In this document: in pieces, positions 1 to 64,000 of the stretch
Position numbering within the stretch: the first letter of the stretch is position 1
Layout of the letters: each line of letters starts with the position of its first letter
NCBI RefSeq assembly: GCF_002356355.1
Contig: NZ_AP018052.1
Location: forward strand, 2,666,001-2,730,000
Direction of reading: 5' to 3'
From: Thiohalobacter thiocyanaticus
GTDB lineage: Bacteria; Pseudomonadota; Gammaproteobacteria; Thiohalobacterales; Thiohalobacteraceae
Length of the DNA stretch: 64,000 nucleotides
Made by a program: the position numbers and the translations under genes
Notes under the pieces: generated by a model
Told to the model about the DNA's origin: nothing
Database searches by the model: none
What the model saw: the letters and a program-made list of their open reading frames with translations, nothing else

Positions 1-69
1 GCCTTCACCGTGTGGAGCCTGATCGCGGTCAAACGCGAATGCGGGCGCTGCGGCCGGCGGCTGCTCTAG
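1..69 (+). CDS. 3' end of an unidentified gene (partial)
   Basis: The first frame is open from the window edge to a TAG at 67-69, giving a 22-residue tail ending in CGRCGRRLL. The gene would start upstream of the window. The tail is basic and holds two cysteines spaced like half a zinc ribbon, but it is too short to assign. It would be convergent with the EAL gene. It could also be a chance reading frame. Confidence 0.25.
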   Translation, partial: AFTVWSLIAVKRECGRCGRRLL

Positions 70-75
70 CCCGGG

Positions 76-840
76 CTATTCGAACGCCGCCGCGGACAAT
101 TCGGCCGCCGCTTCGAACGCCGGCCGGGCGTACAGGAAGCCCTGCTGCAGCGCAATCCCCAGATCCAGCAACACCTGCTTCTCCTCCAGCGTCTCGATCC
201 CCTCGGCCACCAGGGTGATCTCCAGTTCCTGGCAGACATCGACAATGCCGCGAACGATGGCGCGCCGGGCCTTGTCGGCGTTGATGTTGCGCACCAGGAC
301 CATGTCCAGCTTGACGATGTCGGGCTGGAACTCGGCCAGCAGGTTCAGCCCGGAATAACCGGCGCCGAAGTCGTCGATCGCGGTCCTGAACCCGAGCCGC
401 TTGTACTCGTCGAAGATGCCGATCAGATGGGCGTGATCCTGCACCTGCTCGCCCTCCGTCACCTCGAAGATGATCCGCTCCTGCGGAAAACCGTAACGCT
501 GCGCGGCATCCAGGGTGGTCCGGATGCAGGTCTCCGGGCGGTAGATGGCATGCGGCAGGAAGTTGATCGACAGCATGCCCTCCAGGCCCAGTTGCGCGGC
601 CAGGCTGATGGCCTTGACCCGGCAGGTCTGATCGAAGCGGTAACGGTTGCGGTCGTTGACCCGGGCCAGGATCTGCCCGGCGGGTTCCTGATTCAGTCCA
701 CGCACCAGCGCCTCATGGGCGAATACCCTGCCCTGGTGCAGATCGACGATGGGCTGAAACGCCATGGTGAAGTCGAATTCGAGTGCCTTGCCCTCGACGC
801 ATTCGCGACAGCCCGGGCGGGAGAGGATTGCTTCATTCAT
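76..840 (-). CDS. EAL-domain cyclic-di-GMP phosphodiesterase
   Basis: 254 residues, essentially one stand-alone EAL domain that should hydrolyse cyclic di-GMP in the cytoplasm. The EAL signature is at residues 43-45 (HEALVRG). The other metal and catalytic residues are present: Asn93, Glu126 (FEVTE), the Asp-Asp pair at 156-157 (IDDFGAGYSG), Lys178 (IVKLD), Glu213 (AEGIE) and Gln233. It therefore looks catalytically competent. A short N-terminal segment carries a Cys-x-x-Cys pair (residues 11 and 14) but no sensor domain. It lies 23 bp downstream of a PAS histidine kinase on the same strand, so the two may be co-transcribed. What it signals to is unknown. Confidence 0.85.
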   Translation of the reverse strand: MNEAILSRPGCRECVEGKALEFDFTMAFQPIVDLHQGRVFAHEALVRGLNQEPAGQILARVNDRNRYRFDQTCRVKAISLAAQLGLEGMLSINFLPHAIYRPETCIRTTLDAAQRYGFPQERIIFEVTEGEQVQDHAHLIGIFDEYKRLGFRTAIDDFGAGYSGLNLLAEFQPDIVKLDMVLVRNINADKARRAIVRGIVDVCQELEITLVAEGIETLEEKQVLLDLGIALQQGFLYARPAFEAAAELSAAAFE

Positions 841-863
841 ACCAGGGTTCTACCAGCACGGTT

Positions 864-1967
864 TCAGCGGCTGTCGGCCGGGTCCTCGATGCGCGGCAGC
901 ACGAAATAGAAGCAGCTGCCGTGCGGCCGGTTCGGGTAATAGCCGATCTCGCCGCCGTGTTGTTCGATAATGCCGCGTGAAATCGCCAGTCCCAGACCGG
1001 TACCACTGCGGCGTTCACCCGAGCGTAGCGGCGCCTGGGCGAATTTCTGGAACAGGCGCGGCACGAAGCTCTCCGGCACGCCCTCGCCGTCGTCGCAGAC
1101 GCTGACCCGCACCCGATCATCCTGCGGCTGCAGGTCCACCCGCACCTCGCTGCCGGGCGGGGAGAAACGGGCCGCGTTGGACAGCAGATTGCCCAGCACC
1201 TGCAGCAGGCGCTGTTCGTCGGCCATGACCTGCAGATCCGCCCGCGGCGGCGCAAACACCAGCCGTACCTCATGCTGGTCGGCATAGGGCGCATTGATAT
1301 CCAGCGCCGTGCGGATGACCTGGGCCAGGGCCAGGGGCGCGAAGCTGTACGGCACGCCGCCGGAGGCGAGCTTTTCCATATCCAGCAGGTCGTTGATCAG
1401 ATACAGCAGCCGGGCGCAGTTGCGCTGGGCGATATCGACCAGTTCCAGCGCCTGTGGAGACAGTTCCGGCATCACCTGCGGATTGAGCATGCCGATGGCC
1501 CCGCGCAGCGCGGTTAGGGGGGTGCGCAACTCGTGACTGACCGTGGAGATGAACTCGTCCTTCATCGCCTCGGCCGCCACCCGCTCGGTCAGGTCGCGCT
1601 CGATGGCGGCGAAATAGCGCACCCCGCCGTCAGGATCGACCAGGGGCACGATGTTCATGTCCAGCCAGTACCTGCGCCCCGACTTGCTGTAGTTGAGTAT
1701 CTCCTCGCGCACCGGCTGGTTGCGGGCCAGGGCCTCGTGAATGCGCCGGCGGGTCGCAGGATCCGTATCCGGCCCCTGCAGAATGCGCGGGGACTTGCCC
1801 AGCACCTCCTCCGGCGTGTATTCGGTGAGATCGGTAAAGGCCCGGTTCACATACACGATGCGAGGCCCCGGCTCGTCCAGCGGCGCGACCTCGGTGACGA
1901 TCACGATATCGTTGGCGTTGGCGATGATGTCCTTGAAATCGAAATCCGGATCCAAGCTGTTCTCCAT
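864..1967 (-). CDS. PAS-domain sensor histidine kinase
   Basis: 367 residues, soluble, with no membrane segment. A PAS domain (about residues 10-130) is followed by a HisKA helix with the phospho-acceptor His145 (VSHELRTP) and a HATPase domain with the N box (NAARFSP), DDGEG and GTGLGLAIS motifs. The PAS domain has the LOV-like text LQGPDTDPAT and NYSKSGRRYW, but the photoactive cysteine position reads Ser-Pro (GKSPRILQ), so a flavin adduct is not expected. I chose the ATG at 1967. An in-frame ATG at 2024 lies inside the upstream gene's terminator hairpin. No response regulator is adjacent; the EAL protein downstream is a possible functional partner. Confidence 0.8.
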   Translation of the reverse strand: MENSLDPDFDFKDIIANANDIVIVTEVAPLDEPGPRIVYVNRAFTDLTEYTPEEVLGKSPRILQGPDTDPATRRRIHEALARNQPVREEILNYSKSGRRYWLDMNIVPLVDPDGGVRYFAAIERDLTERVAAEAMKDEFISTVSHELRTPLTALRGAIGMLNPQVMPELSPQALELVDIAQRNCARLLYLINDLLDMEKLASGGVPYSFAPLALAQVIRTALDINAPYADQHEVRLVFAPPRADLQVMADEQRLLQVLGNLLSNAARFSPPGSEVRVDLQPQDDRVRVSVCDDGEGVPESFVPRLFQKFAQAPLRSGERRSGTGLGLAISRGIIEQHGGEIGYYPNRPHGSCFYFVLPRIEDPADSR

Positions 1968-2013
1968 GCGTCGCGCGGGCTGAGGATGAGGGTGCGAGTA
2001 TCGGGCGCGCAGG

Positions 2014-2043
2014 CAAAAACGCAAGCCCGACGGGAAGCGGGCT
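2014..2043 (-). terminator. Rho-independent terminator of the NnrS gene
   Basis: On the minus strand a 6 bp stem (AGCCCG / CGGGCT, 2038-2043 with 2024-2029) is followed within three bases by TTTTT. The stem overlaps the NnrS stop codon and separates that gene from the histidine kinase. Confidence 0.6.
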
Positions 2044-3152
2044 CACCGGCGCCGGGCGGCCTGCCCCTGCAGCCACAGCCCCAGCAGCAGCGCCAGGCAC
2101 CAGAGGCCGGCCCCCGACCACAACAGCGCCGCCCTGGCCGGGGTCGCCGGCAGCGCCGCCAGCCGGACCAGGGCCGCCAGCCCCGCCAGCACCACCGCCG
2201 GGCCGAGCAGGCGCAGCCCGTCCAGCGCAAGGTGACGCTGCAGGCGCGCCGTGCGCGCCGACATCACCAGGGTGATCGTCCCCAGCGCCCCCACTGTGAG
2301 GGCGTGCAGGGCATGGCCGGGCGGCAGCACAGCGGTGATCTGCGCCAGCCCCTTGAGCGCCAGCCCGGCCGGCAGCCACAGATACCCCAGCGCCAGCGGC
2401 CACAGGTCGGCACGCCGCCACGTATAGCCCAGCTGCCAGGCGCGCGCCCGGGCCAGCGCCAGGCCCGCCGCCGCCAGGGCCATTGCCCCGGCCAGGCCTT
2501 CCAGGCCGGCCAGGTCCCCCAGCAACTGGCCCGCCATCACCGCCGCCAGGGGCAGTTCCCAGGCCCGGCGGCGGTGATCGCGCCGGGCGATGCCCCGGCG
2601 TTCCAGCCAGCCGCCCAGCGCCGCCGGCAGCACCCGGCCGGCGATCAGCAGCATCATCAGGGTGAACAGATCCACCGTCCCGAGCAGCGCCCGCTGCTGC
2701 AGCTGGGGCTGCTGCAGCACCGCCCCCAGCCACCAGAGCGCGTCCAGCACCAGCAGCAGTACCAGCAGCAGCGGCAGGATGCGGTTCTCCGGCCGCTTGG
2801 CGCCCCGCCACAGGGCCCGGCCGGCCAGCCATGCCAGCAGCGCCGGGAACGCCACGCCGGCCGGGATGGCCGCAACCGACGCCGGCGCCAGGGCGGCCGA
2901 TCGGCCCACGCCCCAGGCGGCGACCAGACCGATCAGCAGGGCGGGACGCGCCCGGGTCACCAGGAATCCCGCCGCCATCAGCATGGCATAGCCGAACAGG
3001 AGTTCATGCGCGTGCCAGAAGACGCTGCCGCCGAGACCCAGCCACAGCAGCGGCACAAGCGCGCCGAAAGCCAGCGCCAGCGGGAACAGGATGTGATGCG
3101 GCACCCGCCGAGGCCGCCCTGCCGGCCTGGGGGTCTCTATCCGTTGAGGCAT
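2043..3152 (-). CDS. NnrS family membrane protein
   Basis: 369 residues, a polytopic inner-membrane protein with about ten to twelve hydrophobic segments. The N-terminal WHAHELLFGYAMLMAAGFLV motif is the hallmark of NnrS, a haem- and copper-associated membrane protein family linked to nitric oxide stress and denitrification regulons. Several histidines in or near membrane segments (HAHE, HALHALTVG) could bind metal. The start was set at the ATG at 3152; an ATG-less extension to 3200 is possible but would reach close to the divergent gene. A terminator follows. No NO reductase or NnrR-type regulator lies in the window, so the link to NO is by family only. Confidence 0.8.
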   Translation of the reverse strand: MPQRIETPRPAGRPRRVPHHILFPLALAFGALVPLLWLGLGGSVFWHAHELLFGYAMLMAAGFLVTRARPALLIGLVAAWGVGRSAALAPASVAAIPAGVAFPALLAWLAGRALWRGAKRPENRILPLLLVLLLVLDALWWLGAVLQQPQLQQRALLGTVDLFTLMMLLIAGRVLPAALGGWLERRGIARRDHRRRAWELPLAAVMAGQLLGDLAGLEGLAGAMALAAAGLALARARAWQLGYTWRRADLWPLALGYLWLPAGLALKGLAQITAVLPPGHALHALTVGALGTITLVMSARTARLQRHLALDGLRLLGPAVVLAGLAALVRLAALPATPARAALLWSGAGLWCLALLLGLWLQGQAARRR

Positions 3153-3241
3153 GGACACAGCATAGGGTTGGCGGCGATGGCCGCAATTGATCCAGGCCAA
3201 CCCCTTGCCGCGGTCAACCGTTCCTGTAGTAGGCTAGCGCC

Positions 3242-4153
3242 ATGCACCCTGAGAGAACCAGGCCCGGGACCGCGGCACTCGCCCACGGCGAGTTCTGGCC
3301 GCGGCTGCTGGAACGCGAACGGCATGCGCTCGAGCGCGGTGCGCTGCAACCGATCGAGACGCAGCAGGCGCTGCTGGAACGCGACGGCGTCACCTGGGTG
3401 GTGCGCCAGGTATCGAGCCTGGCACGCAAGGCCAGGGACAGAGAGCGCCGGCAGACGCAGAATGATGCCGGACCGTCGAATCCCTTCCTGCCGCCCGAGG
3501 CGGATCTCACCATCGGCGCCGTCGGGCACGGGCACCTGTGCATCTTCAACAAGTTCAACGTGATCGAGCATCACATCCTGCTCGTCACCCGGGCGTTCGA
3601 GCACCAGGAATGTCTGCTCACGCCCGCGGACTTCAGCGCCCTGGCCTGGTGCATGCGCGAACGGGGCGGACTGGGCTTCTACAACGGCGGCCGGGTGGCC
3701 GGCGCCAGCCAGACGCACAAGCACCTGCAGTGGATCCCCCTGCCGCTGCTCGAGACCGGCCCGGCCGTGCCCATCGCGCCGCTGCTCGACGGGCCGGACG
3801 CGCCCGGCCGCATCGTCCGCTGTCCTGCCCTGCCGCTGCCGCATGCCTTCGTGCGCCTGGCGCCCGACGCCTTGCACGGGAACGGCGACCTGTATCACCA
3901 CTATATCGCCCTGCTGGAGGCCATCGGCATCGAGGCGCTGAGCCTCGGTGACGAGACCCGCCAGTCCGCCCCCTACAACCTGCTGCTGACCCGCGACTGG
4001 ATGCTCGCCGTGCCGCGCACCCGCGAGTGCCACGACGGCATCTCCGTCAACGCCCTGGGCTTTGCCGGCTCGCTGTTCGTGATGCAGGCCGGGCAGCTCG
4101 AGCGGATCAGGTCCAGCGGCCCGCTGGCACTGCTGCAGGCGGTAACGGACTGA
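3242..4153 (+). CDS. ATP adenylyltransferase / Ap4A phosphorylase-like
   Basis: 303 residues of the class II Ap4A phosphorylase family (HIT superfamily). Such enzymes split diadenosine tetraphosphate with phosphate to give ATP and ADP. The core FNKFNVIEHHILLVT and the histidine motif THKHLQWIPLP (His159, His161, Gln163) are the family's nucleotide-binding and catalytic elements. A C-terminal domain with SAPYNLLLTRDWML matches the family's second domain. It is transcribed divergently from nnrS from a region of under 100 bp and runs alone. Bacterial and cyanobacterial members have about this length. Confidence 0.8.
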   Translation: MHPERTRPGTAALAHGEFWPRLLERERHALERGALQPIETQQALLERDGVTWVVRQVSSLARKARDRERRQTQNDAGPSNPFLPPEADLTIGAVGHGHLCIFNKFNVIEHHILLVTRAFEHQECLLTPADFSALAWCMRERGGLGFYNGGRVAGASQTHKHLQWIPLPLLETGPAVPIAPLLDGPDAPGRIVRCPALPLPHAFVRLAPDALHGNGDLYHHYIALLEAIGIEALSLGDETRQSAPYNLLLTRDWMLAVPRTRECHDGISVNALGFAGSLFVMQAGQLERIRSSGPLALLQAVTD

Positions 4154-4167
4154 GCGCGGTCAGGAGA

Positions 4168-4410
4168 TCAGTTCTGGGCGACCCGCTTGATGTTGTCGTG
4201 GATCTTGAACAGCACGATCAGCAGTTCGCACCAGATCCGCGCACCGATCGCCCCGCCGACGATCATCGCGATACCCCCGAGGAAGCCGCCGGTCTGGCCG
4301 CTGAACATGAAACCCAGCCCCGAAATCAGCACTCCCAGCAGCAACAGCCAGTAAACCACGGTGATGATCTTGGGGGTGAGCATGCTGTCGAAGAAAAGGA
4401 TATCTTTCAT
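4168..4410 (-). CDS. DUF4282 small membrane protein
   Basis: 80 residues with two hydrophobic segments (about 12-32 and 40-62) and a charged C-terminal tail. The opening MKDILFFDSMLTPKI and the IGARIWCELLIVLFKIHDNI segment match DUF4282, a family of small membrane proteins of unknown function. The arrangement is convergent with the Ap4A phosphorylase gene, with 14 bp between them. Its role is not known. Confidence 0.75.
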   Translation of the reverse strand: MKDILFFDSMLTPKIITVVYWLLLLGVLISGLGFMFSGQTGGFLGGIAMIVGGAIGARIWCELLIVLFKIHDNIKRVAQN

Positions 4411-4464
4411 TGTTGTTTCTCCCTTATTCCCGGTTAGGTGATCTGACTCTGCACCCCCTGAAGC

Positions 4465-5100
4465 CTAGACCGTTCCAGTGGGCAATGCCAGCCGCAGCGC
4501 CAGCAGCACGAAGACGCCCCCGGCCAGCCGGTGCAGCCAGCGCTGCGTCCGGACCGATCCCGACAGCCACTCGCCCAGCCGCCCGGCCATGAGGGCAACG
4601 GCACCGAACACCAGCAGGGTCGCCGCGATGAACAGCGCCCCGAGCAGCCCCACCTGCAGCCCCACCCGGCCGTATTCAGGCACGACGAACTGCGGCAGAA
4701 ACGCCAGAAAGAACAGCGAGACCTTGGGATTGGTGAGATTCATGATAATGCCGCGACGGTACAACTGCCCCCCGGAGAGCAGGCTGGAACGCTCGCCTGC
4801 CAGGCCCGGCGCAGCCGCGGCAGCAAAGGCCTGCCAGGCAAGGTAGAGCAGATACAGGGCACCGGCGAGCCGGAGCAGGGCAAAGGCCAGCGGCGAGGCC
4901 AGCAGCAGGGCCGCCACGCCCAGGCCAACCAGAGCGGTATGCACCAGCAACCCGGTGCACAACCCCAGCACCACCAGCAGCCCGGCCCGGGCCCCGAACA
5001 ACGCCGACTGGGTGAGGACGAACAGGTTGTCCGGTCCCGGCGCCAGACCGAGCAGGACCGAGGCGGCGACAAAGGCCCCCAACTCCGGCAGGGGAATCAT
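4465..5100 (-). CDS. LysE/RhtB family amino-acid exporter
   Basis: 211 residues, six predicted membrane segments. The N-terminal signature GLAPGPDNLFVLTQS and the internal NLTNPKVSLFFLAFLPQFV are diagnostic of the LysE/RhtB (threonine and homoserine-lactone exporter) family, which exports amino acids or their derivatives by proton exchange. I chose the ATG at 5100, which places the first membrane segment at the usual distance. An upstream non-ATG extension to 5139 adds only low-complexity residues. The substrate cannot be predicted from the sequence. Confidence 0.85.
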   Translation of the reverse strand: MIPLPELGAFVAASVLLGLAPGPDNLFVLTQSALFGARAGLLVVLGLCTGLLVHTALVGLGVAALLLASPLAFALLRLAGALYLLYLAWQAFAAAAAPGLAGERSSLLSGGQLYRRGIIMNLTNPKVSLFFLAFLPQFVVPEYGRVGLQVGLLGALFIAATLLVFGAVALMAGRLGEWLSGSVRTQRWLHRLAGGVFVLLALRLALPTGTV

Positions 5101-5212
5101 GCCACCGGAGGTGCGCCCGCGCGCCGGGGCCGGACACAACGAAAGGGCCGCACCGTCAGACGGTGCAGCCCCGGACGCATGTCAGTGGACGAGCAGTCAG
5201 ACAAAGGCGCGA

Positions 5213-5629
5213 TCAGCGGTTCTGGCCCATGCCGCCGCCCTGGCCCATACCGCCACCCTTGCGCATGCCGTTGCCCTGGCCCATACCGCCGCCCTGGCCC
5301 TGGCCGTCGCCTTTGCCCATGCCCTTGCCGCTGTCGCGGGCAGGCGGCTCGTCGGGCAGGGTGACGCCGCGTTCCCGTGCGCGCATCTTCATGCGCTCAT
5401 GGTGCTCCTGGCGGATCTGCTCGCGCTCCTCGGCGGAACCGGCCGAGCGCATGCGCTGACGGTACTCGTTGCGCTCCTGCTCGGTCATCAGCTGGCTGCC
5501 GTAGACCTGCTCCTGCTGCTCGGACCGGTCCCGGACCTGGTCGCGGTCCTGATCCGCCGCGACCGCCAGCCCGGAAGACAGCAGCAGCGAGGCAGACAGC
5601 GCTGAAATCGTCAACATCTTCGTGTTCAT
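5213..5629 (-). CDS. secreted Met/Gly-rich small protein
   Basis: 138 residues. A clear Sec signal peptide (about residues 1-24, ending LAVAA) precedes a highly charged helical region rich in Glu, Arg and Gln (EERE, QEHHERMKMRARERG). The C-terminal tail repeats GKG/GQG/GGGMGQ units, rich in Gly and Met. The protein is probably periplasmic. Similar Met-rich tails can bind copper or other soft metals, but nothing here proves that. The Shine-Dalgarno AAGGAG lies seven bases before the ATG at 5629. I do not recognise a named family beyond 'periplasmic hypothetical protein'. Confidence 0.65.
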   Translation of the reverse strand: MNTKMLTISALSASLLLSSGLAVAADQDRDQVRDRSEQQEQVYGSQLMTEQERNEYRQRMRSAGSAEEREQIRQEHHERMKMRARERGVTLPDEPPARDSGKGMGKGDGQGQGGGMGQGNGMRKGGGMGQGGGMGQNR

Positions 5630-6401
5630 GACTCACTCCTTGCTCAAATATCCGGAAAATCCTGCACCGGACGTGGTACCCGTCCAGGCATCTAAAACAT
5701 AAACGAATTTCACGGGAATACCAGCCCGCTTTCCTGATGCAAATCAACCGGAGAGGATTCGGTCGCCGTCCCCTTCCCATGTGCCGCCAAGGCACAGGGC
5801 CGGCAGCGTTCAGCGGCTGGCACAGACAGCCGGGGGAGATGGCAATTGAAGGAGTGCCGGACGCCGTATTACAGAGACTGCGCATGGCAGCAGCCGTGAT
5901 CGACGTATTCGCAGCGAACGACGTGAGCGGAACATGCGTCCGGGATTAACCATTGTCAGGCTTCGAAAACGATTTCTGCCGGCATGAACGTTACGGCACC
6001 TCCATACAGCACGCCCCGGTCGCCCTTCCCTTCACATGCAAGGCTGGCAGCACGCCTGGGTACCTGCCTGGCGAACAGTGTGTTTTTCCCGGGTTTGCCA
6101 GACTCGTACGGCGCGGGCTTGCAATGAGCCGCAGCCATGACAGGATCTTCTGGGACCCCCATCTTTGGAGCACAGAAACGACAGACAAAATCCACATAAG
6201 TGCCAGGCGCAGTCACGATGACACCAGGCAGAAGCCCGCAACTCGACACGGCGTACGCCAATGGCGTCAACCGGGGCCTCGCAAATCTCGCAGAGAGTCG
6301 GCGGGAACGCCGGGAAAATCCATTTTCAATTGGCAAATCAAAGCAGCTATGCGACAACAGGAGCGAAGCTGCTTTTATTCGTCCGAGTGCTTTTTGGTTC
6401 A
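5630..6401. other. gene-poor intergenic stretch
   Basis: About 770 bp with no convincing gene. Reading frames of 149-155 codons exist on both strands over 5953-6420, but they show no family likeness and no domain. Their composition does not resemble the neighbouring genes. No tRNA, repeat or clear promoter was recognised. It separates the Met/Gly-rich gene from the PEP-CTERM gene, both on the minus strand. Confidence 0.5.
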
Positions 6402-6436
6402 GCAAAAAAAGCCCCGTTGATGAACGAGGCTTTTAA
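6402..6436 (-). terminator. Rho-independent terminator after the PEP-CTERM gene
   Basis: Minus strand: AAAAGCC-CGTT pairs with AACG-GGCTTTT around a four-base loop, followed by a run of seven T (6403-6410 on the plus strand as A). It is a near-perfect intrinsic terminator 15 bp after the PEP-CTERM stop codon. Confidence 0.85.
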
Positions 6437-6450
6437 ATATGGCCACTTGG

Positions 6451-6990
6451 TTAAGATGCTTTTCTTCTTCTCGAAAACCCTATTCCAGCCAACCCGAGCG
6501 CGAGCAATGCAATACTTGCGGGTTCCGGAACCGCAGAAACATCACCTGTCAGATCAGCAGTGCTGTTCGTTTCGGAAAACCCAACGGACCCAAGGCCAAT
6601 TGGAACATTATTGGTAACCTGCAAAGCCAATTCGTATGTTCCTGACCCTATGATTTCCGGAAAACTGTAACTGAAATCATATAATCCAAGCGCATCAGTC
6701 TGAACGAATGAAAAACTGCCGACTGTTACGGAATTAATGAGCACATCAAAATCAACAAACGCACCGCCGTTCAAACTGTTGTAATCAAGCTCAAGCGCCA
6801 GGTCGAGTGAGGTGACGCCATTTATCCCAGTGCCTGAAAAAGTTTCCTGAACGGAATGTGAAGTGAGAAAAAAATATTCCCCGGCTGATGCCGTCGATGC
6901 TGACGTGCTGCTCGGGAAGTCAACTGTAATCAATCCTGCATTTGCTGTCCCAACAAACAGGCACACAAACAGACAAACGATTTTTTTCAT
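6451..6990 (-). CDS. PEP-CTERM sorting domain protein
   Basis: 179 residues. An N-terminal signal peptide (MKKIVCLFVCLFVGTANAG) is followed by a Ser/Thr/Gly-rich exported region. The C-terminal tripartite PEP-CTERM anchor has a VPEP motif, a hydrophobic helix (IALLALGLAGIGF) and an Arg-rich tail (SRRRK). In established systems an exosortase (EpsH/XrtA) cleaves at this motif for surface or exopolysaccharide attachment. No exosortase is in the window. The ATG at 6990 has GGAG seven bases upstream; a TTG four codons earlier was not chosen. It lies just past the distal end of the integron array, is AT-rich, and could be a former cassette or an acquired gene. Confidence 0.85.
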   Translation of the reverse strand: MKKIVCLFVCLFVGTANAGLITVDFPSSTSASTASAGEYFFLTSHSVQETFSGTGINGVTSLDLALELDYNSLNGGAFVDFDVLINSVTVGSFSFVQTDALGLYDFSYSFPEIIGSGTYELALQVTNNVPIGLGSVGFSETNSTADLTGDVSAVPEPASIALLALGLAGIGFSRRRKAS

Positions 6991-7180
6991 TTTCTTCTCC
7001 AATTATTAAATGTTCTTAAGTGATCAGCCGAGCAACAATAATGCCATAACTTCAGCTTATTGTTTTTCGGATAATATTATTGGCTGCGCAGTCTGCCTTT
7101 TGCATGAGTGTAAAAATCACTGACACCTATCGGGAACAGGCTAAAAGAATTCTACACTTGACTAAGTACCAAGTTTCAAT

Positions 7181-7251
7181 GCTTACGTTCAAGCTGCGTA
7201 GCGCAATCAAAGCTCATCAATGCCCACGCCGGACTGGCTGACTTGCTAGCC
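7181..7251 (-). repeat. possible degenerate terminal attC
   Basis: At the distal end of the array, after the Cdd1-like gene, the minus strand reads GGCTAGCAAG then, about 55 bases later, GAACGTAAGC, which looks like decayed attC cores. Neither core keeps GTTAG, so it is probably inactive. It marks the end of the recognisable cassettes. Confidence 0.3.
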
Positions 7252-7569
7252 GTGTACTCGTTTATTTCGGCCTTCATTGAGTATTCTACCGTAACGGCGT
7301 TTGCGCTCTTCTGTATATGCCCACCACGGTTTAGGGATACCTCCGCCGACGTAATCAGTTATGGACATGAATATGTCCAGCACGCATGGGTCCTGGCGAG
7401 ATTCTGTGCGTTCACATAGAATTTCATAAAGCTCCCATGCGTCACGGCCTTCCAGATCCTTTGGCACACCGATTCCGATCAATTCAAGAACCTGCGCCAT
7501 TGCCGGACCTATGTTCGGAAGATCGGTAAGCTTCTTGGTTTTGGTTCTTTCGACTTTGTTCGGGTTCAT
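7246..7569 (-). CDS. helix-hairpin-helix protein of the pathogenicity-locus (Cdd1) family
   Basis: 107 residues. A helix-hairpin-helix (KLTDLPNIGPAMAQVLELIGI, about residues 13-33) is followed by the family text LYEILCERTESRQDPCVLDI and KPWWAYTEERKRRYG. This combination matches the Cdd1 'pathogenicity locus' family, also annotated as mitomycin-resistance-like protein. HhH motifs bind DNA backbones without sequence specificity. The actual function of the family is not established. The gene is the last cassette of the array, and its stop lies at the edge of a decayed attC. Confidence 0.75.
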   Translation of the reverse strand: MNPNKVERTKTKKLTDLPNIGPAMAQVLELIGIGVPKDLEGRDAWELYEILCERTESRQDPCVLDIFMSITDYVGGGIPKPWWAYTEERKRRYGRILNEGRNKRVHG

Positions 7570-7576
7570 AGATAGC

Positions 7577-7666
7577 AGCTAACGCCCCGCTAATCGTCGA
7601 GCGTTAGCGAGTCCGGTGGAGGCCACAGCTTTTGTGGCCGGAACGAATTTGAGCAGCTTGTTAGCA
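7577..7666 (-). repeat. attC site of the sugE cassette
   Basis: 90 bp imperfect palindrome with outer cores AGCTAAC (7577-7583) and GTTAGCA (7660-7666) and a strong central hairpin (GGCCACAG / CTTTTGTGGCC). It follows sugE on the minus strand and precedes the Cdd1-like cassette. Confidence 0.8.
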
Positions 7667-7667
7667 C

Positions 7668-7985
7668 TTAATGCGCCAATTTTAATGTTGCTACCCCAGC
7701 CACAATCAGCACGACGCCGAGATAACGAAGAATTGACGCCGGATCGCCGTAATACATGACCCCAACCAAGAAAGTGCCTGCCGCGCCAATTCCAGTCCAA
7801 ACAGCATATGCAGTGCCAATGGGGATTGAGCGCTGAGCGAGAAAAAGAAAGAAACCGCTCATACCCATGAACAGAACAGCAACACCAATTCCGGTCCAGC
7901 GGGTCTCTGAAATTTGTGCCATCTTAAGCCCAACGGGCCAGCCGATCTCCAACAAGCCAGCAAGCAACAAATAAAACCAACCCAC
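7668..7985 (-). CDS. sugE: SugE/Gdx-type small multidrug resistance exporter
   Basis: 105 residues, four membrane helices. The SMR family member begins VGWFYLLLAGLLEIGWPVGL, with the membrane Glu of helix 1 at residue 13 (LLEIGW) that couples proton exchange. TAYAVWTGIGAAGTFLVGV is typical of the SugE/Gdx branch, which exports guanidinium or quaternary ammonium compounds. The GTG at 7985 was chosen because GGAG lies seven bases upstream and the protein then has the standard length. An upstream reading frame would run through the attC of the previous cassette. SMR genes (qac/smr) are common in integron cassettes. Confidence 0.9.
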   Translation of the reverse strand: MGWFYLLLAGLLEIGWPVGLKMAQISETRWTGIGVAVLFMGMSGFFLFLAQRSIPIGTAYAVWTGIGAAGTFLVGVMYYGDPASILRYLGVVLIVAGVATLKLAH

Positions 7986-8003
7986 TACGAAACTCCTATT
8001 GAT

Positions 8004-8061
8004 TGCTAACGTCGCCCATAAGCCGCGCGATCTTCCTGTCGGCATGATGGGCTGGTTAGTA
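8004..8061 (-). repeat. attC site of the higBA cassette
   Basis: 58 bp imperfect palindrome with cores TGCTAAC (8004-8010) and GTTAGTA (8055-8061), and paired arms GTCGCCCAT / ATGGGCTG. It lies between higA and sugE. Confidence 0.85.
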
Positions 8062-8068
8062 CCCTTTT

Positions 8069-8368
8069 CTATGCCGCATGGGGCGTAACTTCTTTGTCCA
8101 GCCGTTTGGCGAGCTCCGCTTCTGCACACAAAAGATCGTAACGCGACTGAAGATTGAGCCAAAACTGCGCCTCCATGCCAAAGTACCGACCGAGGCGCAA
8201 CGCCGTATCAGCTGTAATAGACCGCTTGCCTTGGGTAATTTCGCTTATACGGCGTTGCGCCACACTGATATCTTTTGCAAGGCGGTATTGAGATATACCC
8301 ATGGGCCGCAAGAATTCCTCAAGCAGAATTTCACCAGGATGAATGGGATCGAAATCTCTCTTAGCCAT
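8069..8368 (-). CDS. higA: HigA-type antitoxin
   Basis: 99 residues, an XRE helix-turn-helix protein of the HigA addiction-module family. It opens with DFDPIHPGEILLEEFLRPMGIS, then a HTH (QYRLAKDISVAQRRISEITQGKR) and the typical TADTALRLGRYFGMEAQFWLNLQ. It should bind and neutralise the HigB toxin encoded just upstream and repress the shared promoter. The ATG at 8368 has GAGGTG eight bases upstream; a GTG three codons earlier is an alternative. Order toxin then antitoxin is the hallmark of higBA. Toxin-antitoxin cassettes are thought to stabilise large integron arrays. Confidence 0.9.
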   Translation of the reverse strand: MAKRDFDPIHPGEILLEEFLRPMGISQYRLAKDISVAQRRISEITQGKRSITADTALRLGRYFGMEAQFWLNLQSRYDLLCAEAELAKRLDKEVTPHAA

Positions 8369-8379
8369 GACTGACACCT

Positions 8380-8661
8380 CTAATGATAATCAACGATATC
8401 CACCTCATGAGCATCACCGGCTTTCCAGATAAAGCAGATACGCCATTGATCGTTGATTCGTATACTGTATTGACCTGCCCTGTCACCCTTCAGTTTTTCA
8501 AGACGGTTGGACGGTGGAATTCTCAATGATTTGAGATCGCTCGCCGCAGCGAGCATTTCCAGTTTCCGTGCCGCAAGGCGTTGAATGTCTTTGGGAATCC
8601 GCTTCGAATAGCACCCCTGATAAATCTTCTCAGCTTCCTTGCCCTTGAACGATTTGATCAT
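8380..8661 (-). CDS. higB: HigB-type ribosome-dependent mRNA interferase toxin
   Basis: 93 residues of the RelE/HigB fold. MIKSFKGKEAEKIYQG, the central RIPPSNRLEKLKGDRAGQYS and the C-terminal INDQWRICFIWKAGDAHEVDIVDYH match the short HigB branch. Family members cleave mRNA on the ribosome; the C-terminal Arg and His of this stretch are the usual functional residues. The ATG at 8661 has no Shine-Dalgarno. A strong promoter ends so close upstream that the transcript may be leaderless. The antitoxin gene starts 11 bp after the toxin stop. Confidence 0.9.
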   Translation of the reverse strand: MIKSFKGKEAEKIYQGCYSKRIPKDIQRLAARKLEMLAAASDLKSLRIPPSNRLEKLKGDRAGQYSIRINDQWRICFIWKAGDAHEVDIVDYH

Positions 8662-8668
8662 AGCGAGG

Positions 8669-8698
8669 AATACTATTGTATCGCGTTAGTATTGTCAA
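8669..8698 (-). promoter_or_regulatory. higBA promoter with overlapping operator palindrome
   Basis: Minus strand: a perfect -35 TTGACA (8693-8698), a 17-base spacer and a -10 TAGTAT (8670-8675). An inverted repeat AATACTA...TAGTATT (8669-8675 and 8687-8693) overlaps both boxes and is a likely HigA operator. Transcription would start at about 8661-8663, at or next to the higB ATG. Confidence 0.7.
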
Positions 8699-8723
8699 GC
8701 AACACTATTTTGGGTCTCGTGAG

Positions 8724-8789
8724 TTCTAACGCCTAGCTCAGCCGAGGAGGCGCGTCAGCGCCGATGTCGGATGGAGCGACGTGTTATGT
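8724..8789 (-). repeat. attC site of the 8831-9190 cassette
   Basis: 66 bp imperfect palindrome with cores TTCTAAC (8724-8730) and GTTATGT (8783-8789), and a central GGCGCGTCAGCGCC hairpin. Confidence 0.75.
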
Positions 8790-8830
8790 GTTACTTCGAT
8801 GCACAAGCTCACTTCGCACTCCTAGACCAG

Positions 8831-9190
8831 TTACATGCACTCTCTTTCTTTTGAAAATAAATTTGATGAGCTGCATTTCACTAACCAACGGCGGAGCCCG
8901 GTATTAAGATTCTGTTGCCACTGCACCAATTTTGACTCTACCTGTGCATCCGTTAATGGGAATTTGCTAGGCGCACTACCTACCCAGAATTGAACCTGAC
9001 ATATTGCTTTACCAGCACAAGCATTACCTACCGCAAGGCGATAGACATCTTCATTGTCTTTTTGTGTGGCATCTACAGCCACGAAATGCATGATCCCTGA
9101 CTTCCCTGTGATCTTGTAATCATCGCTCGCAGTCGCAATAATAGGCAGCCAAACGACAAAAAATAAGAATAAATTAGTAATACTCTTCAT
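8831..9190 (-). CDS. secreted cassette protein of unknown function
   Basis: 119 residues with a Sec signal peptide (MKSITNLFLFFVVWLPIIATA). The mature part has three or four cysteines (ACAGKAICQ, KCSSS, ERECM) that could form disulfides in the periplasm. No known family was recognised. The region AICQVQFWVGSAPSKFPLTDAQ is the most structured-looking part. It is the only gene in its cassette. Low GC and cassette context suggest horizontal acquisition. Confidence 0.6.
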   Translation of the reverse strand: MKSITNLFLFFVVWLPIIATASDDYKITGKSGIMHFVAVDATQKDNEDVYRLAVGNACAGKAICQVQFWVGSAPSKFPLTDAQVESKLVQWQQNLNTGLRRWLVKCSSSNLFSKERECM

Positions 9191-9276
9191 TTCTCAAACC
9201 TCTCTCTTGTTGTTACACATAACGATAAAGCTGTGCGGCGCAAACGAAGTGATCTAGCACCACTTTAGTGGACACA

Positions 9277-10131
9277 TTAAGCGCCGAGTTTTTCATATTT
9301 CTCTGGTGATTGATAGCCAAGTGATGAGTGCAATCTTTCACGGTTATAAAATTCGATATATTCCACGACGTAAGCCACAGCTTCGATTTCATTCTCGAAG
9401 GTGCGCTGGTGAATGAGCTCTGCTTTCATGGAATGAAAGAAAGATTCCATCGCGGCGTTATCCAACGGATTACCTTTACGACTCATGCTGCGATTGAAGC
9501 CTGACTCCGTCAGCATATCTCGGAACTCATGCGCGGCATATTCTATCCCCTGATCAGAGTGGAACAGACAGCCCGATTTTGGTTGGTTTCTCAACAACGC
9601 CATTCGTAACGCGCTTTTCGTGAGCTCGGTATTACGCTTCTTGCTGAATGACCAGCCGACAACCTTGCGGGTAAACAGATCGAGCACCACGGCATGATAG
9701 AGCCAGCCTGAGCGTGTGCGCAGATAGGTGAAGTCACCGACCCATTGCTCACCAGCCCGCATTGGTGCTTCCATCTTCGCGAGCTGATTACCGGTTGAGG
9801 AATAAAATTCATGTTGCCCTGGCCGCCAGACATACAGTCCTGTTGTCGCCGCCTTGATGTCCATTTCTCGCATGAGTCGATTAACGCGCCTACGGCTACA
9901 GCTATAGCCTCTCCGGCGCAGTTCCTGATGCATTCGGGCCGCACCATAGCAACGACGAAGGCCCTGGTGTAGCTCCTTGATTAGCTTCATCAGCTGCTTG
10001 TCGTATTGACGATGCTCGCTTATAGGGCGTTCGCGCCAGGCATAGAAACCACTACGTGAAACGCCCAATAACCGACAGAGTGTTGAGACTTTATGAAAAT
10101 CGCGATTCTTCTCAATGAAGGTAAATTTCAC
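9277..10131 (-). CDS. IS3-family transposase OrfB (DDE catalytic subunit)
   Basis: 284 residues: an N-terminal HTH_21-like region (RSGFYAWRERP) and an integrase core with the DDE triad Asp133 (VGDFTYL), Asp193 (HSDQGIEY) and Glu229 (NAAMESFFHSMKAELI). It is normally made as an OrfAB fusion by -1 frameshifting. The frame is open upstream of the ATG back to the slippery A-run at 10161-10167, which supports this. It overlaps orfA by four bases. It catalyses cut-and-copy transposition of the element. Confidence 0.9.
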   Translation of the reverse strand: MKFTFIEKNRDFHKVSTLCRLLGVSRSGFYAWRERPISEHRQYDKQLMKLIKELHQGLRRCYGAARMHQELRRRGYSCSRRRVNRLMREMDIKAATTGLYVWRPGQHEFYSSTGNQLAKMEAPMRAGEQWVGDFTYLRTRSGWLYHAVVLDLFTRKVVGWSFSKKRNTELTKSALRMALLRNQPKSGCLFHSDQGIEYAAHEFRDMLTESGFNRSMSRKGNPLDNAAMESFFHSMKAELIHQRTFENEIEAVAYVVEYIEFYNRERLHSSLGYQSPEKYEKLGA

Positions 10132-10499
10132 TTCTTTGCTTTCGAGAAGAACCGCTTGGCTTTTTTTAGGATATCCAGCTCCTCCTGATTTGCAGCCAGT
10201 GACTTTTCTAGTTCCTTGATCCGTTTCTGCGCCTTGACGAGTTCCGCCTCTGCCTCAAGGTTGGCCCCTGGTTCCCGCGCAGGCTTGGTTTTCGTTGTCG
10301 ATTTCTTTTTCACTGAATATCCACTCCGCAAGGTACCGTTCTTTTTCTCCAGGCGCCAACGATACAACATGACGGGGTGTATCCCCAGCGATTCGGCAAC
10401 GGCAATGGCAGTGATATCGGGGTGGTCTGCCAGCTGAATCGCTCGCAGCTTGTATTCCAGTGTATAGCGGTCGTACTTCTTCTTGATGACTTTTCCCAT
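10128..10499 (-). CDS. IS3-family OrfA (DNA-binding helix-turn-helix)
   Basis: 123 residues. An N-terminal helix-turn-helix (AIQLADHPDITAIAVAESL) recognises the inverted repeats. A C-terminal leucine-zipper-like coiled coil (KAQKRIKELEKSLAANQEELDILKK) mediates multimer formation. Near the end, CTA AAA AAA GCC at 10159-10170 is a slippery sequence. A -1 shift there continues into OrfB through SQAVLLESKEVKFTFIEKN. Confidence 0.88.
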   Translation of the reverse strand: MGKVIKKKYDRYTLEYKLRAIQLADHPDITAIAVAESLGIHPVMLYRWRLEKKNGTLRSGYSVKKKSTTKTKPAREPGANLEAEAELVKAQKRIKELEKSLAANQEELDILKKAKRFFSKAKK

Positions 10500-10607
10500 T
10501 TGACCCTCTTCAGTAGTACAGTGGTAAACTGTCTACCAAAGTGGTGCTAGATCAAAGCGCAGTGTAGTTTGCGTGATATTCCCCCGATAAAATGGACACC
10601 CGGTTTG

Positions 10608-11417
10608 TCACGCTGTTTTTTGTTCATACTCTATCGGCGACAGGTAGCCCAAACCCGAGTGCAACCTCACCGCATTGTAAAACCGATTGATGTATCGGGA
10701 CAGGGATCTGCGCAATGTGCTTGTCCGTCTATATACCGAGCCACGAACAAGCTCCCCTTTGAGACTATGATAAAACGACTCCATGTGCGCGTTGTCCGTA
10801 CAGCGCCCCGGACGGTTGAAGCTCTGGCGAATGCCATGCTGTTTCATCAGATCTCGGAACTCATATCCGGTAAACTCAATTCCTCTGTCAGTATGTAGAA
10901 TGATGTTGCTTGGACGCCCTCGTTTCTTCAGCGCATATGCCAGGGCGGCTTGAGTGAGCTTTGTCGTGCGCGTGGCTGCCAGTGACCAGCCTATTATCCG
11001 TCGCGAATATCGATCCATGACGGTAGCAAGATAGCGCCATTGCTGATTGACTTTCAAATACGTCACATCCGCCACCCAGACCTGATTGATAGCCGTGGGC
11101 GCTTCCAGGCCTTTCAATAAATTCTCGCCTGCCGTCTTGAAGCGCATCAGTCCTGGCTGACGGCGCGTGACCAGCGTCACCCTGGCCCTCAAACCTGCCC
11201 TCGCATTAGCCTTTCTACCCGCTTCCGGCCCACCAATACCCCCTGTTGTCGCAGGGCTTGATGGACCCGGGGGCTCCCGTAGCGACCCTCGCTTCGCCAA
11301 TAGATGCGCGATATATGCTTCAGGAGCTGTTGATCTTCCTGGTGGCGCTGCGAGGCTTGCGTTTCTCCCAAGCATAAAGGCCACTGGTGGAGACGCCCAG
11401 CCAGTGGCATAGAAACC
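10608..11417 (-). pseudogene. IS3-family orfB, disrupted by frameshifts
   Basis: The catalytic part is readable at 10608-11190, with Asp (WVADVTYLK), Asp (LHTDRGIEF) and Glu (NAHMESFYHSLKGELV). The N-terminal part lies in two other frames. FLCHWLGVSTSGLYAWEKR (about 11365-11420) switches frame near 11345. RIYWRSEGRYGSPRVHQALR switches again near 11190, where one missing base turns RLMREAGL into RLMRGQV-stop. Two shifts in under 250 bp make a sequencing artefact less likely than decay. Confidence 0.8.
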
Positions 11418-11801
11418 TCACTCCGATTTCCCGGTATCTTTGGACGAATCCAAATCGTTCTGATGTTGTTCCGCCAGATACCGTTGCCACTTTTTTAGGA
11501 GATCGTTCTCCTTTCTCAGGCGCTCGTTATCCCGTTTTAGTCGATCAATCTCTGATAAATCCTGTAGATTAATCGTCGTTTTCTCTTTGTCCACTCGCAC
11601 GCGTTTCCGGCCATCCTCTTGTAGTTTTCCGTCGCGGTATTCCATTCGCCAGCGTGACAACATGAAAGGATGAATATCCAGCCCTTCAGCCACTTGCTTG
11701 ACTTGAATTCCTTCCTGGTAGCTAAGCCGTACCGCCTTAACTTTGAAATCGTTTGTATATTGCCAGGTCTTTCTGGGTTGCGTGTATCTTGCCATTTTCA
11801 C
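11418..11801 (-). CDS. IS3-family OrfA
   Basis: 127 residues. A helix-turn-helix (AVRLSYQEGIQVKQVAEGLD) is followed by a coiled coil (EIDRLKRDNERLRKENDLLKK). It has the standard OrfA architecture and differs clearly from the OrfA of the neighbouring element, so the two insertions are unrelated events. An A-run at CTAAAAAAGTGG is a likely -1 frameshift site into the damaged orfB. Confidence 0.85.
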   Translation of the reverse strand: MKMARYTQPRKTWQYTNDFKVKAVRLSYQEGIQVKQVAEGLDIHPFMLSRWRMEYRDGKLQEDGRKRVRVDKEKTTINLQDLSEIDRLKRDNERLRKENDLLKKWQRYLAEQHQNDLDSSKDTGKSE

Positions 11802-11867
11802 ACCTCCTGAGTTATCAGAAGGTGTCCACTAAAGCGGGGGAACTACAACGTCGGCTGGGGCGCTTGG

Positions 11868-12518
11868 TTAGGTGCTTTCTTTTTCATTATCGTCGCCATC
11901 CCTTTTTTGCACCGCATCTCTTGCACCTTCTGGCAGTTGAGAATATAACTCATCAATTTCTTTCGGCCGCGTAATGCGATCTTCGACGATAAAGTTAATC
12001 ATACTAAAAAGATTTTGTGCGATATCTGGAGTGTCATTCAGATCTATTTCACCAGGATGTACTGCGTTGTTGCCGACTACCCGGCAAAAGTCTAGTGCTT
12101 TCTGAACCTGAATTGGCAACCCGCTTGCCACCAAAGACTTTATATCATTGTTGATGTTTTCTCCGCTTTGCCCAAGTTCGGCCATTAATTTCTGAACAGC
12201 TAACCGCAATAGAGCAGCTGCAGCTCTAGGGGAACGACCAAAAACAGATCTAGCCTCTTCGTATTCAGCTTCACAGGACTCAGGTAAATCTGGGTGCGAA
12301 GGTGGGACTGGCGAATCAGATGGCACGATCATTCTTTGTTGGTACCAATAAGTATGTTCGCCACAATGACTACATACCGATGCCTCGAAATCGGTGCCAC
12401 GAGCATTACTATGCATATGGGTATAAAGACTGAACCAGGATTGGCGAGCGAAAACATTGCAATAAATACAATGAAACTGATTTTCCTGGTACGTTGGTGG
12501 ATAGTATTTATGCTGCAT
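11868..12518 (-). CDS. DUF4145 protein with N-terminal zinc-binding cysteines
   Basis: 216 residues. The N-terminus holds two CxxC pairs (CIYCNVF and CSHCGEH) that probably bind one zinc. The rest is a DUF4145 domain: PDLPESCEAEYEEARSVF, SPRAAAALLRLAVQKLMAELG and VVGNNAVHPGEIDL. DUF4145 is a helical domain often found in restriction-like or nucleic-acid-linked proteins, and some cassette versions are alone as here. The Asn-Asn-Ala-Val-His motif suggests a possible nucleotide-related (HEPN-like) active site. Its stop overlaps its attC core, which is split by two insertion sequences. Confidence 0.7.
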   Translation of the reverse strand: MQHKYYPPTYQENQFHCIYCNVFARQSWFSLYTHMHSNARGTDFEASVCSHCGEHTYWYQQRMIVPSDSPVPPSHPDLPESCEAEYEEARSVFGRSPRAAAALLRLAVQKLMAELGQSGENINNDIKSLVASGLPIQVQKALDFCRVVGNNAVHPGEIDLNDTPDIAQNLFSMINFIVEDRITRPKEIDELYSQLPEGARDAVQKRDGDDNEKEST

Positions 12519-12535
12519 CTGCTATTCCTATTGGC

Positions 12536-12607
12536 ACCTAACGATAAAGCTGTGCGGCGCAAACGAAGCGCAGTGTAGTTTGCGTCCGAACGAGCGCCTT
12601 GTTAGGC
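12536..12607 (-). repeat. attC site of the 12615-13352 cassette
   Basis: 72 bp with cores ACCTAAC (12536-12542) and GTTAGGC (12601-12607) and an inner GCGCAAACGAAGCGCAGTGT arm. It is the intact twin of the attC disrupted at 9217-11873. Confidence 0.85.
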
Positions 12608-12614
12608 GATTTTG

Positions 12615-13352
12615 TCACGGAAGAAGTAACCAAGTAACTTGATACACATGCCCGAGCAAGTATTGTACGCGCTCAATCGGTTTTGAGCGTTCCACAGCTT
12701 TAGTTATGGCTGCTTGAAAACGAGAGTCCCTCGTACGCATTACCAACTCTTGACTCAATGCTTCAATATAACCTTCGTCCAGCACATTCTGTTTCAATTC
12801 AGGTCTGTTATCTTCCCCTCCAGAGTACGACTTTTTAAATTTTCGGACTTCAGAGTGGAGTGTCGGATTTGTACCATTTGGTGCAAATGTTATGTTGTGA
12901 CGATCAGCATCATAAATATCACCAACATCAAGAGGATCAAGAAGGATTGCATTACCTGCAATACTATTTGCTCGGAAATGTGTTTCTAGCTCATGGCTTA
13001 GATGAAAGCGTGGCGCGCAGTAAAAAGCATTGCCTTTTGTTCTACTCAACTCACACAGCGTGTTGTGCTGTTCGTTATCTACCGGAAACCGAAAATAAGG
13101 GCCTCCGTGAGCATCATAAAAATGAGCATTTCTCCCGGCTTTCTTTTCGGCGAATGCAGCAACCTTATGTTGAAAAAACACCGACCGAGTATAGTGCCCA
13201 TGGTTCAACCTGAACTCAACATCGTAGCCTAAATCCTTCTCCATCTGCTGAGATGGAATATGTGGATGGCTTGCGAGCAAGGCAGCATTGACTTGGCAGT
13301 ATTCTGCGTTGAAGCAGAACTCAAAAGTCCTTTCACTGAATCCTGGGCTCAT
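12615..13352 (-). CDS. cassette protein of unknown function (245 aa)
   Basis: 245 residues, soluble, no signal peptide. It opens MSPGFSERTFEFCFNAEYC and contains GNAFYCAPRFHLSHELETHF followed by ILLDPLDVGDIYDADRHNITF. That layout recurs in a family of uncharacterised proteins I cannot name. The ATG at 13352 has AAGG eight bases upstream. A longer frame to 13499 would run through the preceding attC and was rejected. It is the largest single-gene protein cassette in the array after the transposase. Function unknown. Confidence 0.6.
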   Translation of the reverse strand: MSPGFSERTFEFCFNAEYCQVNAALLASHPHIPSQQMEKDLGYDVEFRLNHGHYTRSVFFQHKVAAFAEKKAGRNAHFYDAHGGPYFRFPVDNEQHNTLCELSRTKGNAFYCAPRFHLSHELETHFRANSIAGNAILLDPLDVGDIYDADRHNITFAPNGTNPTLHSEVRKFKKSYSGGEDNRPELKQNVLDEGYIEALSQELVMRTRDSRFQAAITKAVERSKPIERVQYLLGHVYQVTWLLLP

Positions 13353-13373
13353 CAATATTACCTTCGTTAAAGC

Positions 13374-13449
13374 GCCTAACGCTGGAGGTGAGGGGCCGAG
13401 GCGCCCGCGCCAGCGGGACCCGAGGTCCCTCTCGACCGACGTGTTAGGC
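13374..13449 (-). repeat. attC site of the 13456-13818 cassette
   Basis: 76 bp with cores GCCTAAC (13374-13380) and GTTAGGC (13443-13449), and strongly paired arms GGGGCCGAGGCGCC / GGGACCCGAGGTCCC in the centre. Confidence 0.88.
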
Positions 13450-13455
13450 CGCGGT

Positions 13456-13818
13456 TCATGTGCGGAACATGTTGTAGATGTGGATGGGGAAGCCAACAAA
13501 CCCTGTTACAATCCCAAGAACCACGATGTAGTAACCAACTGAAGCCGATAAGAACACTGCGACTAACCAGCCACAAAGTGCGACGACAAAACCAACGACT
13601 CCAATACGTAAACCGAGAAGCTTTCTAGGTGGTGTGGCTTTTTCAAACGATACAGTTGATTGCCGGAATAGCCCGGCAATGCCAACAGCAATAGCCGCAA
13701 TAACCGCCGCCCCGACCGAAAAGGCCCAAGGGTCCGCGGCTGAAACCTTGGCAAGCGACAGACCGAGAAGGGCTGCAACGCTGACAATGGCAAGGCTTTG
13801 AAATAGGCGAGCGTTCAT
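13456..13818 (-). CDS. small integral membrane cassette protein
   Basis: 120 residues with four hydrophobic helices (about 8-26, 33-50, 72-91, 95-113) and short loops. No family was recognised. Two helices are rich in Ala, Val and Gly, as in small cassette membrane proteins. It occupies a cassette alone. Function unknown. Confidence 0.6.
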   Translation of the reverse strand: MNARLFQSLAIVSVAALLGLSLAKVSAADPWAFSVGAAVIAAIAVGIAGLFRQSTVSFEKATPPRKLLGLRIGVVGFVVALCGWLVAVFLSASVGYYIVVLGIVTGFVGFPIHIYNMFRT

Positions 13819-13822
13819 ATCG

Positions 13823-13885
13823 GCCTAACGGTTGAAGCCAGCCGCGCCTGCGAAGCAGGCGTCGGCCTGGGCTGAATTGTTAGGC
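13823..13885 (-). repeat. attC site of the 13902-14243 cassette
   Basis: 63 bp with cores GCCTAAC (13823-13829) and GTTAGGC (13879-13885) and a CGCCTGCGAAGCAGGCG hairpin between the arms. Confidence 0.9.
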
Positions 13886-13901
13886 CCGCTACCACGTATT
13901 C

Positions 13902-14243
13902 TCAGTATGCTCTGTAACACCCCTCCCCCTCGGAACTGGCATTAACGACCCTCATTTCCTTCGACTCAAACTCCAGAAATACCGTGCAAGATTCTCTGTC
14001 TATTCCATACTGTGCCCAGTAGTTTTCATAAACGTACAGGGTGTTTCCGTTGGCCAGGGTCCTTACTTGAGTTGGCTCTCTTTCACCCACGAATGCTCGT
14101 CCTGGATGATGCTTTAAATCTTTGAGTGTCCGACCAATGGTGTTTTCCAGACTTTCAGAGAAAGCGGCCTGCATTTTATGCATCGGTAGTGAGCACGCGG
14201 ATACCATTAGTAATGTAAAAAAATAGAACCTGATATATTTCAT
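13902..14243 (-). CDS. putative lipoprotein (cassette)
   Basis: 113 residues. The signal peptide ends in a lipobox (MVSAC at residues 13-17), so the mature protein is probably lipid-anchored to a membrane facing the periplasm. The mature part has LANGNTLYVYENYWAQYGIDRE and two further cysteines. Text such as GRTLKDLKHHPG resembles small outer-membrane lipoproteins that check 'slope-type' folds, but no family can be named. It resembles the cassette protein at 15701-16114 in layout: lipobox, short conserved 'YVY/YVW' strand and C-terminal cysteine. Confidence 0.6.
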   Translation of the reverse strand: MKYIRFYFFTLLMVSACSLPMHKMQAAFSESLENTIGRTLKDLKHHPGRAFVGEREPTQVRTLANGNTLYVYENYWAQYGIDRESCTVFLEFESKEMRVVNASSEGEGCYRAY

Positions 14244-14246
14244 TGG

Positions 14247-14324
14247 GCCTAACGCCTGAGTTAAGGGGCGACGTGCGAAGCACGACGTCCCAGCCCGAAG
14301 GGCGACTTGAACGAATTGTTATAT
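14247..14324 (-). repeat. attC site of the 14340-14618 cassette
   Basis: 78 bp with cores GCCTAAC (14247-14253) and GTTATAT (14318-14324) and an inner GACGTGCGAAGCACGACGTC hairpin. Confidence 0.85.
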
Positions 14325-14339
14325 GGCATATAGCACTTT

Positions 14340-14618
14340 CTACGTGTTTGCGTTTACGACAAGAACAACGAAGGCAACCATGCCTAGACCCAAAAATACA
14401 AATTTTGCTTTTGAATAAAACTGCCCACGTTTTGTTAATACCGAATACGGCGGCGACTTAACCGCGACACCAGGCCCGTATTTATCGTGGCTTTTACTCC
14501 AATGCTCAAATTCATGATCCGGAATATCAGTTCGAATTTCTTTCCTTTCCCAGGCAGCAAAGCAAAGACCTACCCCAATAAATAGAAATGAAAATAAGAG
14601 AAGAACAATGCTCAACAT
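14340..14618 (-). CDS. small two-helix membrane cassette protein
   Basis: 92 residues with a membrane segment at each end (about 3-22 and 70-90) and a polar middle (IPDHEFEHWSKSHDKYGPG). The topology suggests a hairpin with the polar part on one side of the membrane. No family was recognised. Function unknown. Confidence 0.6.
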   Translation of the reverse strand: MLSIVLLLFSFLFIGVGLCFAAWERKEIRTDIPDHEFEHWSKSHDKYGPGVAVKSPPYSVLTKRGQFYSKAKFVFLGLGMVAFVVLVVNANT

Positions 14619-14630
14619 TTAATCACTGAC

Positions 14631-14706
14631 ATATAACGTTTAAGCTAAGGGGCCGCAGGAAACCGCGAAGCGGTTTTGCGGTCCCGTCTTAAGCGCCTTG
14701 TTATGC
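14631..14706 (-). repeat. attC site of the 14701-15012 cassette
   Basis: 76 bp with cores ATATAAC (14631-14637) and GTTATGC (14700-14706) and a long central hairpin AAACCGCGAAGCGGTTT. The gene's stop codon lies within the outer core. Confidence 0.85.
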
Positions 14707-15012
14707 GTCTTCATCAAGGTGCCAACCTACAATATCCCCAACATCATCATATACATTGTATATGACCTCGCAATCACATCCGCCACCATGTTCGATGAGC
14801 CAGGGAACAACCAGCTCTGGATTGAGATTATTAGCTTCAAGGAATTCAATTGATTCCTTAAGTGTATGATCACATTCGGGAGCATCTTCCCGGTTTAGAA
14901 AGCTCAAAAGACTTTTTAACTCTTCGATGCCCATTGGGATGGACGCACGGATAGCATCCTGCTCGTTTTGCTTATACTGCGCCTTCAGTTTCTTTTTCTT
15001 TTCTTTATCCAT
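14701..15012 (-). CDS. DUF2695 family protein
   Basis: 103 residues. A charged N-terminus (MDKEKKKKLKAQYKQNEQDA) leads into the DUF2695 core, with PECDHTLKESIEFLEANNL and the diagnostic EHGGGCDCEVIYNVYDD. The conserved Cys, His and acidic residues suggest a metal site, but the function of the family is unknown. Its stop codon (14701-14703) sits inside its attC. Confidence 0.75.
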   Translation of the reverse strand: MDKEKKKKLKAQYKQNEQDAIRASIPMGIEELKSLLSFLNREDAPECDHTLKESIEFLEANNLNPELVVPWLIEHGGGCDCEVIYNVYDDVGDIVGWHLDEDA

Positions 15013-15022
15013 TTTTACTTAC

Positions 15023-15081
15023 GCATAACGCAGAGTTTACCGGCGCGACGAAGGAGCGTCCGGTAGAGCGCCTTGTTGTGT
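15023..15081 (-). repeat. attC site of the 15037-15600 cassette
   Basis: 59 bp with cores GCATAAC (15023-15029) and GTTGTGT (15075-15081) and arms TACCGGCGC / GCGTCCGGTA. The upstream gene reads about 15 codons into it. Confidence 0.8.
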
Positions 15082-15600
15082 GTTGGCTCCCATCTGTAAT
15101 AGATCTATAAAATCTGAACCAGCAGCACTCTTGATGGGGAATTCGTTATTTTGAAGCTCCCGAACAATCTCTGGAAGCCGGTGTATGGTTATTCCGTGCT
15201 CGGCAATAAGCGCTACTTCCTGCTCAGATTTGACGTTATTTATGACTAGCTCCGAGGACCACTCGCCTCTCCACAGAGTTTCCATAAGCGACCGCTTCTT
15301 GGCGGCATGGAACTTTCCCTCAACCCACTCGGCGACACCTTTAACAAGCTCCTCCGGCGAACGTGCTGCGCTATTCGCAGCCCGACCAGTCTTTCGTGCG
15401 GCTTTCGGCACCTTAGAGATGTAGCTGACTGGCCTCATTGAAGCCTGGACCTCAACATGGCGACAGACAGGGCTTTCGCTTGATCTGAACTTCACCGCAA
15501 CCAAATCAATTTCGTTAACACCAAGACGGATGCCACGGATAGTGAAGTAACCCTGCCTATTCAACCACTCTTCAACAATTTCTTCGGCCAAAAGGGCCAT
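15037..15600 (-). CDS. PD-(D/E)XK nuclease-like cassette protein
   Basis: 187 residues. The N-terminal half has an Asp followed at the right distance by Glu-x-Gln: GVNEIDLVAVKF then RHVEVQASMRP. That is the usual layout of a PD-(D/E)XK nuclease fold (E-x-D ... E-x-Q/K). An upstream Glu (AEEIVEEWLNRQGY) would complete the site. The domain suggests DNA cleavage or Holliday-type activity, but this is inference. The last 15 residues (about GANTQQGALPDAPSSRR) are encoded by the attC itself. No partner methylase is adjacent. Confidence 0.6.
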   Translation of the reverse strand: MALLAEEIVEEWLNRQGYFTIRGIRLGVNEIDLVAVKFRSSESPVCRHVEVQASMRPVSYISKVPKAARKTGRAANSAARSPEELVKGVAEWVEGKFHAAKKRSLMETLWRGEWSSELVINNVKSEQEVALIAEHGITIHRLPEIVRELQNNEFPIKSAAGSDFIDLLQMGANTQQGALPDAPSSRR

Positions 15601-15620
15601 AGCAGTACCTCGTTACGGAC

Positions 15621-15681
15621 ACACAACGGTTCGCCTCAAGCGCGCGGCGTAGCCGCGTCGCTTTGGAGGCGTTTGTTAGGG
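15621..15681 (-). repeat. attC site of the two-gene cassette 15701-16634
   Basis: 61 bp with cores ACACAAC (15621-15627) and GTTAGGG (15675-15681) and a GCGCGGCGTAGCCGCGTCGC hairpin. It serves two genes, as none lies between 16114 and 16137. Confidence 0.8.
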
Positions 15682-15700
15682 CGGCCTTTTCCATATGATG

Positions 15701-16114
15701 TCATTGAGTTATCAGCGGCTTCAAACGGTCCGAATACTTGAAGCAAGTGCCATTATTTCCCTCATATTCAATTCGTCTGACAATATCCTGCTCGGTCTGC
15801 ATTTTAATCGTACAGCTCAGTGGACCAGGATCAGGAATATAAGATGTTGATGTTGCATTAAAAGGCTGGTTTCCTGCGTTTCCAGTAGTTGTTGTGGTGA
15901 CAGCTGTGGGAAATGGATTTCTTTCCGATGTGGTCCACACATAAACTTTCTTTCCCGCGACGACATACTCATGATCCGGTATACCAAGATAGTCGATTGC
16001 AACATTGATATTTTTATCTTTTAGCTTTGGCAGCGCACGGTTAAATGTATCAAAGCTCATTGCGCAGGCAGTTAGCAGCAATGTCATTATTATGACTGCG
16101 TACAATGTTTTCAT
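15701..16114 (-). CDS. putative lipoprotein (cassette)
   Basis: 137 residues. A signal peptide with lipobox LLTAC (about residues 12-16) implies lipid anchoring. The mature part has LGIPDHEYVVAGKKVYVWTT, a Thr/Asn-rich stretch and two conserved-looking cysteines (LSCTIKM, GTCFKYS). No family was recognised. The ATG at 16114 was chosen; an extension to 16165 would run into the preceding gene. Layout resembles the lipoprotein at 13902-14243. Confidence 0.6.
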   Translation of the reverse strand: MKTLYAVIIMTLLLTACAMSFDTFNRALPKLKDKNINVAIDYLGIPDHEYVVAGKKVYVWTTSERNPFPTAVTTTTTGNAGNQPFNATSTSYIPDPGPLSCTIKMQTEQDIVRRIEYEGNNGTCFKYSDRLKPLITQ

Positions 16115-16136
16115 TAGCGGTTCTCCAGATCGTATA

Positions 16137-16634
16137 TTATGTATTAGCGCTCTCCACGCCATCAATCCAGTTCAGTACACCTTCACTAAATAGGCTGACT
16201 GACATTGACAGTTCCCATGACCGCTTTCCTTCCTGTTCGGCGCCTCGGAAAGTGGTAGTCGGTATCTTTACCCCGTTCTCCAAGTATCTGGACACAGAAT
16301 CAGCATGAATGATTTTGTCGCAAACATCTTTTATCGAGAAGTTGGTAAGGAGATCAGCGTTGTTTCGATATTTATAAAGAAACCCGCAATTAGAAACATA
16401 AGCCACTGTAGATGCGTGATCGACGCCTTGATAGAATTTGGTGCGGAGTCCAATCGCGAGGTTTAGCAGGCTGGCCGTAAACAATTCTTGATACGCAGCC
16501 TTTGTCTTTTCTAGCCCTCCATGGCATGTGCTATCGACAAACAGATGATAGGCGGCTAGATCTAAGGCATGACATTGGATTGCAAGCGTCCGCAATAGAT
16601 CATATGTAACCTTGTGCGTACCAAGTATCTCCAT
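16137..16634 (-). CDS. cassette protein of unknown function (165 aa)
   Basis: 165 residues, soluble, mainly helical. SWELSMSVSLFSEGVLNWIDG and LLNLAIGLRTKFYQGVDH are the most distinctive stretches. I do not recognise the family. It shares one cassette with the downstream lipoprotein gene: only 22 bp separate them and no attC lies between. Two-gene cassettes often carry linked functions, but no function can be assigned to either. Confidence 0.6.
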   Translation of the reverse strand: MEILGTHKVTYDLLRTLAIQCHALDLAAYHLFVDSTCHGGLEKTKAAYQELFTASLLNLAIGLRTKFYQGVDHASTVAYVSNCGFLYKYRNNADLLTNFSIKDVCDKIIHADSVSRYLENGVKIPTTTFRGAEQEGKRSWELSMSVSLFSEGVLNWIDGVESANT

Positions 16635-16641
16635 GTTTTCG

Positions 16642-16717
16642 CCCTAACGCACTGCATCACCGGTGAAAAACCGAAGCGAAGCGAAGGATTTTTATCCGGT
16701 GCATGGCATTGTTAGCC
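16642..16717 (-). repeat. attC site of the 16724-17029 cassette
   Basis: 76 bp with cores CCCTAAC (16642-16648) and GTTAGCC (16711-16717) and arms CACCGGTG-like / CACCGGAT around a run of GAAGC repeats. Confidence 0.8.
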
Positions 16718-16723
16718 GTATAA

Positions 16724-17029
16724 TCAAACCTCAATGTCATTGTCGACCACAACACTAACTTCACTAAACACATGAGGTAAATCATATTTTAGGCATTCCA
16801 GCGTTATCTCCGGACTCACAACCTCAAACTGAGGCGGAACCAATTCTGAATCCCCATTCTCGATGCTCCAGCAAAGCCACCGCACATACACCTCCTCCCC
16901 ATTCGAGGATTTCTCCCAGACAGGTTCACCTGACACACTAACATGCAAGGTACAGCCTGGACCTTCATGTTCAGCTATAGCCATAGAGATGCGCTTTAAC
17001 AAAGGGGAGTTATTAACGTTAAGTTTCAC
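16724..17029 (-). CDS. cassette protein of unknown function (101 aa)
   Basis: 101 residues, probably an alpha/beta fold: SNGEEVYVRWLCWSIENGDSE in the middle and a hydrophobic C-terminal strand (EVSVVVDNDIEV). No signal peptide, membrane segment or known family. It is the cassette just distal to the transposase cassettes, and its upstream boundary is the core GTTAGCC at 17048-17054. Confidence 0.55.
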   Translation of the reverse strand: MKLNVNNSPLLKRISMAIAEHEGPGCTLHVSVSGEPVWEKSSNGEEVYVRWLCWSIENGDSELVPPQFEVVSPEITLECLKYDLPHVFSEVSVVVDNDIEV

Positions 17030-17047
17030 TTAATTCTTTTACCTTAC

Positions 17048-17156
17048 GGCTAACGTTTTAGTTGAGCCGCCGCCCTCCGGCCAAAAATTTTTCATCCATC
17101 CCACTTGGCGGGGACCACCCAATGCCTGTACGGTCGGCTCGAACGCCTTGTTGCAC
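17048..17156 (-). repeat. attC site of the distal transposase cassette
   Basis: 109 bp. Cores are GTTGCAC/GTGCAAC (17150-17156) and GGCTAAC (17048-17054). The arms on the minus strand are AAGGCGTTCGAGCCG and CGGCTCAACTAAAACG, a very common attC pattern. The last 32 codons of the transposase gene lie inside it. Confidence 0.85.
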
Positions 17157-18390
17157 AAGCCCCACCTCGTGCGCGGCCGGCGAGGGACTCTTTATATAGG
17201 ATTTTTTGCGACGGGTGCTGCGATAGTGCAGTAGGGCCGCGCCGCAATCCGGACAAACCCGCGTTGCCTTGGGCGGAAGTATGACCTCCTCACCCCGAGG
17301 CCGTCCCAGCTGCTCGCGGACGCAATCGCGCTTGTCGCGCGCTCCGGGCACGTAGAGCCCATAGTAGCGCAGATTATGCTGGCCTTTCACGGGAACATGC
17401 CACAGCAGCCGTCGGATAAACTCCTCAGTCTTGAGCGTTATTGACTTGTCTTTCCCATCCCGATGATCGCGATAGCGAAAGCTCACCTGCTCGTCGTCAT
17501 AACGGATCAACCGCGCATCCTTGATCGGCCCGCCACGGAGGTAGCGGGACAGATAGTTGGTCACGCCGCTGCCGTGATCGTAGGGCCCCTGGATACATAC
17601 ATTCCACCCTTTACGTGCCACCCGGGCAAGCACACGCCGCCAGTCACGGTCCTGCCAATGTCTCGGCAGTCTCAGGTCTCCCTTAGCATAGGCCACGTTC
17701 AACCAATTCAGCCATTTCCCCCGGAACTTGGCTTTGAGTACGCCAACGGGTAGCAAAAAGGGCTTCTTCAGTTCGCGCCAGTCCTCACCCGACACGCCGC
17801 CTCCTGTCACCAGCATGTGGACATGCGGATGAAACGACGCTGTCCGCCCCCACGTGTGCAGCGCGGCCAGGATCCCCACCTCAGCGCCGAGGTAACGCTC
17901 ATCGCGTAGCAGCTCCCGTAGCGTTTCCGCCGCTGCCTTGAATAAATGATCGGCGCTCCATTGGCGATTGTATTGCCAAAGCTCATTCAACTCATGCGGC
18001 AATGTGAATACCACATGGTAGTGCGTGCACGGCAGCAGCCTTGCACGCGTCTTGTCCAGCCATTGCTGATTGTAGGCATGCTGACACCGTGGGCAGCTGC
18101 GATGACGGCAGGCATGGGCCTGTTGCTCAATATGCCCGTCCCGTTCACACAGCCATTCCTCATAACCCAATTCATTCTCACAGCATTGCATTATTGCCAT
18201 GGCTGCGTGATGTTGGTCGACACTCACTCCATGCTTATCCCGGTAGCACGCATAACTCTGTGCCAGGATGTTCTTCAGGGTCGCCTCCATGCGATCCTCC
18301 TCCGTGTTTTTTTTATGTGCTATTATCTTGTAATCGCTCGCCAATGTACGTTAGCGATCACTTCTCTTAACCTTCCTTTTATTTGTGCAA
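17054..18390 (-). mobile_element. gene cassette carrying an IS91-type transposase (distal copy)
   Basis: 1337 bp, identical to the copy at 18391-19727. It starts TTGCACAAATAAAAGG on the minus strand and ends with an attC. Its boundaries fall exactly at the G/TT recombination point of the cassette cores, so it is a cassette rather than a plain insertion sequence. Confidence 0.8.
17058..18290 (-). CDS. IS91-family HUH (Y2) transposase, distal copy
   Basis: 410 residues. An N-terminal zinc-binding region (CRHRSCPRCQ) precedes the HUH relaxase motif HPHVHMLVTGGG (His156, His158) and a Y2 tyrosine pair, Tyr246 and Tyr250 (TNYLSRYLRGG). These act as rolling-circle nucleophiles on single-stranded DNA. 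A second CxxC (CPDCGAALL) is near the C-terminus. The ATG at 18290 follows AGGAGGA; a frame to 18344 was rejected. The final residues after VGLVQQ are encoded by the attC site, so the natural C-terminus of the enzyme may end before that. The gene is identical to 18395-19627. Confidence 0.85.
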   Translation of the reverse strand: MEATLKNILAQSYACYRDKHGVSVDQHHAAMAIMQCCENELGYEEWLCERDGHIEQQAHACRHRSCPRCQHAYNQQWLDKTRARLLPCTHYHVVFTLPHELNELWQYNRQWSADHLFKAAAETLRELLRDERYLGAEVGILAALHTWGRTASFHPHVHMLVTGGGVSGEDWRELKKPFLLPVGVLKAKFRGKWLNWLNVAYAKGDLRLPRHWQDRDWRRVLARVARKGWNVCIQGPYDHGSGVTNYLSRYLRGGPIKDARLIRYDDEQVSFRYRDHRDGKDKSITLKTEEFIRRLLWHVPVKGQHNLRYYGLYVPGARDKRDCVREQLGRPRGEEVILPPKATRVCPDCGAALLHYRSTRRKKSYIKSPSPAAHEVGLVQQGVRADRTGIGWSPPSGMDEKFLAGGRRLN

Positions 18391-18493
18391 CGTTTTAGTT
18401 GAGCCGCCGCCCTCCGGCCAAAAATTTTTCATCCATCCCACTTGGCGGGGACCACCCAATGCCTGTACGGTCGGCTCGAACGCCTTGTTGCAC
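18385..18493 (-). repeat. attC site of the attI-proximal transposase cassette
   Basis: 109 bp, with perfectly complementary outer cores GTGCAAC (18385-18391) and GTTGCAC (18487-18493) and the same inner arms as the distal copy. It forms the exact junction between the two cassettes. Confidence 0.88.
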
Positions 18494-19727
18494 AAGCCCC
18501 ACCTCGTGCGCGGCCGGCGAGGGACTCTTTATATAGGATTTTTTGCGACGGGTGCTGCGATAGTGCAGTAGGGCCGCGCCGCAATCCGGACAAACCCGCG
18601 TTGCCTTGGGCGGAAGTATGACCTCCTCACCCCGAGGCCGTCCCAGCTGCTCGCGGACGCAATCGCGCTTGTCGCGCGCTCCGGGCACGTAGAGCCCATA
18701 GTAGCGCAGATTATGCTGGCCTTTCACGGGAACATGCCACAGCAGCCGTCGGATAAACTCCTCAGTCTTGAGCGTTATTGACTTGTCTTTCCCATCCCGA
18801 TGATCGCGATAGCGAAAGCTCACCTGCTCGTCGTCATAACGGATCAACCGCGCATCCTTGATCGGCCCGCCACGGAGGTAGCGGGACAGATAGTTGGTCA
18901 CGCCGCTGCCGTGATCGTAGGGCCCCTGGATACATACATTCCACCCTTTACGTGCCACCCGGGCAAGCACACGCCGCCAGTCACGGTCCTGCCAATGTCT
19001 CGGCAGTCTCAGGTCTCCCTTAGCATAGGCCACGTTCAACCAATTCAGCCATTTCCCCCGGAACTTGGCTTTGAGTACGCCAACGGGTAGCAAAAAGGGC
19101 TTCTTCAGTTCGCGCCAGTCCTCACCCGACACGCCGCCTCCTGTCACCAGCATGTGGACATGCGGATGAAACGACGCTGTCCGCCCCCACGTGTGCAGCG
19201 CGGCCAGGATCCCCACCTCAGCGCCGAGGTAACGCTCATCGCGTAGCAGCTCCCGTAGCGTTTCCGCCGCTGCCTTGAATAAATGATCGGCGCTCCATTG
19301 GCGATTGTATTGCCAAAGCTCATTCAACTCATGCGGCAATGTGAATACCACATGGTAGTGCGTGCACGGCAGCAGCCTTGCACGCGTCTTGTCCAGCCAT
19401 TGCTGATTGTAGGCATGCTGACACCGTGGGCAGCTGCGATGACGGCAGGCATGGGCCTGTTGCTCAATATGCCCGTCCCGTTCACACAGCCATTCCTCAT
19501 AACCCAATTCATTCTCACAGCATTGCATTATTGCCATGGCTGCGTGATGTTGGTCGACACTCACTCCATGCTTATCCCGGTAGCACGCATAACTCTGTGC
19601 CAGGATGTTCTTCAGGGTCGCCTCCATGCGATCCTCCTCCGTGTTTTTTTTATGTGCTATTATCTTGTAATCGCTCGCCAATGTACGTTAGCGATCACTT
19701 CTCTTAACCTTCCTTTTATTTGTGCAA
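18391..19727 (-). mobile_element. gene cassette carrying an IS91-type transposase (attI-proximal copy)
   Basis: 1337 bp direct repeat of 17054-18390, in the same orientation, in the first array position after attI. Identity over the full coding region points to a very recent duplication or two insertions of the same circle. Confidence 0.8.
18395..19627 (-). CDS. IS91-family HUH (Y2) transposase, proximal copy
   Basis: Same protein as 17058-18290. The leader of about 100 bp between the cassette start and the ATG contains an AT-rich stretch (ATGTGC-like, 19650-19680) but no clear promoter. Expression could come from the integron promoter in the attI region, as for other first-position cassettes. 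Whether IS91 ori and ter ends survive around the gene cannot be seen; the positions they should occupy hold cassette ends. Confidence 0.85.
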   Translation of the reverse strand: MEATLKNILAQSYACYRDKHGVSVDQHHAAMAIMQCCENELGYEEWLCERDGHIEQQAHACRHRSCPRCQHAYNQQWLDKTRARLLPCTHYHVVFTLPHELNELWQYNRQWSADHLFKAAAETLRELLRDERYLGAEVGILAALHTWGRTASFHPHVHMLVTGGGVSGEDWRELKKPFLLPVGVLKAKFRGKWLNWLNVAYAKGDLRLPRHWQDRDWRRVLARVARKGWNVCIQGPYDHGSGVTNYLSRYLRGGPIKDARLIRYDDEQVSFRYRDHRDGKDKSITLKTEEFIRRLLWHVPVKGQHNLRYYGLYVPGARDKRDCVREQLGRPRGEEVILPPKATRVCPDCGAALLHYRSTRRKKSYIKSPSPAAHEVGLVQQGVRADRTGIGWSPPSGMDEKFLAGGRRLN

Positions 19728-19866
19728 CAGTGTCTTAGACGGATTCTTTAGTATTGGTAATAGTGCGGAATCGGGATATTGTGCGAACAGCCGATTCGGC
19801 ATAGTATTTTTGTTGCCGGACTGGTTTATCCGGGCAGGATGCCCGACCTGAACAAGGAGTGTTCAT
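19722..19866. promoter_or_regulatory. attI recombination site and intI / cassette promoter region
   Basis: 145 bp between the first cassette and the integrase start. The core GTGCAAC (19722-19728; GTTGCAC on the minus strand) marks the recombination point with the first cassette. The intI Shine-Dalgarno AAGGAG is six bases before the ATG. The Pc promoter for the minus-strand cassettes should lie here or inside intI, but I cannot point to unambiguous boxes. No LexA-type CTGT-N8-ACAG site was found. Confidence 0.6.
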
Positions 19867-21279
19867 ATGTCCGAATCCCCTGGCGGCGGCGATCCCGCCG
19901 TAGTTCGTTTTTATGATAATTATCTGAAATGTCTGCATAATGCCGGCATCCCCCAGAAACAGCGGCGCTGGTTTGTCAAGCATATCGAAGGCTTTGTCGA
20001 GGCGCAACGCGGGCGCGGGATCAGAACCCTTTCAGCCGCAAACATCAGCCAGTACCTGGAAACGATAGGCCGCCGGAAACGGCTTACTGACTGGCAGTTT
20101 CGGCAGATCGTTCATGCTATCCGGATATTGTACTGCGGCCTTCTGGCTTCCCCGTTGTGTCAGGAAATTGACTGGCAATACTGGATCGATGCATCCCAGC
20201 ATCTCGGCAGCGATCATCCCTCACAGGCAAGGCAGCTGACGCCAGAGGAGCTAGGCCATCTCAAGGAACGCTCCGGCAGCGGGCCGCTCAACCATGTCAG
20301 GGCCAGTCACCGCGATCTGCTGGTCCGTTTCACCACCGAGATCCGTGCCCGCGGTCTCGCCTACCGCACCGAACAGAGTTACGAGCAGTGGCTCTGCCGC
20401 TTCATCCTGTTCTGTAAGGGGGCATCACCCGAGTCGGTGGGCCCGCCCGAGGTCAGGGCGTTTCTGGATCATCTCGCCGTCATCCGCCATGTCAGTGCCA
20501 GCACCCAGAACCAGGCCCTCAATGCCCTGGTTTTTCTCTACAAGCAGGTCCTTGGACGTGATCCCGGCGATCTTGATAGCTTTGTCCGCGCCCGGCGGCC
20601 GAGGAATCTGCCGGTGGTACTCAGCCGGGACGAGGTCACTGTCCTGTTGTCACATCTTACAGGCACTGCACATCTTATCGCCTCCCTGCTGTACGGAACC
20701 GGTATGCGCCTGCTGGAGGGGCTGAGACTCAGGGTCCAGGATATCGATTTCGCCAATGGGCGCATCCATGTCCACCGCGGCAAGGGCAACAAGGACCGCT
20801 ACGTCCCGCTGCCGATCAGCCTTCAGGACTCACTGAAGGAGCAGATCAGAACGGTGGAACGGCTGCATCGCGATGATTTCGCGGCCGGGCACGGAGAGGT
20901 CAGGCTGCCCGATGCCCTGGCACGCAAATACCGCAACGCCGGGCGGGAGTTGAAATGGCAGTACCTGTTCCCGTCCACTCGCCTGGCGGCAGACCCTTAC
21001 GGCGGCACGATCCGTCGTCATCACCTGCACGAGAGCGCGCTGCAGAAAGCGGTAAAACGGGCTGCGGCGGTATCCGGGCTGAACAAGCGGGTGGGCTGCC
21101 ATACCCTGCGGCACAGCTTCGCCACGCATTTACTGGAGGCCGGACACGACATCCGCACGGTGCAGGAACTGTTGGGGCATGCCAACGTCTCCACCACCAT
21201 GGTCTACACGCATGTGATGAACCGGCCCGGGGTGGGCGTGTGCAGTCCGCTGGATATCGGTCGGGGCGGGGTTACTTGA
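19867..21279 (+). CDS. intI: integron integrase with N-terminal extension
   Basis: 470 residues, tyrosine recombinase. Catalytic residues: Arg281 ([10 protein letters not shown]), His412 and Arg415 ([11 protein letters not shown]), His438 (LLGHANV) and Tyr447 (TTMVYTHV). The stretch from about 345 to 400 ([19 protein letters not shown] and [12 protein letters not shown]) is the extra helix insertion found only in integron integrases, so this is not a phage integrase. Numbering is offset by about 135 residues from classical IntI1. The N-terminal 1-135 form an additional SAM-like DNA-binding segment ([20 protein letters not shown]). It should recombine attI with folded attC single strands. Its stop overlaps sspB convergently by 8 bp. 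Confidence 0.92.
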
Positions 21280-21682
21280 CCACCTTGAGCGAGGGCCGGC
21301 CCTTGTCGTCGACGGACTTGCCCTGGTCCGGGCCACCGCCGCCGTCGGGCGGCTCGGGGCCGTATTCGTCCTCGTTGAACATCATGCCGCGGCCGTTTTC
21401 CTGGGCGTAGATGGCGAGCACGGCGGGCAGCGGGATGACGATCTCCCAGGCGCGGCCCTGGAAGCGGGCGCTGAACAGGATGTACTCGTTGCCCAGTTCC
21501 AGCCCGGCGACGGCGGTGGGATTGATGTTGAGCACGATCTTGCCCTCGTCGACGAACTGTTGCGGGACTTCGACGCCGGGATAGTCGGCATTGATCAGCA
21601 GATAGGGGGTCTGGCCGTTGTCGATGATCCAATCGTTGATGGCGCGGATCAGGTACGGCCGGCTGGGGCTCATGTCTTCCAT
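21272..21682 (-). CDS. sspB: SspB, ClpXP protease specificity-enhancing factor
   Basis: 136 residues. The fold domain [20 protein letters not shown] through [20 protein letters not shown] and the aromatic [28 protein letters not shown] match SspB, which binds ssrA-tagged peptides and delivers them to ClpXP. The C-terminus is flexible, with a short tail (GRPSLKVVK) that is the ClpX-docking XB motif. An alternative ATG lies three codons later. It follows sspA on the same strand, the usual sspAB operon order. The 3' end overlaps the integrase gene by 8 bp on the opposite strand. Confidence 0.9.
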
Positions 21683-21735
21683 AGGACCGGACTTGCAGAT
21701 GCGGCGCGGAACGGCGGCGTTCCGGCCGGTGAGTT

Positions 21736-22362
21736 TCAGTCGCGCATTTCGCGTTCGGCGTCGGTCAGGCTCTGCTGGAACGAGTCGCGGGCGAAGATGC
21801 GCTCGGCGTAGTCCCAGACGGCCTTGGACTGCTTGGGCAGATCGATCTTGTAGACCGGCAGCCGCCACAGCAGCGGGGCCACGTAGCAGTCGATGAGGCT
21901 GAATTCCTCGCTGAGGAAGAACGGCATGGCGGCGAACACCTCGGCGCTGGAGGCGATGCTGTCGCGCAGCATCTTGCGGGCCTTGGCGGCGGCCTTCTCG
22001 CCCTTGGTATCGATATCGCGCAGCAGGCCGTACCAGTCCTGGTCGATACGGTACATGGCCAGGCGCGCCTTGGCGCGGGAGACCGGGTCCACCGGCATCA
22101 GCGGCGGGTGCGGGAAACGCTCGTCCAGATACTCCATGATGACGTGGGAATCGTAGAGCACCAGTTCGCGGTCCACCAGCGTCGGCACGGTCTGGTAGGG
22201 ATTCAAATCGATCAGGTCTTCCGGCAGGTTGTCCAGATCGACATTGACCACTTCCACGGTGATGCCCTTTTCGGCCAGCACGATGCGCGCGCGGTGGCTG
22301 TAGGGACAGTTGGCACTGGAAAAGAGCGTCATGACGGAACGGCGATTGGCGACTACAGCCAT
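21736..22362 (-). CDS. sspA: SspA, stringent starvation protein A
   Basis: 208 residues with glutathione S-transferase fold: a thioredoxin-like N-terminal domain (VMTLFSSANCPYSHRARIVLAEKG) followed by a helical C-terminal domain. It also has ETV-like signature LNPYQTVPTLVDRELVLYDSHVIMEYLDERFPHPPLMP. SspA binds RNA polymerase and is linked to stationary phase, acid tolerance and phage P1 late genes. It has no GST activity. The Shine-Dalgarno AGGAG precedes the ATG at 22362. sspB follows. Confidence 0.92.
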   Translation of the reverse strand: MAVVANRRSVMTLFSSANCPYSHRARIVLAEKGITVEVVNVDLDNLPEDLIDLNPYQTVPTLVDRELVLYDSHVIMEYLDERFPHPPLMPVDPVSRAKARLAMYRIDQDWYGLLRDIDTKGEKAAAKARKMLRDSIASSAEVFAAMPFFLSEEFSLIDCYVAPLLWRLPVYKIDLPKQSKAVWDYAERIFARDSFQQSLTDAEREMRD

Positions 22363-22488
22363 CTGGATTTACTCCTGGGCGACTCCGGGTTGGGCGTACG
22401 TGCGCAGAGTATACCTGAAAAGCACCGAGCCGGGGCGTACTCGAACGCCACCGGCCCGGGGCTTACCTGTACTGTCTGGAACGTGTTG

Positions 22489-23232
22489 TCAGTGCACGTC
22501 CTTCCAGTATTCCTTCTTCAGCATGTAGGCCAGGATGGTGAAGATCACCAGGAAGCCGATCACCCACAGACCGATGCGCTTGCGCTCGAGCCGGATCGGC
22601 TCGGCGATATAGGTCATGAAGGCGGTCAGGTCACGTGCGGCCTGATCGTATTCGGCCGGGCTCATGCTGCCCTGTTCGACCAGTTCCAGATCGACGATCG
22701 CCTTGTGCTCCTTGCCCTCTTCGTCGACCGTGGTCTCGTAGACCGGCTGCTGGAAGCCCTGCAGCTGCCACAGCACGTGCGGCATGCCCACCTTGTCGAA
22801 GATCAGGTTGTTCACGCCGAAGGGACGTGAATCGTCCAGGTAGAAGGAGCGCAGGTAGGTGTAGATCCAGTCCGGACCGCGGGAGCGGGCGGTCAGCGAC
22901 AGGTCAGGCGGATTCACCCCGAACCAGGACTCGGCCTGCTCGCCCGGCATGGCGATGGTCATGGTCTCGCCGACTTCCTTGCTGGCGAACATCAGGTTGT
23001 TGATCACCTGATCGTCGGTCATGCCCAGGTCCCGCGCCATGCGGTTGTAGCGCTGGAACTGCGCCGAGTGGCAGCTCAGGCAGTAGTTGGTGAACAGTTT
23101 GGCCCCGCGGCGCAGCGAATCCTTGTTCTGCAGGTCGATGTCGGCGGAGTCGAGATGGATATTGCCTCCCCCTGCGGCCTGCGCCAGAACGGGGGTCAGC
23201 ATGAACAGCAATGCAAAGAGAATCTTTTTCAT
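22489..23232 (-). CDS. petC: cytochrome c1 (bc1 complex)
   Basis: 247 residues, including a signal peptide ([20 protein letters not shown]). The c-type haem motif is CLSCH (residues 51-55 approximately). A C-terminal membrane helix (RIGLWVIGFLVIFTILAYML) anchors it. It is the haem c subunit of the cytochrome bc1 complex, passing electrons from the Rieske centre to periplasmic carriers. Start and petB stop overlap as TAATG. The three subunits are in the standard petABC order. Confidence 0.95.
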   Translation of the reverse strand: MKKILFALLFMLTPVLAQAAGGGNIHLDSADIDLQNKDSLRRGAKLFTNYCLSCHSAQFQRYNRMARDLGMTDDQVINNLMFASKEVGETMTIAMPGEQAESWFGVNPPDLSLTARSRGPDWIYTYLRSFYLDDSRPFGVNNLIFDKVGMPHVLWQLQGFQQPVYETTVDEEGKEHKAIVDLELVEQGSMSPAEYDQAARDLTAFMTYIAEPIRLERKRIGLWVIGFLVIFTILAYMLKKEYWKDVH

Positions 23233-24485
23233 TAGTGTGTCACCCTTTCCGGTACCGGCTTGGTGGAATCCATCCTGGTGTAGATGGGCATCAGCAGGAA
23301 GAACGCGAAATAGATCGCCGTGAAGATACGGGCGAGCAGCGTCAGGGTTTCCGTTGCCGGCTGCGTGCCCAGCCATCCAAGCACGATAAAGGAGATCACG
23401 AACAGCGTCAGCGCGCCCTTGTACAGCGGGCCGCGGTAGCGGATCGACTTCACCGGGCTGCGGTCGAGCCAGGGCAGCAGGAAGAAGATCAGCACCGCAA
23501 CACCCATGGCCGCCACGCCGGGGAAGGCCGAGCCGGCGATCGAGGGCACGGCGCGCAGGATGGCGTAGTAGGGCGTGAAGTACCAGACCGGCGCGATGTG
23601 CTCGGGCGTCTTGAGCGGGTCGGCCGGCTCGAAGTTCGGCGGCTCGATGAAGTAGCCGCCCATCTCCGGCACGAAGAACACCACGATGGCGAAGAAGATC
23701 AGGAACACCCCCACCCCGAAGATATCCTTCACGGAGTAGTAGGGATGGAACGGGATGCCGTCGACCGGAATGCCGTTGGCGTCCTTGTTCTTCTTGATCT
23801 CGATGCCGTCGGGGTTGTTGGAGCCGACCTCGTGCAGCGCCATGATGTGCGCCACCACCAGGGCGATCAGCACCAGCGGCACGGCGATCACGTGGAAGGC
23901 GAAGAAGCGGTTCAGGGTGGCATCGGCGATCACGTAGTCGCCGCGGATCCACAGCGCCAGGTCGTCGCCGACGATGGGGATGGCCGCGAACAGCGAGATG
24001 ATGACCTGAGCGCCCCAGTAGGACATCTGGCCCCAGGGCAGCAGGTAGCCGAAGAAGGCCTCGGCCATCAGCGCCAGGAAGATCAGCACGCCGAAGATCC
24101 AGATCAGCTCGCGCGGCTGCTTGTAGGAGCCGTAGAGCATGCCCCGGAACATGTGCAGGTACACGACGATGAAGAAGGCCGAGGCCCCGGTGGAGTGGAT
24201 GTAGCGGATCAGCCAGCCCCATTCCACGTCGCGCATGATGTACTCGACCGAGGCGAAGGCGCGCTCGGCATCGGGCTTGAAATGCATGGTCAGGAAGATG
24301 CCGGAGACGATCTGGATGACCAGCACCAGCAGCGCCAGCGAGCCGAAGAAGTACCAGAAATTGAAGTTCTTCGGCGCATAGTATTTCGCCATGTGGTCGT
24401 TCCACAGCGAACTCAGCGGGAAGCGGCCGTCGATCCAGCCCATCAGGCCGCCCTGAATCTTGTCGTTGTTTGAACCGGCCATCAT
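23232..24485 (-). CDS. petB: cytochrome b (bc1 complex)
   Basis: 417 residues, the membrane cytochrome b subunit with eight helices and two haem b groups. Motifs include [36 protein letters not shown], the Qo-site FGVGVF and [21 protein letters not shown] (the PEWY-like loop here reads PVWYF). Fourteen residues of the two haem-ligating helices carry the conserved His pairs. ATGA overlap with petA and one-base overlap with petC show tight co-translation. Confidence 0.95.
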
Positions 24486-25072
24486 GCAGCTCCTTGATCT
24501 TCGCCAACGAGGACAACGGTATCGCCGATGTAGCGATGCGGCGGCACCGGCATGTTCAGCGGTGCCGGCATGCCCTTGTAGACACGCCCGGCCAGGTCGT
24601 ACTTGGAGCCGTGACAGGGGCAGAAGAAACCGCCCAGCCAGTCGTTGCCCAGATCGGCCGGGGCCACATCGGGGCGGTATTTGGGCGAACAGCCCAGATG
24701 GGTGCAGATGGCGACCATGACCAGGACGTTCTCCTTGATGGAGCGGGCCTGGTTCTGGGCGTATTCGGGCTGCTCGGAGGCCTGGGAGTCGGGATCGCTG
24801 ACCCGGTCGGTCAGTTCATCCAGGCTCTGCAGCATCTCGTCGGTGCGGTTGACGATCCACACCGGCTTGCCGCGCCATTCCACGTTGAGCATCTGGCCGG
24901 GCTCGATCTTGCTGATGTCCACCTCCACCGGCGCCCCGGCCGCCTGCGCCCGCGCGCTCGGCCACATGGACTTGACGAAGGGAACGGCCACATACACGGC
25001 ACCCACGGCACCGACCACGCTCGTGGCGGCGGTGAGGAAGCGGCGCCGGCTGGTATCTACGCCATCACTCAT
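24482..25072 (-). CDS. petA: ubiquinol-cytochrome c reductase Rieske iron-sulfur subunit
   Basis: 196 residues. A twin-arginine signal ([19 protein letters not shown]) targets and anchors the globular Rieske domain. The [2Fe-2S] boxes are CTHLGC and CPCHGS. A conserved insert and GGFF stretch complete the fold. First gene of the petABC operon. The ATG at 25072 is preceded by GGAGAG; an AT-rich stretch near 25095-25115 is a promoter candidate on the minus strand. Confidence 0.95.
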
Positions 25073-25279
25073 CTAAGGCTCTCCAGGTAATTTTGATCAG
25101 ACATATATTTAAAAGGCTTCGTTATGGCCCATGCAGGCGGGTCATTCTAGGCGGGCTGGCCGCGGAATGACTTGATGTTGATCAGGCTCGCGCGCCGGGA
25201 GAGCCCTCGTGCCGGACAGGCCCCCGGAAAAGCGCAGATTTTCCACGAACTGGCGAATAAGGTCAAACCCGGCGCGGTT

Positions 25280-26038
25280 TCAGACCGGGTTGTCGATATC
25301 GATAAACCGATGTTCCAGACTGAATTTTTCTGCCAGATGCCCCCCCAGGGCACGGGGGCCGCCGCGCTCGGTGGCGTGATGCCCGGCGCCGAAGTAGTGG
25401 ATGCCCAGTTCCCGGGCCAGGTGGGTGGTCTGCTCCGAGGCCTCGCCGCTGATGAAGGCGTCCACGCCCAGGGCGGCGGCGGCCTCGATATAGGACTGGG
25501 CCGCGCCGGTGCACCAGGCGAGCCGTTCGATGCGCTCCGGCCGGCCGGGCAGGTGCAGCGGCGCCCGTCCCAGCCGGGTCTCGAGCCATCCGGCCAGTTC
25601 GGCCGGGGTGAGCGGCTGCGCCGGCCGGCCGTGGCAGGCGATGTCCGGCCCCCGGCCGCCGCCGAACCAGCCTTCGATGTACAACTCCAGTTCCACGGCC
25701 AGTTGGGCGTTGTTGCCCAGTTCCGGGTGGGCATCCAGCGGCAGGTGATAGGCCAGCAGACTGACGCCATGCGCGAGCAGCGTGGCAATGCGCCGGCGCT
25801 TCATCCCCACGATGGGCGCCGGCTCGCCCTTCCAGAAGTAGCCGTGATGGACCAGCAGGACATCGGCCCCGGCCTCGATGGCGGCATCGACCAGGGCCTG
25901 GCTGGCGGTCACGCCCGAGACGATGCGGCGCACCTCGCCCCGACCCTCGACCTGCAGGCCGTTGGGGCAGTAGTCCTGAAACTCGCCGACCTGCAACAGG
26001 GCGTCGCTGTACGCAACGAGTTCGTCGATTGTTACCAT
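25280..26038 (-). CDS. Nif3/YbgI family dinuclear metal protein
   Basis: 252 residues. Two Nif3 domains carry metal-ligand stretches: GADVLLVHHGYFWKGE, HLPLDAHPELGNN, SGEASEQTTHLARELGIHYFGAGHHATE. Family members form hexamers with two metals per subunit. Proposed roles include GTP cyclohydrolase-like or DNA-repair-linked activity, but no role is established. The gene stands alone, between petA and the divergent degS-like gene. The stop region has an inverted repeat (AACCCGG/CCGGGTT) that might end transcription. Confidence 0.85.
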   Translation of the reverse strand: MVTIDELVAYSDALLQVGEFQDYCPNGLQVEGRGEVRRIVSGVTASQALVDAAIEAGADVLLVHHGYFWKGEPAPIVGMKRRRIATLLAHGVSLLAYHLPLDAHPELGNNAQLAVELELYIEGWFGGGRGPDIACHGRPAQPLTPAELAGWLETRLGRAPLHLPGRPERIERLAWCTGAAQSYIEAAAALGVDAFISGEASEQTTHLARELGIHYFGAGHHATERGGPRALGGHLAEKFSLEHRFIDIDNPV

Positions 26039-26107
26039 GTGCGTCCCCGGCCGGTGGAGAAATCAGGCATAATCATTCTTGGACAATCTCCGAGTTACTG
26101 CCTTCCC

Positions 26108-26176
26108 CGTCATCCCAGTGCAGGCCGGAATCCAGAGGTTTCGCAGACATGGATTCCCGCTTTCGCGGGAATGACG
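26108..26176. repeat. REP/MITE repeat copy 1 (GTCAT family)
   Basis: 69 bp imperfect palindrome beginning CGTCATCCC and ending GGGAATGACG. It lies between Nif3 and the degS-like gene and is the most diverged of six copies in this window. Confidence 0.7.
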
Positions 26177-26236
26177 TGAAGGGTCATACTCAATGAGTAT
26201 GGAAATCATACGCAAATCGAACAACAGGATCGACTC

Positions 26237-27403
26237 ATGGCCAAACGCAACCTGCTGACCTTCCTGGCCCAGTCCATCGTGGTGGGACTGATGGCCGCCG
26301 CCCTGCTCTACGTCTTCAAGCCGGAACTGTTCAGCAGCGAGGCGCCGGCGGTGGTGGAGGTCCGGGAGAGCCAGCGCAACGCCCCCCCGGCCATCGCCCC
26401 GGCCGGCGGACCTGTCTCCTATGCCGACGCGGTGGCCGCGGCCGCGCCGGCCGTGGTCAATATCTACAGCGCCAAGATGGTGCGCGAACCGCTGCATCCG
26501 CTGTTCAGCGACCCCCTGTTCCGGCAGTTCTTCGGTGACGGCTTCGGCCCGCAGCGCGAGCGTCTGCAGACCAGCCTGGGCTCGGGCGTGATCATCAGCC
26601 CGCAGGGCTACATCCTGACCAACAACCATGTGGTGGGCAACGCCGACGAGATCCAGGTCATGCTGGCCGACGGCCGCAGCTATGCGGCACAGGTGGTCGG
26701 CAGCGATCCGGAGACCGACCTGTCGGTGCTGCGCATCGAGGCCGACGACCTGCCGGTGATCGTGCTGGGCGAGGCCGATGCCCTGCGCGTGGGCGACGTG
26801 GTGCTGGCCATCGGCAACCCCTTCGGGGTGGGTCAGACGGTGACCCAGGGGATTGTGAGCGCCACCGGGCGCACCCAGCTCGGCATCAGCACCTACGAGA
26901 ACTTCATCCAGACCGATGCCGCCATCAATCCCGGCAACTCGGGCGGGGCGCTGATCAATGCCCACGGTGAACTGATCGGGATCAATACCGCCATCTTCAG
27001 CCGCTCCGGCGGCTCCCAGGGCATCGGCTTCGCCATTCCCGAAAGCCTGGCGCGGGACGTGATGAAGCAGATCATCGAACAGGGTGAGGTGGTGCGCGGC
27101 TGGCTGGGCATCGAGGCCCAGGACCTGAGCCCGCAGCTGGCCGAGTCCTTCGAACTGGACAGCACCGACGGGGTGCTGATCGCGGGTGTGCTGCGCGGGG
27201 GGCCGGCCGATCAGGCCGGCCTGGAACCGGGTGACGTGCTCGTCGGCCTCAACGGCAAGCCGGTGAGCAGTTCCCGCCAGGCCATGAATGCCATCGCCGC
27301 CAGCCGCCCGGGCAGCCGACTGCAGATCGAGGCGGTGCGGCGCGGCCGGCCGCTGGCGCTGGAGGCCGTGATCGGCCGCCGGCCGCAGGCCCGACAGCAG
27401 TAA
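26237..27403 (+). CDS. degS: DegS/AlgW-type membrane-anchored serine protease
   Basis: 388 residues. One N-terminal membrane anchor (LTFLAQSIVVGLMAAALLYVF) leads into a trypsin-like domain with the triad His131 (TNNHVVG), Asp161 (ETDLSVL) and Ser235 (NPGNSGGAL), and a single C-terminal PDZ domain (about 280-380). That one-PDZ anchored layout matches DegS/AlgW. These sense unfolded outer-membrane proteins and cut the anti-sigma factor RseA, releasing sigma-E. Soluble DegP/DegQ enzymes have two PDZ domains. AGGA lies before the ATG. The gene is alone in this cluster. Confidence 0.85.
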   Translation: MAKRNLLTFLAQSIVVGLMAAALLYVFKPELFSSEAPAVVEVRESQRNAPPAIAPAGGPVSYADAVAAAAPAVVNIYSAKMVREPLHPLFSDPLFRQFFGDGFGPQRERLQTSLGSGVIISPQGYILTNNHVVGNADEIQVMLADGRSYAAQVVGSDPETDLSVLRIEADDLPVIVLGEADALRVGDVVLAIGNPFGVGQTVTQGIVSATGRTQLGISTYENFIQTDAAINPGNSGGALINAHGELIGINTAIFSRSGGSQGIGFAIPESLARDVMKQIIEQGEVVRGWLGIEAQDLSPQLAESFELDSTDGVLIAGVLRGGPADQAGLEPGDVLVGLNGKPVSSSRQAMNAIAASRPGSRLQIEAVRRGRPLALEAVIGRRPQARQQ

Positions 27404-27408
27404 GGCAT

Positions 27409-27445
27409 AAAAAAACCACGCCCGCGGCGGAGCCGGGGGCGTGGT
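27409..27445 (-). terminator. Rho-independent terminator between degS and grxD
   Basis: A 9 bp stem ACCACGCCC/GGGCGTGGT is followed on the minus strand by TTTTTTT. It lies 25 bp after the grxD stop and just after the degS stop. It terminates grxD and may partly act for degS. Confidence 0.8.
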
Positions 27446-27470
27446 CGCAGTGGTCAGCCCGCGAACGGAC

Positions 27471-27824
27471 TTACTGGGCGGCGGAGTCGCCCTGCCCGGC
27501 CTTGCCGGCCACGGCCTCCTTGACCATCTTCTCCAGTTCGCCGTTCTGGTACATCTCCAGGGTGATGTCGCAGCCGCCGATCAGTTCGCCGTTGATGTAG
27601 ATCTGCGGGAAGGTCGGCCAGTTGGCGAAGCGCGGCAGATTCTCGAACACCTCGGGATCGGACAGCACATTCACGTAGGCGAACTCCTCGCCGCAGGCCT
27701 GCAGGGCCTGGGCCGCGCGGCTGGAGAAGCCGCACATGGGCATCTCGGGGGTGCCCTTCATGAAGATCACCACCGGGTGGGTGTCCACTGCCTGCTTGAT
27801 CTTGTCCATCACGTCCATCGTCAT
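27471..27824 (-). CDS. grxD: monothiol glutaredoxin (Grx4/GrxD)
   Basis: 117 residues. The CGFS active site (Cys31) and the WPTFPQIYINGELIGGCDI stretch define the class of monothiol glutaredoxins that carry a [2Fe-2S] cluster and deliver it in iron-sulfur assembly and iron regulation. It is in a monocistronic unit; the terminator follows. Confidence 0.93.
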   Translation of the reverse strand: MTMDVMDKIKQAVDTHPVVIFMKGTPEMPMCGFSSRAAQALQACGEEFAYVNVLSDPEVFENLPRFANWPTFPQIYINGELIGGCDITLEMYQNGELEKMVKEAVAGKAGQGDSAAQ

Positions 27825-27998
27825 TACCTCGGGTCGTCAGCTTGAATTCGGGATTAACCCACTGTTTCCGGAGTCTACTCGTCCCAGATGGGGGAAAAAA
27901 GGCCCGGTTTCAAGGGGAATATTCCTTTCGGGCTAGTTAGGGACGCAGAATCTCACGCCGGGATAGGCTCCGCGGCCGCATGGCATTGATTCTCTCCG

Positions 27999-28066
27999 CG
28001 TCATTCCCGCGAAGGCGGGAATCCACACGACCGCGGAACTGGATCCCCGCCTACGCGGGGATGACG
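27999..28066. repeat. REP/MITE repeat copy 2
   Basis: 68 bp palindrome, CGTCATTCCCGCG...GGGATGACG, in the same family as copies 1 and 3-6. Confidence 0.8.
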
Positions 28067-28081
28067 GATAACTTAGAACGC

Positions 28082-28155
28082 AGGTCGGGTTTGCGTAGCG
28101 TAACCCGACAGGACCGCAGTGCGTCGGGTTACGCCCTGCGGGCTAACCCGACCTA
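28082..28155. repeat. palindromic repeat, AGGTCGGGTT family
   Basis: 74 bp inverted repeat with arms AGGTCGGGTT and AACCCGACCT, plus an inner pair GCGTAGCGTAACCCGAC / GTCGGGTTACGCC. A second copy lies at 43568-43646. Positions near gene 3' ends suggest a transcription-stopping or mRNA-stability role. Confidence 0.7.
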
Positions 28156-28167
28156 CCGCCCTGGCCC

Positions 28168-29940
28168 TTACCCCACATTGCGCTGCAGCCAGTACTCCAG
28201 CAGCGCCAGGTGCCACAGCTTGCTGCCGAGGATGCGGGTGTGGTGCGACTCGGGCGCATCCAGCAGTTTGTCCACATACTCGCGCCGGTACAGGCCGCGC
28301 TCGCGGCAGGCCTGCGAGTCGAGAATATCGCGCATGAAGTCCAGAAAGGGCCCGCGCACGTACTTGAGCGCCGGCACCGGGAAATAGCCCTTGGGCCGGT
28401 CGATGACCGCATCCGGCAGCCGGCCGCGGGCGATGGACTTGAGCACCTGCTTGCCGCCGGAGCCGAGCTTGTACTCGGGCGGCATGCGCGCGGCCAGTTC
28501 GACCAGCCTGTGGTCGAGGAAGGGCACCCGCGCCTCCAGGCCCCAGGCCATGGTCATGTTGTCCACCCGCTTGACCGGGTCGTCGACGATCAGGGTGGTC
28601 ACGTCCAGGCGCAGCACCTGGTCGATGAACTCATCCGCGCCCGGCTGGTGCAGGCGGCGGCCGATCTTGGCGCCGGTGTAGTCCAGTCCCTGATACGCCG
28701 GCTCGACCATCTCCAGATACTCGTCGTGATCGCGGTCGAAGTAGTGCGCCCGGAAGCGCTCCAGCGGCTCGCCCGTCTCCTCCAGCATGCGCGGATACCA
28801 GAAATAGCCGGCGAACACCTCGTCCGCGCCCTGGCCGCTCTGCACCACCTTCACGCTTTTCGATACCTGCTCGGCCAGCAGGTAGAAGGCCACGGCATCC
28901 TGGCCGAACATGGGCTCGGTCATGTTGTCCACGGCCTCGGGCAGGCGGTCGAGCACCTCGCTGTTGGGAATGCGGTACTTGTGGTGGCGGGTGGCGTAGC
29001 GCTCGGCCACCGGGTCGGAGTATTCGAACTCGCTGCCCTTCTCCTCGGGCTGGTCCTCGAAGCCGACCGAGAAGGTGAGCAGGTCCTGCACCCCGGCCTC
29101 GGCCAGCAGCGCGACCAGCAGGCTGGAATCCAACCCGCCGGAGAGCAGCACCCCGACCGGCACATCGCTGATCTCGATGCGCCGGCGCACGGCCTCCATC
29201 AGGGCGGCGTGAATGGCCTCGGTCCACTCGGCCTCGTCCAGGGACCGGTCCGGACGCCGCGCCTCGAGCGCCCAGTAGCGCTGCTTGCGCCAGCGCCCGT
29301 CGGCCTCCACCACCAGGTAATGGCCGGGATCCAGTTTGCGCACTCCGCGCAGCACGGTGCGCGGCGCCGGCACCACCGCATGCAGGGTGAACAGGTGATG
29401 CAGGGCGACCGAGTCCAGATCCGCACTCACCCCGCCGGCGGCGATCAGCGCCTGGCTGGTGGAGGCGAAGCGGAAACAGCCGTCCGCATAGCGGTAATAG
29501 AGCGGCTTGATGCCCATGCGGTCGCGCACCACGAACAGGCGCTGGCGGTCGCTGTCCCAGACCGCGAAGGCGAACATGCCGTGCAGGCGCTCCACGCAGG
29601 CCTCGCCCCAGGCCTGGTAGGCCTTGAGGATGACCTCGGTGTCGCCGTGGGAGAAGAAGTGATAACCCAGCCCGATCAACTCTTCGCGCAGTTCGGGGTA
29701 GTTGTAGATGGTACCGTTGAAGACGATGGCCAGATCCAGGTCCTGGTCGACCATCGGCTGGTTGGCATGAGCGCTCAGATCGATGATGGACAACCGTCGA
29801 TGACCCATCGCCAGCGGGCCGTCAGAATGGCTGCCGGCATGGTCCGGGCCGCGTCGCTCCAGCCGCTCCATCATCCGGTGCACGGTCCCCAGGTCGGGGG
29901 ACCGGCCGTCGAATCGCAGTTCACCGCAGATGCCGCACAT
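28168..29940 (-). CDS. asnO: N-acetylglutaminylglutamine amidotransferase (asparagine-synthase family)
   Basis: 590 residues. The glutaminase domain starts MCGICGEL with nucleophile Cys2. The synthetase domain has the PP-loop SGGLDSS and YFDRDHDEYLEM, plus DNMTMAWGLEARVPFLDH and GYFPVPALKYVRGP. The last two and the ending SKLWHLALLEYWLQ are diagnostic of the NAGGN amidotransferase branch rather than AsnB. It amidates N-acetylglutaminylglutamine to the osmolyte NAGGN. The dipeptide synthetase usually next to it is not in the window. An AsnB role is the alternative. Confidence 0.8.
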   Translation of the reverse strand: MCGICGELRFDGRSPDLGTVHRMMERLERRGPDHAGSHSDGPLAMGHRRLSIIDLSAHANQPMVDQDLDLAIVFNGTIYNYPELREELIGLGYHFFSHGDTEVILKAYQAWGEACVERLHGMFAFAVWDSDRQRLFVVRDRMGIKPLYYRYADGCFRFASTSQALIAAGGVSADLDSVALHHLFTLHAVVPAPRTVLRGVRKLDPGHYLVVEADGRWRKQRYWALEARRPDRSLDEAEWTEAIHAALMEAVRRRIEISDVPVGVLLSGGLDSSLLVALLAEAGVQDLLTFSVGFEDQPEEKGSEFEYSDPVAERYATRHHKYRIPNSEVLDRLPEAVDNMTEPMFGQDAVAFYLLAEQVSKSVKVVQSGQGADEVFAGYFWYPRMLEETGEPLERFRAHYFDRDHDEYLEMVEPAYQGLDYTGAKIGRRLHQPGADEFIDQVLRLDVTTLIVDDPVKRVDNMTMAWGLEARVPFLDHRLVELAARMPPEYKLGSGGKQVLKSIARGRLPDAVIDRPKGYFPVPALKYVRGPFLDFMRDILDSQACRERGLYRREYVDKLLDAPESHHTRILGSKLWHLALLEYWLQRNVG

Positions 29941-29999
29941 CAGGTCAGGATCCAGGTCTCAAGATACAGAACACAAGTCAGGGCGGCTTTGATCGTACC

Positions 30000-30071
30000 C
30001 CGTCATCCCCGCGCAGGCGGGGATCCAGCGACCGCGGCGGGTGCTGGATTCCGGCCGGTGCCGGAATGACG
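30000..30071. repeat. REP/MITE repeat copy 3
   Basis: 72 bp palindrome between the amidotransferase start and the BON gene, CGTCATCCCCGCG...GGAATGACG. Its right half (GGCCGGTGCCGG) differs slightly from the other copies. Confidence 0.75.
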
Positions 30072-30123
30072 GGAATATGAATACGGTTAATTCCACCACT
30101 CACACCATACCCGGGTTAAGCAA

Positions 30124-30210
30124 GTAGGATGGGTGAAGGCGCGCGGCGCCGTAACCCATCACCCGACCGGCACACGGCGATGGGTTACGCTGTGCTTCAC
30201 CCATCCTACT
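30124..30210. repeat. TAGGATGGGT palindrome, copy 1
   Basis: 87 bp with arms GTAGGATGGGTG and CACCCATCCTAC. It ends three bases before the BON stop codon. Other copies: 30592-30696, 52184-52266, 60000-60082, 60088-60168. Confidence 0.8.
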
Positions 30211-30213
30211 CAC

Positions 30214-30567
30214 TCAGCCCTGGCCATCAATGACTGTGAGCTTCGAATTCACCTGCTTCACGCCCTTCACACTGCGGGCGATCTCCACCGCACGCTCCGC
30301 CGAACGCCGGCTGGATACGCTGCCATAGAGTGTCACCACACCGCGATAGGTGTCGACATTGATATCCATGGCCTTCACCTCCCGGTCGCGTACATAGCGG
30401 GTGTTGATGGTGGAGGTGATGGTCGCATCGCGCGAGATCTCACCCGCCGTGCGCTCGTCCTGGCCGACATAATAGCCGCCGGCCGCGGCGCCGCCGACCA
30501 CCAGCGCCCCGCAGCCGGACAGGGCCGGCAGCAGGCCGCACAGCAACACGATCCAGAGCCTGTTCAT
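30214..30567 (-). CDS. BON-domain lipoprotein (OsmY-like)
   Basis: 117 residues. A signal peptide ending LSGCGALV marks a lipoprotein (lipobox around residue 19). The mature part is a single BON domain (about 50-115): DATITSTINTRYVRDREVKAMDINVDT and GVVTLYGSVSSRRSAERAVEIARSV. BON domains bind lipid membranes and are common in osmotic-stress proteins. It is flanked by two TAGGATGGGT repeats. Confidence 0.85.
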   Translation of the reverse strand: MNRLWIVLLCGLLPALSGCGALVVGGAAAGGYYVGQDERTAGEISRDATITSTINTRYVRDREVKAMDINVDTYRGVVTLYGSVSSRRSAERAVEIARSVKGVKQVNSKLTVIDGQG

Positions 30568-30591
30568 ACATCGATACTCCTAACTCAGTTG

Positions 30592-30696
30592 GTAGGATGG
30601 GTGGAGCGCAGCGCAACCCATCGACTTATCCCGACACAATACCTCAACCTGCACGACGATGATGGGTTACGGCGCAAGCGCCTTCACCCATCCTAC
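30592..30696. repeat. TAGGATGGGT palindrome, copy 2
   Basis: 105 bp; the longest copy in the window. Its left end is just upstream of the BON start and its right end overlaps the stop of the HyuB-type gene at 30693. Confidence 0.8.
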
Positions 30697-32225
30697 ATTC
30701 CCCAGCCACCGCCGCCAGGCGTCTCCAGGGTGAGCCGGTCGCCGGCGGCGACCGCCAGCGCCACCTTCGGCGGCAGCAGCCTGTCGTTCAGCAGATTCAC
30801 GCCCGGCCGACCCGCAGCCCCGCCCTGCAGCCCCCAGGGCGCAGTGGTCCGGCGCTCGGTCAGCAGGGTCACCTGCGCCGGGGCCAGGAACTCGTATTCG
30901 CGGACCAGGCCGTCACCGCCGCGATGCCGGCCGGCGCCGCCGGAGCCGCGGCGGATGGCATAGCGATTCACGCGCAGGGGATAGAAGCGCTCCACCACCT
31001 CGATGGGCGTGTTCAGGGTATTGGTCATGTGCGTCTGCACCGCGCTCAGGCCCGGTTGCTGCGGGCCGCCGCCCATGCCGCCGCCCAGGGTTTCATAATA
31101 GTCCCAGGCGCCTCCGGGGCCGCGCGCGCCCATGGCCAGGTTGTTCATCGTACCCTGGCTGGCCGCCGGGATCCGCTCCGGCAGCGCCCGGGCCAGCGCG
31201 CCCAGCAGGGCATCGACGATGCGGCTGGAGGTCTCCACATTGCCGGCCGCGACCGCCGCCGGCCGGCGGGCGTTGACCAGCGAACCTTCCGGAGCGCGGA
31301 TGCGCAGGGCGCGGAAGCTGCCCGCGCAAGCCGGTGTCTGAGGCGGCAGCAGACAGCGAAACACATAGTAGACCGCCGCGGCTGCCACCGACAGCGGACA
31401 GTTGACGTTGCCCGGCGCCTGCTCCGCGGTGCCGGCGAAATCCACCTCCACGCCGCCCTCCGCCACCGTCACGCACACCTGGATCGGCAGCCGCGCATGG
31501 CCCTGGCCGTCGTCGTCCATGTAGTCGGTAAAGCAGTATTGCCCGGCCGGGATCTGCTGCAGCTGCCGGGACGCCAACTGGGCGGCGTACTCGTTCAGGG
31601 CATCCAGCCCCTGCAGATAGCGTCCGGCCGGCATGCCGGTGGCCAGGGCCTGCAGACGCCGGACCCCTACCCGGTTGGCGCTGATCTGGGCAGTGAAATC
31701 CGCCTCGGTGACAGCCGGCACGGCGGTGGCGGCGGTGATCTCGCGCAACAGCGCCGCATCCAGTTCCCCGCCCCGCAGCAGCAGGGCGGGCGGAATGATA
31801 CGCCCCTCCTCGTCCAGGCGCCTGGAGACCGGCATGGAGCCCGGGGCCTCGGCGCCGATGTCGGCATGGTGGGCGCGGTTGGCCACGAAGCCGAGCAGGC
31901 GCTCTTCCAGGAACACGGCCGCGATCAGAGTCACGTCGGGCAGATGGGTGCCGCCCAGGTAGGGGTCGTTGACGATGAGCATGTCGCCCGGCGCCCACTC
32001 GACCGCGCCCACCAGGTCGCGCATGGCGTAGGCCATGCTGCCCAGGTGCACCGGGATGTGCGCGGCCTGGGCACACAACTCGCCGGCCGGATCGAACACG
32101 GCGCAGGAGAAGTCCAGCCGGTCGCGGATGTTGGGCGAGAAGGCGGAGCGCTGCAGCACCGCCCCCATCTCCTCGCATACCGCCTCGATGCGGCTGGCGA
32201 ACAGGCTCAGTTCGACCGCATCCAT
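30693..32225 (-). CDS. hydantoinase B / oxoprolinase-type protein
   Basis: 510 residues from the ATG at 32225 ([21 protein letters not shown]). The N-terminal [27 protein letters not shown] and [15 protein letters not shown] stretches, and the C-terminal [31 protein letters not shown], match HyuB of N-methylhydantoinase and 5-oxoprolinase, which hydrolyse cyclic imides or 5-oxoproline with ATP. HyuB normally needs a HyuA partner, and none is in the window. No operon neighbour is close. A frame open to 32315 was rejected because the N-terminal text only becomes conserved at the chosen ATG. Confidence 0.8.
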
Positions 32226-32449
32226 GCACATCGGGCCGGGCTGGGGAAGGATGTGGACGTCAAATGCATGGCAGCGATGGTACAGGTTTTCTCCTGCATG
32301 TTCATGAGCGGACAAAACCCAACAAAATGCCGGAGTTAGGCTATTGCAATCGGTCAGGGGCTACCCTATTCTCTCGAACCCTACTAATTTCCTAAGGTTT
32401 TGGTAATTCCAACCCTTCCCGTAAAAATAACGATCTGGAGGTATGATCC

Positions 32450-33043
32450 ATGAACCCATTGAAATCGCCCTGGGCCACCACTGTCGTCGGCATCGTGCTG
32501 GCGCTGATCATCGTGGCCGTCATCGACAGCCCCGTGCCCCCCTCAACCACTGAATGGACCATCTGGTTCCATGTCGTGGTCGGTGTGATGTGGATCGGCC
32601 TGCTGTATTACTTCAACTTCGTGCAGGTCCCGGCCCAGGCCGAGGCCATGGCCGACAAGGACGGCCCCGGCCCGGCCGCCATCGGCAAGTACGTCGCCCC
32701 CAAGGCACTGCTGTACTTCCGCTGGGCCGCGCTGCTGACCTGGCTGTCCGGCGCCGCCGCGCTGGGCAAGTACGGCATCTTCGCCGACGCCTTCCTGCTC
32801 AAGCAGAACGCCGCCGTGATCGGCATCGGCGCCTGGCTCGGCACCATCATGCTGTTCAACGTCTGGGTGCTGATCTGGCCCAACCAGAAGAAGGTGCTGG
32901 GCATGGTGCAGGCCTCCGATGCGGAAAAGGCCAAGGCCAAGACCGTGGCCCTGTACGCCTCACGCACCAACACCCTGCTGTCGCTGCCGATGCTGCTGTG
33001 CATGACCGCCAGCCACTATCACAACGGCGGCCTGCCGTTCTGA
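32450..33043 (+). CDS. PuuD-domain membrane protein
   Basis: 197 residues, with about four membrane helices and a conserved WFHVVVGVMWIGLLYYFNFVQVPAQ stretch that places it in the PuuD (urate hydroxylase N-terminal) membrane domain family, also found as stand-alone proteins of unknown function. In alpha-proteobacterial PuuD the domain is fused to a cytochrome c. Here it is alone. GGAG precedes the ATG by eight bases. A good terminator follows. Confidence 0.75.
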   Translation: MNPLKSPWATTVVGIVLALIIVAVIDSPVPPSTTEWTIWFHVVVGVMWIGLLYYFNFVQVPAQAEAMADKDGPGPAAIGKYVAPKALLYFRWAALLTWLSGAAALGKYGIFADAFLLKQNAAVIGIGAWLGTIMLFNVWVLIWPNQKKVLGMVQASDAEKAKAKTVALYASRTNTLLSLPMLLCMTASHYHNGGLPF

Positions 33044-33071
33044 TCGGCCCTGACCGCTGATCCACCCGCAG

Positions 33072-33103
33072 AGGCCCGGCTTTGCCCGGGCCTTTTCTAT
33101 TTT
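33072..33103 (+). terminator. Rho-independent terminator of the PuuD-domain gene
   Basis: Stem AGGCCCGG/CCGGGCCT around a six-base loop, followed by TTTTCTATTTT. It lies 29 bp after the stop. Confidence 0.9.
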
Positions 33104-33138
33104 CAAGCAACTAAATCGAATGGCACTTACTTCAGTTC

Positions 33139-33206
33139 CGTCATCCCCGCGAAGGCGGGGATCCAGTTCCACGGACGCCTGGATTCCCGCCTTCGCGGGA
33201 ATGACG
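33139..33206. repeat. REP/MITE repeat copy 4
   Basis: 68 bp palindrome upstream of argD, CGTCATCCCCGCGAAGG...GGGAATGACG. Confidence 0.8.
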
Positions 33207-33308
33207 GACAGACTAAAATCCAGTTGATCTAAATGCCATTCAATCAGTCAGTTACCAACGAGTTTGCCAAGCCGGGGCAATCCCGATAGGATTGATCCTT
33301 TACCGATG

Positions 33309-33332
33309 GCGGCTCTTGCGAGCTGCTTTTTT
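33309..33332 (+). terminator. terminator-like hairpin 18 bp upstream of argD
   Basis: Seven-base stem GCGGCTC/GAGCTGC around TTGC, followed directly by TTTTTT (33327-33332). It points along the direction of argD transcription, so it may end a short leader or an upstream transcript. No Shine-Dalgarno is visible between it and the ATG. Confidence 0.6.
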
Positions 33333-33349
33333 GCTTTCTGGGCCCCTGT

Positions 33350-34534
33350 ATGAGCAGCAATGACCACCTGATGCACAATTACGGCCGCCTGCCGGTTCGC
33401 TTCGTCCGCGGCGAGGGCGCGTGGCTGTGGGACGACCGGGACCGGCGCTACCTGGATGCGCTCAGCGGCATCGCGGTCTGCGGCCTGGGCCATGCACACC
33501 CGGCCGTGAGCGAAGCGATCTGCGATCAGGCCCGCACCCTGGTGCACACCTCCAACCTGTACGAGATCCCGCTGCAGGAAGCCCTGGCAGAGGCCTTGTG
33601 CAGCCGCACCGGCCTGGACCGGGCCTTCTTCTGCAATTCCGGCGCCGAGGCCAACGAGGCGGCGATCAAGCTGGCCCGGCTGCACGCCCGCGGTCGCGGC
33701 ATCGCGAAACCGCAGATCCTGGTGATGGAGAACAGCTTCCACGGCCGCACCCTGGCCACCCTTACCGCCACCGGCAACCTCAAGGTCCAGGCCGGCTTCG
33801 AGCCGCTGGTGGAGGGCTTCACCCGCGTGCCCTACAACGATCTCGACGCCGTGCGCCGCGCCGCCTCGGAGGTCGAGGGCGTCGTGGCCGTGCTGGTCGA
33901 GCCGGTGCAGGGCGAAGGCGGCATCCAGGTCCCCGCGTCCGATTACCTGGCCGGCCTGCGCGCCCTCTGCGACGAGCACGGCTGGCTGCTGATGCTGGAC
34001 GAGATCCAGACCGGCATCGGCCGCACCGGCCAGTGGTTCGCCTTCCAGCACGCCGGCATCCTGCCCGACGTGCTCACCCTGGCCAAAGGGCTGGGCAACG
34101 GCTTCCCCATCGGCGCCTGCCTGGCGCGCGGGGCGGCCGCGGAGTTGTTCCAGCCCGGGCATCACGGCACCACCTTCGGCGGCAATCCGCTGGGCTGCCG
34201 CACCGCGCTCGCCGTACTGGAAACCATGGAGCGGGAGCAGCTGCCGGCACGCGCCGAGCGGCTCGGCAGGCAGCTGCTGGCCGGTTTCCGCACCCGGCTG
34301 GAGAATACCGCCGGGGTGATCGACATCCGCGGTCACGGCCTGTTGCTGGCCATCGCCCTGGACCGGCCCTGCGGGGACCTGGTCAAACGGGCGCTGGAGC
34401 GCGGGCTGCTGATCAATGTCACCGCGCAGAGCGTCATCCGGCTGCTGCCGCCGCTCATTTTCACTGACGAGCAGGGCGATGAACTGATCGAGACCGTCTG
34501 CGCCCTGGTCACCGACTTCCTGCAGGAGGCGTGA
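33350..34534 (+). CDS. argD: acetylornithine aminotransferase
   Basis: 394 residues, PLP-dependent class III aminotransferase. The PLP lysine is in LTLAKGLGNGFPIGA; DEIQTGIGRTG and TTFGGNPLGCRTALAVLE are further class signatures. It converts N-acetylglutamate semialdehyde to N-acetylornithine in arginine synthesis, and can also act on succinyl-DAP. argF follows after 3 bp, so the two are an operon. A terminator-like hairpin sits upstream. Confidence 0.93.
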   Translation: MSSNDHLMHNYGRLPVRFVRGEGAWLWDDRDRRYLDALSGIAVCGLGHAHPAVSEAICDQARTLVHTSNLYEIPLQEALAEALCSRTGLDRAFFCNSGAEANEAAIKLARLHARGRGIAKPQILVMENSFHGRTLATLTATGNLKVQAGFEPLVEGFTRVPYNDLDAVRRAASEVEGVVAVLVEPVQGEGGIQVPASDYLAGLRALCDEHGWLLMLDEIQTGIGRTGQWFAFQHAGILPDVLTLAKGLGNGFPIGACLARGAAAELFQPGHHGTTFGGNPLGCRTALAVLETMEREQLPARAERLGRQLLAGFRTRLENTAGVIDIRGHGLLLAIALDRPCGDLVKRALERGLLINVTAQSVIRLLPPLIFTDEQGDELIETVCALVTDFLQEA

Positions 34535-34537
34535 AAC

Positions 34538-35440
34538 ATGCCAGTGCGTCACTTTCTCACCCTGATGGACCTGTCTCCGGCCGAACTGGAGACCCTGATC
34601 CGCCGGGCCATCGAACTGAAACAGAAGCACTATGACGGCGAGATCTTCGAGCCGCTCAGGAACAAGACCCTGGCGATGGTGTTCGAGAAATCCTCGACCC
34701 GGACCCGGGTCTCGTTCGAGGCCGGCATGGCCCAGCTCGGCGGCCATGCCATGTTCCTGTCTCCGCGCGACACCCAGCTGGGGCGCGGTGAGCCGCTGGA
34801 GGACACCGCGCGGGTGCTGTCGCGCATGGCCGACTGCGTGATCATCCGCACCTACGAGCACGACAAGATCGAGCGCTTCGCCTTCGAGTCCCGGGTGCCG
34901 GTGATCAATGCCCTGACCGACCTGTACCACCCCTGCCAGCTGCTGGCCGACGTGCAGACCTTCGTCGAGCATCGCGGCGAGGTGCGCGGCGCCACCGTCA
35001 CCTACATCGGCGACGGCAACAACATGTGCCATTCCTATATCAACGCCGCGCGCCAGTTCGACTTCAACCTGCGCCTGGGCTGCCCGCAGGACTACGCCCC
35101 CGATGCCGACATCCTGGCAGCCGCAGGCGAGCGGGTGCAGCTGTTCCACGACCCCATGGAGGCGGCGCAGGGCGCCCACTGGATCGCCACCGATGTCTGG
35201 GCCAGCATGGGCCAGGAAGAGGAACAGGCCAAGCGCCGCGAGGCCTTCCAGGATTTTCAGGTCAACGAGGAGATGCTGGCCGTCGCCGACAGCGAGGCCC
35301 TGTTCATGCACTGCCTGCCCGCCCATCGCGGCGAAGAGGTCAGCGCCGGCGTCATGGACAGCGCGCAGAGCGTGGTCTGGGACGAGGCCGAAAACCGCCT
35401 GCACGCCCAGAAGGCGCTGCTGGAATTCCTGCTGAGTTAG
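34538..35440 (+). CDS. argF: ornithine carbamoyltransferase
   Basis: 300 residues. Carbamoyl-phosphate site SSTRTR and [11 protein letters not shown], ornithine site with [12 protein letters not shown]. It makes citrulline from ornithine and carbamoyl phosphate, next after ArgD and before ArgG (43715-44929) in the arginine pathway. It is separated from phoU by a nested palindrome. Confidence 0.94.
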
Positions 35441-35444
35441 AAAG

Positions 35445-35631
35445 CGGGGACAGTATATTTTTACTCAGGAGTCAGGAATATAGCCACACTAAACGTCATC
35501 CCCGCGCAGGCGGGGATCCAGTAACCACGGCGGTATATGGATTCCCGCCTGCGCGGGAATGACGGCGTCTTCGGTTCTGTAGCCAATATTCCTGACCGCT
35601 GCATAATTCAGAATTAAGTATACTGTCCCCG
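35445..35631. repeat. nested palindrome (MITE-like) between argF and phoU
   Basis: 187 bp. Outer arms CGGGGACAGTATA (35445-35457) and TATACTGTCCCCG (35619-35631); inner arms GTCAGGAATAT and ATATTCCTGAC; at the centre a GTCAT-family REP (35494-35564). It lies between the convergent argF and phoU genes and ends six bases before the phoU stop. Confidence 0.75.
35494..35564. repeat. REP/MITE repeat copy 5
   Basis: 71 bp GTCAT-family palindrome, sitting in the centre of the larger nested palindrome at 35445-35631. Confidence 0.8.
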
Positions 35632-35636
35632 GACGA

Positions 35637-36353
35637 CTACTTGTTTCGCGCCTCGGCCTCCATCTGCTCCAGGCTGGTGTGGCGCACGTCCTTGCCGCGC
35701 ACCAGGTAGATCACGTATTCGCAGATGTTGCGGGCGCGGTCGCCGATGCGCTCCAGCGAGCGTGCCGCCCACATGGTATCCAGGGCGCTGGGGATGCTGC
35801 GGTTGTCCTCCATCATCAGGGTGATCAGCTGGCGCATGATGCCGTCGTACTCCTTGTCCAGCTTCAGGTCCTCGCGCCAGACCTCCACCGCCATCTCGGC
35901 GTCCATGCGGGCGAAGGTGTTCAGCGCCCCCTTGAGCATCTTCCCGGCCAGTTCCCCCAGGTGCTCGATGCGGCCATGGAAACGGTCCACCTGCGACTTG
36001 TCGTTGATGTGCAGGGCCATACGGGCGATACGCTCGGCCTCATCACCGATGCGCTCCAGGTCGGTGATGGTCTTGATCACCGCCACCAGCAGACGCAGAT
36101 CTCCCGCTGCCGGCTGGCGCCGGGCCAGGATGACGTTGCACTCCTCGTCGATGGCCACTTCCATGGCATTGACCTTGTAGTCGTTGTTGACCACGACGTC
36201 GGCCAGGCGCTCGTCGCCCTCGACCAGGGAACGGACCGCGTCGACGACCTGCTGCTCGACCATGCCGCCCATGGACATCACCTTGTTGCGGATGTCCTCG
36301 AGCTCGGTATTGTACTGACGCGATATGTGCTGGCTGATGCTGTTCTTGTCCAT
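35637..36353 (-). CDS. phoU: PhoU, phosphate signalling protein
   Basis: 238 residues, two three-helix PhoU repeats with the metal-binding Glu/Asp motifs (DLERIGDEAERIARMAL and LERIGDRARNICEYVIYL). PhoU represses phosphate transport and PhoR signalling when phosphate is plentiful. It is the last gene of pstC-pstA-pstB-phoU, 35 bp after pstB. The ATG at 36353 was chosen (MDKNSISQHISRQYN); a longer frame to 36746 runs through pstB in another frame. Confidence 0.93.
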   Translation of the reverse strand: MDKNSISQHISRQYNTELEDIRNKVMSMGGMVEQQVVDAVRSLVEGDERLADVVVNNDYKVNAMEVAIDEECNVILARRQPAAGDLRLLVAVIKTITDLERIGDEAERIARMALHINDKSQVDRFHGRIEHLGELAGKMLKGALNTFARMDAEMAVEVWREDLKLDKEYDGIMRQLITLMMEDNRSIPSALDTMWAARSLERIGDRARNICEYVIYLVRGKDVRHTSLEQMEAEARNK

Positions 36354-36388
36354 GCCGTTCACCTCTGCCTGTCCGGGAACGCGGCCGA

Positions 36389-37222
36389 TCAGCCGTAGCG
36401 CCCGGTGATGTAGTCCTCGGTCATCTTCTGGGTCGGGTTGGTGAAGATGGTGTTGGTGTCGCCGAACTCGATCAGCTCGCCCAGGTACATGAAGGCAGTA
36501 TAGTCGGAGACGCGCGCCGCCTGCTGCATGTTGTGGGTAACGATCACGATCGTGTATTTCGACTTGAGTTCGTAGATGAGTTCCTCGATCTTGAGGGTGG
36601 AGATCGGATCCAGTGCCGAGGCCGGCTCGTCGAGCAGCATGACCTCCGGCTCGATGGCGATGGCCCGGGCGATGACCAGACGCTGCTGCTGGCCGCCGGA
36701 CAGGCCCATGGCGCTCTCGTGCAGCCGGTCCTTGACCTCGTCCCACAGGGCCGCGCCGCGCAGCGACTTCTCCACCACCTCGTCCAGGGTGCGGCGGCTG
36801 TTGATGCCCTGCAGCCGCAGCCCGTAGGCGACGTTCTCGTAGATGCTCTTGGGAAAGGGATTGGGCTTCTGGAACACCATGCCCACACGCCGGCGCAGGT
36901 CGGCCACGTTGGTGGAGCGGGCATAGATGTCCTCGCCGTCGAGCCGGATACTGCCCTCGATGCGCACGCCGTCGACCAGATCGTTCATCCGGTTGAAGCA
37001 GCGCAGCAGGGTTGACTTGCCGCAGCCGCTGGGCCCGATATAGGCGGTCACGCGATTGCGCGGTATGGCCATGCTGATCTGTTTCAACGCCTGGCTCTGG
37101 CCGTAATACAGGTCCAGGCCCTGCACCTCCAGGCAGATGTCTTCCCGGTCGATGTTCAGCGCCTCGCGTCGCTCAACCAGATGCGGATCGATGGCATGGG
37201 TCTTGGTCTGTTCACTCATCAT
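36389..37222 (-). CDS. pstB: phosphate ABC transporter ATP-binding protein
   Basis: 277 residues. Walker [10 protein letters not shown], the Q-loop, signature LSGGQQQRL, Walker B VMLLDEP and switch His are present. It powers high-affinity phosphate uptake with PstS, PstC and PstA. It lies between pstA and phoU. The ATG is at 37222 or three bases later. Confidence 0.95.
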
Positions 37223-37246
37223 TGCATTACCTTCGCTCGGGCCGGG

Positions 37247-38923
37247 TCAGCCCTGGTCAAACGATTTGAACTGTTCCCGCAGCCGGTTGCGGATGGCGAT
37301 GGCGGCAAGATTCAGCACCACGATGACCAGCACCAGCAGCAGCGCGGTGGCATAGACCAGCGGCCGGGCAGCCTCCACGTTGGGGCTCTGGAAGCCGACG
37401 TCATAGATATGGAAGCCCAGGTGCATGAACTTGCGCTCCAGATGCACGAACGGCGGATTGCCGTCCACCGGCAGCGAGGGCGCGAGCTTGACCACCCCGA
37501 CCAGCATCAGCGGCGCCACCTCACCGGCAGCGCGCGCCACGGCCAGAATCAGCCCGGTCATCATGGCCGGGCTGGCCATCGGCAGCACGGTGCGCCACAG
37601 CGTCTCCGCCTTGGTCGCCCCGAGCGCCAGGCTGCCCTCGCGGATCGACTTGGGGATGCGCGACAGCCCTTCCTCGGTGGCGACAATCACCACCGGCAGG
37701 GTCAGCAGAGCCAGGGTGAGCGAGGCCCAGAACAGGCCCGGCGTGCCGAAGGTCGGGGCCGGCTGCGCCTCGGGGAAGAACAGGTCGTCGATGCTGCCGC
37801 CGAGGAAATAGACGAAGAACCCGAGGCCGAATACGCCGTAGACGATCGAGGGCACGCCGGCGAGGTTGTTGACCGCGATGCGGATGGTGCGGGTCAGCGG
37901 CCCCTGTTTGGCATACTCGCGCAGATAGACGGCCGCGATCACGCCGAAGGGCGTGACGAACACCGACATCAGGATCACCATGGTGACGGTACCGAAGATG
38001 GCCGGAAAGATGCCACCCTCGGTGTTGGCCTCGCGCGGTTCGTCGCTGACAAACTCCCACAGCTTGGCGAAATAGAAACCGATCTTGTCGCCCAGATGCA
38101 TGGCGTTGGGACGATAGGCGCGCACCACCTTGGCCAGCGGCACTTCCACCTCGCGGCCGTCCATGATGGTGGCAGTGAAACTGTCGCGGCGCAGCTGGCG
38201 GTAGAGATCGCCCAGTTGCTGCTGCAGCACCTTGTAGTCGGCATCCAGGCGCGCCCGCTCCGCCTCGATCGCCGCCAGATTCTCCGGTGTATCCCGGCCC
38301 TCCAGTTCCAGGCGGCGTTGCTTCAGGCGCAGCTGCTCCATGGCATAGTTGACGTCGCCGATGCGGCCTTTCTCGATCGCCTCGATCCGATGCTGCAGTT
38401 CCCCGGCCCGCGCCAGCCGTGCCTGCAACGCCTGCCAGGCGGCATCGCCCTGCGCGACCACCTGGCCGTTCTCCTTCACGGCCTGCAGATAACCGTAGAA
38501 ATTGCCCCATTCGTAGCGTTCAACGGCGATCAGTTCCCGGGGCATGCGGCGATCCTGCACCAGCGGCTCGACCAGCCAGCGGAAATCCAGGCCGAGGTGA
38601 TCGCGGTTGCCGGTCTTGATCAGCAGCCGTTTCACCTCGACGGCAGTGCCGGGCACATCGACCCCGGAGGCCTCGATGCGAGCCCGCGGCACGATTTCAC
38701 TGTCCTGGATCTCGCCGATGACATGCAGCGTTTCACCATTCGGCTGCACATAATCGAATTCGACCAGGGCATTCGGCCAGAAATGCACCAGCCCGCGCAC
38801 CGCGATCAGGCCGAGCAGGCCCACGACCATGATCAGGCTGGCGCTGACCGCAGCCGCGTTGAGCCAGATCCAGGGGGTGCCGCTCCTGAACCAGTTGCCG
38901 ATGTTGCTGCGTTGCACGGACAT
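37247..38923 (-). CDS. pstA: phosphate ABC transporter permease PstA (long form)
   Basis: 558 residues, against about 300 in E. coli. One membrane helix near the N-terminus is followed by a large insert (about 60-300) with a long Glu/Arg-rich coiled coil (LRLKQRRLELEGRDTPENLAAIEAERARLDADYKVLQ...). The C-terminal half has the standard permease helices and EAA-like loop (GALAL-type EGSLALGATKAETLWRTVLP). The insert is predicted periplasmic. Long PstA and PstC pairs occur in pseudomonads and other gammaproteobacteria. Confidence 0.9.
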   Translation of the reverse strand: MSVQRSNIGNWFRSGTPWIWLNAAAVSASLIMVVGLLGLIAVRGLVHFWPNALVEFDYVQPNGETLHVIGEIQDSEIVPRARIEASGVDVPGTAVEVKRLLIKTGNRDHLGLDFRWLVEPLVQDRRMPRELIAVERYEWGNFYGYLQAVKENGQVVAQGDAAWQALQARLARAGELQHRIEAIEKGRIGDVNYAMEQLRLKQRRLELEGRDTPENLAAIEAERARLDADYKVLQQQLGDLYRQLRRDSFTATIMDGREVEVPLAKVVRAYRPNAMHLGDKIGFYFAKLWEFVSDEPREANTEGGIFPAIFGTVTMVILMSVFVTPFGVIAAVYLREYAKQGPLTRTIRIAVNNLAGVPSIVYGVFGLGFFVYFLGGSIDDLFFPEAQPAPTFGTPGLFWASLTLALLTLPVVIVATEEGLSRIPKSIREGSLALGATKAETLWRTVLPMASPAMMTGLILAVARAAGEVAPLMLVGVVKLAPSLPVDGNPPFVHLERKFMHLGFHIYDVGFQSPNVEAARPLVYATALLLVLVIVVLNLAAIAIRNRLREQFKSFDQG

Positions 38924-38932
38924 GGACCTCGC

Positions 38933-41212
38933 TTACAGACTCGCGTACTTGCGCCGCAGGCGCTGACGCACGAGTTCGGCCAGGGTATTGACCACAAAGG
39001 TGAACAGGAACAGCACCAGCGCCGCCAGGAACAGGACCCGGTAGTGAGTGCTGGCGACCTCGGATTCGGGCATTTCCACGGCGATGTTGGCCGACAGGGT
39101 GCGCATGCCCTGGAAGATGTTCATGTCCATCACCGGCGTGTTGCCGGTGGCCATGAGGACGATCATGGTCTCGCCCACCGCCCGGCCCATACCGATCATC
39201 ACGGCGGAGAAGATGCCGGGGCTGGCCGTGAGCAGCACCACCCGGGTGAGCGTCTGCCAGGGCGTGGCGCCCAGCGCCAGCGAGCCCGAGGTAAGGTGCC
39301 GGGGGACGTTGAAGATGGCGTCTTCGGCGATGGAGAAAATAGTCGGGATCACCGCAAAGCCCATGGCCAGGCCGACCACAATGGAGTTGCGCTGATCGAA
39401 GTCCAGCCCCAGTTCGCTTTTCAGCCACAGCCGCATGTCGCCGCCGAACAGCCATGCCTCCATCAGCGGACTCAGCCCGAGCGAGAGCCAGGACCAGAAC
39501 AGGACCACCGGGATCAGCAGCGCCGCCTCCCAGCCATCGGGCACGGTCGTGCGGATGCGTTCGGGCAAGCGATGCCAGAACCAGGCGAACAGCAGCACCC
39601 CGAAGGGCATGATGATGAGCAGGCTGAATACCCCGGGCAGATGATCCTCGATGTAGGGTGCCAGCCACAGGCCGGCCAGGAAGCCCAGGATCACGGTCGG
39701 CAGGGCCTCCATGATCTCGATGGTGGGCTTGATCGAGCCGCGCATCTTCGGCGCCATGAAATAGGAGGTATAGATGGCACCGAGGATGGCCAGCGGGGTG
39801 CCGATCAGCATGGCGTAGAAGGCCGCCTTCAGGGTGCCGAAGGCCAGCGGGGTCAGACTGAACTTGGGTTCGAAGTCGTTCGAGGCCGAGGAGGACTGCC
39901 AGATGTGGGCCGGCTCGTCATAGCTCTCATACCAGACCTTGCCCCAGAGCGAGGACCAGGAGATCTCGGGGTGTTCGTTGTCGATCTCCCAGAAATGCAG
40001 CCGTCCCCCGGTATCCTCGGCCAGCCAGTAATCCGCCCGCGGCGAGACCGCCACCCGCTGCAGGGGCTGCCCGCTCACCTGCCGGTCCAGCACGATATTG
40101 TGCGCGGTGGTGTGATAGACCGTGATGCGTCCCTGCGCGTCGGCCGCGAGCAGTCCCTTGCGGGCGTGCTCGGGGGCGATGGCGGTCACCGGACTGGCGT
40201 GGGCATCGAAACCTCGGATGCGGCGCAGCTGCTCGCGCTTGCTGTCGGGATCCGGGACGCTGAACCACTGGCTGATACGTCCGTTGGCATGCCCCGCCAG
40301 CAGCGAAATGCCGCCGGTCAGCAGTTCCAGGCGGGTCAATTCCGCGCCGTGCTCGCTGATCGAGATCTGCTCGAGCAATACCGGCGCATCGCCGCCAGCG
40401 ATGTCATAGCGGGCCAGTTCACCGTCGCGGTTGGCCACGTAGAGAATGCGCTGCTGGGGATTGACCTGCAGAAACTGCGGCCCGGTCAGGGTCAGCGGCA
40501 GGCGCTGGTGGCTGCGCACCATTTCGGTTTCATCGCCCAGGAAGGAGGTTTCCAGGCGGATGCGGCTCAGTTGCAGATTGCCAGCGGCCGTCAGGCCGAC
40601 CAGGGTGGTCGATTCCTCACCGCTCTGCACCGCCAGGTGCGTCAGTGCCGCCCCGTCGGGAGTGACCTCCAGCGGTTCGCGTCCCAGCGGGTAGTGCAGC
40701 TCGGGCGTGATCAGGCGCTCATCGCCGGGATAACTGATCCGGTAATCGTGCCGGACCAGCAGCGCGGTACCGTCGGACAGGCCGTAGGCCACGATCCTGC
40801 TCTCGGGCGCACCGGCGGCGAAGGTGCTGATCTCCGCACCCTCCGGCAGCGGCACTGCGAAGCGAGCCACCGGGGTTCCGTTTCGGGTCCGGAAGAAGAC
40901 CGCTTCGCCGGCGCTGGTGAAGCGCACGGCGATCTCGCCCTGTTCCTCCATGGCCAGGTGCAGGGTCTCACCGCTGCCGGGTGCGGTGTAGTCGGTCACG
41001 GGCTCGGCCGAACCGGGCTTGAGCAGCGGCAGAACCACATAAAGCAGGTAGAAGAAGATCAGCACCACGGCGATGATCACCCCGATGCCGCCCACGGTGA
41101 CGCCGTGCCGGGCCGCGCCGTCCTTGAACATGCGCCAGCGGCGCCGGCGCCGCTGGCTGGCCGCGGGGATGCGGTCGATGACGGAGGAGGAATTGGCTGG
41201 GACGTCTGACAT
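38933..41212 (-). CDS. pstC: phosphate ABC transporter permease PstC (long form)
   Basis: 759 residues, more than twice the E. coli length. A membrane helix near residues 45-70 precedes a large beta-rich insert (about 75-420) with repeated strand-turn motifs ending in DG or G-D, resembling a propeller. Then come the permease helices, with EIMEALPTVILGFLAGLWLAP and the EAA-type LALGATPWQTLTRVVL. PstS is not in the window. Pho-box-like sites lie just upstream. Confidence 0.9.
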   Translation of the reverse strand: MSDVPANSSSVIDRIPAASQRRRRRWRMFKDGAARHGVTVGGIGVIIAVVLIFFYLLYVVLPLLKPGSAEPVTDYTAPGSGETLHLAMEEQGEIAVRFTSAGEAVFFRTRNGTPVARFAVPLPEGAEISTFAAGAPESRIVAYGLSDGTALLVRHDYRISYPGDERLITPELHYPLGREPLEVTPDGAALTHLAVQSGEESTTLVGLTAAGNLQLSRIRLETSFLGDETEMVRSHQRLPLTLTGPQFLQVNPQQRILYVANRDGELARYDIAGGDAPVLLEQISISEHGAELTRLELLTGGISLLAGHANGRISQWFSVPDPDSKREQLRRIRGFDAHASPVTAIAPEHARKGLLAADAQGRITVYHTTAHNIVLDRQVSGQPLQRVAVSPRADYWLAEDTGGRLHFWEIDNEHPEISWSSLWGKVWYESYDEPAHIWQSSSASNDFEPKFSLTPLAFGTLKAAFYAMLIGTPLAILGAIYTSYFMAPKMRGSIKPTIEIMEALPTVILGFLAGLWLAPYIEDHLPGVFSLLIIMPFGVLLFAWFWHRLPERIRTTVPDGWEAALLIPVVLFWSWLSLGLSPLMEAWLFGGDMRLWLKSELGLDFDQRNSIVVGLAMGFAVIPTIFSIAEDAIFNVPRHLTSGSLALGATPWQTLTRVVLLTASPGIFSAVMIGMGRAVGETMIVLMATGNTPVMDMNIFQGMRTLSANIAVEMPESEVASTHYRVLFLAALVLFLFTFVVNTLAELVRQRLRRKYASL

Positions 41213-41235
41213 GCCGCACAGCCTAGGCCAGGAAC

Positions 41236-41253
41236 ATGACAGTTTTGTTACAC
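41236..41253 (-). promoter_or_regulatory. Pho box upstream of pstC
   Basis: Minus strand: GTGTAAC-AAAA-CTGTCAT, close to the PhoB consensus CTGTAAY-N4-CTGTCAT. It lies 24 bp upstream of the pstC start on the same strand. Confidence 0.7.
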
Positions 41254-41309
41254 TGTCGAAATCGGCCGGTCAGGGCGCATGCAGCGGCCCGGTGCAGGCT
41301 CACCGGTTC

Positions 41310-41327
41310 ATGACAATTTCGTGACGA
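41310..41327 (-). promoter_or_regulatory. second Pho-box-like site
   Basis: Minus strand: TCGTCAC-GAAA-TTGTCAT, 11 of 14 matches to the Pho-box half-sites. It is 57 bp upstream of the first site and could extend PhoB binding towards ppk as well. Confidence 0.45.
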
Positions 41328-41406
41328 CTCCCGCCTGCAGGATTACGTCCGCCGGCCGATCCGGCATAATCACAAGGCAGGCAACGAGCCAGAGGCAAAG
41401 GCGCGC

Positions 41407-43488
41407 ATGGACACCCCCGATCTCAATCACCCGGATCTCTACATCAACCGCGAACTCAGCCTGCTGCAGTTCAACAAACGGGTGCTGGAACAGGCGCGCG
41501 ATCCCAACACCCCGCTGCTGGAACGGCTGAAGTTTCTCTGCATCTCCAGCACCAACCTGGACGAGTTCTTCGAGATCCGGGTGGCCGGCCTGAAGCAGAA
41601 GGTCGAATCCGGCTCGGTCCAGGCCGGCACCGACAACTTCAGTCCGGGCGAGATCCTGGCCGCCATCAGCCGTGAGGCCCACCAGCTGGTCGAGCAGCAG
41701 TATTTCGTGCTCAATGAAGAACTGATCCCGGCCCTGCGCGAGCGCGGCATCCGTTTCGTGCGCCGCACCCACTGGAGCGAGACGCAGGCCGAGTGGGTCA
41801 GGAACTACTTCAACCGGGAACTGGTGCCGGTGCTGAGCCCGCTGGGGCTGGACCCGGCCCATCCATTTCCACGCATCCTGAACAAGAGCCTGAACTTCAT
41901 CGTCTCGCTGGAGGGCAAGGACGCCTTCGGCCGTTCCAGCGGCGTGGCCATCGTGCAGGCACCGCGCTCGCTGCCGCGCCTGATCCCGCTGCCGTCTGAC
42001 CTCGCCGCCGGTGAATACAACTACGTGTTCCTGTCCTCCATCATCCATGCCTTCGTCGACGACCTGTTCCCCGGCATGACCGTCACCGGCTGCTACCAGT
42101 TCCGGGTCACCCGCAACAGCGACCTGTTCGTGGACGAGGAGGAAATCGACGACCTGATGCGGGCCATGGAGGGCGAACTGCTGGCGCGGCGCTATGGCGA
42201 TGCCGTGCGTCTGGAGGTGGCCGACAACTGCAGCGCGGACATGGCCAACTATCTGCTGCGACAGTTCGGACTCGACGAGGCTGACCTGTACCAGGTCAAC
42301 GGGCCGGTCAACCTCAACCGGCTGTTCGCCATCGCCGACCTGGTCGAGCGCCCGGACCTCAAGTACCCGCCGTTCAAGCCGGGCCGCAGCAGTCTCCTGA
42401 ACACCGAGCAGAGTATCTTCGATACCCTGTCACGCAAGGATATCCTGCTGCATCACCCCTTCGAGTCCTTCGTCCCCGTTGTGGAGTTCCTGCGCCAGGC
42501 GGCAGCCGACCCTGATGTACTGGCCATCAAGCAGACCCTGTACCGCACCGGCCCCGATTCGGCGATCGTCGACGCCCTGGTGGAGGCCGCCCGCGCCGGC
42601 AAGGAGGTCACGGTGGTGGTGGAACTGCGGGCGCGCTTCGACGAGGAGGCCAACATTCAGCTTGCCAACCGGCTGCAGGAGGCCGGCGCCCATGTGGTTT
42701 ACGGCGTGGTCGGCTACAAGACCCACGTCAAGATGATGCTGATCACCCGGCGCGAGGGCCGTGGCCTGCGCCATTACGTGCATCTGGGTACAGGCAATTA
42801 CCACGCCCGCACCGCGCGGCTCTATACCGACTACGGGCTGCTGTCGGCCGACAAGATCCTGGGCGAGGACGTGCACCGGGTATTCCAGCAGCTCACCAGC
42901 CTGGGCAAGGTCAAGGCCCTGCGCAAGCTGCTGCAGTCGCCCTTCACCCTGCACAAGGAGTTGCTACGCAAGATCGAGCGCGAGGCCGAACGGGCCGCGG
43001 CCGGGGAACCGGCGCGCATCATCGCCAAGATGAACGCCCTGATCGAGCCGCAGGTCATCCGTGCCCTGTACCAGGCCTCGCAGGCCGGGGTGAGGATCGA
43101 CCTGATCGTACGCGGCATCTGCTGCCTGCGTCCGGGGGTGCCGGGAGTGTCCGACAACATCCAGGTCCGCTCCATCGTCGGGCGCTTCCTCGAGCACACC
43201 CGGGTGTTCTATTTCCGCAACGGCGGGGAGGAGGAGGAACTGTACCTGTCCAGCGCCGACTGGATGGACCGCAATTTCTACCGCCGGGTGGAGATCGCCT
43301 TCCCCATCGAACAGCCGCAGCTGAAGAAGCAGATCATCAAGGAAGGGCTGGAGTTGTACCTGTCCGACAATACCCAGGCCTGGGTCCTGCAGCGCGACGG
43401 CGACTACAGGCGCCTGCAGCCGACCGGCCGCCAGCGCGCGCGTTCGGTCCAGGCCACGCTGCTGGACAAGCGCGCCGAGCCGGCCTGA
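41407..43488 (+). CDS. ppk1: polyphosphate kinase 1
   Basis: 693 residues: N-terminal and head domains, then two PLD-like catalytic domains. The phospho-histidine motif reads VHLGTGNYHARTARLY (HLGTGNYH) and a second conserved His is in GRFLEHTRVFYF. The head region has FLCISSTNLDEFFEIRVAGLK. It makes polyphosphate from ATP. It is divergent from the pst operon, a common pairing for phosphate storage under Pho control. Confidence 0.95.
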   Translation: MDTPDLNHPDLYINRELSLLQFNKRVLEQARDPNTPLLERLKFLCISSTNLDEFFEIRVAGLKQKVESGSVQAGTDNFSPGEILAAISREAHQLVEQQYFVLNEELIPALRERGIRFVRRTHWSETQAEWVRNYFNRELVPVLSPLGLDPAHPFPRILNKSLNFIVSLEGKDAFGRSSGVAIVQAPRSLPRLIPLPSDLAAGEYNYVFLSSIIHAFVDDLFPGMTVTGCYQFRVTRNSDLFVDEEEIDDLMRAMEGELLARRYGDAVRLEVADNCSADMANYLLRQFGLDEADLYQVNGPVNLNRLFAIADLVERPDLKYPPFKPGRSSLLNTEQSIFDTLSRKDILLHHPFESFVPVVEFLRQAAADPDVLAIKQTLYRTGPDSAIVDALVEAARAGKEVTVVVELRARFDEEANIQLANRLQEAGAHVVYGVVGYKTHVKMMLITRREGRGLRHYVHLGTGNYHARTARLYTDYGLLSADKILGEDVHRVFQQLTSLGKVKALRKLLQSPFTLHKELLRKIEREAERAAAGEPARIIAKMNALIEPQVIRALYQASQAGVRIDLIVRGICCLRPGVPGVSDNIQVRSIVGRFLEHTRVFYFRNGGEEEELYLSSADWMDRNFYRRVEIAFPIEQPQLKKQIIKEGLELYLSDNTQAWVLQRDGDYRRLQPTGRQRARSVQATLLDKRAEPA

Positions 43489-43508
43489 CCGAGAAGATCG
43501 AAAGAGAA

Positions 43509-43711
43509 GAGCGCCACGGAATACACGGAAAACACGGACAAAATTGATTTTTTAATGATTGCGATCCGTAGGTGGGGTTAGCCCGTGAGGCGTGACCCGA
43601 CATTGGCGCCGAACCCGTCGGGTTACGCTGCGCCAACCCGACCTACACAAGGTTCGAAGTGAACAATATGGAATTTTCCGTGGCTTCCGTGTATTCCGTG
43701 GCGCTCTTTTA
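43509..43711. repeat. repeat cluster between ppk and argG
   Basis: Short arms GCGCCACGGAATACACGGAA (43510-43541) and TTCCGTGTATTCCGTGGCGC (43690-43711) form an inverted pair. Between them lies an AGGT(C/G)GGGTT-type palindrome at 43568-43646. The cluster separates the two convergent genes. Confidence 0.75.
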
Positions 43712-43714
43712 TAA

Positions 43715-44929
43715 TCACCGCCGCCGTCGCGCGGCGATGCGCAGACGCAGGGCGTTGAGTTTGATGAAGCCCTCGGCGTCCTTCTGATCATAGGCGCCGG
43801 CATCGTCCTCGAAGGTGGCGATGGATTCGTCGAACAGGCTGTCGGAGTCGGACTGGCGGCCGACCACGATGACATTGCCCTTGTAGAGTTTCAGCCGCAC
43901 CTTGCCGTTCACGGTCTGCTGCGAGGCGTCGATCATCTCCTGCAGCATCTCGCGCTCCGGGCTCCACCAGTAGCCGTTGTAGATCAGCTCGGCGTAGCGC
44001 GGCATCAGTTCGTCCTTCAGATGCGCGACCTCGCGGTCCAGGGTCAGGGATTCGATGGCGCGGTGGGCCTTGAGCAGGATGGTGCCGCCCGGCGTCTCGT
44101 AGGCGCCGCGCGATTTCATGCCGACATAGCGGTTCTCGACGATATCGGCGCGGCCGATGCCGTTGTCGCCGCCGATTTTATTCAGCTGCTCCATCACCTG
44201 CCCCGGCGTGACCTTCTTGCCGTCGATGGCAACCACGTCGCCCTTCTGGTAGGTCAGTTCGATATAGGTGGGGGTATCCGGCGCCTGCTCCGGCGACACG
44301 GTCCAGCGCCACATGTCCTCCTCCGGTTCGGCCCAGGGATCCTCGAGGATGCCGCCCTCGTAGGAGATGTGCAGGGAATTGGCATCCATGGAATAGGGCG
44401 ACTTCTTGCCGGCCTTGGCGAAATCGACCGGGATGTCGTGTTCCTTCGCATAGGCCATGAGCTTTTCGCGCGACAGCAGGTCCCACTCGCGCCAGGGCGC
44501 GATCACCTTCACGTCGGGCTTCAGCGCATAGGCGCCCAGTTCGAAGCGCACCTGATCGTTGCCCTTACCGGTCGCGCCGTGGGCGATGGCGTCGGCGCCG
44601 GTCTCGTTGGCGATCTCCACCAGACGCTTGGCGATCAGCGGCCGGGCGATGGAGGTGCCGAGCAGGTACTCGCCTTCATAGATGGTGTTGGCGCGAAACA
44701 TCGGGAACACATAGTCGCGGGCGAACTCCTCGCGCAGGTCCTCGATGTAGATCTCCTTGACGCCCATGGCCTTCGCCTTCTCCCGCGCCGGCTCGACCTC
44801 CTCGCCCTGGCCGATGTCGGCGGTGAAGGTCACCACCTCGCAGTTGTAGGTATCCTCCAGCCATTTGAGGATGACCGAGGTATCCAGGCCGCCGGAATAG
44901 GCCAGCACGACTTTGTTGACGTTGGACAT
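43715..44929 (-). CDS. argG: argininosuccinate synthase
   Basis: 404 residues. The PP-loop [12 protein letters not shown], the [20 protein letters not shown] stretch and [18 protein letters not shown] are hallmarks. It condenses citrulline with aspartate using ATP. The ATG at 44929 has GAGG nine bases upstream; a longer frame to 45013 would pass through an inserted repeat and is not used. Repeats carried with the neighbouring GxxExxY unit lie between the gene and its promoter. Confidence 0.94.
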
Positions 44930-44948
44930 TGGGTAGACCTCGTTATTG

Positions 44949-45015
44949 AACCGCCAAGACGCCAAGGGCGCCAAGGAAAGACTTGTGAACCGCCAAGACG
45001 CCAAGGGCGCCAAGG
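44949..45015. repeat. arm repeats, left side of the GxxExxY unit
   Basis: Two direct copies of an ACCGCCAAGACGCCAAGG... unit (44949-44976 and 44988-45015). Their reverse complements occur in two copies at 45509-45571. Together they frame the GxxExxY gene. Confidence 0.8.
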
Positions 45016-45063
45016 TTATTCAATGATCGGGCACTGCGAATTATCAATCATAGCAGCAGGTAA

Positions 45064-45462
45064 TCAAGTCTCCGCCCGCTGCGACAACACAACCCTTTTC
45101 ACCCCGTTGCGGAGAACGCCTACATTGAAATTAATCAGCAGACCGAGCTGTCGCCGGGTCGCCTTCAGATAAGACAAAACCTGCGCCTGATGAATCGGCA
45201 GCAAGGCATCAACTGCCTTCAGTTCAATCACCAGCTTGTCAGCAACCACCAGGTCCAGCCGGGCCTCACCAACAACCCTGCCCTTGTAATCTATGGATAC
45301 AGGCACCTGACGATCACACTCGATACCCAGGGACTCCAGTTCCACAGCCAGAGCCTCTTCATATACGGATTCCAGATAACCCGGCCCCAGCGTACGATGC
45401 ACTTCGATGGCAGCCCCGATAACCTGTCGTGCCACCCCATCCAGTTCGACGGACGGTTCCAT
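45064..45462 (-). CDS. GxxExxY family protein
   Basis: 132 residues. The family motif is GPGYLESVYEEAL (Gly-x-x-Glu-x-x-Tyr at residues 26-32), with PIHQAQVLSYLKATRRQLGLLINFN in the C-terminal part. The fold has been compared with PD-(D/E)XK-type nucleases (the pair DLVVADKLVIELKA supplies Asp and Glu-x-Lys). Function unknown. The ATG at 45462 has GGAGG five bases upstream. The gene is framed on both sides by two inverted copies of the same repeat, and sits between argG and the pyruvate dehydrogenase operon. Confidence 0.8.
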   Translation of the reverse strand: MEPSVELDGVARQVIGAAIEVHRTLGPGYLESVYEEALAVELESLGIECDRQVPVSIDYKGRVVGEARLDLVVADKLVIELKAVDALLPIHQAQVLSYLKATRRQLGLLINFNVGVLRNGVKRVVLSQRAET

Positions 45463-45508
45463 ACGCACCTCCCTGTGCGTGCCTGCGAAATTTCGCATTA
45501 CATACTTT

Positions 45509-45571
45509 CTTGGCGCCCTTGGCGCCTTGGCGGTTCACGCCTTTCCTTGGCGCCCTCGGCGTCTTGGCGGT
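45509..45571. repeat. arm repeats, right side of the GxxExxY unit
   Basis: Two copies of CTTGGCGCC(C)TTGGCG-type sequence (45509-45535 and 45545-45571), inverted relative to the left arms. The second ends nine bases before the E2-E3 stop codon. Confidence 0.8.
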
Positions 45572-45580
45572 TACCCTTCC

Positions 45581-48500
45581 TTATTTCGCCTTGACCTTCG
45601 CACTGCGCCGCAACCGCGACAGCAGCCGCCGCGCCAGTTCGCCGAACAGTTCGGTCTGGGTCGGGTGCGGGTGGATGGCGTTGCCGACCTGCTCCAGGGT
45701 GAGTCCTGCGCTGACCATCATCACCGCCTCGCCGATCAGGGTGTCGGTGTGGTCGGCCAGGAAGTGCACGCCGATGATGCGGCCGGTGGCCTTGTCGGCG
45801 ACCAGCTTGATCAGGCCGTGCTCCTCCCGGTTGATCATCGCCTTGGCATCGATGTTCATCGGCACCTTGGCCTCGACCGCGTCGATGCCCTTCTCCTTCG
45901 CCTGCGCCACCGACAGGCCGACGAAGCCGGCCTCGGGGCGGGTGAAGATCACGCCGCAGTCCTTGTCCTGGTCGTACTTCATGTCCTCGCCCAGGATGCT
46001 CATGGCGGCCACCCGCCCCTGCTGGGCGGCGGTGTGTGCCAGCATCAGGCCGCCGATGACATCGCCGATGGCGAAGATGTGACCCACGCTGGTGCGGCAG
46101 CGGGCATCGACCTTCACGGCCGGGCCGTCGGTGGCGATGCCGGCCTTGTCCAGATTGAGGCCGTCGATCTCGGGGCGCTTGCCGGTGGCCATGATGACGT
46201 AGTCGGCCTTGAGCTGGTGCGACTTGCCCTCGCTGTCGGTGTATTTCGCGGTCACCGCGCCTGGCTTGCCGCTGATCTTCTCCAGCTTGACCGCGGTGTG
46301 CACGGAAAGGCGCGGATCGTCGTTCAATACCTGGGTCAGGTGCTTGGCGATCTCGGGCTCGACCTCGGCCAGGATGCGGTCCTGCGCCTCCAGCAGGGTG
46401 ACCTCGGCGCCGAAGTCCTGGAAGATCTGCGCCATCTCCACGCCGATGGCGCCGCCGCCGACCACCACCAGTTTTTTCGGCGGGGTGTCCAGCATCCAGA
46501 CGGTATCCGAGGTCAGGACAGAACCCGACTCCAGGCCCTCGCGGGCGCCGTCGATGGGCGGCACGAAGGGCGGCGCGCCGGTGGCGATGACGGCGCAGCC
46601 GAAACTGACCGTCTTGGTCTGCTTGCCGTCACCGGCTGTGGCGCGGCTGTGCGGATCGTCCTGGTTGCCGCCGGTATCGATCATCACATGATGATCGTCG
46701 ACGAAGCGGCCATAGCCCTGGATGTAATTGATCTTAACGCCCTTGTCGGTCTTCAGCGCCATCTGGCCGCGCGTCTCCAGCACGTTGCGCCGATGCGCCT
46801 CCAGGGTCTTCCATTCCAGTTTCGCCTGGTTGGTGCCCTGGATGCCCAGGTCGGCATCATGGCCGCGGTCGCGGATGCGGTCGGCCGCCGCGCGCCAGGC
46901 CTTGGAGGGGATGCAGCCGCGCCACAGGCACTCGCCGCCGGGGAAGGGCGAGTCGTTGATCAGCGCCACCTTGTGGCCGTGACCGGCCAGGTCGCGGGCG
47001 CAGTCCTCGCCGCCGGGGCCGCCGCCGATGACCACGACGTCATAGTCCCAGTCGCCCTCGGGGATGGCCGGGCCGCTCGGGCCCATCCAGGACTCGGGCG
47101 CCTCGATGAGCGCCTTCAGGTCCTTGAGATACAGGGCCACATCGGCGCCGTTCACCACCCGGTGATCGCCGGTGATGGTGAAGGGACTGCCCTGCTCGGT
47201 GTCGGCGGAGATGGCGAGTATGGCCGCGATGCCCGGCGTGGCGATGGCATCGAAATGGCTGACGCCGAACATGCCCATGTTGGAGACCTGGAAGGTCGAA
47301 CCGGAATACTCCTCGGGCTTGAGCCGGCGCTTGCGGGCACGCTCGACCAGGTCCTGCCAGTCCTCGTTGAGTTCCTCCAGGCTGCGCGACTCACAGCCGC
47401 GCAGCACCGGCACCACCAGGCCGCCCTCGACGGCCACGGCCATGCCGACATCCACGTTACTGCGCTCGACCAGCTGATCCTGCGGCTTGTAGCACCAGTT
47501 CATCTTCGGATGCTGCTGCATCGCCTCGGCGCAGGCCTTGGCGATGGCGACCGTAACCGACACGCCCTTGGCCTTGGCGGCCTTGATCAGGCCACCCAGC
47601 TTGATGTGGCTGGTGACATGGAAGCTGGGGATGGACAGTGACTCGGTCATGGAGCGGCTGATGGCCGCCTCCAGCTTGTTCATCTTCCGACCCTCGCCCG
47701 GCACATCCACCTCGGGGAAGCCGCCAGGGGCGGCGGCGCCGGCAGCGGGCCGCGCGTTGGCGACATCCGCCGCGACCACGACCCCGCCGGGGCCGCTGCC
47801 GGGCACGGTGTTCAGATCCACGCCCTGCTGGCCGGCAACCTTGCGGGCGAAGGGTGTGGCGCCGCGGCCCTGCGGCCGCGGGGCCGGGGTGCCGCCGGGA
47901 ACGGAGGCCGGGGTGGACGGCCGCGCGGCCGGGGCGGCCGCCGCGGACGACGCGGACGCAGCGGCTTCCGCCTTCCCGGCCGGCTGCTTCGCGGTGGCAG
48001 GCGCGGCCTCCCCGGTCACCACCTGGCCGGACTCGGCCACCAGGTAGGCCAGCGGCTCACCCACCGGCACGGTGCTGTCCACCGGCGCGATGGGGCCGGA
48101 CAGGTAGCCTTCCTTGAACACCTCGACGTCCATGATGGCCTTGTCGGTCTCGACCTGGGCCACCACGGTGCCGCGTTTGATCTCATCGCCGGGCTGCTTC
48201 TCCCAACTCACCACCACGCCCTCGGTCATGGTATCGGAGAGCTGCGGCATCTTGATGGTATGCAGAGCGCCTTCGGGTTCCCGGCTGCCGGCAGGGGCCT
48301 GCGCGGCGGCCGGCTCTGCTGCAGCGGCGGATTCCCCCTCCTGCGCCTGCGCTTCCCCGCCGCCGGTTTCAGCGGCTGCCGGCGCGGCGGGCGCCTCGGC
48401 CTCGCCTTCCTGCACTTCCTCGCTGGAAGCGACGATGTAGGCGATGGCTTCGCCCACCGGCACGGTGCTGTCGACCGGCGCGACGGGACCGGACAGGTAC

Positions 48501-48667
48501 CCTTCGCGGAACACCTCCACATCCATGATGGCCTTGTCGGTCTCGACCGTGGCGACGATGTCGCCGCGGCTGACACGATCGCCGATGTTCTTCTCCCAGC
48601 TCACGATCACGCCCTCGGTCATGGTGTCCGAGAGCTGGGGCATCTTGATTACGTAGGGATCTGACAT
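45581..48667 (-). CDS. pyruvate dehydrogenase E2-E3 fusion (acyltransferase plus lipoamide dehydrogenase)
   Basis: 1028 residues in one frame. Two lipoyl domains come first, with lipoyl lysines Lys45 and Lys176 (ETDKAIMDVEV in both). An Ala/Pro linker leads to an E3/E1-binding domain (GATPFARKVAGQQGVDL, about 269-285). The acyltransferase core follows (about 320-525), with DHRVVNG (His502; Asn replaces Asp as in plastid and cyanobacterial E2). Then comes dihydrolipoamide dehydrogenase (about 540-1028), with FAD motif VVVIGGGPGGEDCA, redox pair Cys580-Cys585 (CLWRGCIPSK), GGGAIGVE and the C-terminal HPHPTQTE. It would supply two of three complex enzymes in one chain. Confidence 0.9.
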   Translation of the reverse strand: MSDPYVIKMPQLSDTMTEGVIVSWEKNIGDRVSRGDIVATVETDKAIMDVEVFREGYLSGPVAPVDSTVPVGEAIAYIVASSEEVQEGEAEAPAAPAAAETGGGEAQAQEGESAAAAEPAAAQAPAGSREPEGALHTIKMPQLSDTMTEGVVVSWEKQPGDEIKRGTVVAQVETDKAIMDVEVFKEGYLSGPIAPVDSTVPVGEPLAYLVAESGQVVTGEAAPATAKQPAGKAEAAASASSAAAAPAARPSTPASVPGGTPAPRPQGRGATPFARKVAGQQGVDLNTVPGSGPGGVVVAADVANARPAAGAAAPGGFPEVDVPGEGRKMNKLEAAISRSMTESLSIPSFHVTSHIKLGGLIKAAKAKGVSVTVAIAKACAEAMQQHPKMNWCYKPQDQLVERSNVDVGMAVAVEGGLVVPVLRGCESRSLEELNEDWQDLVERARKRRLKPEEYSGSTFQVSNMGMFGVSHFDAIATPGIAAILAISADTEQGSPFTITGDHRVVNGADVALYLKDLKALIEAPESWMGPSGPAIPEGDWDYDVVVIGGGPGGEDCARDLAGHGHKVALINDSPFPGGECLWRGCIPSKAWRAAADRIRDRGHDADLGIQGTNQAKLEWKTLEAHRRNVLETRGQMALKTDKGVKINYIQGYGRFVDDHHVMIDTGGNQDDPHSRATAGDGKQTKTVSFGCAVIATGAPPFVPPIDGAREGLESGSVLTSDTVWMLDTPPKKLVVVGGGAIGVEMAQIFQDFGAEVTLLEAQDRILAEVEPEIAKHLTQVLNDDPRLSVHTAVKLEKISGKPGAVTAKYTDSEGKSHQLKADYVIMATGKRPEIDGLNLDKAGIATDGPAVKVDARCRTSVGHIFAIGDVIGGLMLAHTAAQQGRVAAMSILGEDMKYDQDKDCGVIFTRPEAGFVGLSVAQAKEKGIDAVEAKVPMNIDAKAMINREEHGLIKLVADKATGRIIGVHFLADHTDTLIGEAVMMVSAGLTLEQVGNAIHPHPTQTELFGELARRLLSRLRRSAKVKAK

Positions 48668-48904
48668 GGATGATCTCTGATCAGTTGCAAGATACAGATG
48701 CAAGATACGCACGGCACTTGCTCTGGTCGTCCTTGCGAGCGCAGCGCGGCAATCTCATGCTGCAGAGTCAGTCGATTGGAGATTGCCGCGTCACTTCGTT
48801 CCTCGCAATGACGAGTGTTAACCGGCTTGAACGTGCGCCGTTTATGCAAGACACAAGCATCCGATAAGTGCAAAGAGTTTCGTGCTTGTATCTTGTGTCT
48901 CGCT
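48668..48904. other. 237 bp spacer in the pyruvate dehydrogenase operon, with repeat
   Basis: Separates the E1 beta stop from the E2-E3 start. It holds an inverted repeat at 48728-48813 (CGTCCTTGCGAGC...CTCGCAATGACG), matching the copy at 54883-54958, and oppositely oriented CAAGATAC stretches at both ends. It has no gene. The operon is interrupted by this insertion. Confidence 0.6.
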
Positions 48905-49885
48905 TTACTTCCCGAACATCTTCCGCACGGCCGCCACCACGTCGTCGACCTTGGGGATCGCCGCCCGCTCCAGGGTGTGGTTGTAGGGTATGGGAACATT
49001 CGCCGCGGAGACACGCACCGGCGCAGCGTCGAGTTCGAAGAAGCACTCTTCATTGATGATTGCCATCACCTCGGAGCCAACGCCGACGGGGGCCTCGGCC
49101 TCCTCGACGATCACGGCGCGGTGGGTCTTGCCCACCGAGGCGCGGATACCGGCCCGATCCAGCGGACTCAGGGCATAGAGATCGACCACCTCGGCCTCGA
49201 TGCCGTGCTGCTTCGACAGCGTCTCGGCCGCCTGCAGGCACCAGTGCACGGAGATGTTGTAGCCGAACAGGGTGACATCCTTCCCTTCACGCGCCACCTC
49301 CGAGCCTTCCAGCGGGTGGAAGTATTCCTCGTCCGGCACCTCGCCCTTGAGGTTGTACATCAGTTCGTGTTCGTTGATGTAGACCGGATCGTTGCAGCGC
49401 ACGGCGGATTTGAGCAGGCCGTAGGCCTGGCGCGGATTGCTCGGGGTCACCACGCGCAGGCCGGCAATGCCCATGAACACCTTCTCCATGCGCGCCGAGT
49501 GCTGGGCGCCGAGCTGGTGGGCGGTGCCGCCGGGCGAGCGCACCACCACCGGTGCCTCCAGCTGGCCGCCGGACATGTAGCGCACCTTGGCCGCGGAGTT
49601 GAACAGCTGGTCCAGCGCCAGCCAGGCGAAGTTGACCGACATGATCTCGATGATCGGCCGCACGCCCAGGAAGGAGGCGCCGATGCCCAGGCCGGTGTAG
49701 CCGTTCTCCGAGATCGGGGTATCGATGACCCGCTCGGCGCCGTACTTGTCGTACAGGCCCTGGGTGGCCTTGTAGGTGCCGCCGGCCATGCCGATGTCCT
49801 CGCCCATGCAGATCACGAGCGGGTCGTTGGCCATCTCCTCGTCGTGGGCGCGACGGATCGCTTCCCAGTACATCAGTTCTGCCAT
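48905..49885 (-). CDS. pdhB: pyruvate dehydrogenase E1 component, beta subunit
   Basis: 326 residues. Transketolase-like pyrimidine-binding domain with ENGYTGLGIGASFLGVRPIIEIMSVNF, PIVEF-type AGLRVVTPSNPRQAYGLLKSA and C-terminal EVVDLYALSPLDRAGI. It pairs with the alpha subunit to decarboxylate pyruvate with thiamine diphosphate and load lipoyl on E2. Start and pdhA stop overlap as TGATG. The E2-E3 gene follows after a repeat. Confidence 0.92.
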   Translation of the reverse strand: MAELMYWEAIRRAHDEEMANDPLVICMGEDIGMAGGTYKATQGLYDKYGAERVIDTPISENGYTGLGIGASFLGVRPIIEIMSVNFAWLALDQLFNSAAKVRYMSGGQLEAPVVVRSPGGTAHQLGAQHSARMEKVFMGIAGLRVVTPSNPRQAYGLLKSAVRCNDPVYINEHELMYNLKGEVPDEEYFHPLEGSEVAREGKDVTLFGYNISVHWCLQAAETLSKQHGIEAEVVDLYALSPLDRAGIRASVGKTHRAVIVEEAEAPVGVGSEVMAIINEECFFELDAAPVRVSAANVPIPYNHTLERAAIPKVDDVVAAVRKMFGK

Positions 49886-50877
49886 CAGTTCCTACCTCCG
49901 CGCACCCAGGGATCGTTCTCGGCCAGGGTGTATTTCTCCAGCTCCTGCACCTTGGGTTCGGGCGAGCTCTCGGCATGGGCGATGATCTCGTCCTCGATCT
50001 GGTCCAGGATCTCGGTGTCCATCGCCTTGTAGTCGTCCTTGGTGATCTCGCCGGCCTCGATCAGCCGGTCGCGCAGCATGATGATGGGATCGCGCTTGCT
50101 CCACATCTTCTCCTCGTCCTTGGAGCGGTAGGCGTTGGAGTCGGACATGGAATGGCCGCGGTAACGGTAGGTGAGCAGTTCCAGGAAGTACGGCCCCTTG
50201 CCGGAACGCACATGCTTGACCGCCTTCTGCGCGGCCTTGAACACCACCTCGATGTCCTGGCCGTCGACCTGGGCCGAGGGGATGCCGTAGGCATCCACGC
50301 GCTTGTACTGCTCGACCACCGCGGTGGAACGGTCGATGCGGGTGCCGATGCCGTAGAGGTTGTTCTCGCACACATACAGCACCGGCAGATCCCACAGCGC
50401 GGCCATGTTGAGCGACTCGTGGAAGGTGCCCTGGTTGTTGGCGGCGTCGCCCAGAAAGCAGATGGCGATGTCGTCGTCGCCCTTCATCTTGATGGCCTTG
50501 GCCATGCCGGCGGCCAGCGGGAAGGGGCCGCCGACCAGGGCGTAGCCGCCCATGAAACGGTGCTCGACATCAAATATATGCATGGAACCGCCGCGGCCCC
50601 GGCTGCAGCCGGTCTCCTTGGCGAACAGCTCGGCCATCACGGCCTTGGGGTCGGCGCCGCATTTGATGGCGTGGACGTGGTCGCGATAGCCGGTGATCAC
50701 ATAGTCCCGGCCCGGGCGCGCCGCTTCCATCACGCCGAAGGCGCAGGCCTCCTGGCCGGGATACAGATGCAGGAAGCCGCCGATCTTGCGCTCGACATAA
50801 GCCTCGTAGCAGCGTTCTTCAAAGCGCCGCGCAAAAAGCATTTCGCGCAGTAGCCGTTTCTTGTCCGCGACGTTCAT
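49885..50877 (-). CDS. pdhA: pyruvate dehydrogenase E1 component, alpha subunit
   Basis: 330 residues. Thiamine diphosphate-binding motif (GDAANNQGTFHESLNMAALWDLPVLYVCENN) plus the phosphate and substrate stretch RGGSMHIFDVEHRFMGGYALVG. It starts at the ATG at 50877, with GGGAG upstream; a frame open to 50922 was not used. First gene of the pdhA-pdhB-(E2-E3) operon, divergent from pyrC. Confidence 0.92.
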   Translation of the reverse strand: MNVADKKRLLREMLFARRFEERCYEAYVERKIGGFLHLYPGQEACAFGVMEAARPGRDYVITGYRDHVHAIKCGADPKAVMAELFAKETGCSRGRGGSMHIFDVEHRFMGGYALVGGPFPLAAGMAKAIKMKGDDDIAICFLGDAANNQGTFHESLNMAALWDLPVLYVCENNLYGIGTRIDRSTAVVEQYKRVDAYGIPSAQVDGQDIEVVFKAAQKAVKHVRSGKGPYFLELLTYRYRGHSMSDSNAYRSKDEEKMWSKRDPIIMLRDRLIEAGEITKDDYKAMDTEILDQIEDEIIAHAESSPEPKVQELEKYTLAENDPWVRGGRN

Positions 50878-51155
50878 GAAACTCCCTTGGATCTCACGCT
50901 GGGGATACCCTGAGTACGCCAAAAATACGGCGCATCAGCTGGATATGGACGCGCAGGGAACACGCGCCGGGGTCCGCATGGGATACCCGAATCAAAACAA
51001 GCGCGATATGATCTGTGTTTTGTCCCGTCAGGTCAAGGCAGAAGGGCGGAGGCATGTCACAGTACTGAACAAAAAAACCCTTCCAAAACAAGGACGCTAT
51101 CATTGCCGGAGGCGCATCGGAACCCTCCGGCAGGCGACCGAATCGGAGCCGCTTT

Positions 51156-52187
51156 ATGCAACTCACCCTCACCCGCCCCGACGACTGGCACCTGCACCTG
51201 CGCGATGGCCCGGTGCTGGCCGACGTGGTGCCGCACAGCGCCCGCCAGTGCGGGCGGGCCATCATCATGCCCAATCTCAAACCGCCCGTGGTGAGCACGC
51301 ACCAGGCGCTGGACTACCGCGAGCGCATCCTGGCCGCGGTGCCCGCGGGGGTGGACTTCACCCCGCTGATGACCCTGTATCTCACCGACAACCTGAGCCC
51401 GGAGGAGATCCGCACTGCCGCGGCCAGCGGCCATGTGTACGCCGTCAAGCTGTATCCGGCCGGCGCCACCACCCATTCCGATGCCGGGGTGACCGACATC
51501 CAGCACACCCTGCCCACCCTGGAGGCGATGGCCGAGGCCGGCCTGCCGCTGCTGGTCCACGGCGAGGTGACCGATCCGGACATCGACATCTTCGATCGCG
51601 AGGCGGTCTTCATCGAGCGCCACCTGGAACCGCTGGTACGGCGCCTGCCCGAACTCAAGCTGGTGCTGGAGCACATCACCACGCGTCAGGGCATCGAGTT
51701 CGTCCAGGGCAGCGGCCCCAACGTGGCCGGGACCCTGACCGCCCATCATCTGCTCTACAACCGCAACGCCATGCTGGTCGGCGGCATCCGTCCCCATTAC
51801 TACTGTCTGCCGGTGCTCAAGCGCGAAAGCCACCGCGAGGCGCTGATCACCGCCGCCACCAGCGGCAGCCCGAAGTTCTTCCTCGGCACCGACAGCGCAC
51901 CGCATCCGCAGCACGCCAAGGAAAGCGCCTGCGGCTGCGCCGGACTCTACACCGCGCATGCCGCCATCGAGTTCTACGCCGAGGCCTTCGAGCAGGCCAA
52001 CGCCCTGGACAAGCTGGAGGGCTTCGCCAGTCATCACGGCGCCGACTTCTACGGCCTGCCGCGCAACACCGATACCATCACCCTGGTGCGCGAACCCTGG
52101 ACGGTGCCGGAAAGCTATCCGCTGGCGGATGCGAAGGTCATTCCGCTGCGCGCGGGCGGGGAGATCGCCTGGCGGCTGCAATTGTAG
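51156..52187 (+). CDS. pyrC: dihydroorotase
   Basis: 343 residues, class II (E. coli PyrC-like). Metal-binding HLHLRDG, the carboxylated Lys in [19 protein letters not shown] and DSAPH sites are present. It cyclises carbamoyl aspartate in pyrimidine synthesis. It is divergent from pdhA, with 278 bp of unfeatured spacer. A TAGGATGGGT repeat starts at its stop codon. Confidence 0.95.
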
Positions 52188-52266
52188 GATGGGTGGAGCG
52201 CAGCGCAACCCATCGCTATACGATAAGACGATGGGTTACGGCGCTGCGCGCCTCCACCCATCCTAC
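52184..52266. repeat. TAGGATGGGT palindrome, copy 3
   Basis: 83 bp between the convergent pyrC and TraB/GumN genes. It starts four bases before the pyrC stop end and ends next to the TraB stop, so it may stop transcription from both sides. Confidence 0.8.
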
Positions 52267-52269
52267 GCC

Positions 52270-53166
52270 TCACTCCTCACGCCTCACTTCATACCCCGCC
52301 TCGCGCAGCAGGGCGATGATGCCGTCTTCGCCCGGCAGGTGCAGGGCGCCGACTGCAACGAAGGCGCCGCCCTGGCGCAGCAGCGGCTGCAGCCGCTCGA
52401 CCATGCGGTGATTGCGTTCGCTGACAAACCGCCTCTGAAAACGCTGCGCCAGTGCCGGGTCGATATCGCTCATCATGCCGTCACTGAACCGGGCCAGGGC
52501 ATCCAGATCCCCGCTCAGATAGACCCGGCGCATCTCCTCGAACCAGGCGTCGAAGCGCTCCAGGTTGTCCAGGGTATCGCGCAGGATGCTGATCTGGTCG
52601 GCCATGCTCATGCCGTCGAATACCGCGATCTGCTCGGCGGCCGTCTCCAGTCCCGCCACCGGTTTGTCCGCCGCCACGGCCTGCTGGTACAGGCGCAGAT
52701 CGAGAAACATGCCGGTGCGCGAGCGCGGCAGCATCAGGGTGGAGAAGATCATCCAGGGCTTGAACCGGCGCAGTACCGGTTCGGGCACGCCGTAGTCGGC
52801 CATGGCCTCGACCGTGCGCCGGTACAGTGCCGGCGGCAGCACATCCTCGAGATCGCGTCCGGATTCGAACAGACCGGCCTGGGCCGTAGACAGCATCGCG
52901 GTCTGGTCCAGCACCATCTCCAGCACCAGTCGCTCGGAACCGACAAAGGCCCGCTCGACGGCCGGCGGCAGACGAGTCACCTCGGGGTGCTCCGAATGCA
53001 TGGTCCCGAACAGGTAGCTCGGCTCGACGCCCGCAGCGCTGATGCGCCACAGCCGGCCCTGCGCCTCTGCCCCGACAGGCAGCAGCCATGTCAACCCCAG
53101 CAGCAGCCAGATCAGCGTGACGCCCCACCCCGGGGTGGCCATTGCATCGGACTTTGTTCGCCTCAT
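52270..53166 (-). CDS. TraB/GumN family protein
   Basis: 298 residues. A signal peptide (LIWLLLGLTWLLPVGAEA) is followed by the GTMHSEHPEVTRLPPAVERA opening that defines the TraB/GumN (PF01963) fold and ends with AFVAVGALHLPGEDGIIALLREAGYEV. Members are periplasmic or outer-membrane hydrolase-like proteins with conserved His/Glu. No role is established. The ATG at 53166 follows GGGAGA; the longer frame open to 53781 crosses into the RNase T gene on the other strand. Confidence 0.85.
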   Translation of the reverse strand: MRRTKSDAMATPGWGVTLIWLLLGLTWLLPVGAEAQGRLWRISAAGVEPSYLFGTMHSEHPEVTRLPPAVERAFVGSERLVLEMVLDQTAMLSTAQAGLFESGRDLEDVLPPALYRRTVEAMADYGVPEPVLRRFKPWMIFSTLMLPRSRTGMFLDLRLYQQAVAADKPVAGLETAAEQIAVFDGMSMADQISILRDTLDNLERFDAWFEEMRRVYLSGDLDALARFSDGMMSDIDPALAQRFQRRFVSERNHRMVERLQPLLRQGGAFVAVGALHLPGEDGIIALLREAGYEVRREE

Positions 53167-53238
53167 TCTCCCGCTCCGCAGCATTCGTCGCCAACTGCCA
53201 TGATCGCAAATCCGTCCGGCATTGGGTATGCTGACAGC

Positions 53239-53940
53239 ATGTCTGATCCCGCCCCCGTCTCCCCCATGTCGCGGCGTTTCCGCGGCTTCCTGCCCGTGGT
53301 CGTGGACGTGGAAACCGCCGGTTTCAATGCCCGCAAGGATGCCCTGCTGGAAGTCGCCGCCGTCACCCTGCAACTGGACGACAGCGGCCACATGACACGG
53401 CGGGAGACCCATGCGGTGCATGTCGAGCCCTTCGCCGGCGCCAATCTCGACCCGCGCGCCCTGGCCTTCACCGGCATCGACCCCTACCACCCGTTCCGCT
53501 TCGCCAAGCCGGAAAAGGACGCCCTGGCGCAGATGTTCAAGCCGATCCGGCAGCAGATCAGGGAGACCGGCTGCACCCGCGCCATCCTGGTCGGGCACAA
53601 CCCCTCCTTCGACCTGGCCTTCATCAAGGCGGCCGCCGAGCGCTGCAACATCAAGCGCAATCCCTTCCACCTGTTCAGCACCTTCGACACCGCCACCCTG
53701 GCCGGGCTCGCCTATGGCCAGACGGTACTGGCCCGTGCCGTGCAGGCCGCCGGCATCAAGTGGGACGAGGGCGAGGCCCACTCGGCGCTCTATGACGCCG
53801 AGCGCACCGCGGACCTGTTCTGCGCCATCGTCAACCAGTGGCGCGATTTCTGCGGCAGCGGCTTCCCCGCCGAGCGGGACTGGAACAACATCCAGGACAG
53901 CGGCACCCAGCCGATCAATACGCGGGAGGAATCCGAATAG
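53239..53940 (+). CDS. rnt: ribonuclease T
   Basis: 233 residues, DEDDh exonuclease. Motifs: VVDVETAGFNARKDALLEVAAV (DxE), LVGHNPSFDLAFIKAA, and HSALYDAERTADLFC (His and Asp). It trims tRNA 3' ends and other stable RNAs. The ATG at 53239 gives standard length. Divergent from TraB/GumN. Confidence 0.94.
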   Translation: MSDPAPVSPMSRRFRGFLPVVVDVETAGFNARKDALLEVAAVTLQLDDSGHMTRRETHAVHVEPFAGANLDPRALAFTGIDPYHPFRFAKPEKDALAQMFKPIRQQIRETGCTRAILVGHNPSFDLAFIKAAAERCNIKRNPFHLFSTFDTATLAGLAYGQTVLARAVQAAGIKWDEGEAHSALYDAERTADLFCAIVNQWRDFCGSGFPAERDWNNIQDSGTQPINTREESE

Positions 53941-54248
53941 TCACGACGGCCAGCCATGGCCGCGAAGGTGCGTCCTGCGGGTCAGTGCATCCGCGCAATG
54001 ACGGACTAATCAGACGATTTTTAAGCAGGTATTGATCCAGAATAACTACAGGGAAACTCTGATTAATTTCCCTTGCGTCATACCGGCGCACTTTTCGTCA
54101 TCCCGGCGCAGGCCGGGATGACGGATTGATCAGGGTCTCCCTGATTAAGCCCTGTAAAGTTTTCAAGTGAGGGTATGGCTTGTCACATCGGTGCCAGTCG
54201 GTACACTGGCGCATACCAATAAGTATGAAACCTCGCGGGGAACCTCAG
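53941..54248. other. intergenic stretch with short repeats
   Basis: 308 bp between rnt and the next gene. It contains a truncated GTCAT-family palindrome (54096-54123) and loosely repeated CTGATTAA stretches. No RNA gene or promoter boxes are clear. Confidence 0.45.
54096..54123. repeat. short REP of the GTCAT family, copy 6
   Basis: 28 bp, CGTCATCCCGGCG...GGGATGACGG. It is a half-size member that lacks the central spacer of the other copies. Confidence 0.6.
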
Positions 54249-54803
54249 ATGCCCGATGTCCCGGAAAAGACCCAGCAGATCCTGCATGCCCATGCCGGCC
54301 TGATCCATCGGGTGGTACAGGCCTGCCAGAACCGTGATCTGCGTCCCGAGGTCAACGAACTGCTGCGCCAGGCCGAGCAGAACGAGTGGTATGACCTGGT
54401 GGCCGCGATCCGGCGCATCCTCAAGGGTGAGCGCAGCCTCGATGCCTTCCGCGGACTGGACGAGGAGGACCGCGCCATCGTCGAGGCCATCCTGCGCGGA
54501 CTGCAGGATCCCCACACCCTGCCCGATCTGAATGCCCAGTTCGACGCCAACCTGGCCGCCCCCGGGCTGGCCTCGCTGATCCATTCCGCCCGCACCGGCG
54601 ATCACCAGGCGCTGCATACCATTGCCGCCATGGCCCATCAGATGCTGCAGGCCGGTGGCGACATGGCGCGACTGGCCGGCCTGGTGCGGCCGCTGGTGCT
54701 GGGCGAACGGGATCCGGACAAGCTGTGCGAGGGCCTGGGCGAGAACAGCGAGAAGCTGGTGCTTGATATCCTGGCGGAGTTGAGGAAGCTCGAGACCCAT
54801 TAA
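54249..54803 (+). CDS. conserved helical protein of unknown function
   Basis: 184 residues, mostly alpha-helical, no signal or membrane segment. Text such as LRPEVNELLRQAEQNEWYDLVAAIRRILKGERSLDAFRGLDEEDRAIVEAILRGLQ and ASLIHSARTGDHQALHTIAAMAHQMLQAGG suggests stacked helices. I do not recognise the family. Two earlier in-frame ATGs (54180 and 54225) are possible starts. It is convergent with a histidine kinase gene and separated by a repeat. Confidence 0.6.
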   Translation: MPDVPEKTQQILHAHAGLIHRVVQACQNRDLRPEVNELLRQAEQNEWYDLVAAIRRILKGERSLDAFRGLDEEDRAIVEAILRGLQDPHTLPDLNAQFDANLAAPGLASLIHSARTGDHQALHTIAAMAHQMLQAGGDMARLAGLVRPLVLGERDPDKLCEGLGENSEKLVLDILAELRKLETH

Positions 54804-54882
54804 TGCGCCACGAAAACCACCAAATCCACGAAAAAATAATCCTGAGGAACCCCTGATTAATTAGAAAACACCCGTCATTGCG

Positions 54883-54958
54883 AGCAAAGCGCGGCAATCA
54901 CGTAATGCGAAATCAATCGGCTGGGGATTGCCACGTCGCTTCGCTCCTCGCAATGACG
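54883..54958. repeat. CATTGCGAGC palindrome between convergent genes
   Basis: 76 bp with arms CGTCATTGCGAGC and CTCGCAATGACG. It is the second copy of the repeat at 48728-48813. Neighbouring arms TGCGCCACGAAAACC (54803-54833) and GGATTTCGTGGCGCA (55050-55064) make a wider inverted pair. Confidence 0.75.
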
Positions 54959-55064
54959 TAATTAACCAGAGCTTCCCTGACTTTACTACATCATTGCCGG
55001 GCGCCGATGCGCCACGGCAATGCAATATCGATCATTTCGTGGGTTTAGTGGATTTCGTGGCGCA

Positions 55065-56399
55065 TTACGCCTGCGGGAATTCCACCTCGACGCTGAAACC
55101 ACCCAGTTCGGCGGATTGCCCGAACGCCATCCGCCCGCCATAGAGTTCCACCACGTCCGCCGCGATGGCCAGTCCCAGGCCGTGCCCGGCCACGCCCTGC
55201 TCGTCGGCGCGCACGCCGCGTTCGCTCAGGTTGGCACGGTGCCCGGCATCCACGCCGGGACCGTCGTCCTCGATTCGCACCCGCAGCCACCCTTCCTGCC
55301 GTGCGGCACGCACCCTGACCCGGCCGCGCGCCCATTTGCAGGCGTTGTCCAGCAGGTTGCCGAACAACTCCATCAGATCCTGCGCATCGGCCTGCAGGGT
55401 CAGGGAGTCCGCGACCTCGCACTCAATGCGCAGCCCCTTGTCGGCATAGACCTGCCGCACCACCCCGAGCAGGCCGTCGAAGACCGGTCGCAGGGCCAGC
55501 CGGGCCGCGCTTGCGGAGCGGCCGGCCAGACGCGCGCGCCGCAACTCGCGCTCCATCAGGGCGCGGATCTGATCCAGCTGCTGCTGCAGCCGCTCGCGCA
55601 GCTGCGGGTCCTCCCCGGCGGGCAGGTGATCCAGTTCCTGCTGCAGCCGCGCCAGCGGCGTCTTCAGGGCATGCGCCAGGTTGCCCAGGGCATTGCGCGA
55701 GCGCGTCAGCCGTCCCTGCAGCACCTCCAGCAGGCGGTTGATCTGCTGTACCAGCGGATACAGTTCACGTGGCACCCTTTCATCCAGTCGCGCCAGTTCG
55801 CCCTGCTGCAGCCGTTCCAGTTCCCGACAGGTCCGGCTGACCGGGGCGAAGCCCAGACGCAGGGCCCGGCGCTGGTAGGCCAGCAGTCCGATCAGCACGG
55901 CCAGCCCGAGCAGGGCATAGATCAGCTGCAGCCGGCGGACATTGTCGTGGATGGGCGTCAGGTCCTCGGCCACGGCCAGCAGCAGGTCCCGCTCCCCCTT
56001 TATGTAGTGCCGCACCCGCACCAGCAGCAGCTGGTTCCCGGGCCCGCGCTGGCGCAGCAGGACCGCCTGTCCGGCCTCCAGCGCTGGCAGGCTGAGCGCC
56101 TGGTCCCACAGCGAACGCGAGCGCAGCACCTGCCCGCCCGACTCGATCTGGAAATAATGGCCGGAGAAGGTCCGGTCATAGATGGGGCTGACGCGCGCGG
56201 GCCGCAGCCGCGGCGTCTGGCCGTCCACCGGTGGCCCGAGCGCCACCAGCAGGCCCTGAGCGTCATGCTCCAGTCGGGTGCCGATGTAGTGTTCGGTCAG
56301 CAGCCGGAAGCTGTAGCTGGCCGCCAGGCCGAACAGGACATACACCAGCAGCAGGGCCAGTCCCAGACGCAGATTGAGATGCCGCTGGATGGATTCCAT
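55065..56399 (-). CDS. membrane sensor histidine kinase
   Basis: 444 residues. Two membrane helices (about 12-34 and 155-180) bracket a periplasmic sensor of about 125 residues with no recognised fold. A HAMP-like linker is followed by the H-box (LGNLAHALKTPLARL) and HATPase with NLLDNACKWARG, EDDGPGV and GHGLGLAIA. The layout, and the neighbouring regulator, fit the PhoQ/QseC-like class that pairs with OmpR-type regulators. It follows its regulator with a two-base gap. A TTG two codons earlier would overlap the regulator stop. Confidence 0.88.
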   Translation of the reverse strand: MESIQRHLNLRLGLALLLVYVLFGLAASYSFRLLTEHYIGTRLEHDAQGLLVALGPPVDGQTPRLRPARVSPIYDRTFSGHYFQIESGGQVLRSRSLWDQALSLPALEAGQAVLLRQRGPGNQLLLVRVRHYIKGERDLLLAVAEDLTPIHDNVRRLQLIYALLGLAVLIGLLAYQRRALRLGFAPVSRTCRELERLQQGELARLDERVPRELYPLVQQINRLLEVLQGRLTRSRNALGNLAHALKTPLARLQQELDHLPAGEDPQLRERLQQQLDQIRALMERELRRARLAGRSASAARLALRPVFDGLLGVVRQVYADKGLRIECEVADSLTLQADAQDLMELFGNLLDNACKWARGRVRVRAARQEGWLRVRIEDDGPGVDAGHRANLSERGVRADEQGVAGHGLGLAIAADVVELYGGRMAFGQSAELGGFSVEVEFPQA

Positions 56400-56401
56400 G
56401 G

Positions 56402-57064
56402 TCAACGCGCGGGGAAGCAGTAACCCTGGCCGCGGCGGGTTTCAATCAAGTCCGCACCGAGCTTGCTGCGCAGCCGGCGCACGTAGACCTCGATCACGTT
56501 GCTGTCCTTGTCCGAGTCATAGTCGTAGACATGCTCGGTCAGTTCGGTCTTGGACAGAATATGATCCGGGTGCAGCATGAAGTAGCGCAGCAGCCGGAAC
56601 TCGGTGCCGGTCAGCGCATGGGTCGCACCGTCCGGCGTGGTCACCGTCTGGGTCGCCTCGTCCAGGCTCAGACCGTTCACGCTCAGCTGCGCCGCGGCCC
56701 GCCCGCTGGCGCGGCGCAGCAATGCGCTCAACCGCGCCTGCAGTTCCTCCACGTGAAAAGGCTTGCCGAGGTAATCGTCGGCCCCGGCCTGGAAACCCTC
56801 GACCTTCTCATGCCAGGCATCGCGGGCAGTGAGGATCAGCACCGGCGTATCCAGGCCTTCCCGGCGCCAGCGGCCCAGCACCTCCAGTCCGCTGCGTCCC
56901 GGCAGCCCCAGGTCGAGTATCACCGCATCATAGGGCTCTTCCAGGCCCAGGTGCTCGGCGTCGATGCCGTTGTCGCAGTGATCGACGGCATAGCCGGCCG
57001 CCTGCAGGTCCTGCCTGAGGCGGCCGGCCAGCGACGCGTCGTCCTCGACCAGCAGCAGGCGCAT
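56402..57064 (-). CDS. OmpR-family response regulator
   Basis: 220 residues. Receiver domain with acidic pair Asp8-Asp9, phospho-acceptor Asp51 and Lys101 ([10 protein letters not shown]), then a winged helix ([31 protein letters not shown]). The TCS pair resembles PhoP/QseB-type regulators. Downstream in the same orientation lie its kinase; upstream lie the PepSY and cytochrome b genes. A MITE has inserted two bases upstream of the ATG, so its present promoter is unclear. Confidence 0.92.
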
Positions 57065-57065
57065 T

Positions 57066-57419
57066 AGGGCCTGTTAACACTAATCTCATCGCCTCTGCTG
57101 GGGCTGATTTTTCGTCCAGCAAGGCAGAATGAGCGATGTGTAGTCACTCTACATGAGCGAATGATAACGCCGCTGGGCGGGAAATCAGCCCCAGCCCTGC
57201 GGGTTGCGCCTGAAAAAACACCACTCGTCGTTGCTCGTACCCACAACACTCGCTGCGCTCGCGGAGCAGACTCTCGCTTATTTGGAATCACCAAACTACC
57301 CTCCTCGCGCCTTCATGCCCTATGAGTATTTATGCCCTATGGGTATTTATGCCCTATGGGTATCGATTGGCGCTTTTTCAGGCACAACAGAGACGATGAG
57401 ATTAGTGTTAACAGGCCCT
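57066..57419. mobile_element. MITE with 26 bp perfect terminal inverted repeats
   Basis: 354 bp. The left end (57066-57091) and right end (57394-57419) are perfect reverse complements beginning AGGGCCTGTTAACAC. Inner arms GGGGCTGATTTTTCG and GGAAATCAGCCCC form a second pair. Three tandem copies of a TATGCCCTATGGGTATT-type unit lie near the right end (about 57317-57364). No transposase is encoded. It ends two bases before the regulator ATG. Confidence 0.8.
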
Positions 57420-57448
57420 GGTACTCCTTCAACACGATATTGACGGAC

Positions 57449-57760
57449 TCAGTCGTCATCGAACTCCGGCAGAGGCTCACCGGTCCTGGCATCATAATAC
57501 ATGTCGTATACCCGGCCGTCGTCACGCAGCACCTCCAGTTCGTAAACCCAGATTCCGTCCTCCTTCTCCAGTTCGGCCTCCAGCAGTTGGCCGGTCTGAT
57601 TGATGCCGGAGCGCTCGAGCACCGTCTGCAGAGGCAGAATCTGCCCCTGTCGTACCAGCTCCCTGATCTCGTCGTGATCATCGGCCAGCGCCGGCCCGCC
57701 CCCTGCCAGCAGCAGGCTGATAACCAGGGGAAGTGATGCCTTCTTGATCATATTCGTCAT
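57449..57760 (-). CDS. PepSY-domain periplasmic protein
   Basis: 103 residues. A signal peptide (MIKKASLPLVISLLLAGGGPALA) precedes one PepSY domain: EIRELVRQGQILPLQTVLERSG, then LLEAELEKEDGIWVYELEVLRDDGRVYDMYYDARTG. PepSY domains inhibit proteases or sense ligands in the periplasm; they often accompany two-component systems. The ATG at 57760 has GGAGG eight bases upstream. It lies next to a cytochrome b gene and upstream of the regulator-kinase pair. Confidence 0.85.
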   Translation of the reverse strand: MTNMIKKASLPLVISLLLAGGGPALADDHDEIRELVRQGQILPLQTVLERSGINQTGQLLEAELEKEDGIWVYELEVLRDDGRVYDMYYDARTGEPLPEFDDD

Positions 57761-57847
57761 GCTTGCGTACCTCCAGTCAGAGTTGCTCACATCCCTGTGA
57801 CGGTTGCACTCCCTGGCAGATGGAATTTCGTGGATGTTGTGGCGCAT

Positions 57848-58414
57848 TCAGGGCGCCGGCTTGCGTCCGGTCACCATGGACCGCACCAGGTTCTCGCCGT
57901 GCAACAGGCTTTCGACGATCACGCCGGCCACATGCACCGCGACCAGGAACAGGGTGAAGTTGGCGAAGAACTCGTGCACCTCTTCGAACAGATGTCCGGT
58001 GCTCTCACTGACGCCGATAAGCATGCCCGCCAGCGGTCCCGCGCCCTCCTCGGCCGCATAGACAGCCAGACCGAAGCCGGTGGTGGCCAGCAGGCTCGCC
58101 AGCAGCAGCACGATCATCAGACCACCGGCCGGGTTGTGGCCCAGGTAGCGCCGGGGATGCAGGGTCAGGACTTCCTTAATATAAGTCAGCACCTCATGCG
58201 GCCGCTTCACGAAGTCGCCGAAGCGCGCATGGCGGGTGCCGATCAGCCCCCACAGCAGCCGGAAAGCGACCAGTCCCAGCACGGTGTAGCCGGCCAGGGT
58301 ATGCAGATCCAGCCAGTCGTCCTCGGTCAGATAGGCGGTGAAAAAGGCCAGGACCAGGGTCCAGTGGAACACCCGGACCAGCGGGTCCCAGACCTTGATG
58401 GTATCGGATTGCAT
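57848..58414 (-). CDS. cytochrome b561-type membrane protein
   Basis: 188 residues with four membrane helices. Histidines that would ligate two haems: VFHWTLVLAFF and HTLAGYTVLGLVAFRLLWGL, then FEEVHEFFANFTLFLVAVHVAGV. It is a di-haem cytochrome b (Ni/Fe-hydrogenase-type or b561) that can accept electrons for small periplasmic partners such as cytochrome c. It is in the same strand and likely unit as the PepSY gene. AGGAGGG precedes the ATG. Confidence 0.85.
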   Translation of the reverse strand: MQSDTIKVWDPLVRVFHWTLVLAFFTAYLTEDDWLDLHTLAGYTVLGLVAFRLLWGLIGTRHARFGDFVKRPHEVLTYIKEVLTLHPRRYLGHNPAGGLMIVLLLASLLATTGFGLAVYAAEEGAGPLAGMLIGVSESTGHLFEEVHEFFANFTLFLVAVHVAGVIVESLLHGENLVRSMVTGRKPAP

Positions 58415-58499
58415 GATTCAGCCCTCCTGTTTCAGTGGGGCCCAGTATGCGGGGGCTGGCTGAAACCAGGCTGAAAATCGGGTGGGATTGGAGGATTAT

Positions 58500-58634
58500 T
58501 CAACGCAGAGGCGCGGAGACGCAGAGATATTGAAATGTTTCTGGAGTGTCGTAGGTTGGGCTGAGCGCAGCGAAGCCCAACCTACAAAAGGATTTCCCTT
58601 TGCGTCCTCTGCGCCTTGGCGCCTCTGCGTTGAA
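58500..58634. repeat. inverted repeats between cytochrome b and panD
   Basis: Arms TTCAACGCAGAGGCGCGGAGACG (58499-58527) and CGCCTCTGCGTTGAA (58618-58634) frame a small GTAGGTTGGGC...GCCCAACCTAC palindrome (58551-58585). Unfeatured otherwise. Confidence 0.7.
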
Positions 58635-58662
58635 AAAAACGCGACCAGGGGACCAGCAAACG

Positions 58663-59043
58663 TCAGGCGACCTGAACGGGGATGTCGTGGCCGGTGCGGC
58701 TGATGCGGTTGTCGGCGTCGAGGTAGATCAGGGTGGGCTTGAAACCGGCGGCCTCGGCCGTGTCCAGGATGGCGTAGGTGCAGATGATCACCCGGTCGCC
58801 GGGACCGGCCTTGTGGGCGGCGGCGCCATTGACGGAAATGATCCCCGACCCTTCCTGGGCCCGGATGGCGTAGGTGATGAAGCGCTCGCCGTTGGCCAGG
58901 TTGTAGATCTGGATCTGCTCGTACTCGCGGATGCCCGCCGCCTCCAGCAGGGCGGCGTCGATGGCGCAGGAACCCTCGTATTCGAGTTCGGCGTGCGTCA
59001 CTCGGGCCTGGTGCAGCTTGGATTTGAGCAGGGTCAGGTGCAT
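58663..59043 (-). CDS. panD: aspartate 1-decarboxylase
   Basis: 126 residues. The self-cleavage Gly24-Ser25 pair is in [10 protein letters not shown]; Ser25 becomes the pyruvoyl cofactor. It makes beta-alanine for pantothenate and belongs with panC and panB here. PanD orders downstream of panC and ends the cluster. Confidence 0.95.
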
Positions 59044-59110
59044 GGGAATGTAGTGCAGGATTCGTGGGGAAGGGAATTATCGCCCATCCTCCCGAATGGC
59101 GCAATCGGCC

Positions 59111-59974
59111 TCAGGCCCTGTCCGTCCCCGGGGCGGTGCGCAGGTTGTCGATCAGACGGGCCCGGCCCAGCCAGGCCGCGGCCAGCACCACCAGTTCCGC
59201 CTCCTCGCGGTCAGGCACGCTCAGGTCCACAGCCCGGCGGATACTGACATAATCGGGGCGGAAGCCGGCAAGTTCGAGTTGTTGCATGCCCTGCTGCTCG
59301 AGCGCGGGAAAGTCGCGATCGCCCGCTCCCAGGGCGGCAATCAGCCCCTCCAGGACATGATGCAGCTGCGGAGCGACCTCGCGCTCGGCCGGCGTGAGGT
59401 AGGCATTGCGCGAACTCATGGCCAGGCCGTCGGGCTCACGCAACGTGGCGGCGCCCTCAATCCGGATCGGCAGGCTGAGATCGCGCACCAGCCGACGGAT
59501 GACGATCAGCTGCTGGTAGTCCTTTTCCCCGAACACGGCCAGATCGGGCTGGACCATATTGAACAGCTTGGTCACCACCGTCGCCACGCCGGCGAAGAAG
59601 CCCGGTCGGAACCGGCCACAGAGAATGGAACCGACCTCCGGCACCTCGACCCGGGTCATCTCCGCCAGCGGCACCGGGTAGACCTCCTCCACCGGCGGCG
59701 CGAACAGCAGATCGGCACCGGCCGCCTCCAGCCGGGCGCGGTCCGCGTCCAGGGTACGCGGGTAGCTGTCGTAGTCCTCGCCGGGCCCGAACTGCATGGG
59801 ATTGACGAACACGCTGACCACCACGCGATCGGCGTCGCGCCGGGCCTGTTCGACCAGCGACAGGTGCCCGGCATGCAGGTTACCCATGGTGGGTACGAAG
59901 CCGATGCGCGCGCCGGTGCCGCGCCAGGCGCGGATCTGTTCCCGCAGCGCTTCTACAGTATTGACTGTTTTCAT
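59111..59974 (-). CDS. panC: pantoate-beta-alanine ligase (pantothenate synthetase)
   Basis: 287 residues. ATP-binding [48 protein letters not shown] and [13 protein letters not shown] are all present. It joins pantoate with beta-alanine. The ATG at 59974 was chosen; two TAGGATGGGT palindromes upstream separate it from panB. Confidence 0.95.
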
Positions 59975-59999
59975 GCCAGATCGAACCAATCGGTAACCT

Positions 60000-60082
60000 G
60001 TAGGATGGGTGGAGCGAAGCGCAACCCATCGTCGCCCGTGATGCCGATGGGTTGCAGCGCTACGCGCTTCCACCCATCCTAC
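60000..60082. repeat. TAGGATGGGT palindrome, copy 4
   Basis: 83 bp, with arms GTAGGATGGGTGGAGCG and CACCCATCCTAC. It sits with copy 5 between panB and panC. Confidence 0.85.
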
Positions 60083-60087
60083 GCACT

Positions 60088-60168
60088 GTAGGATGGGTGG
60101 AGCGAAGCGCAACCCATCCCTCGCCGGACAGCGATGGGTTACGGCGTTCCCGCCTTCACCCATCCTAC
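60088..60168. repeat. TAGGATGGGT palindrome, copy 5
   Basis: 81 bp, five bases from copy 4. Two tandem copies make a strong pair of hairpins within the pan cluster. Confidence 0.85.
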
Positions 60169-60178
60169 GGATTCATAC

Positions 60179-60979
60179 CTAGTTGAAACTCTCCGCCGCG
60201 GACGGGAACTCGCCCGCCTTCACCGCCTGCACATAGGCCCGCAGTGCGGCCTCGACGGAGCCGGCGCCGGCCAGGAAGTCGCGGCTGAATCGGGGCCGCT
60301 TCCCCGGGGTGATGCCGAGCAGGTCGTACAGGACCAGCACCTGACCGTCGCAATGCACGCCGGCTCCGATGCCGATGACCGGGATCTGCAGGGCCTCGCT
60401 GACGCGTCGCCCCAGTGCCGCCGGCACCGCCTCCAGGATCAGCAGACCGACACCGGCCCGCTCCAGCGCCTGCGCCTGATTCAGAATGCGTTCGGCGGCT
60501 TCGGGCTCGCGCCCCTGCACCCGGTAGCCGCCGGGTTCGCGCACCGACTGGGGCAGCAGCCCCAGATGGCCGCAGACCGGAATGCCGGCCCCGAGCAGGG
60601 ACTCGATGACCGCCAGCTGCGCCGGCGCCCCGCCCTCCAGCTTGACCATCATCGCCTCCCCGCCCTGAAGCAGCCGGCGGGCATTGGTCAGGGCATGCTC
60701 GGGGGTGTCGTAGCTTTTGTAGGGCATATCGACAATACGATAGGCCTGGCGACAGCCGCGGGCCACGCAGGCGGCGTGATAGACCATCTGTTCGACCGTC
60801 ACCGGCAGGGTGGACGCCTGCCCCTGCACCACCATACCCAGGGAATCGCCGACCAGGGCGATGTCCACATCGGCGGCATCCAGCCAGTGGGCGAAACTGG
60901 CATCGTAGGCGGTCAGGCAGGCGATCTTCTCGCCCGCACGCTTCATCGCCTGCAGCTGTTCCAGGGTACGCGTACTCAC
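60179..60979 (-). CDS. panB: 3-methyl-2-oxobutanoate hydroxymethyltransferase
   Basis: 266 residues. Metal and substrate sites: LVGDSLGMVVQGQASTLPVTV, MVKLEGG, GHLGLLPQSV and VIGIGAGVHCDGQVLVLYDLLGI. It is the first committed step to pantothenate. The start codon is GTG, overlapping the upstream kinase stop as GTGA. Confidence 0.94.
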   Translation of the reverse strand: MSTRTLEQLQAMKRAGEKIACLTAYDASFAHWLDAADVDIALVGDSLGMVVQGQASTLPVTVEQMVYHAACVARGCRQAYRIVDMPYKSYDTPEHALTNARRLLQGGEAMMVKLEGGAPAQLAVIESLLGAGIPVCGHLGLLPQSVREPGGYRVQGREPEAAERILNQAQALERAGVGLLILEAVPAALGRRVSEALQIPVIGIGAGVHCDGQVLVLYDLLGITPGKRPRFSRDFLAGAGSVEAALRAYVQAVKAGEFPSAAESFN

Positions 60980-61659
60980 AGGCTCACCGGCATGGGATTG
61001 AAATAATGCCGGCCGCGCCGCACCCGGTGCACCTGCTCCAGCAGCGCCTGGTAGTCCTCGTCGCTGTTGACCAGATCGATGTGCTCGGCGTTGACGATCA
61101 GCAGGGGCGCGGCCTCGTAATCATAGAAAAAGCGCATATAACCCTCGGACAGCCGTTCCAGGTAGGCGGCGTCGATGCTGCGCTCGTGCGGCCGGGCACG
61201 CTTGTGGATGCGTTTGAGCAGCACCTCCACCGGCGCCTGCAGATAGATCACCAGGTCGGGACTGGGCGCATCCAGGGTGAGATGCGAGTAGACCTGGTCA
61301 TAGAGCCGGTACTCCTGCTCGTCCAGGGTGAGCTGGGCGAACAGCCGGTCCTTCTCGATCAGAAAGTCCGCCACCCGCACCGGTTGGAACATGTCCGCCT
61401 GGCGCAGTGCCTGCATCTGCTGGGCACGCTGCAGCAGGAAGAACAGCTGGGTCGGCAGGGCGCCTTCCCTGGGATTGCGGTAGAAGCGCTCGAGAAAGGG
61501 GTTGTCGTCGGCGCCTTCCAGCAGCAGGTCGCAGCCGAAGCTCTCGGCCAGCCGCTGCGCCAGGCTGGTCTTGCCGACGCCGATGGGGCCCTCCACCACA
61601 ATATAGTCCGGGCGTTGTTCCTGCATGACTCCAGTTCGATATCCAGGGTTGGCGCTCAT
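60976..61659 (-). CDS. deoxynucleoside kinase (deoxyadenosine/deoxyguanosine type)
   Basis: 227 residues. P-loop VVEGPIGVGKTSLAQRL (residues 22-38), the DRLFAQLTLDEQEYRLYDQVY region and RIHKRARPHERSIDAAYLERL (lid) match the dNK family. It salvages deoxynucleosides to monophosphates. It starts TAATG-overlapped with folK; a second ATG at 61626 is possible. Genes of this type lie between folK and panB in several gammaproteobacteria. Confidence 0.9.
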   Translation of the reverse strand: MSANPGYRTGVMQEQRPDYIVVEGPIGVGKTSLAQRLAESFGCDLLLEGADDNPFLERFYRNPREGALPTQLFFLLQRAQQMQALRQADMFQPVRVADFLIEKDRLFAQLTLDEQEYRLYDQVYSHLTLDAPSPDLVIYLQAPVEVLLKRIHKRARPHERSIDAAYLERLSEGYMRFFYDYEAAPLLIVNAEHIDLVNSDEDYQALLEQVHRVRRGRHYFNPMPVSL

Positions 61660-62171
61660 TATGACAGGCCCGCCCTGCCGATGCAGCGCAGCCCGTCGGC
61701 CGGGCAGGCCCGCGCCAGTTCGAGCACGCGCCCGAGTCCCGGCACCACCAGTTCCGGGGCGACCTCGGCCAGCGGATGCAGCACGAAGGCACGCTGGCGC
61801 AGCCCGGGATGCGGCACGCTCAGGCGTGCGGTTTCCAGTTGCAGGTCAGCGTAGAGCAGCAGATCCAGGTCCAGGGTCCGCGGTCCCCAGCGCTCCCCGG
61901 TGCGTACCCGGCCGTGGGCCTGTTCGATCGCCTGCAGAGCATCCAGCAGCGCCTCCGGCGCCAGCGTGGTGAGCAGGCCGGCCACGGCGTTGACATACTC
62001 GGGCTGGTCGGGCGGTCCCATGGGTGGACTGGCATAGAGGCTGGATGCGTGCAGCAGGTAGGTCGCCTCGATGGCGTCGAGCTCATCCAGGGCACGGCTG
62101 ACCTGCGCCACCGGGTCGTCGAGATTGCTGCCGAGGCCGATCCAGGCGGTCGCGGTATCGATCTCACCCAT
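61659..62171 (-). CDS. folK: 2-amino-4-hydroxy-6-hydroxymethyldihydropteridine diphosphokinase
   Basis: 170 residues. Motifs AWIGLGSNLDDP, PPMGPPDQPEYVNAVAGL, GERWGPRTLDLDLLLYADL and VPHPGLRQRAFVLHPLAEVAPEL. It activates the pterin for folate synthesis. It overlaps pcnB by 8 bp and the deoxynucleoside kinase by one base. Confidence 0.94.
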   Translation of the reverse strand: MGEIDTATAWIGLGSNLDDPVAQVSRALDELDAIEATYLLHASSLYASPPMGPPDQPEYVNAVAGLLTTLAPEALLDALQAIEQAHGRVRTGERWGPRTLDLDLLLYADLQLETARLSVPHPGLRQRAFVLHPLAEVAPELVVPGLGRVLELARACPADGLRCIGRAGLS

Positions 62172-63459
62172 GCTCGGATCTGGGCTTGCGCCGCCGCGGC
62201 CGGCGGCGTTTGCGCGGGCGACCTGCGGTCACCCGCTCGGCGCGCGCCTCCGGCGCCTGCGTCTGGATCTCGGTCCACCAGTCGCACAGTTCCTGCTCCA
62301 CCTCGCCGGCGGCGCACCGCAGCAGCAGAAAGTCATAGGCGGCGCGAAAGCGCGGATGCTCCAGCAGTTGCAGGGCCCGGCGGCCCTGGCGGCGCTGGAA
62401 CCGCGGCTGCAGCGACCAGATCTCGCGCATCGGCAGACTGAACCGCTTGGGGATGGAAACATGCCGTGCCTGCTGCGTGACCACCCGCGCGCCGCCGATC
62501 TGGATCGCCTGGATCTCGCTCATGTCGGGCTGGTCCGGGTCGGGCATCTCGCGGCGCATCGGCTCCCACAGCAGGGCGGCGAACATGAAGGCCGGCGTCA
62601 CCGGTTTGCCCTCGGCCACCCGGGCATCGGTATTGGCCAGGGCATGACTGATCAGGGTGTGGGGAAAGTGATTCTCCTCCTCGGCCAGCACCGCCTCGGT
62701 CAGCGGGAACAGGGGCTCGAACAGGTGATAGTGACGCAGCATTTCGAAGGTATTGAGCGCCACCCCGCCGTGGAACAGCTTGAGCACCTCCTCGTAGAGG
62801 CGCGCCGGGGCGATATCGTGCAGCAGGGGGGCCAGTCGGGGGATCAGCGCCTGCAGTTCGGGGTCCAGGGTGAAGCCGAGCTTGGCGGCAAAGCGCACCG
62901 CACGCAGCATGCGCACCGGGTCTTCGCGAAAGCGCGCCTCCGGATCGCCGATGATGCGCAGCCGGCCGGCCTCCAGATCCTCCATGCCGCCGACATAATC
63001 GCGGATGCTGAAGTCGCTGATATCGTAATACAGGGCATTGACGGTGAAATCACGCCGCCACGCGTCCTCTTCGATGCTGCCGTAGACATTGTCGCGCAGC
63101 AGCCGCCCGGCATCGTTGACCTGGGTCTCGTCGTCCTCGTCCGGATCGGAAGCGGCACGGAAGGTCGCCACCTCGATCACCTCGCGCCCGAACAGCACAT
63201 GGGCCAGGCGGAAACGGCGACCGATCAGGCGACAGTTGCGGAACTGCTGGCGGATCTGCTCCGGGGTGGCATCCGTGGCGACATCGAAATCCTTGGGCTC
63301 GCGGCCCAGCAGCAGGTCGCGCACCCCGCCGCCGACCAGGCAGGCCCGGAACCCGGCCTGGTTCAGCCGGTTGAGCACCTTGAGGGCGTTGGGGCTGATC
63401 AGGGAGCGCGAGATCCCGTGTTCCGGACGCGGGATGATATTGAGTGACTGAGCGCTGAT
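62164..63459 (-). CDS. pcnB: poly(A) polymerase I, probable non-AUG start
   Basis: About 431 residues. Nucleotidyltransferase core VGGGVRDLLLGREPKDFDVATDATPE with the Asp pair in DFDV, then RLIGRRFRLAHVLFG, RRDFTVNALYYD and EDPVRMLRAVRFAAKLGFTLD. A basic C-terminal tail (RKRRRPRRRKPRSEHG) binds RNA. Conserved text IIPRPEHGISRSLISPNALKV precedes every usable ATG, GTG or TTG except a GTG at 63378 that would delete it. The frame is closed by TAG at 63477. An ATC at 63459 lies 10 bases after AAGGA. E. coli pcnB is known to start at AUU. It polyadenylates RNA for decay. Confidence 0.88.
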   Translation of the reverse strand: MSAQSLNIIPRPEHGISRSLISPNALKVLNRLNQAGFRACLVGGGVRDLLLGREPKDFDVATDATPEQIRQQFRNCRLIGRRFRLAHVLFGREVIEVATFRAASDPDEDDETQVNDAGRLLRDNVYGSIEEDAWRRDFTVNALYYDISDFSIRDYVGGMEDLEAGRLRIIGDPEARFREDPVRMLRAVRFAAKLGFTLDPELQALIPRLAPLLHDIAPARLYEEVLKLFHGGVALNTFEMLRHYHLFEPLFPLTEAVLAEEENHFPHTLISHALANTDARVAEGKPVTPAFMFAALLWEPMRREMPDPDQPDMSEIQAIQIGGARVVTQQARHVSIPKRFSLPMREIWSLQPRFQRRQGRRALQLLEHPRFRAAYDFLLLRCAAGEVEQELCDWWTEIQTQAPEARAERVTAGRPRKRRRPRRRKPRSEHG

Positions 63460-63531
63460 AGTGGATGGATCCTTCTAAATCGAATGCAACCGGCCGGGGC
63501 CTGTCCGGCACGCACGACCCGACAGCGGTGA

Positions 63532-63559
63532 TTGTTTCCCCGCCGACTCTGCGTATAAT
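63532..63559 (+). promoter_or_regulatory. tRNA-Glu promoter
   Basis: -35 TTGTTT (63532-63537), 16 bp spacer, -10 TATAAT (63554-63559). It lies about 40 bp upstream of the tRNA, in agreement with a stable-RNA promoter. Confidence 0.75.
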
Positions 63560-63599
63560 ACACCACCTGCGTCCTGCCCCGCAGGATGCGGACAACGTC

Positions 63600-63675
63600 G
63601 CTCCCTTCGTCTAGTGGCCTAGGACACCGGCCTCTCACGCCGGTAACAGGGGTTCGAGTCCCCTAGGGAGCGCCA
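63600..63675 (+). tRNA. tRNA-Glu (anticodon CTC)
   Basis: 76 nt cloverleaf. Acceptor GCTCCCT/AGGGAGC, D arm with TAGTGGCCTAGGAC, anticodon stem CCGGC/GCCGG with loop CTCTCAC (anticodon CTC, reading GAG), T arm GGGGTTCGAGTCCCC. CCA (63673-63675) is encoded. It stands alone between pcnB and a DUF2173-like gene. Confidence 0.97.
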
Positions 63676-63706
63676 ATCACCCCGCCCCGCGGCCGGTCCA
63701 ACAGGC

Positions 63707-64000
63707 CTAGTAGCTCGCGGCCTCGTTGAGTTCCTGCATCACCTCGTTGACCGAGCCTTCCGCCGTGTCCAGCAGACAGACCAGGTTGCCCACGCTGCAC
63801 ACCGTGCCCTGCGCGGCGCGCACGATCCAGCCGCGCGGCGGCGTCCAGCCGCGCATCTGGGTGAACATCGACAGCTGATCGGCATTGCCCTGCACGATGC
63901 GTTTGTACTCCAGCGCGAAGCGCGCCAGGTGTTCCATCTGCGGCTGATCCAGCAGGCCGTAGCCTTCCACGAAGGCGCCGTCATCGCGGAACTGGCAGAT
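63707..64000 (-). CDS. DUF2173-like protein (partial, continues past the window)
   Basis: The frame runs open off the right edge; 97 residues are visible. It contains MRGWTPPRGWIVRAAQGTVCSVGNLVCLLDTAEGSVNEVMQEL and upstream CQFRDDGAFVEGYGLL, which match the DUF2173 family (small, roadblock-like proteins of unknown function found in sulfur-oxidising bacteria). The start lies beyond 64000. Confidence 0.65.
   Translation of the reverse strand: MCQFRDDGAFVEGYGLLDQPQMEHLARFALEYKRIVQGNADQLSMFTQMRGWTPPRGWIVRAAQGTVCSVGNLVCLLDTAEGSVNEVMQELNEAASY

Follow-up and report, generated by a model that had tools for sequence, protein, structure and literature searches.

Integron gene cassettes carrying a solo IS91-type HUH transposase: a tandem pair in Thiohalobacter thiocyanaticus and its relatives

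The window analysed here, 64,000 nucleotides of the Thiohalobacter thiocyanaticus genome (NZ_AP018052.1, positions 2,666,001 to 2,730,000), contains two units of 1337 bp each that are 100% identical and lie in direct tandem on the minus strand. Copy 1 (18391-19727) occupies the first position and adjoins attI, and copy 2 (17054-18390) follows it. Each unit holds a single gene, encoding a 410-aa HUH/Y2 transposase of the IS91 family, at 18395-19627 in copy 1, with an ATG start, and at 17058-18290 in copy 2, both on the minus strand. The protein scores 357 bits against NF033538 (cut-off 125) and contains the Y2_Tnp (1.4e-55) and Zn_Tnp_IS91 (4.4e-24) domains, with the HPHVH (HUH) and YLSRY (Y2) motifs intact; the Zn-binding domain, the HUH motif and YxxxY, the combination that characterizes the IS91 family, are all present. 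The original prediction of two identical tandem units of 1337 bp, each with an IS91-type HUH transposase, thus holds down to the coordinates.

The unit is bordered on either side by the G/TT point of R'. Its attC spans 109 nt and consists of R'' GTGCAAC, a 5-nt spacer and L'' GTT(C)GAGCC, in which one base is extrahelical, and, in the other half, L' GGCTCAAC followed by a 6-nt spacer. The unit's own R', GTTGCAC, is located at its opposite (5') end and is complementary to its own R''. In the tandem, the attC of copy 1 (18385-18493, minus strand) comprises R'' GTGCAAC, the extrahelical C in L'' and R' GTTGCAC, and in the attC of copy 2 (17048-17156, minus strand), R' is GTTAGCC, which is supplied by the next cassette. 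The 5' end of the unit, GTTGCACAAATAAAAGGAAGG (19708-19728, minus strand), is near-identical in 10 of the 15 lineages described below. At the score obtained in the window, the attC scanner has a false-match rate of about 1 per 30 kb per strand; as a positive control, it recovered all three other cassette attCs of the class 1 integron In722. The attCs of adjoining cassettes are intact, and the unit comes with an attC belonging to itself, so that no pre-existing attC is interrupted.

The surroundings are those of an integron. The attI region (19728-19800, minus strand; extent approximate) contains the motif CACTATTACCAATA and is followed by the gene for the integron integrase IntI (19867-21279, plus strand; 470 aa; TIGR02249, 445 bits). 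This integrase has about 145 extra N-terminal residues without a Pfam match, and a similar N-terminal extension is found in the integrase of a Bathyaustriella symbiont (L034:4569-5600). The two units head an array, in cassette orientation and directly after attI, with at least seven further recognisable attCs. By the attC scan, the rest of the array spans 8700-17053 on the minus strand, with attCs at 16642-16717, 15621-15681, 14631-14706, 13823-13885, 13374-13449, 12536-12607 and 8724-8789. Within it, at 9217-12607, a transposase-bearing insertion appears to split a cassette attC, with two nearly matching attC starts (ACATAACGATAAAGCTGTGCGGCGCAAACGAAG and ACCTAACGATAAAGCTGTGCGG) found on the plus strand at 9217 and 12536. 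A 66-nt stretch at 8195-8260 has palindromic ends (GCGCAACGCCGTAT...ATACGGCGTTGCGC) and an attC-like match on both strands. LexA-type boxes are no more frequent in the window than expected by chance.

The structural features by which a gene cassette is recognised are found here: G/TT borders, a full attC 3' of the gene, a matching R', and a place in an array by attI and intI. We conclude with high confidence that the 1337-bp unit is a true integron cassette. The predicted position next to attI is confirmed, as are the G/TT borders and the 109-nt attC with complementary GTGCAAC/GTTGCAC cores.

The genome is assembled as one contig of 3.23 Mb, in which a third identical unit is located at G000:C1:11497-12833; assuming a circular chromosome, the distance is about 560 kb. 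This copy directly follows an attI-like site (L021:12834-12900, G000:C1) and has cassettes behind it; no integrase gene was found in the 20 kb examined at this second site. The motif CACTATTACCAATA is common, or nearly so, to the attI of the window, the second attI-like site and a Thiodiazotropha attI. Perfect identity and tandem arrangement are also what an assembler would produce by duplicating a single cassette at 17054-19727. Such an artefact is very unlikely, given that the third copy has unique flanks and that repeated insertion at attI is expected to yield tandem identical cassettes. The occurrence of an identical copy at an attI-like site implies that the unit has moved recently, each landing place being attI or attI-like; the positions and structures of the copies are observed, and from them we infer the movement to attI sites.

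Solo transposase cassettes of this kind were found in 15 lineages, the window included. They occur in G090 (69% identity), on a Thiolapillus brandeum plasmid (63%), in Thiocystis violacea, in four Ca. Thiodiazotropha genomes and in two other gammaproteobacterial MAGs; more distant members, at about 40% identity or less, come from G172, G211, G359 and G046 and include ISKpn22. All units of the clade begin with GTTGNAC, and none in the 15 lineages contains a tyrosine recombinase gene. A recognisable attC terminates the unit in 13 of the 15 lineages (the one in G211 was read by eye); the two exceptions are the RUGA copy, which is truncated, and the Bathyaustriella copy, which is interrupted by the end of its contig. 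The extrahelical base and spacers of 5-6 nt are present in the attCs of the window unit and its relatives.

At 10 of the 16 loci, the cassette is preceded by an attI-like region with no recognisable attC, and an integrase lies beside this region in the window, in Ca. Thiodiazotropha endolucinida, where the cassette likewise comes first, beside attI/intI, in T. violacea, and in the Bathyaustriella and Epidulcina symbionts. Most of the remaining loci have the cassette inside an array, for example, mid-array in G090 and between attCs on the Thiolapillus plasmid. At three solo loci (L033, L037 and L038), no integrase was found within the DNA examined there. These three loci and L039 carry frameshifted or truncated clade members, the usual decay of mobile elements, so that not all copies are active. 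No clade members were found in viral contigs, the best match in the phage collection being only 32% identical. A match of the viral contig L040 to the 5'-end pattern was dismissed as chance, since no transposase is present there.

Wherever the context could be judged, the solo clade occurs only in integron settings. Full IS91 ends at these borders without an attC, named in the original prediction as evidence against a cassette, were not seen in the clade. The prediction had also proposed that an IS91 element was captured as a cassette, or that a transposon acquired cassette ends. The cassette ends at attI are genuine. The unit is, however, no recently captured free IS91 element; it belongs to a clade in which every member is solo and, as far as the ends are readable, cassette-bounded.

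The structural coupling of the two unit ends was assessed by joining the own R' of each unit to its attC in an alignment of nine lineages, trimmed by hand to the stems. In this alignment, 99.3% of the cells are paired and 6 pairs have changed on both sides; the covariation score was reached by none of 500 shuffles. Changes at the variable position of GTTGNAC, at the 5' end, are matched by changes in R'', located more than 1 kb away. The two ends thus appear to co-vary as one attC across nine lineages, which, the alignment having been trimmed by hand, supports rather than proves the structure.

In a phylogenetic tree of 14 solo cassette transposases, from which the frameshifted copy of Epidulcina was excluded, and 31 transposases from the two-gene elements described below, the solo clade occupies one side of a branch with support 100/100, so that the tree has one change of state. 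With an IS91/IS1294 outgroup, the solo clade is supported at 89/94 and its sister relationship to the two-gene clade at 100/98; this rooting does not separate loss of a tyrosine recombinase in the solo clade from its gain in the sister clade. The HxHxH and YxxxY motifs are intact in all 14 clade transposases. Between clade members, dN of the enzyme core ranges from 0.11 to 0.29, and dS, at 1.2 or more, is close to saturation; dN/dS of the core, where computable, is about 0.055-0.09, with the same reservation about dS. Judging by these substitution rates, the transposase is under purifying selection, which keeps it functional. The part of the protein encoded inside the attC evolves differently, with dN/dS of about 0.2-1.5. 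The last 32 codons do overlap the attC, as predicted, but are not conserved as protein, and this tail is incidental read-through.

The sister elements carry an Xer/IntI-like tyrosine recombinase gene directly upstream of the HUH gene. In the multi-copy ones (G250 and G255), the left end consists of GTTGAACTAAACCGC together with a hairpin, and the right end forms a hairpin that abuts GTT, with N|GTT junctions. To say that IS91 elements lack a terminal attC is therefore too strong, since the sister ends are attC-like next to GTT; it stands to the extent that the sister right hairpins lack the extrahelical base and the regular spacers of a true attC. A candidate generalisation, that other IS91 genes lack attC-like ends, proved wrong in detail, because the left end of these elements lies 1 kb further upstream, behind the tyrosine recombinase gene. 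The two-gene elements thus resemble the solo clade as a sister group with a similar left end and a right-end hairpin beside GTT, and differ from it in encoding their own tyrosine recombinase, in lacking the extrahelical base, and in occurring also outside recognised integrons. In L047, L044 and L109, they have inserted with the right end at the GTT that forms the base of a palindromic hairpin (e.g., GTTAATCAGAACGCG...CTGATTAAC), a position that suggests structure-guided targeting. Besides the copy at L100:2900-6768, directly beside an integron integrase, G250 has two further two-gene copies elsewhere, one of them behind a terminator-like hairpin.

The basal cassette of G172 has a left end, GTTGAACAAATCCGC, plus hairpin, that resembles the sister left end. 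Given this similarity between sister elements and basal cassettes, the cassette ends look to be derived from, or shared with, IS91-type ends. The resemblance also invites the reading that the unit behaves as an IS91 element and owes its movement to the HUH enzyme it encodes, with an ori hairpin that mimics attC and with attI and attC sites merely offering GTT beside a hairpin. IS91-type HUH enzymes favour a GTT-containing target and IntI cuts at G/TT, so that junctions alone cannot separate the two movers; the right end of the window unit abuts GTT, which equally follows from the cassette rule, and, as a point against the cassette reading, direct tandem copies also fit rolling-circle read-through. 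Movement by the HUH enzyme would agree with the left end and GTT-abutting right hairpins of the sister elements, with the sister copy adjoining an integrase (L100), with sister insertions at hairpin bases outside recognised integrons (G255 and G188) and with the left hairpin kept in basal cassettes, e.g., GTTGAACAAATCCGCTATCGCGG in G172. We nevertheless consider this reading unlikely: the left hairpin is gone from the window unit, the extrahelical base and regular attC spacers are confined to the solo clade, and this clade keeps to integron settings where these could be judged, whereas the sister elements are found elsewhere as well.

The evidence from sequence thus makes it very probable that the unit is a genuine cassette moved by IntI that carries a catalytically intact HUH transposase gene and belongs to an old, widespread clade of solo elements. 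Under the proposed mechanism, the 3' end of the unit would contribute R'' and its 5' end R', which together complete the attC; IntI of the host would excise the unit as a folded single strand and insert it at attI. Insertions of this kind would account for all three copies, of which one went into the integrase-linked attI, another in front of that copy and the remaining one into the orphan attI. The solo clade would depend on IntI as a tyrosine recombinase supplied in trans, in contrast to the sister group, which encodes its own. The transposase most likely still acts on its own hairpin-bounded, GTT-flanked ends, which would explain its retention. This would make the unit a selfish cassette that might move in either of two ways.

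An extension of this explanation, and not one exclusive of it, is that IntI shuffles the unit and the HUH enzyme makes additional copies of it through nicks at these ends, raising the copy number. Purifying selection on the enzyme, the IS91-like left end retained by basal members and the three identical copies in one genome are consistent with such a dual mode. Weighing on the other side, the termini are only putative nicking sites, IntI alone can multiply cassettes when excision takes place from one strand, and the enzyme could be retained because it acts at other sites; on balance, we regard the extension as a serious possibility that is somewhat more doubtful than not. Less probable again, if still conceivable, is a lineage whose ends are used by IntI as attC and by the element's own HUH enzyme as ori/ter, which could copy itself between integrons and might hint at an origin of attC sites in the hairpin ends of tyrosine-recombinase/HUH elements.

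Both HUH enzymes and attC sites operate on single-stranded DNA, a general property from which the original prediction inferred that a cassette-encoded transposase could help to spread neighbouring cassettes. The ISCR relatives are also held to move adjacent DNA (PMC12772301). Mobilisation of neighbours or of the whole array by the cassette transposase is, however, improbable, and this part of the prediction finds no support: the flanking cassettes differ at every locus examined, and no co-mobilised neighbours were seen.

The cassette reading has implications beyond the window. All members of the clade are solo and, where the ends are readable, packaged as cassettes; their settings range from symbionts that oxidise sulfur to blaIMP-6 plasmids in hospitals, and a member, ISKpn22, already travels in hospital carbapenem-resistance plasmids. 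Two questions become testable, namely whether a cassette can encode its own mover and whether attC and the hairpin ends of the tyrosine-recombinase/IS91 elements have a common origin.

Isolated cases have been published, and one pattern may join three such notes, one of which, gcISKpn22, is placed in the clade here. In the open-access literature searched, no paper was found that joins the ISKpn22, ISShvi3 and ISCR28 cases into one family, and the clade, its shared ends and the sister relationship appear to be undescribed there. The unit named gcISKpn22 in INTEGRALL (PMC6262049) lies in In722 (class 1, blaIMP-6, IncN) exactly between aadA2 and the 3'-CS, and its 1460-bp stretch is shared, at an identity of 100% or close to it, by 13 complete E. 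coli genomes. Its solo HUH transposase (WP_032492616.1) belongs to the same clade, with 394 bits to the clade profile, and the unit has a GTTGAAC 5' end and a 3' attC with an extrahelical G; it differs in its length of 1462 bp, in its identity of only about 34-38% to other clade members, and in a GC hairpin at the 5' end in place of CAAATARAAGGAAG. ISShvi3, in the integron of Shewanella sp. Choline-02u, is mentioned in one sentence as a new cassette structure (PMC9229058) and is a candidate relative. Another candidate is ISCR28 of the sul4 modules, an IS91-like transposase with an attC at or right after its end (authors' data not shown), for which passive shuffling as a cassette was suggested; it differs in the oriIS and terIS reported by its authors (PMC12772301). 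IS1111-attC elements and group IIC-attC introns are likewise mobile elements associated with attC; these, however, interrupt an existing attC, whereas the window unit carries the attC as its own part.
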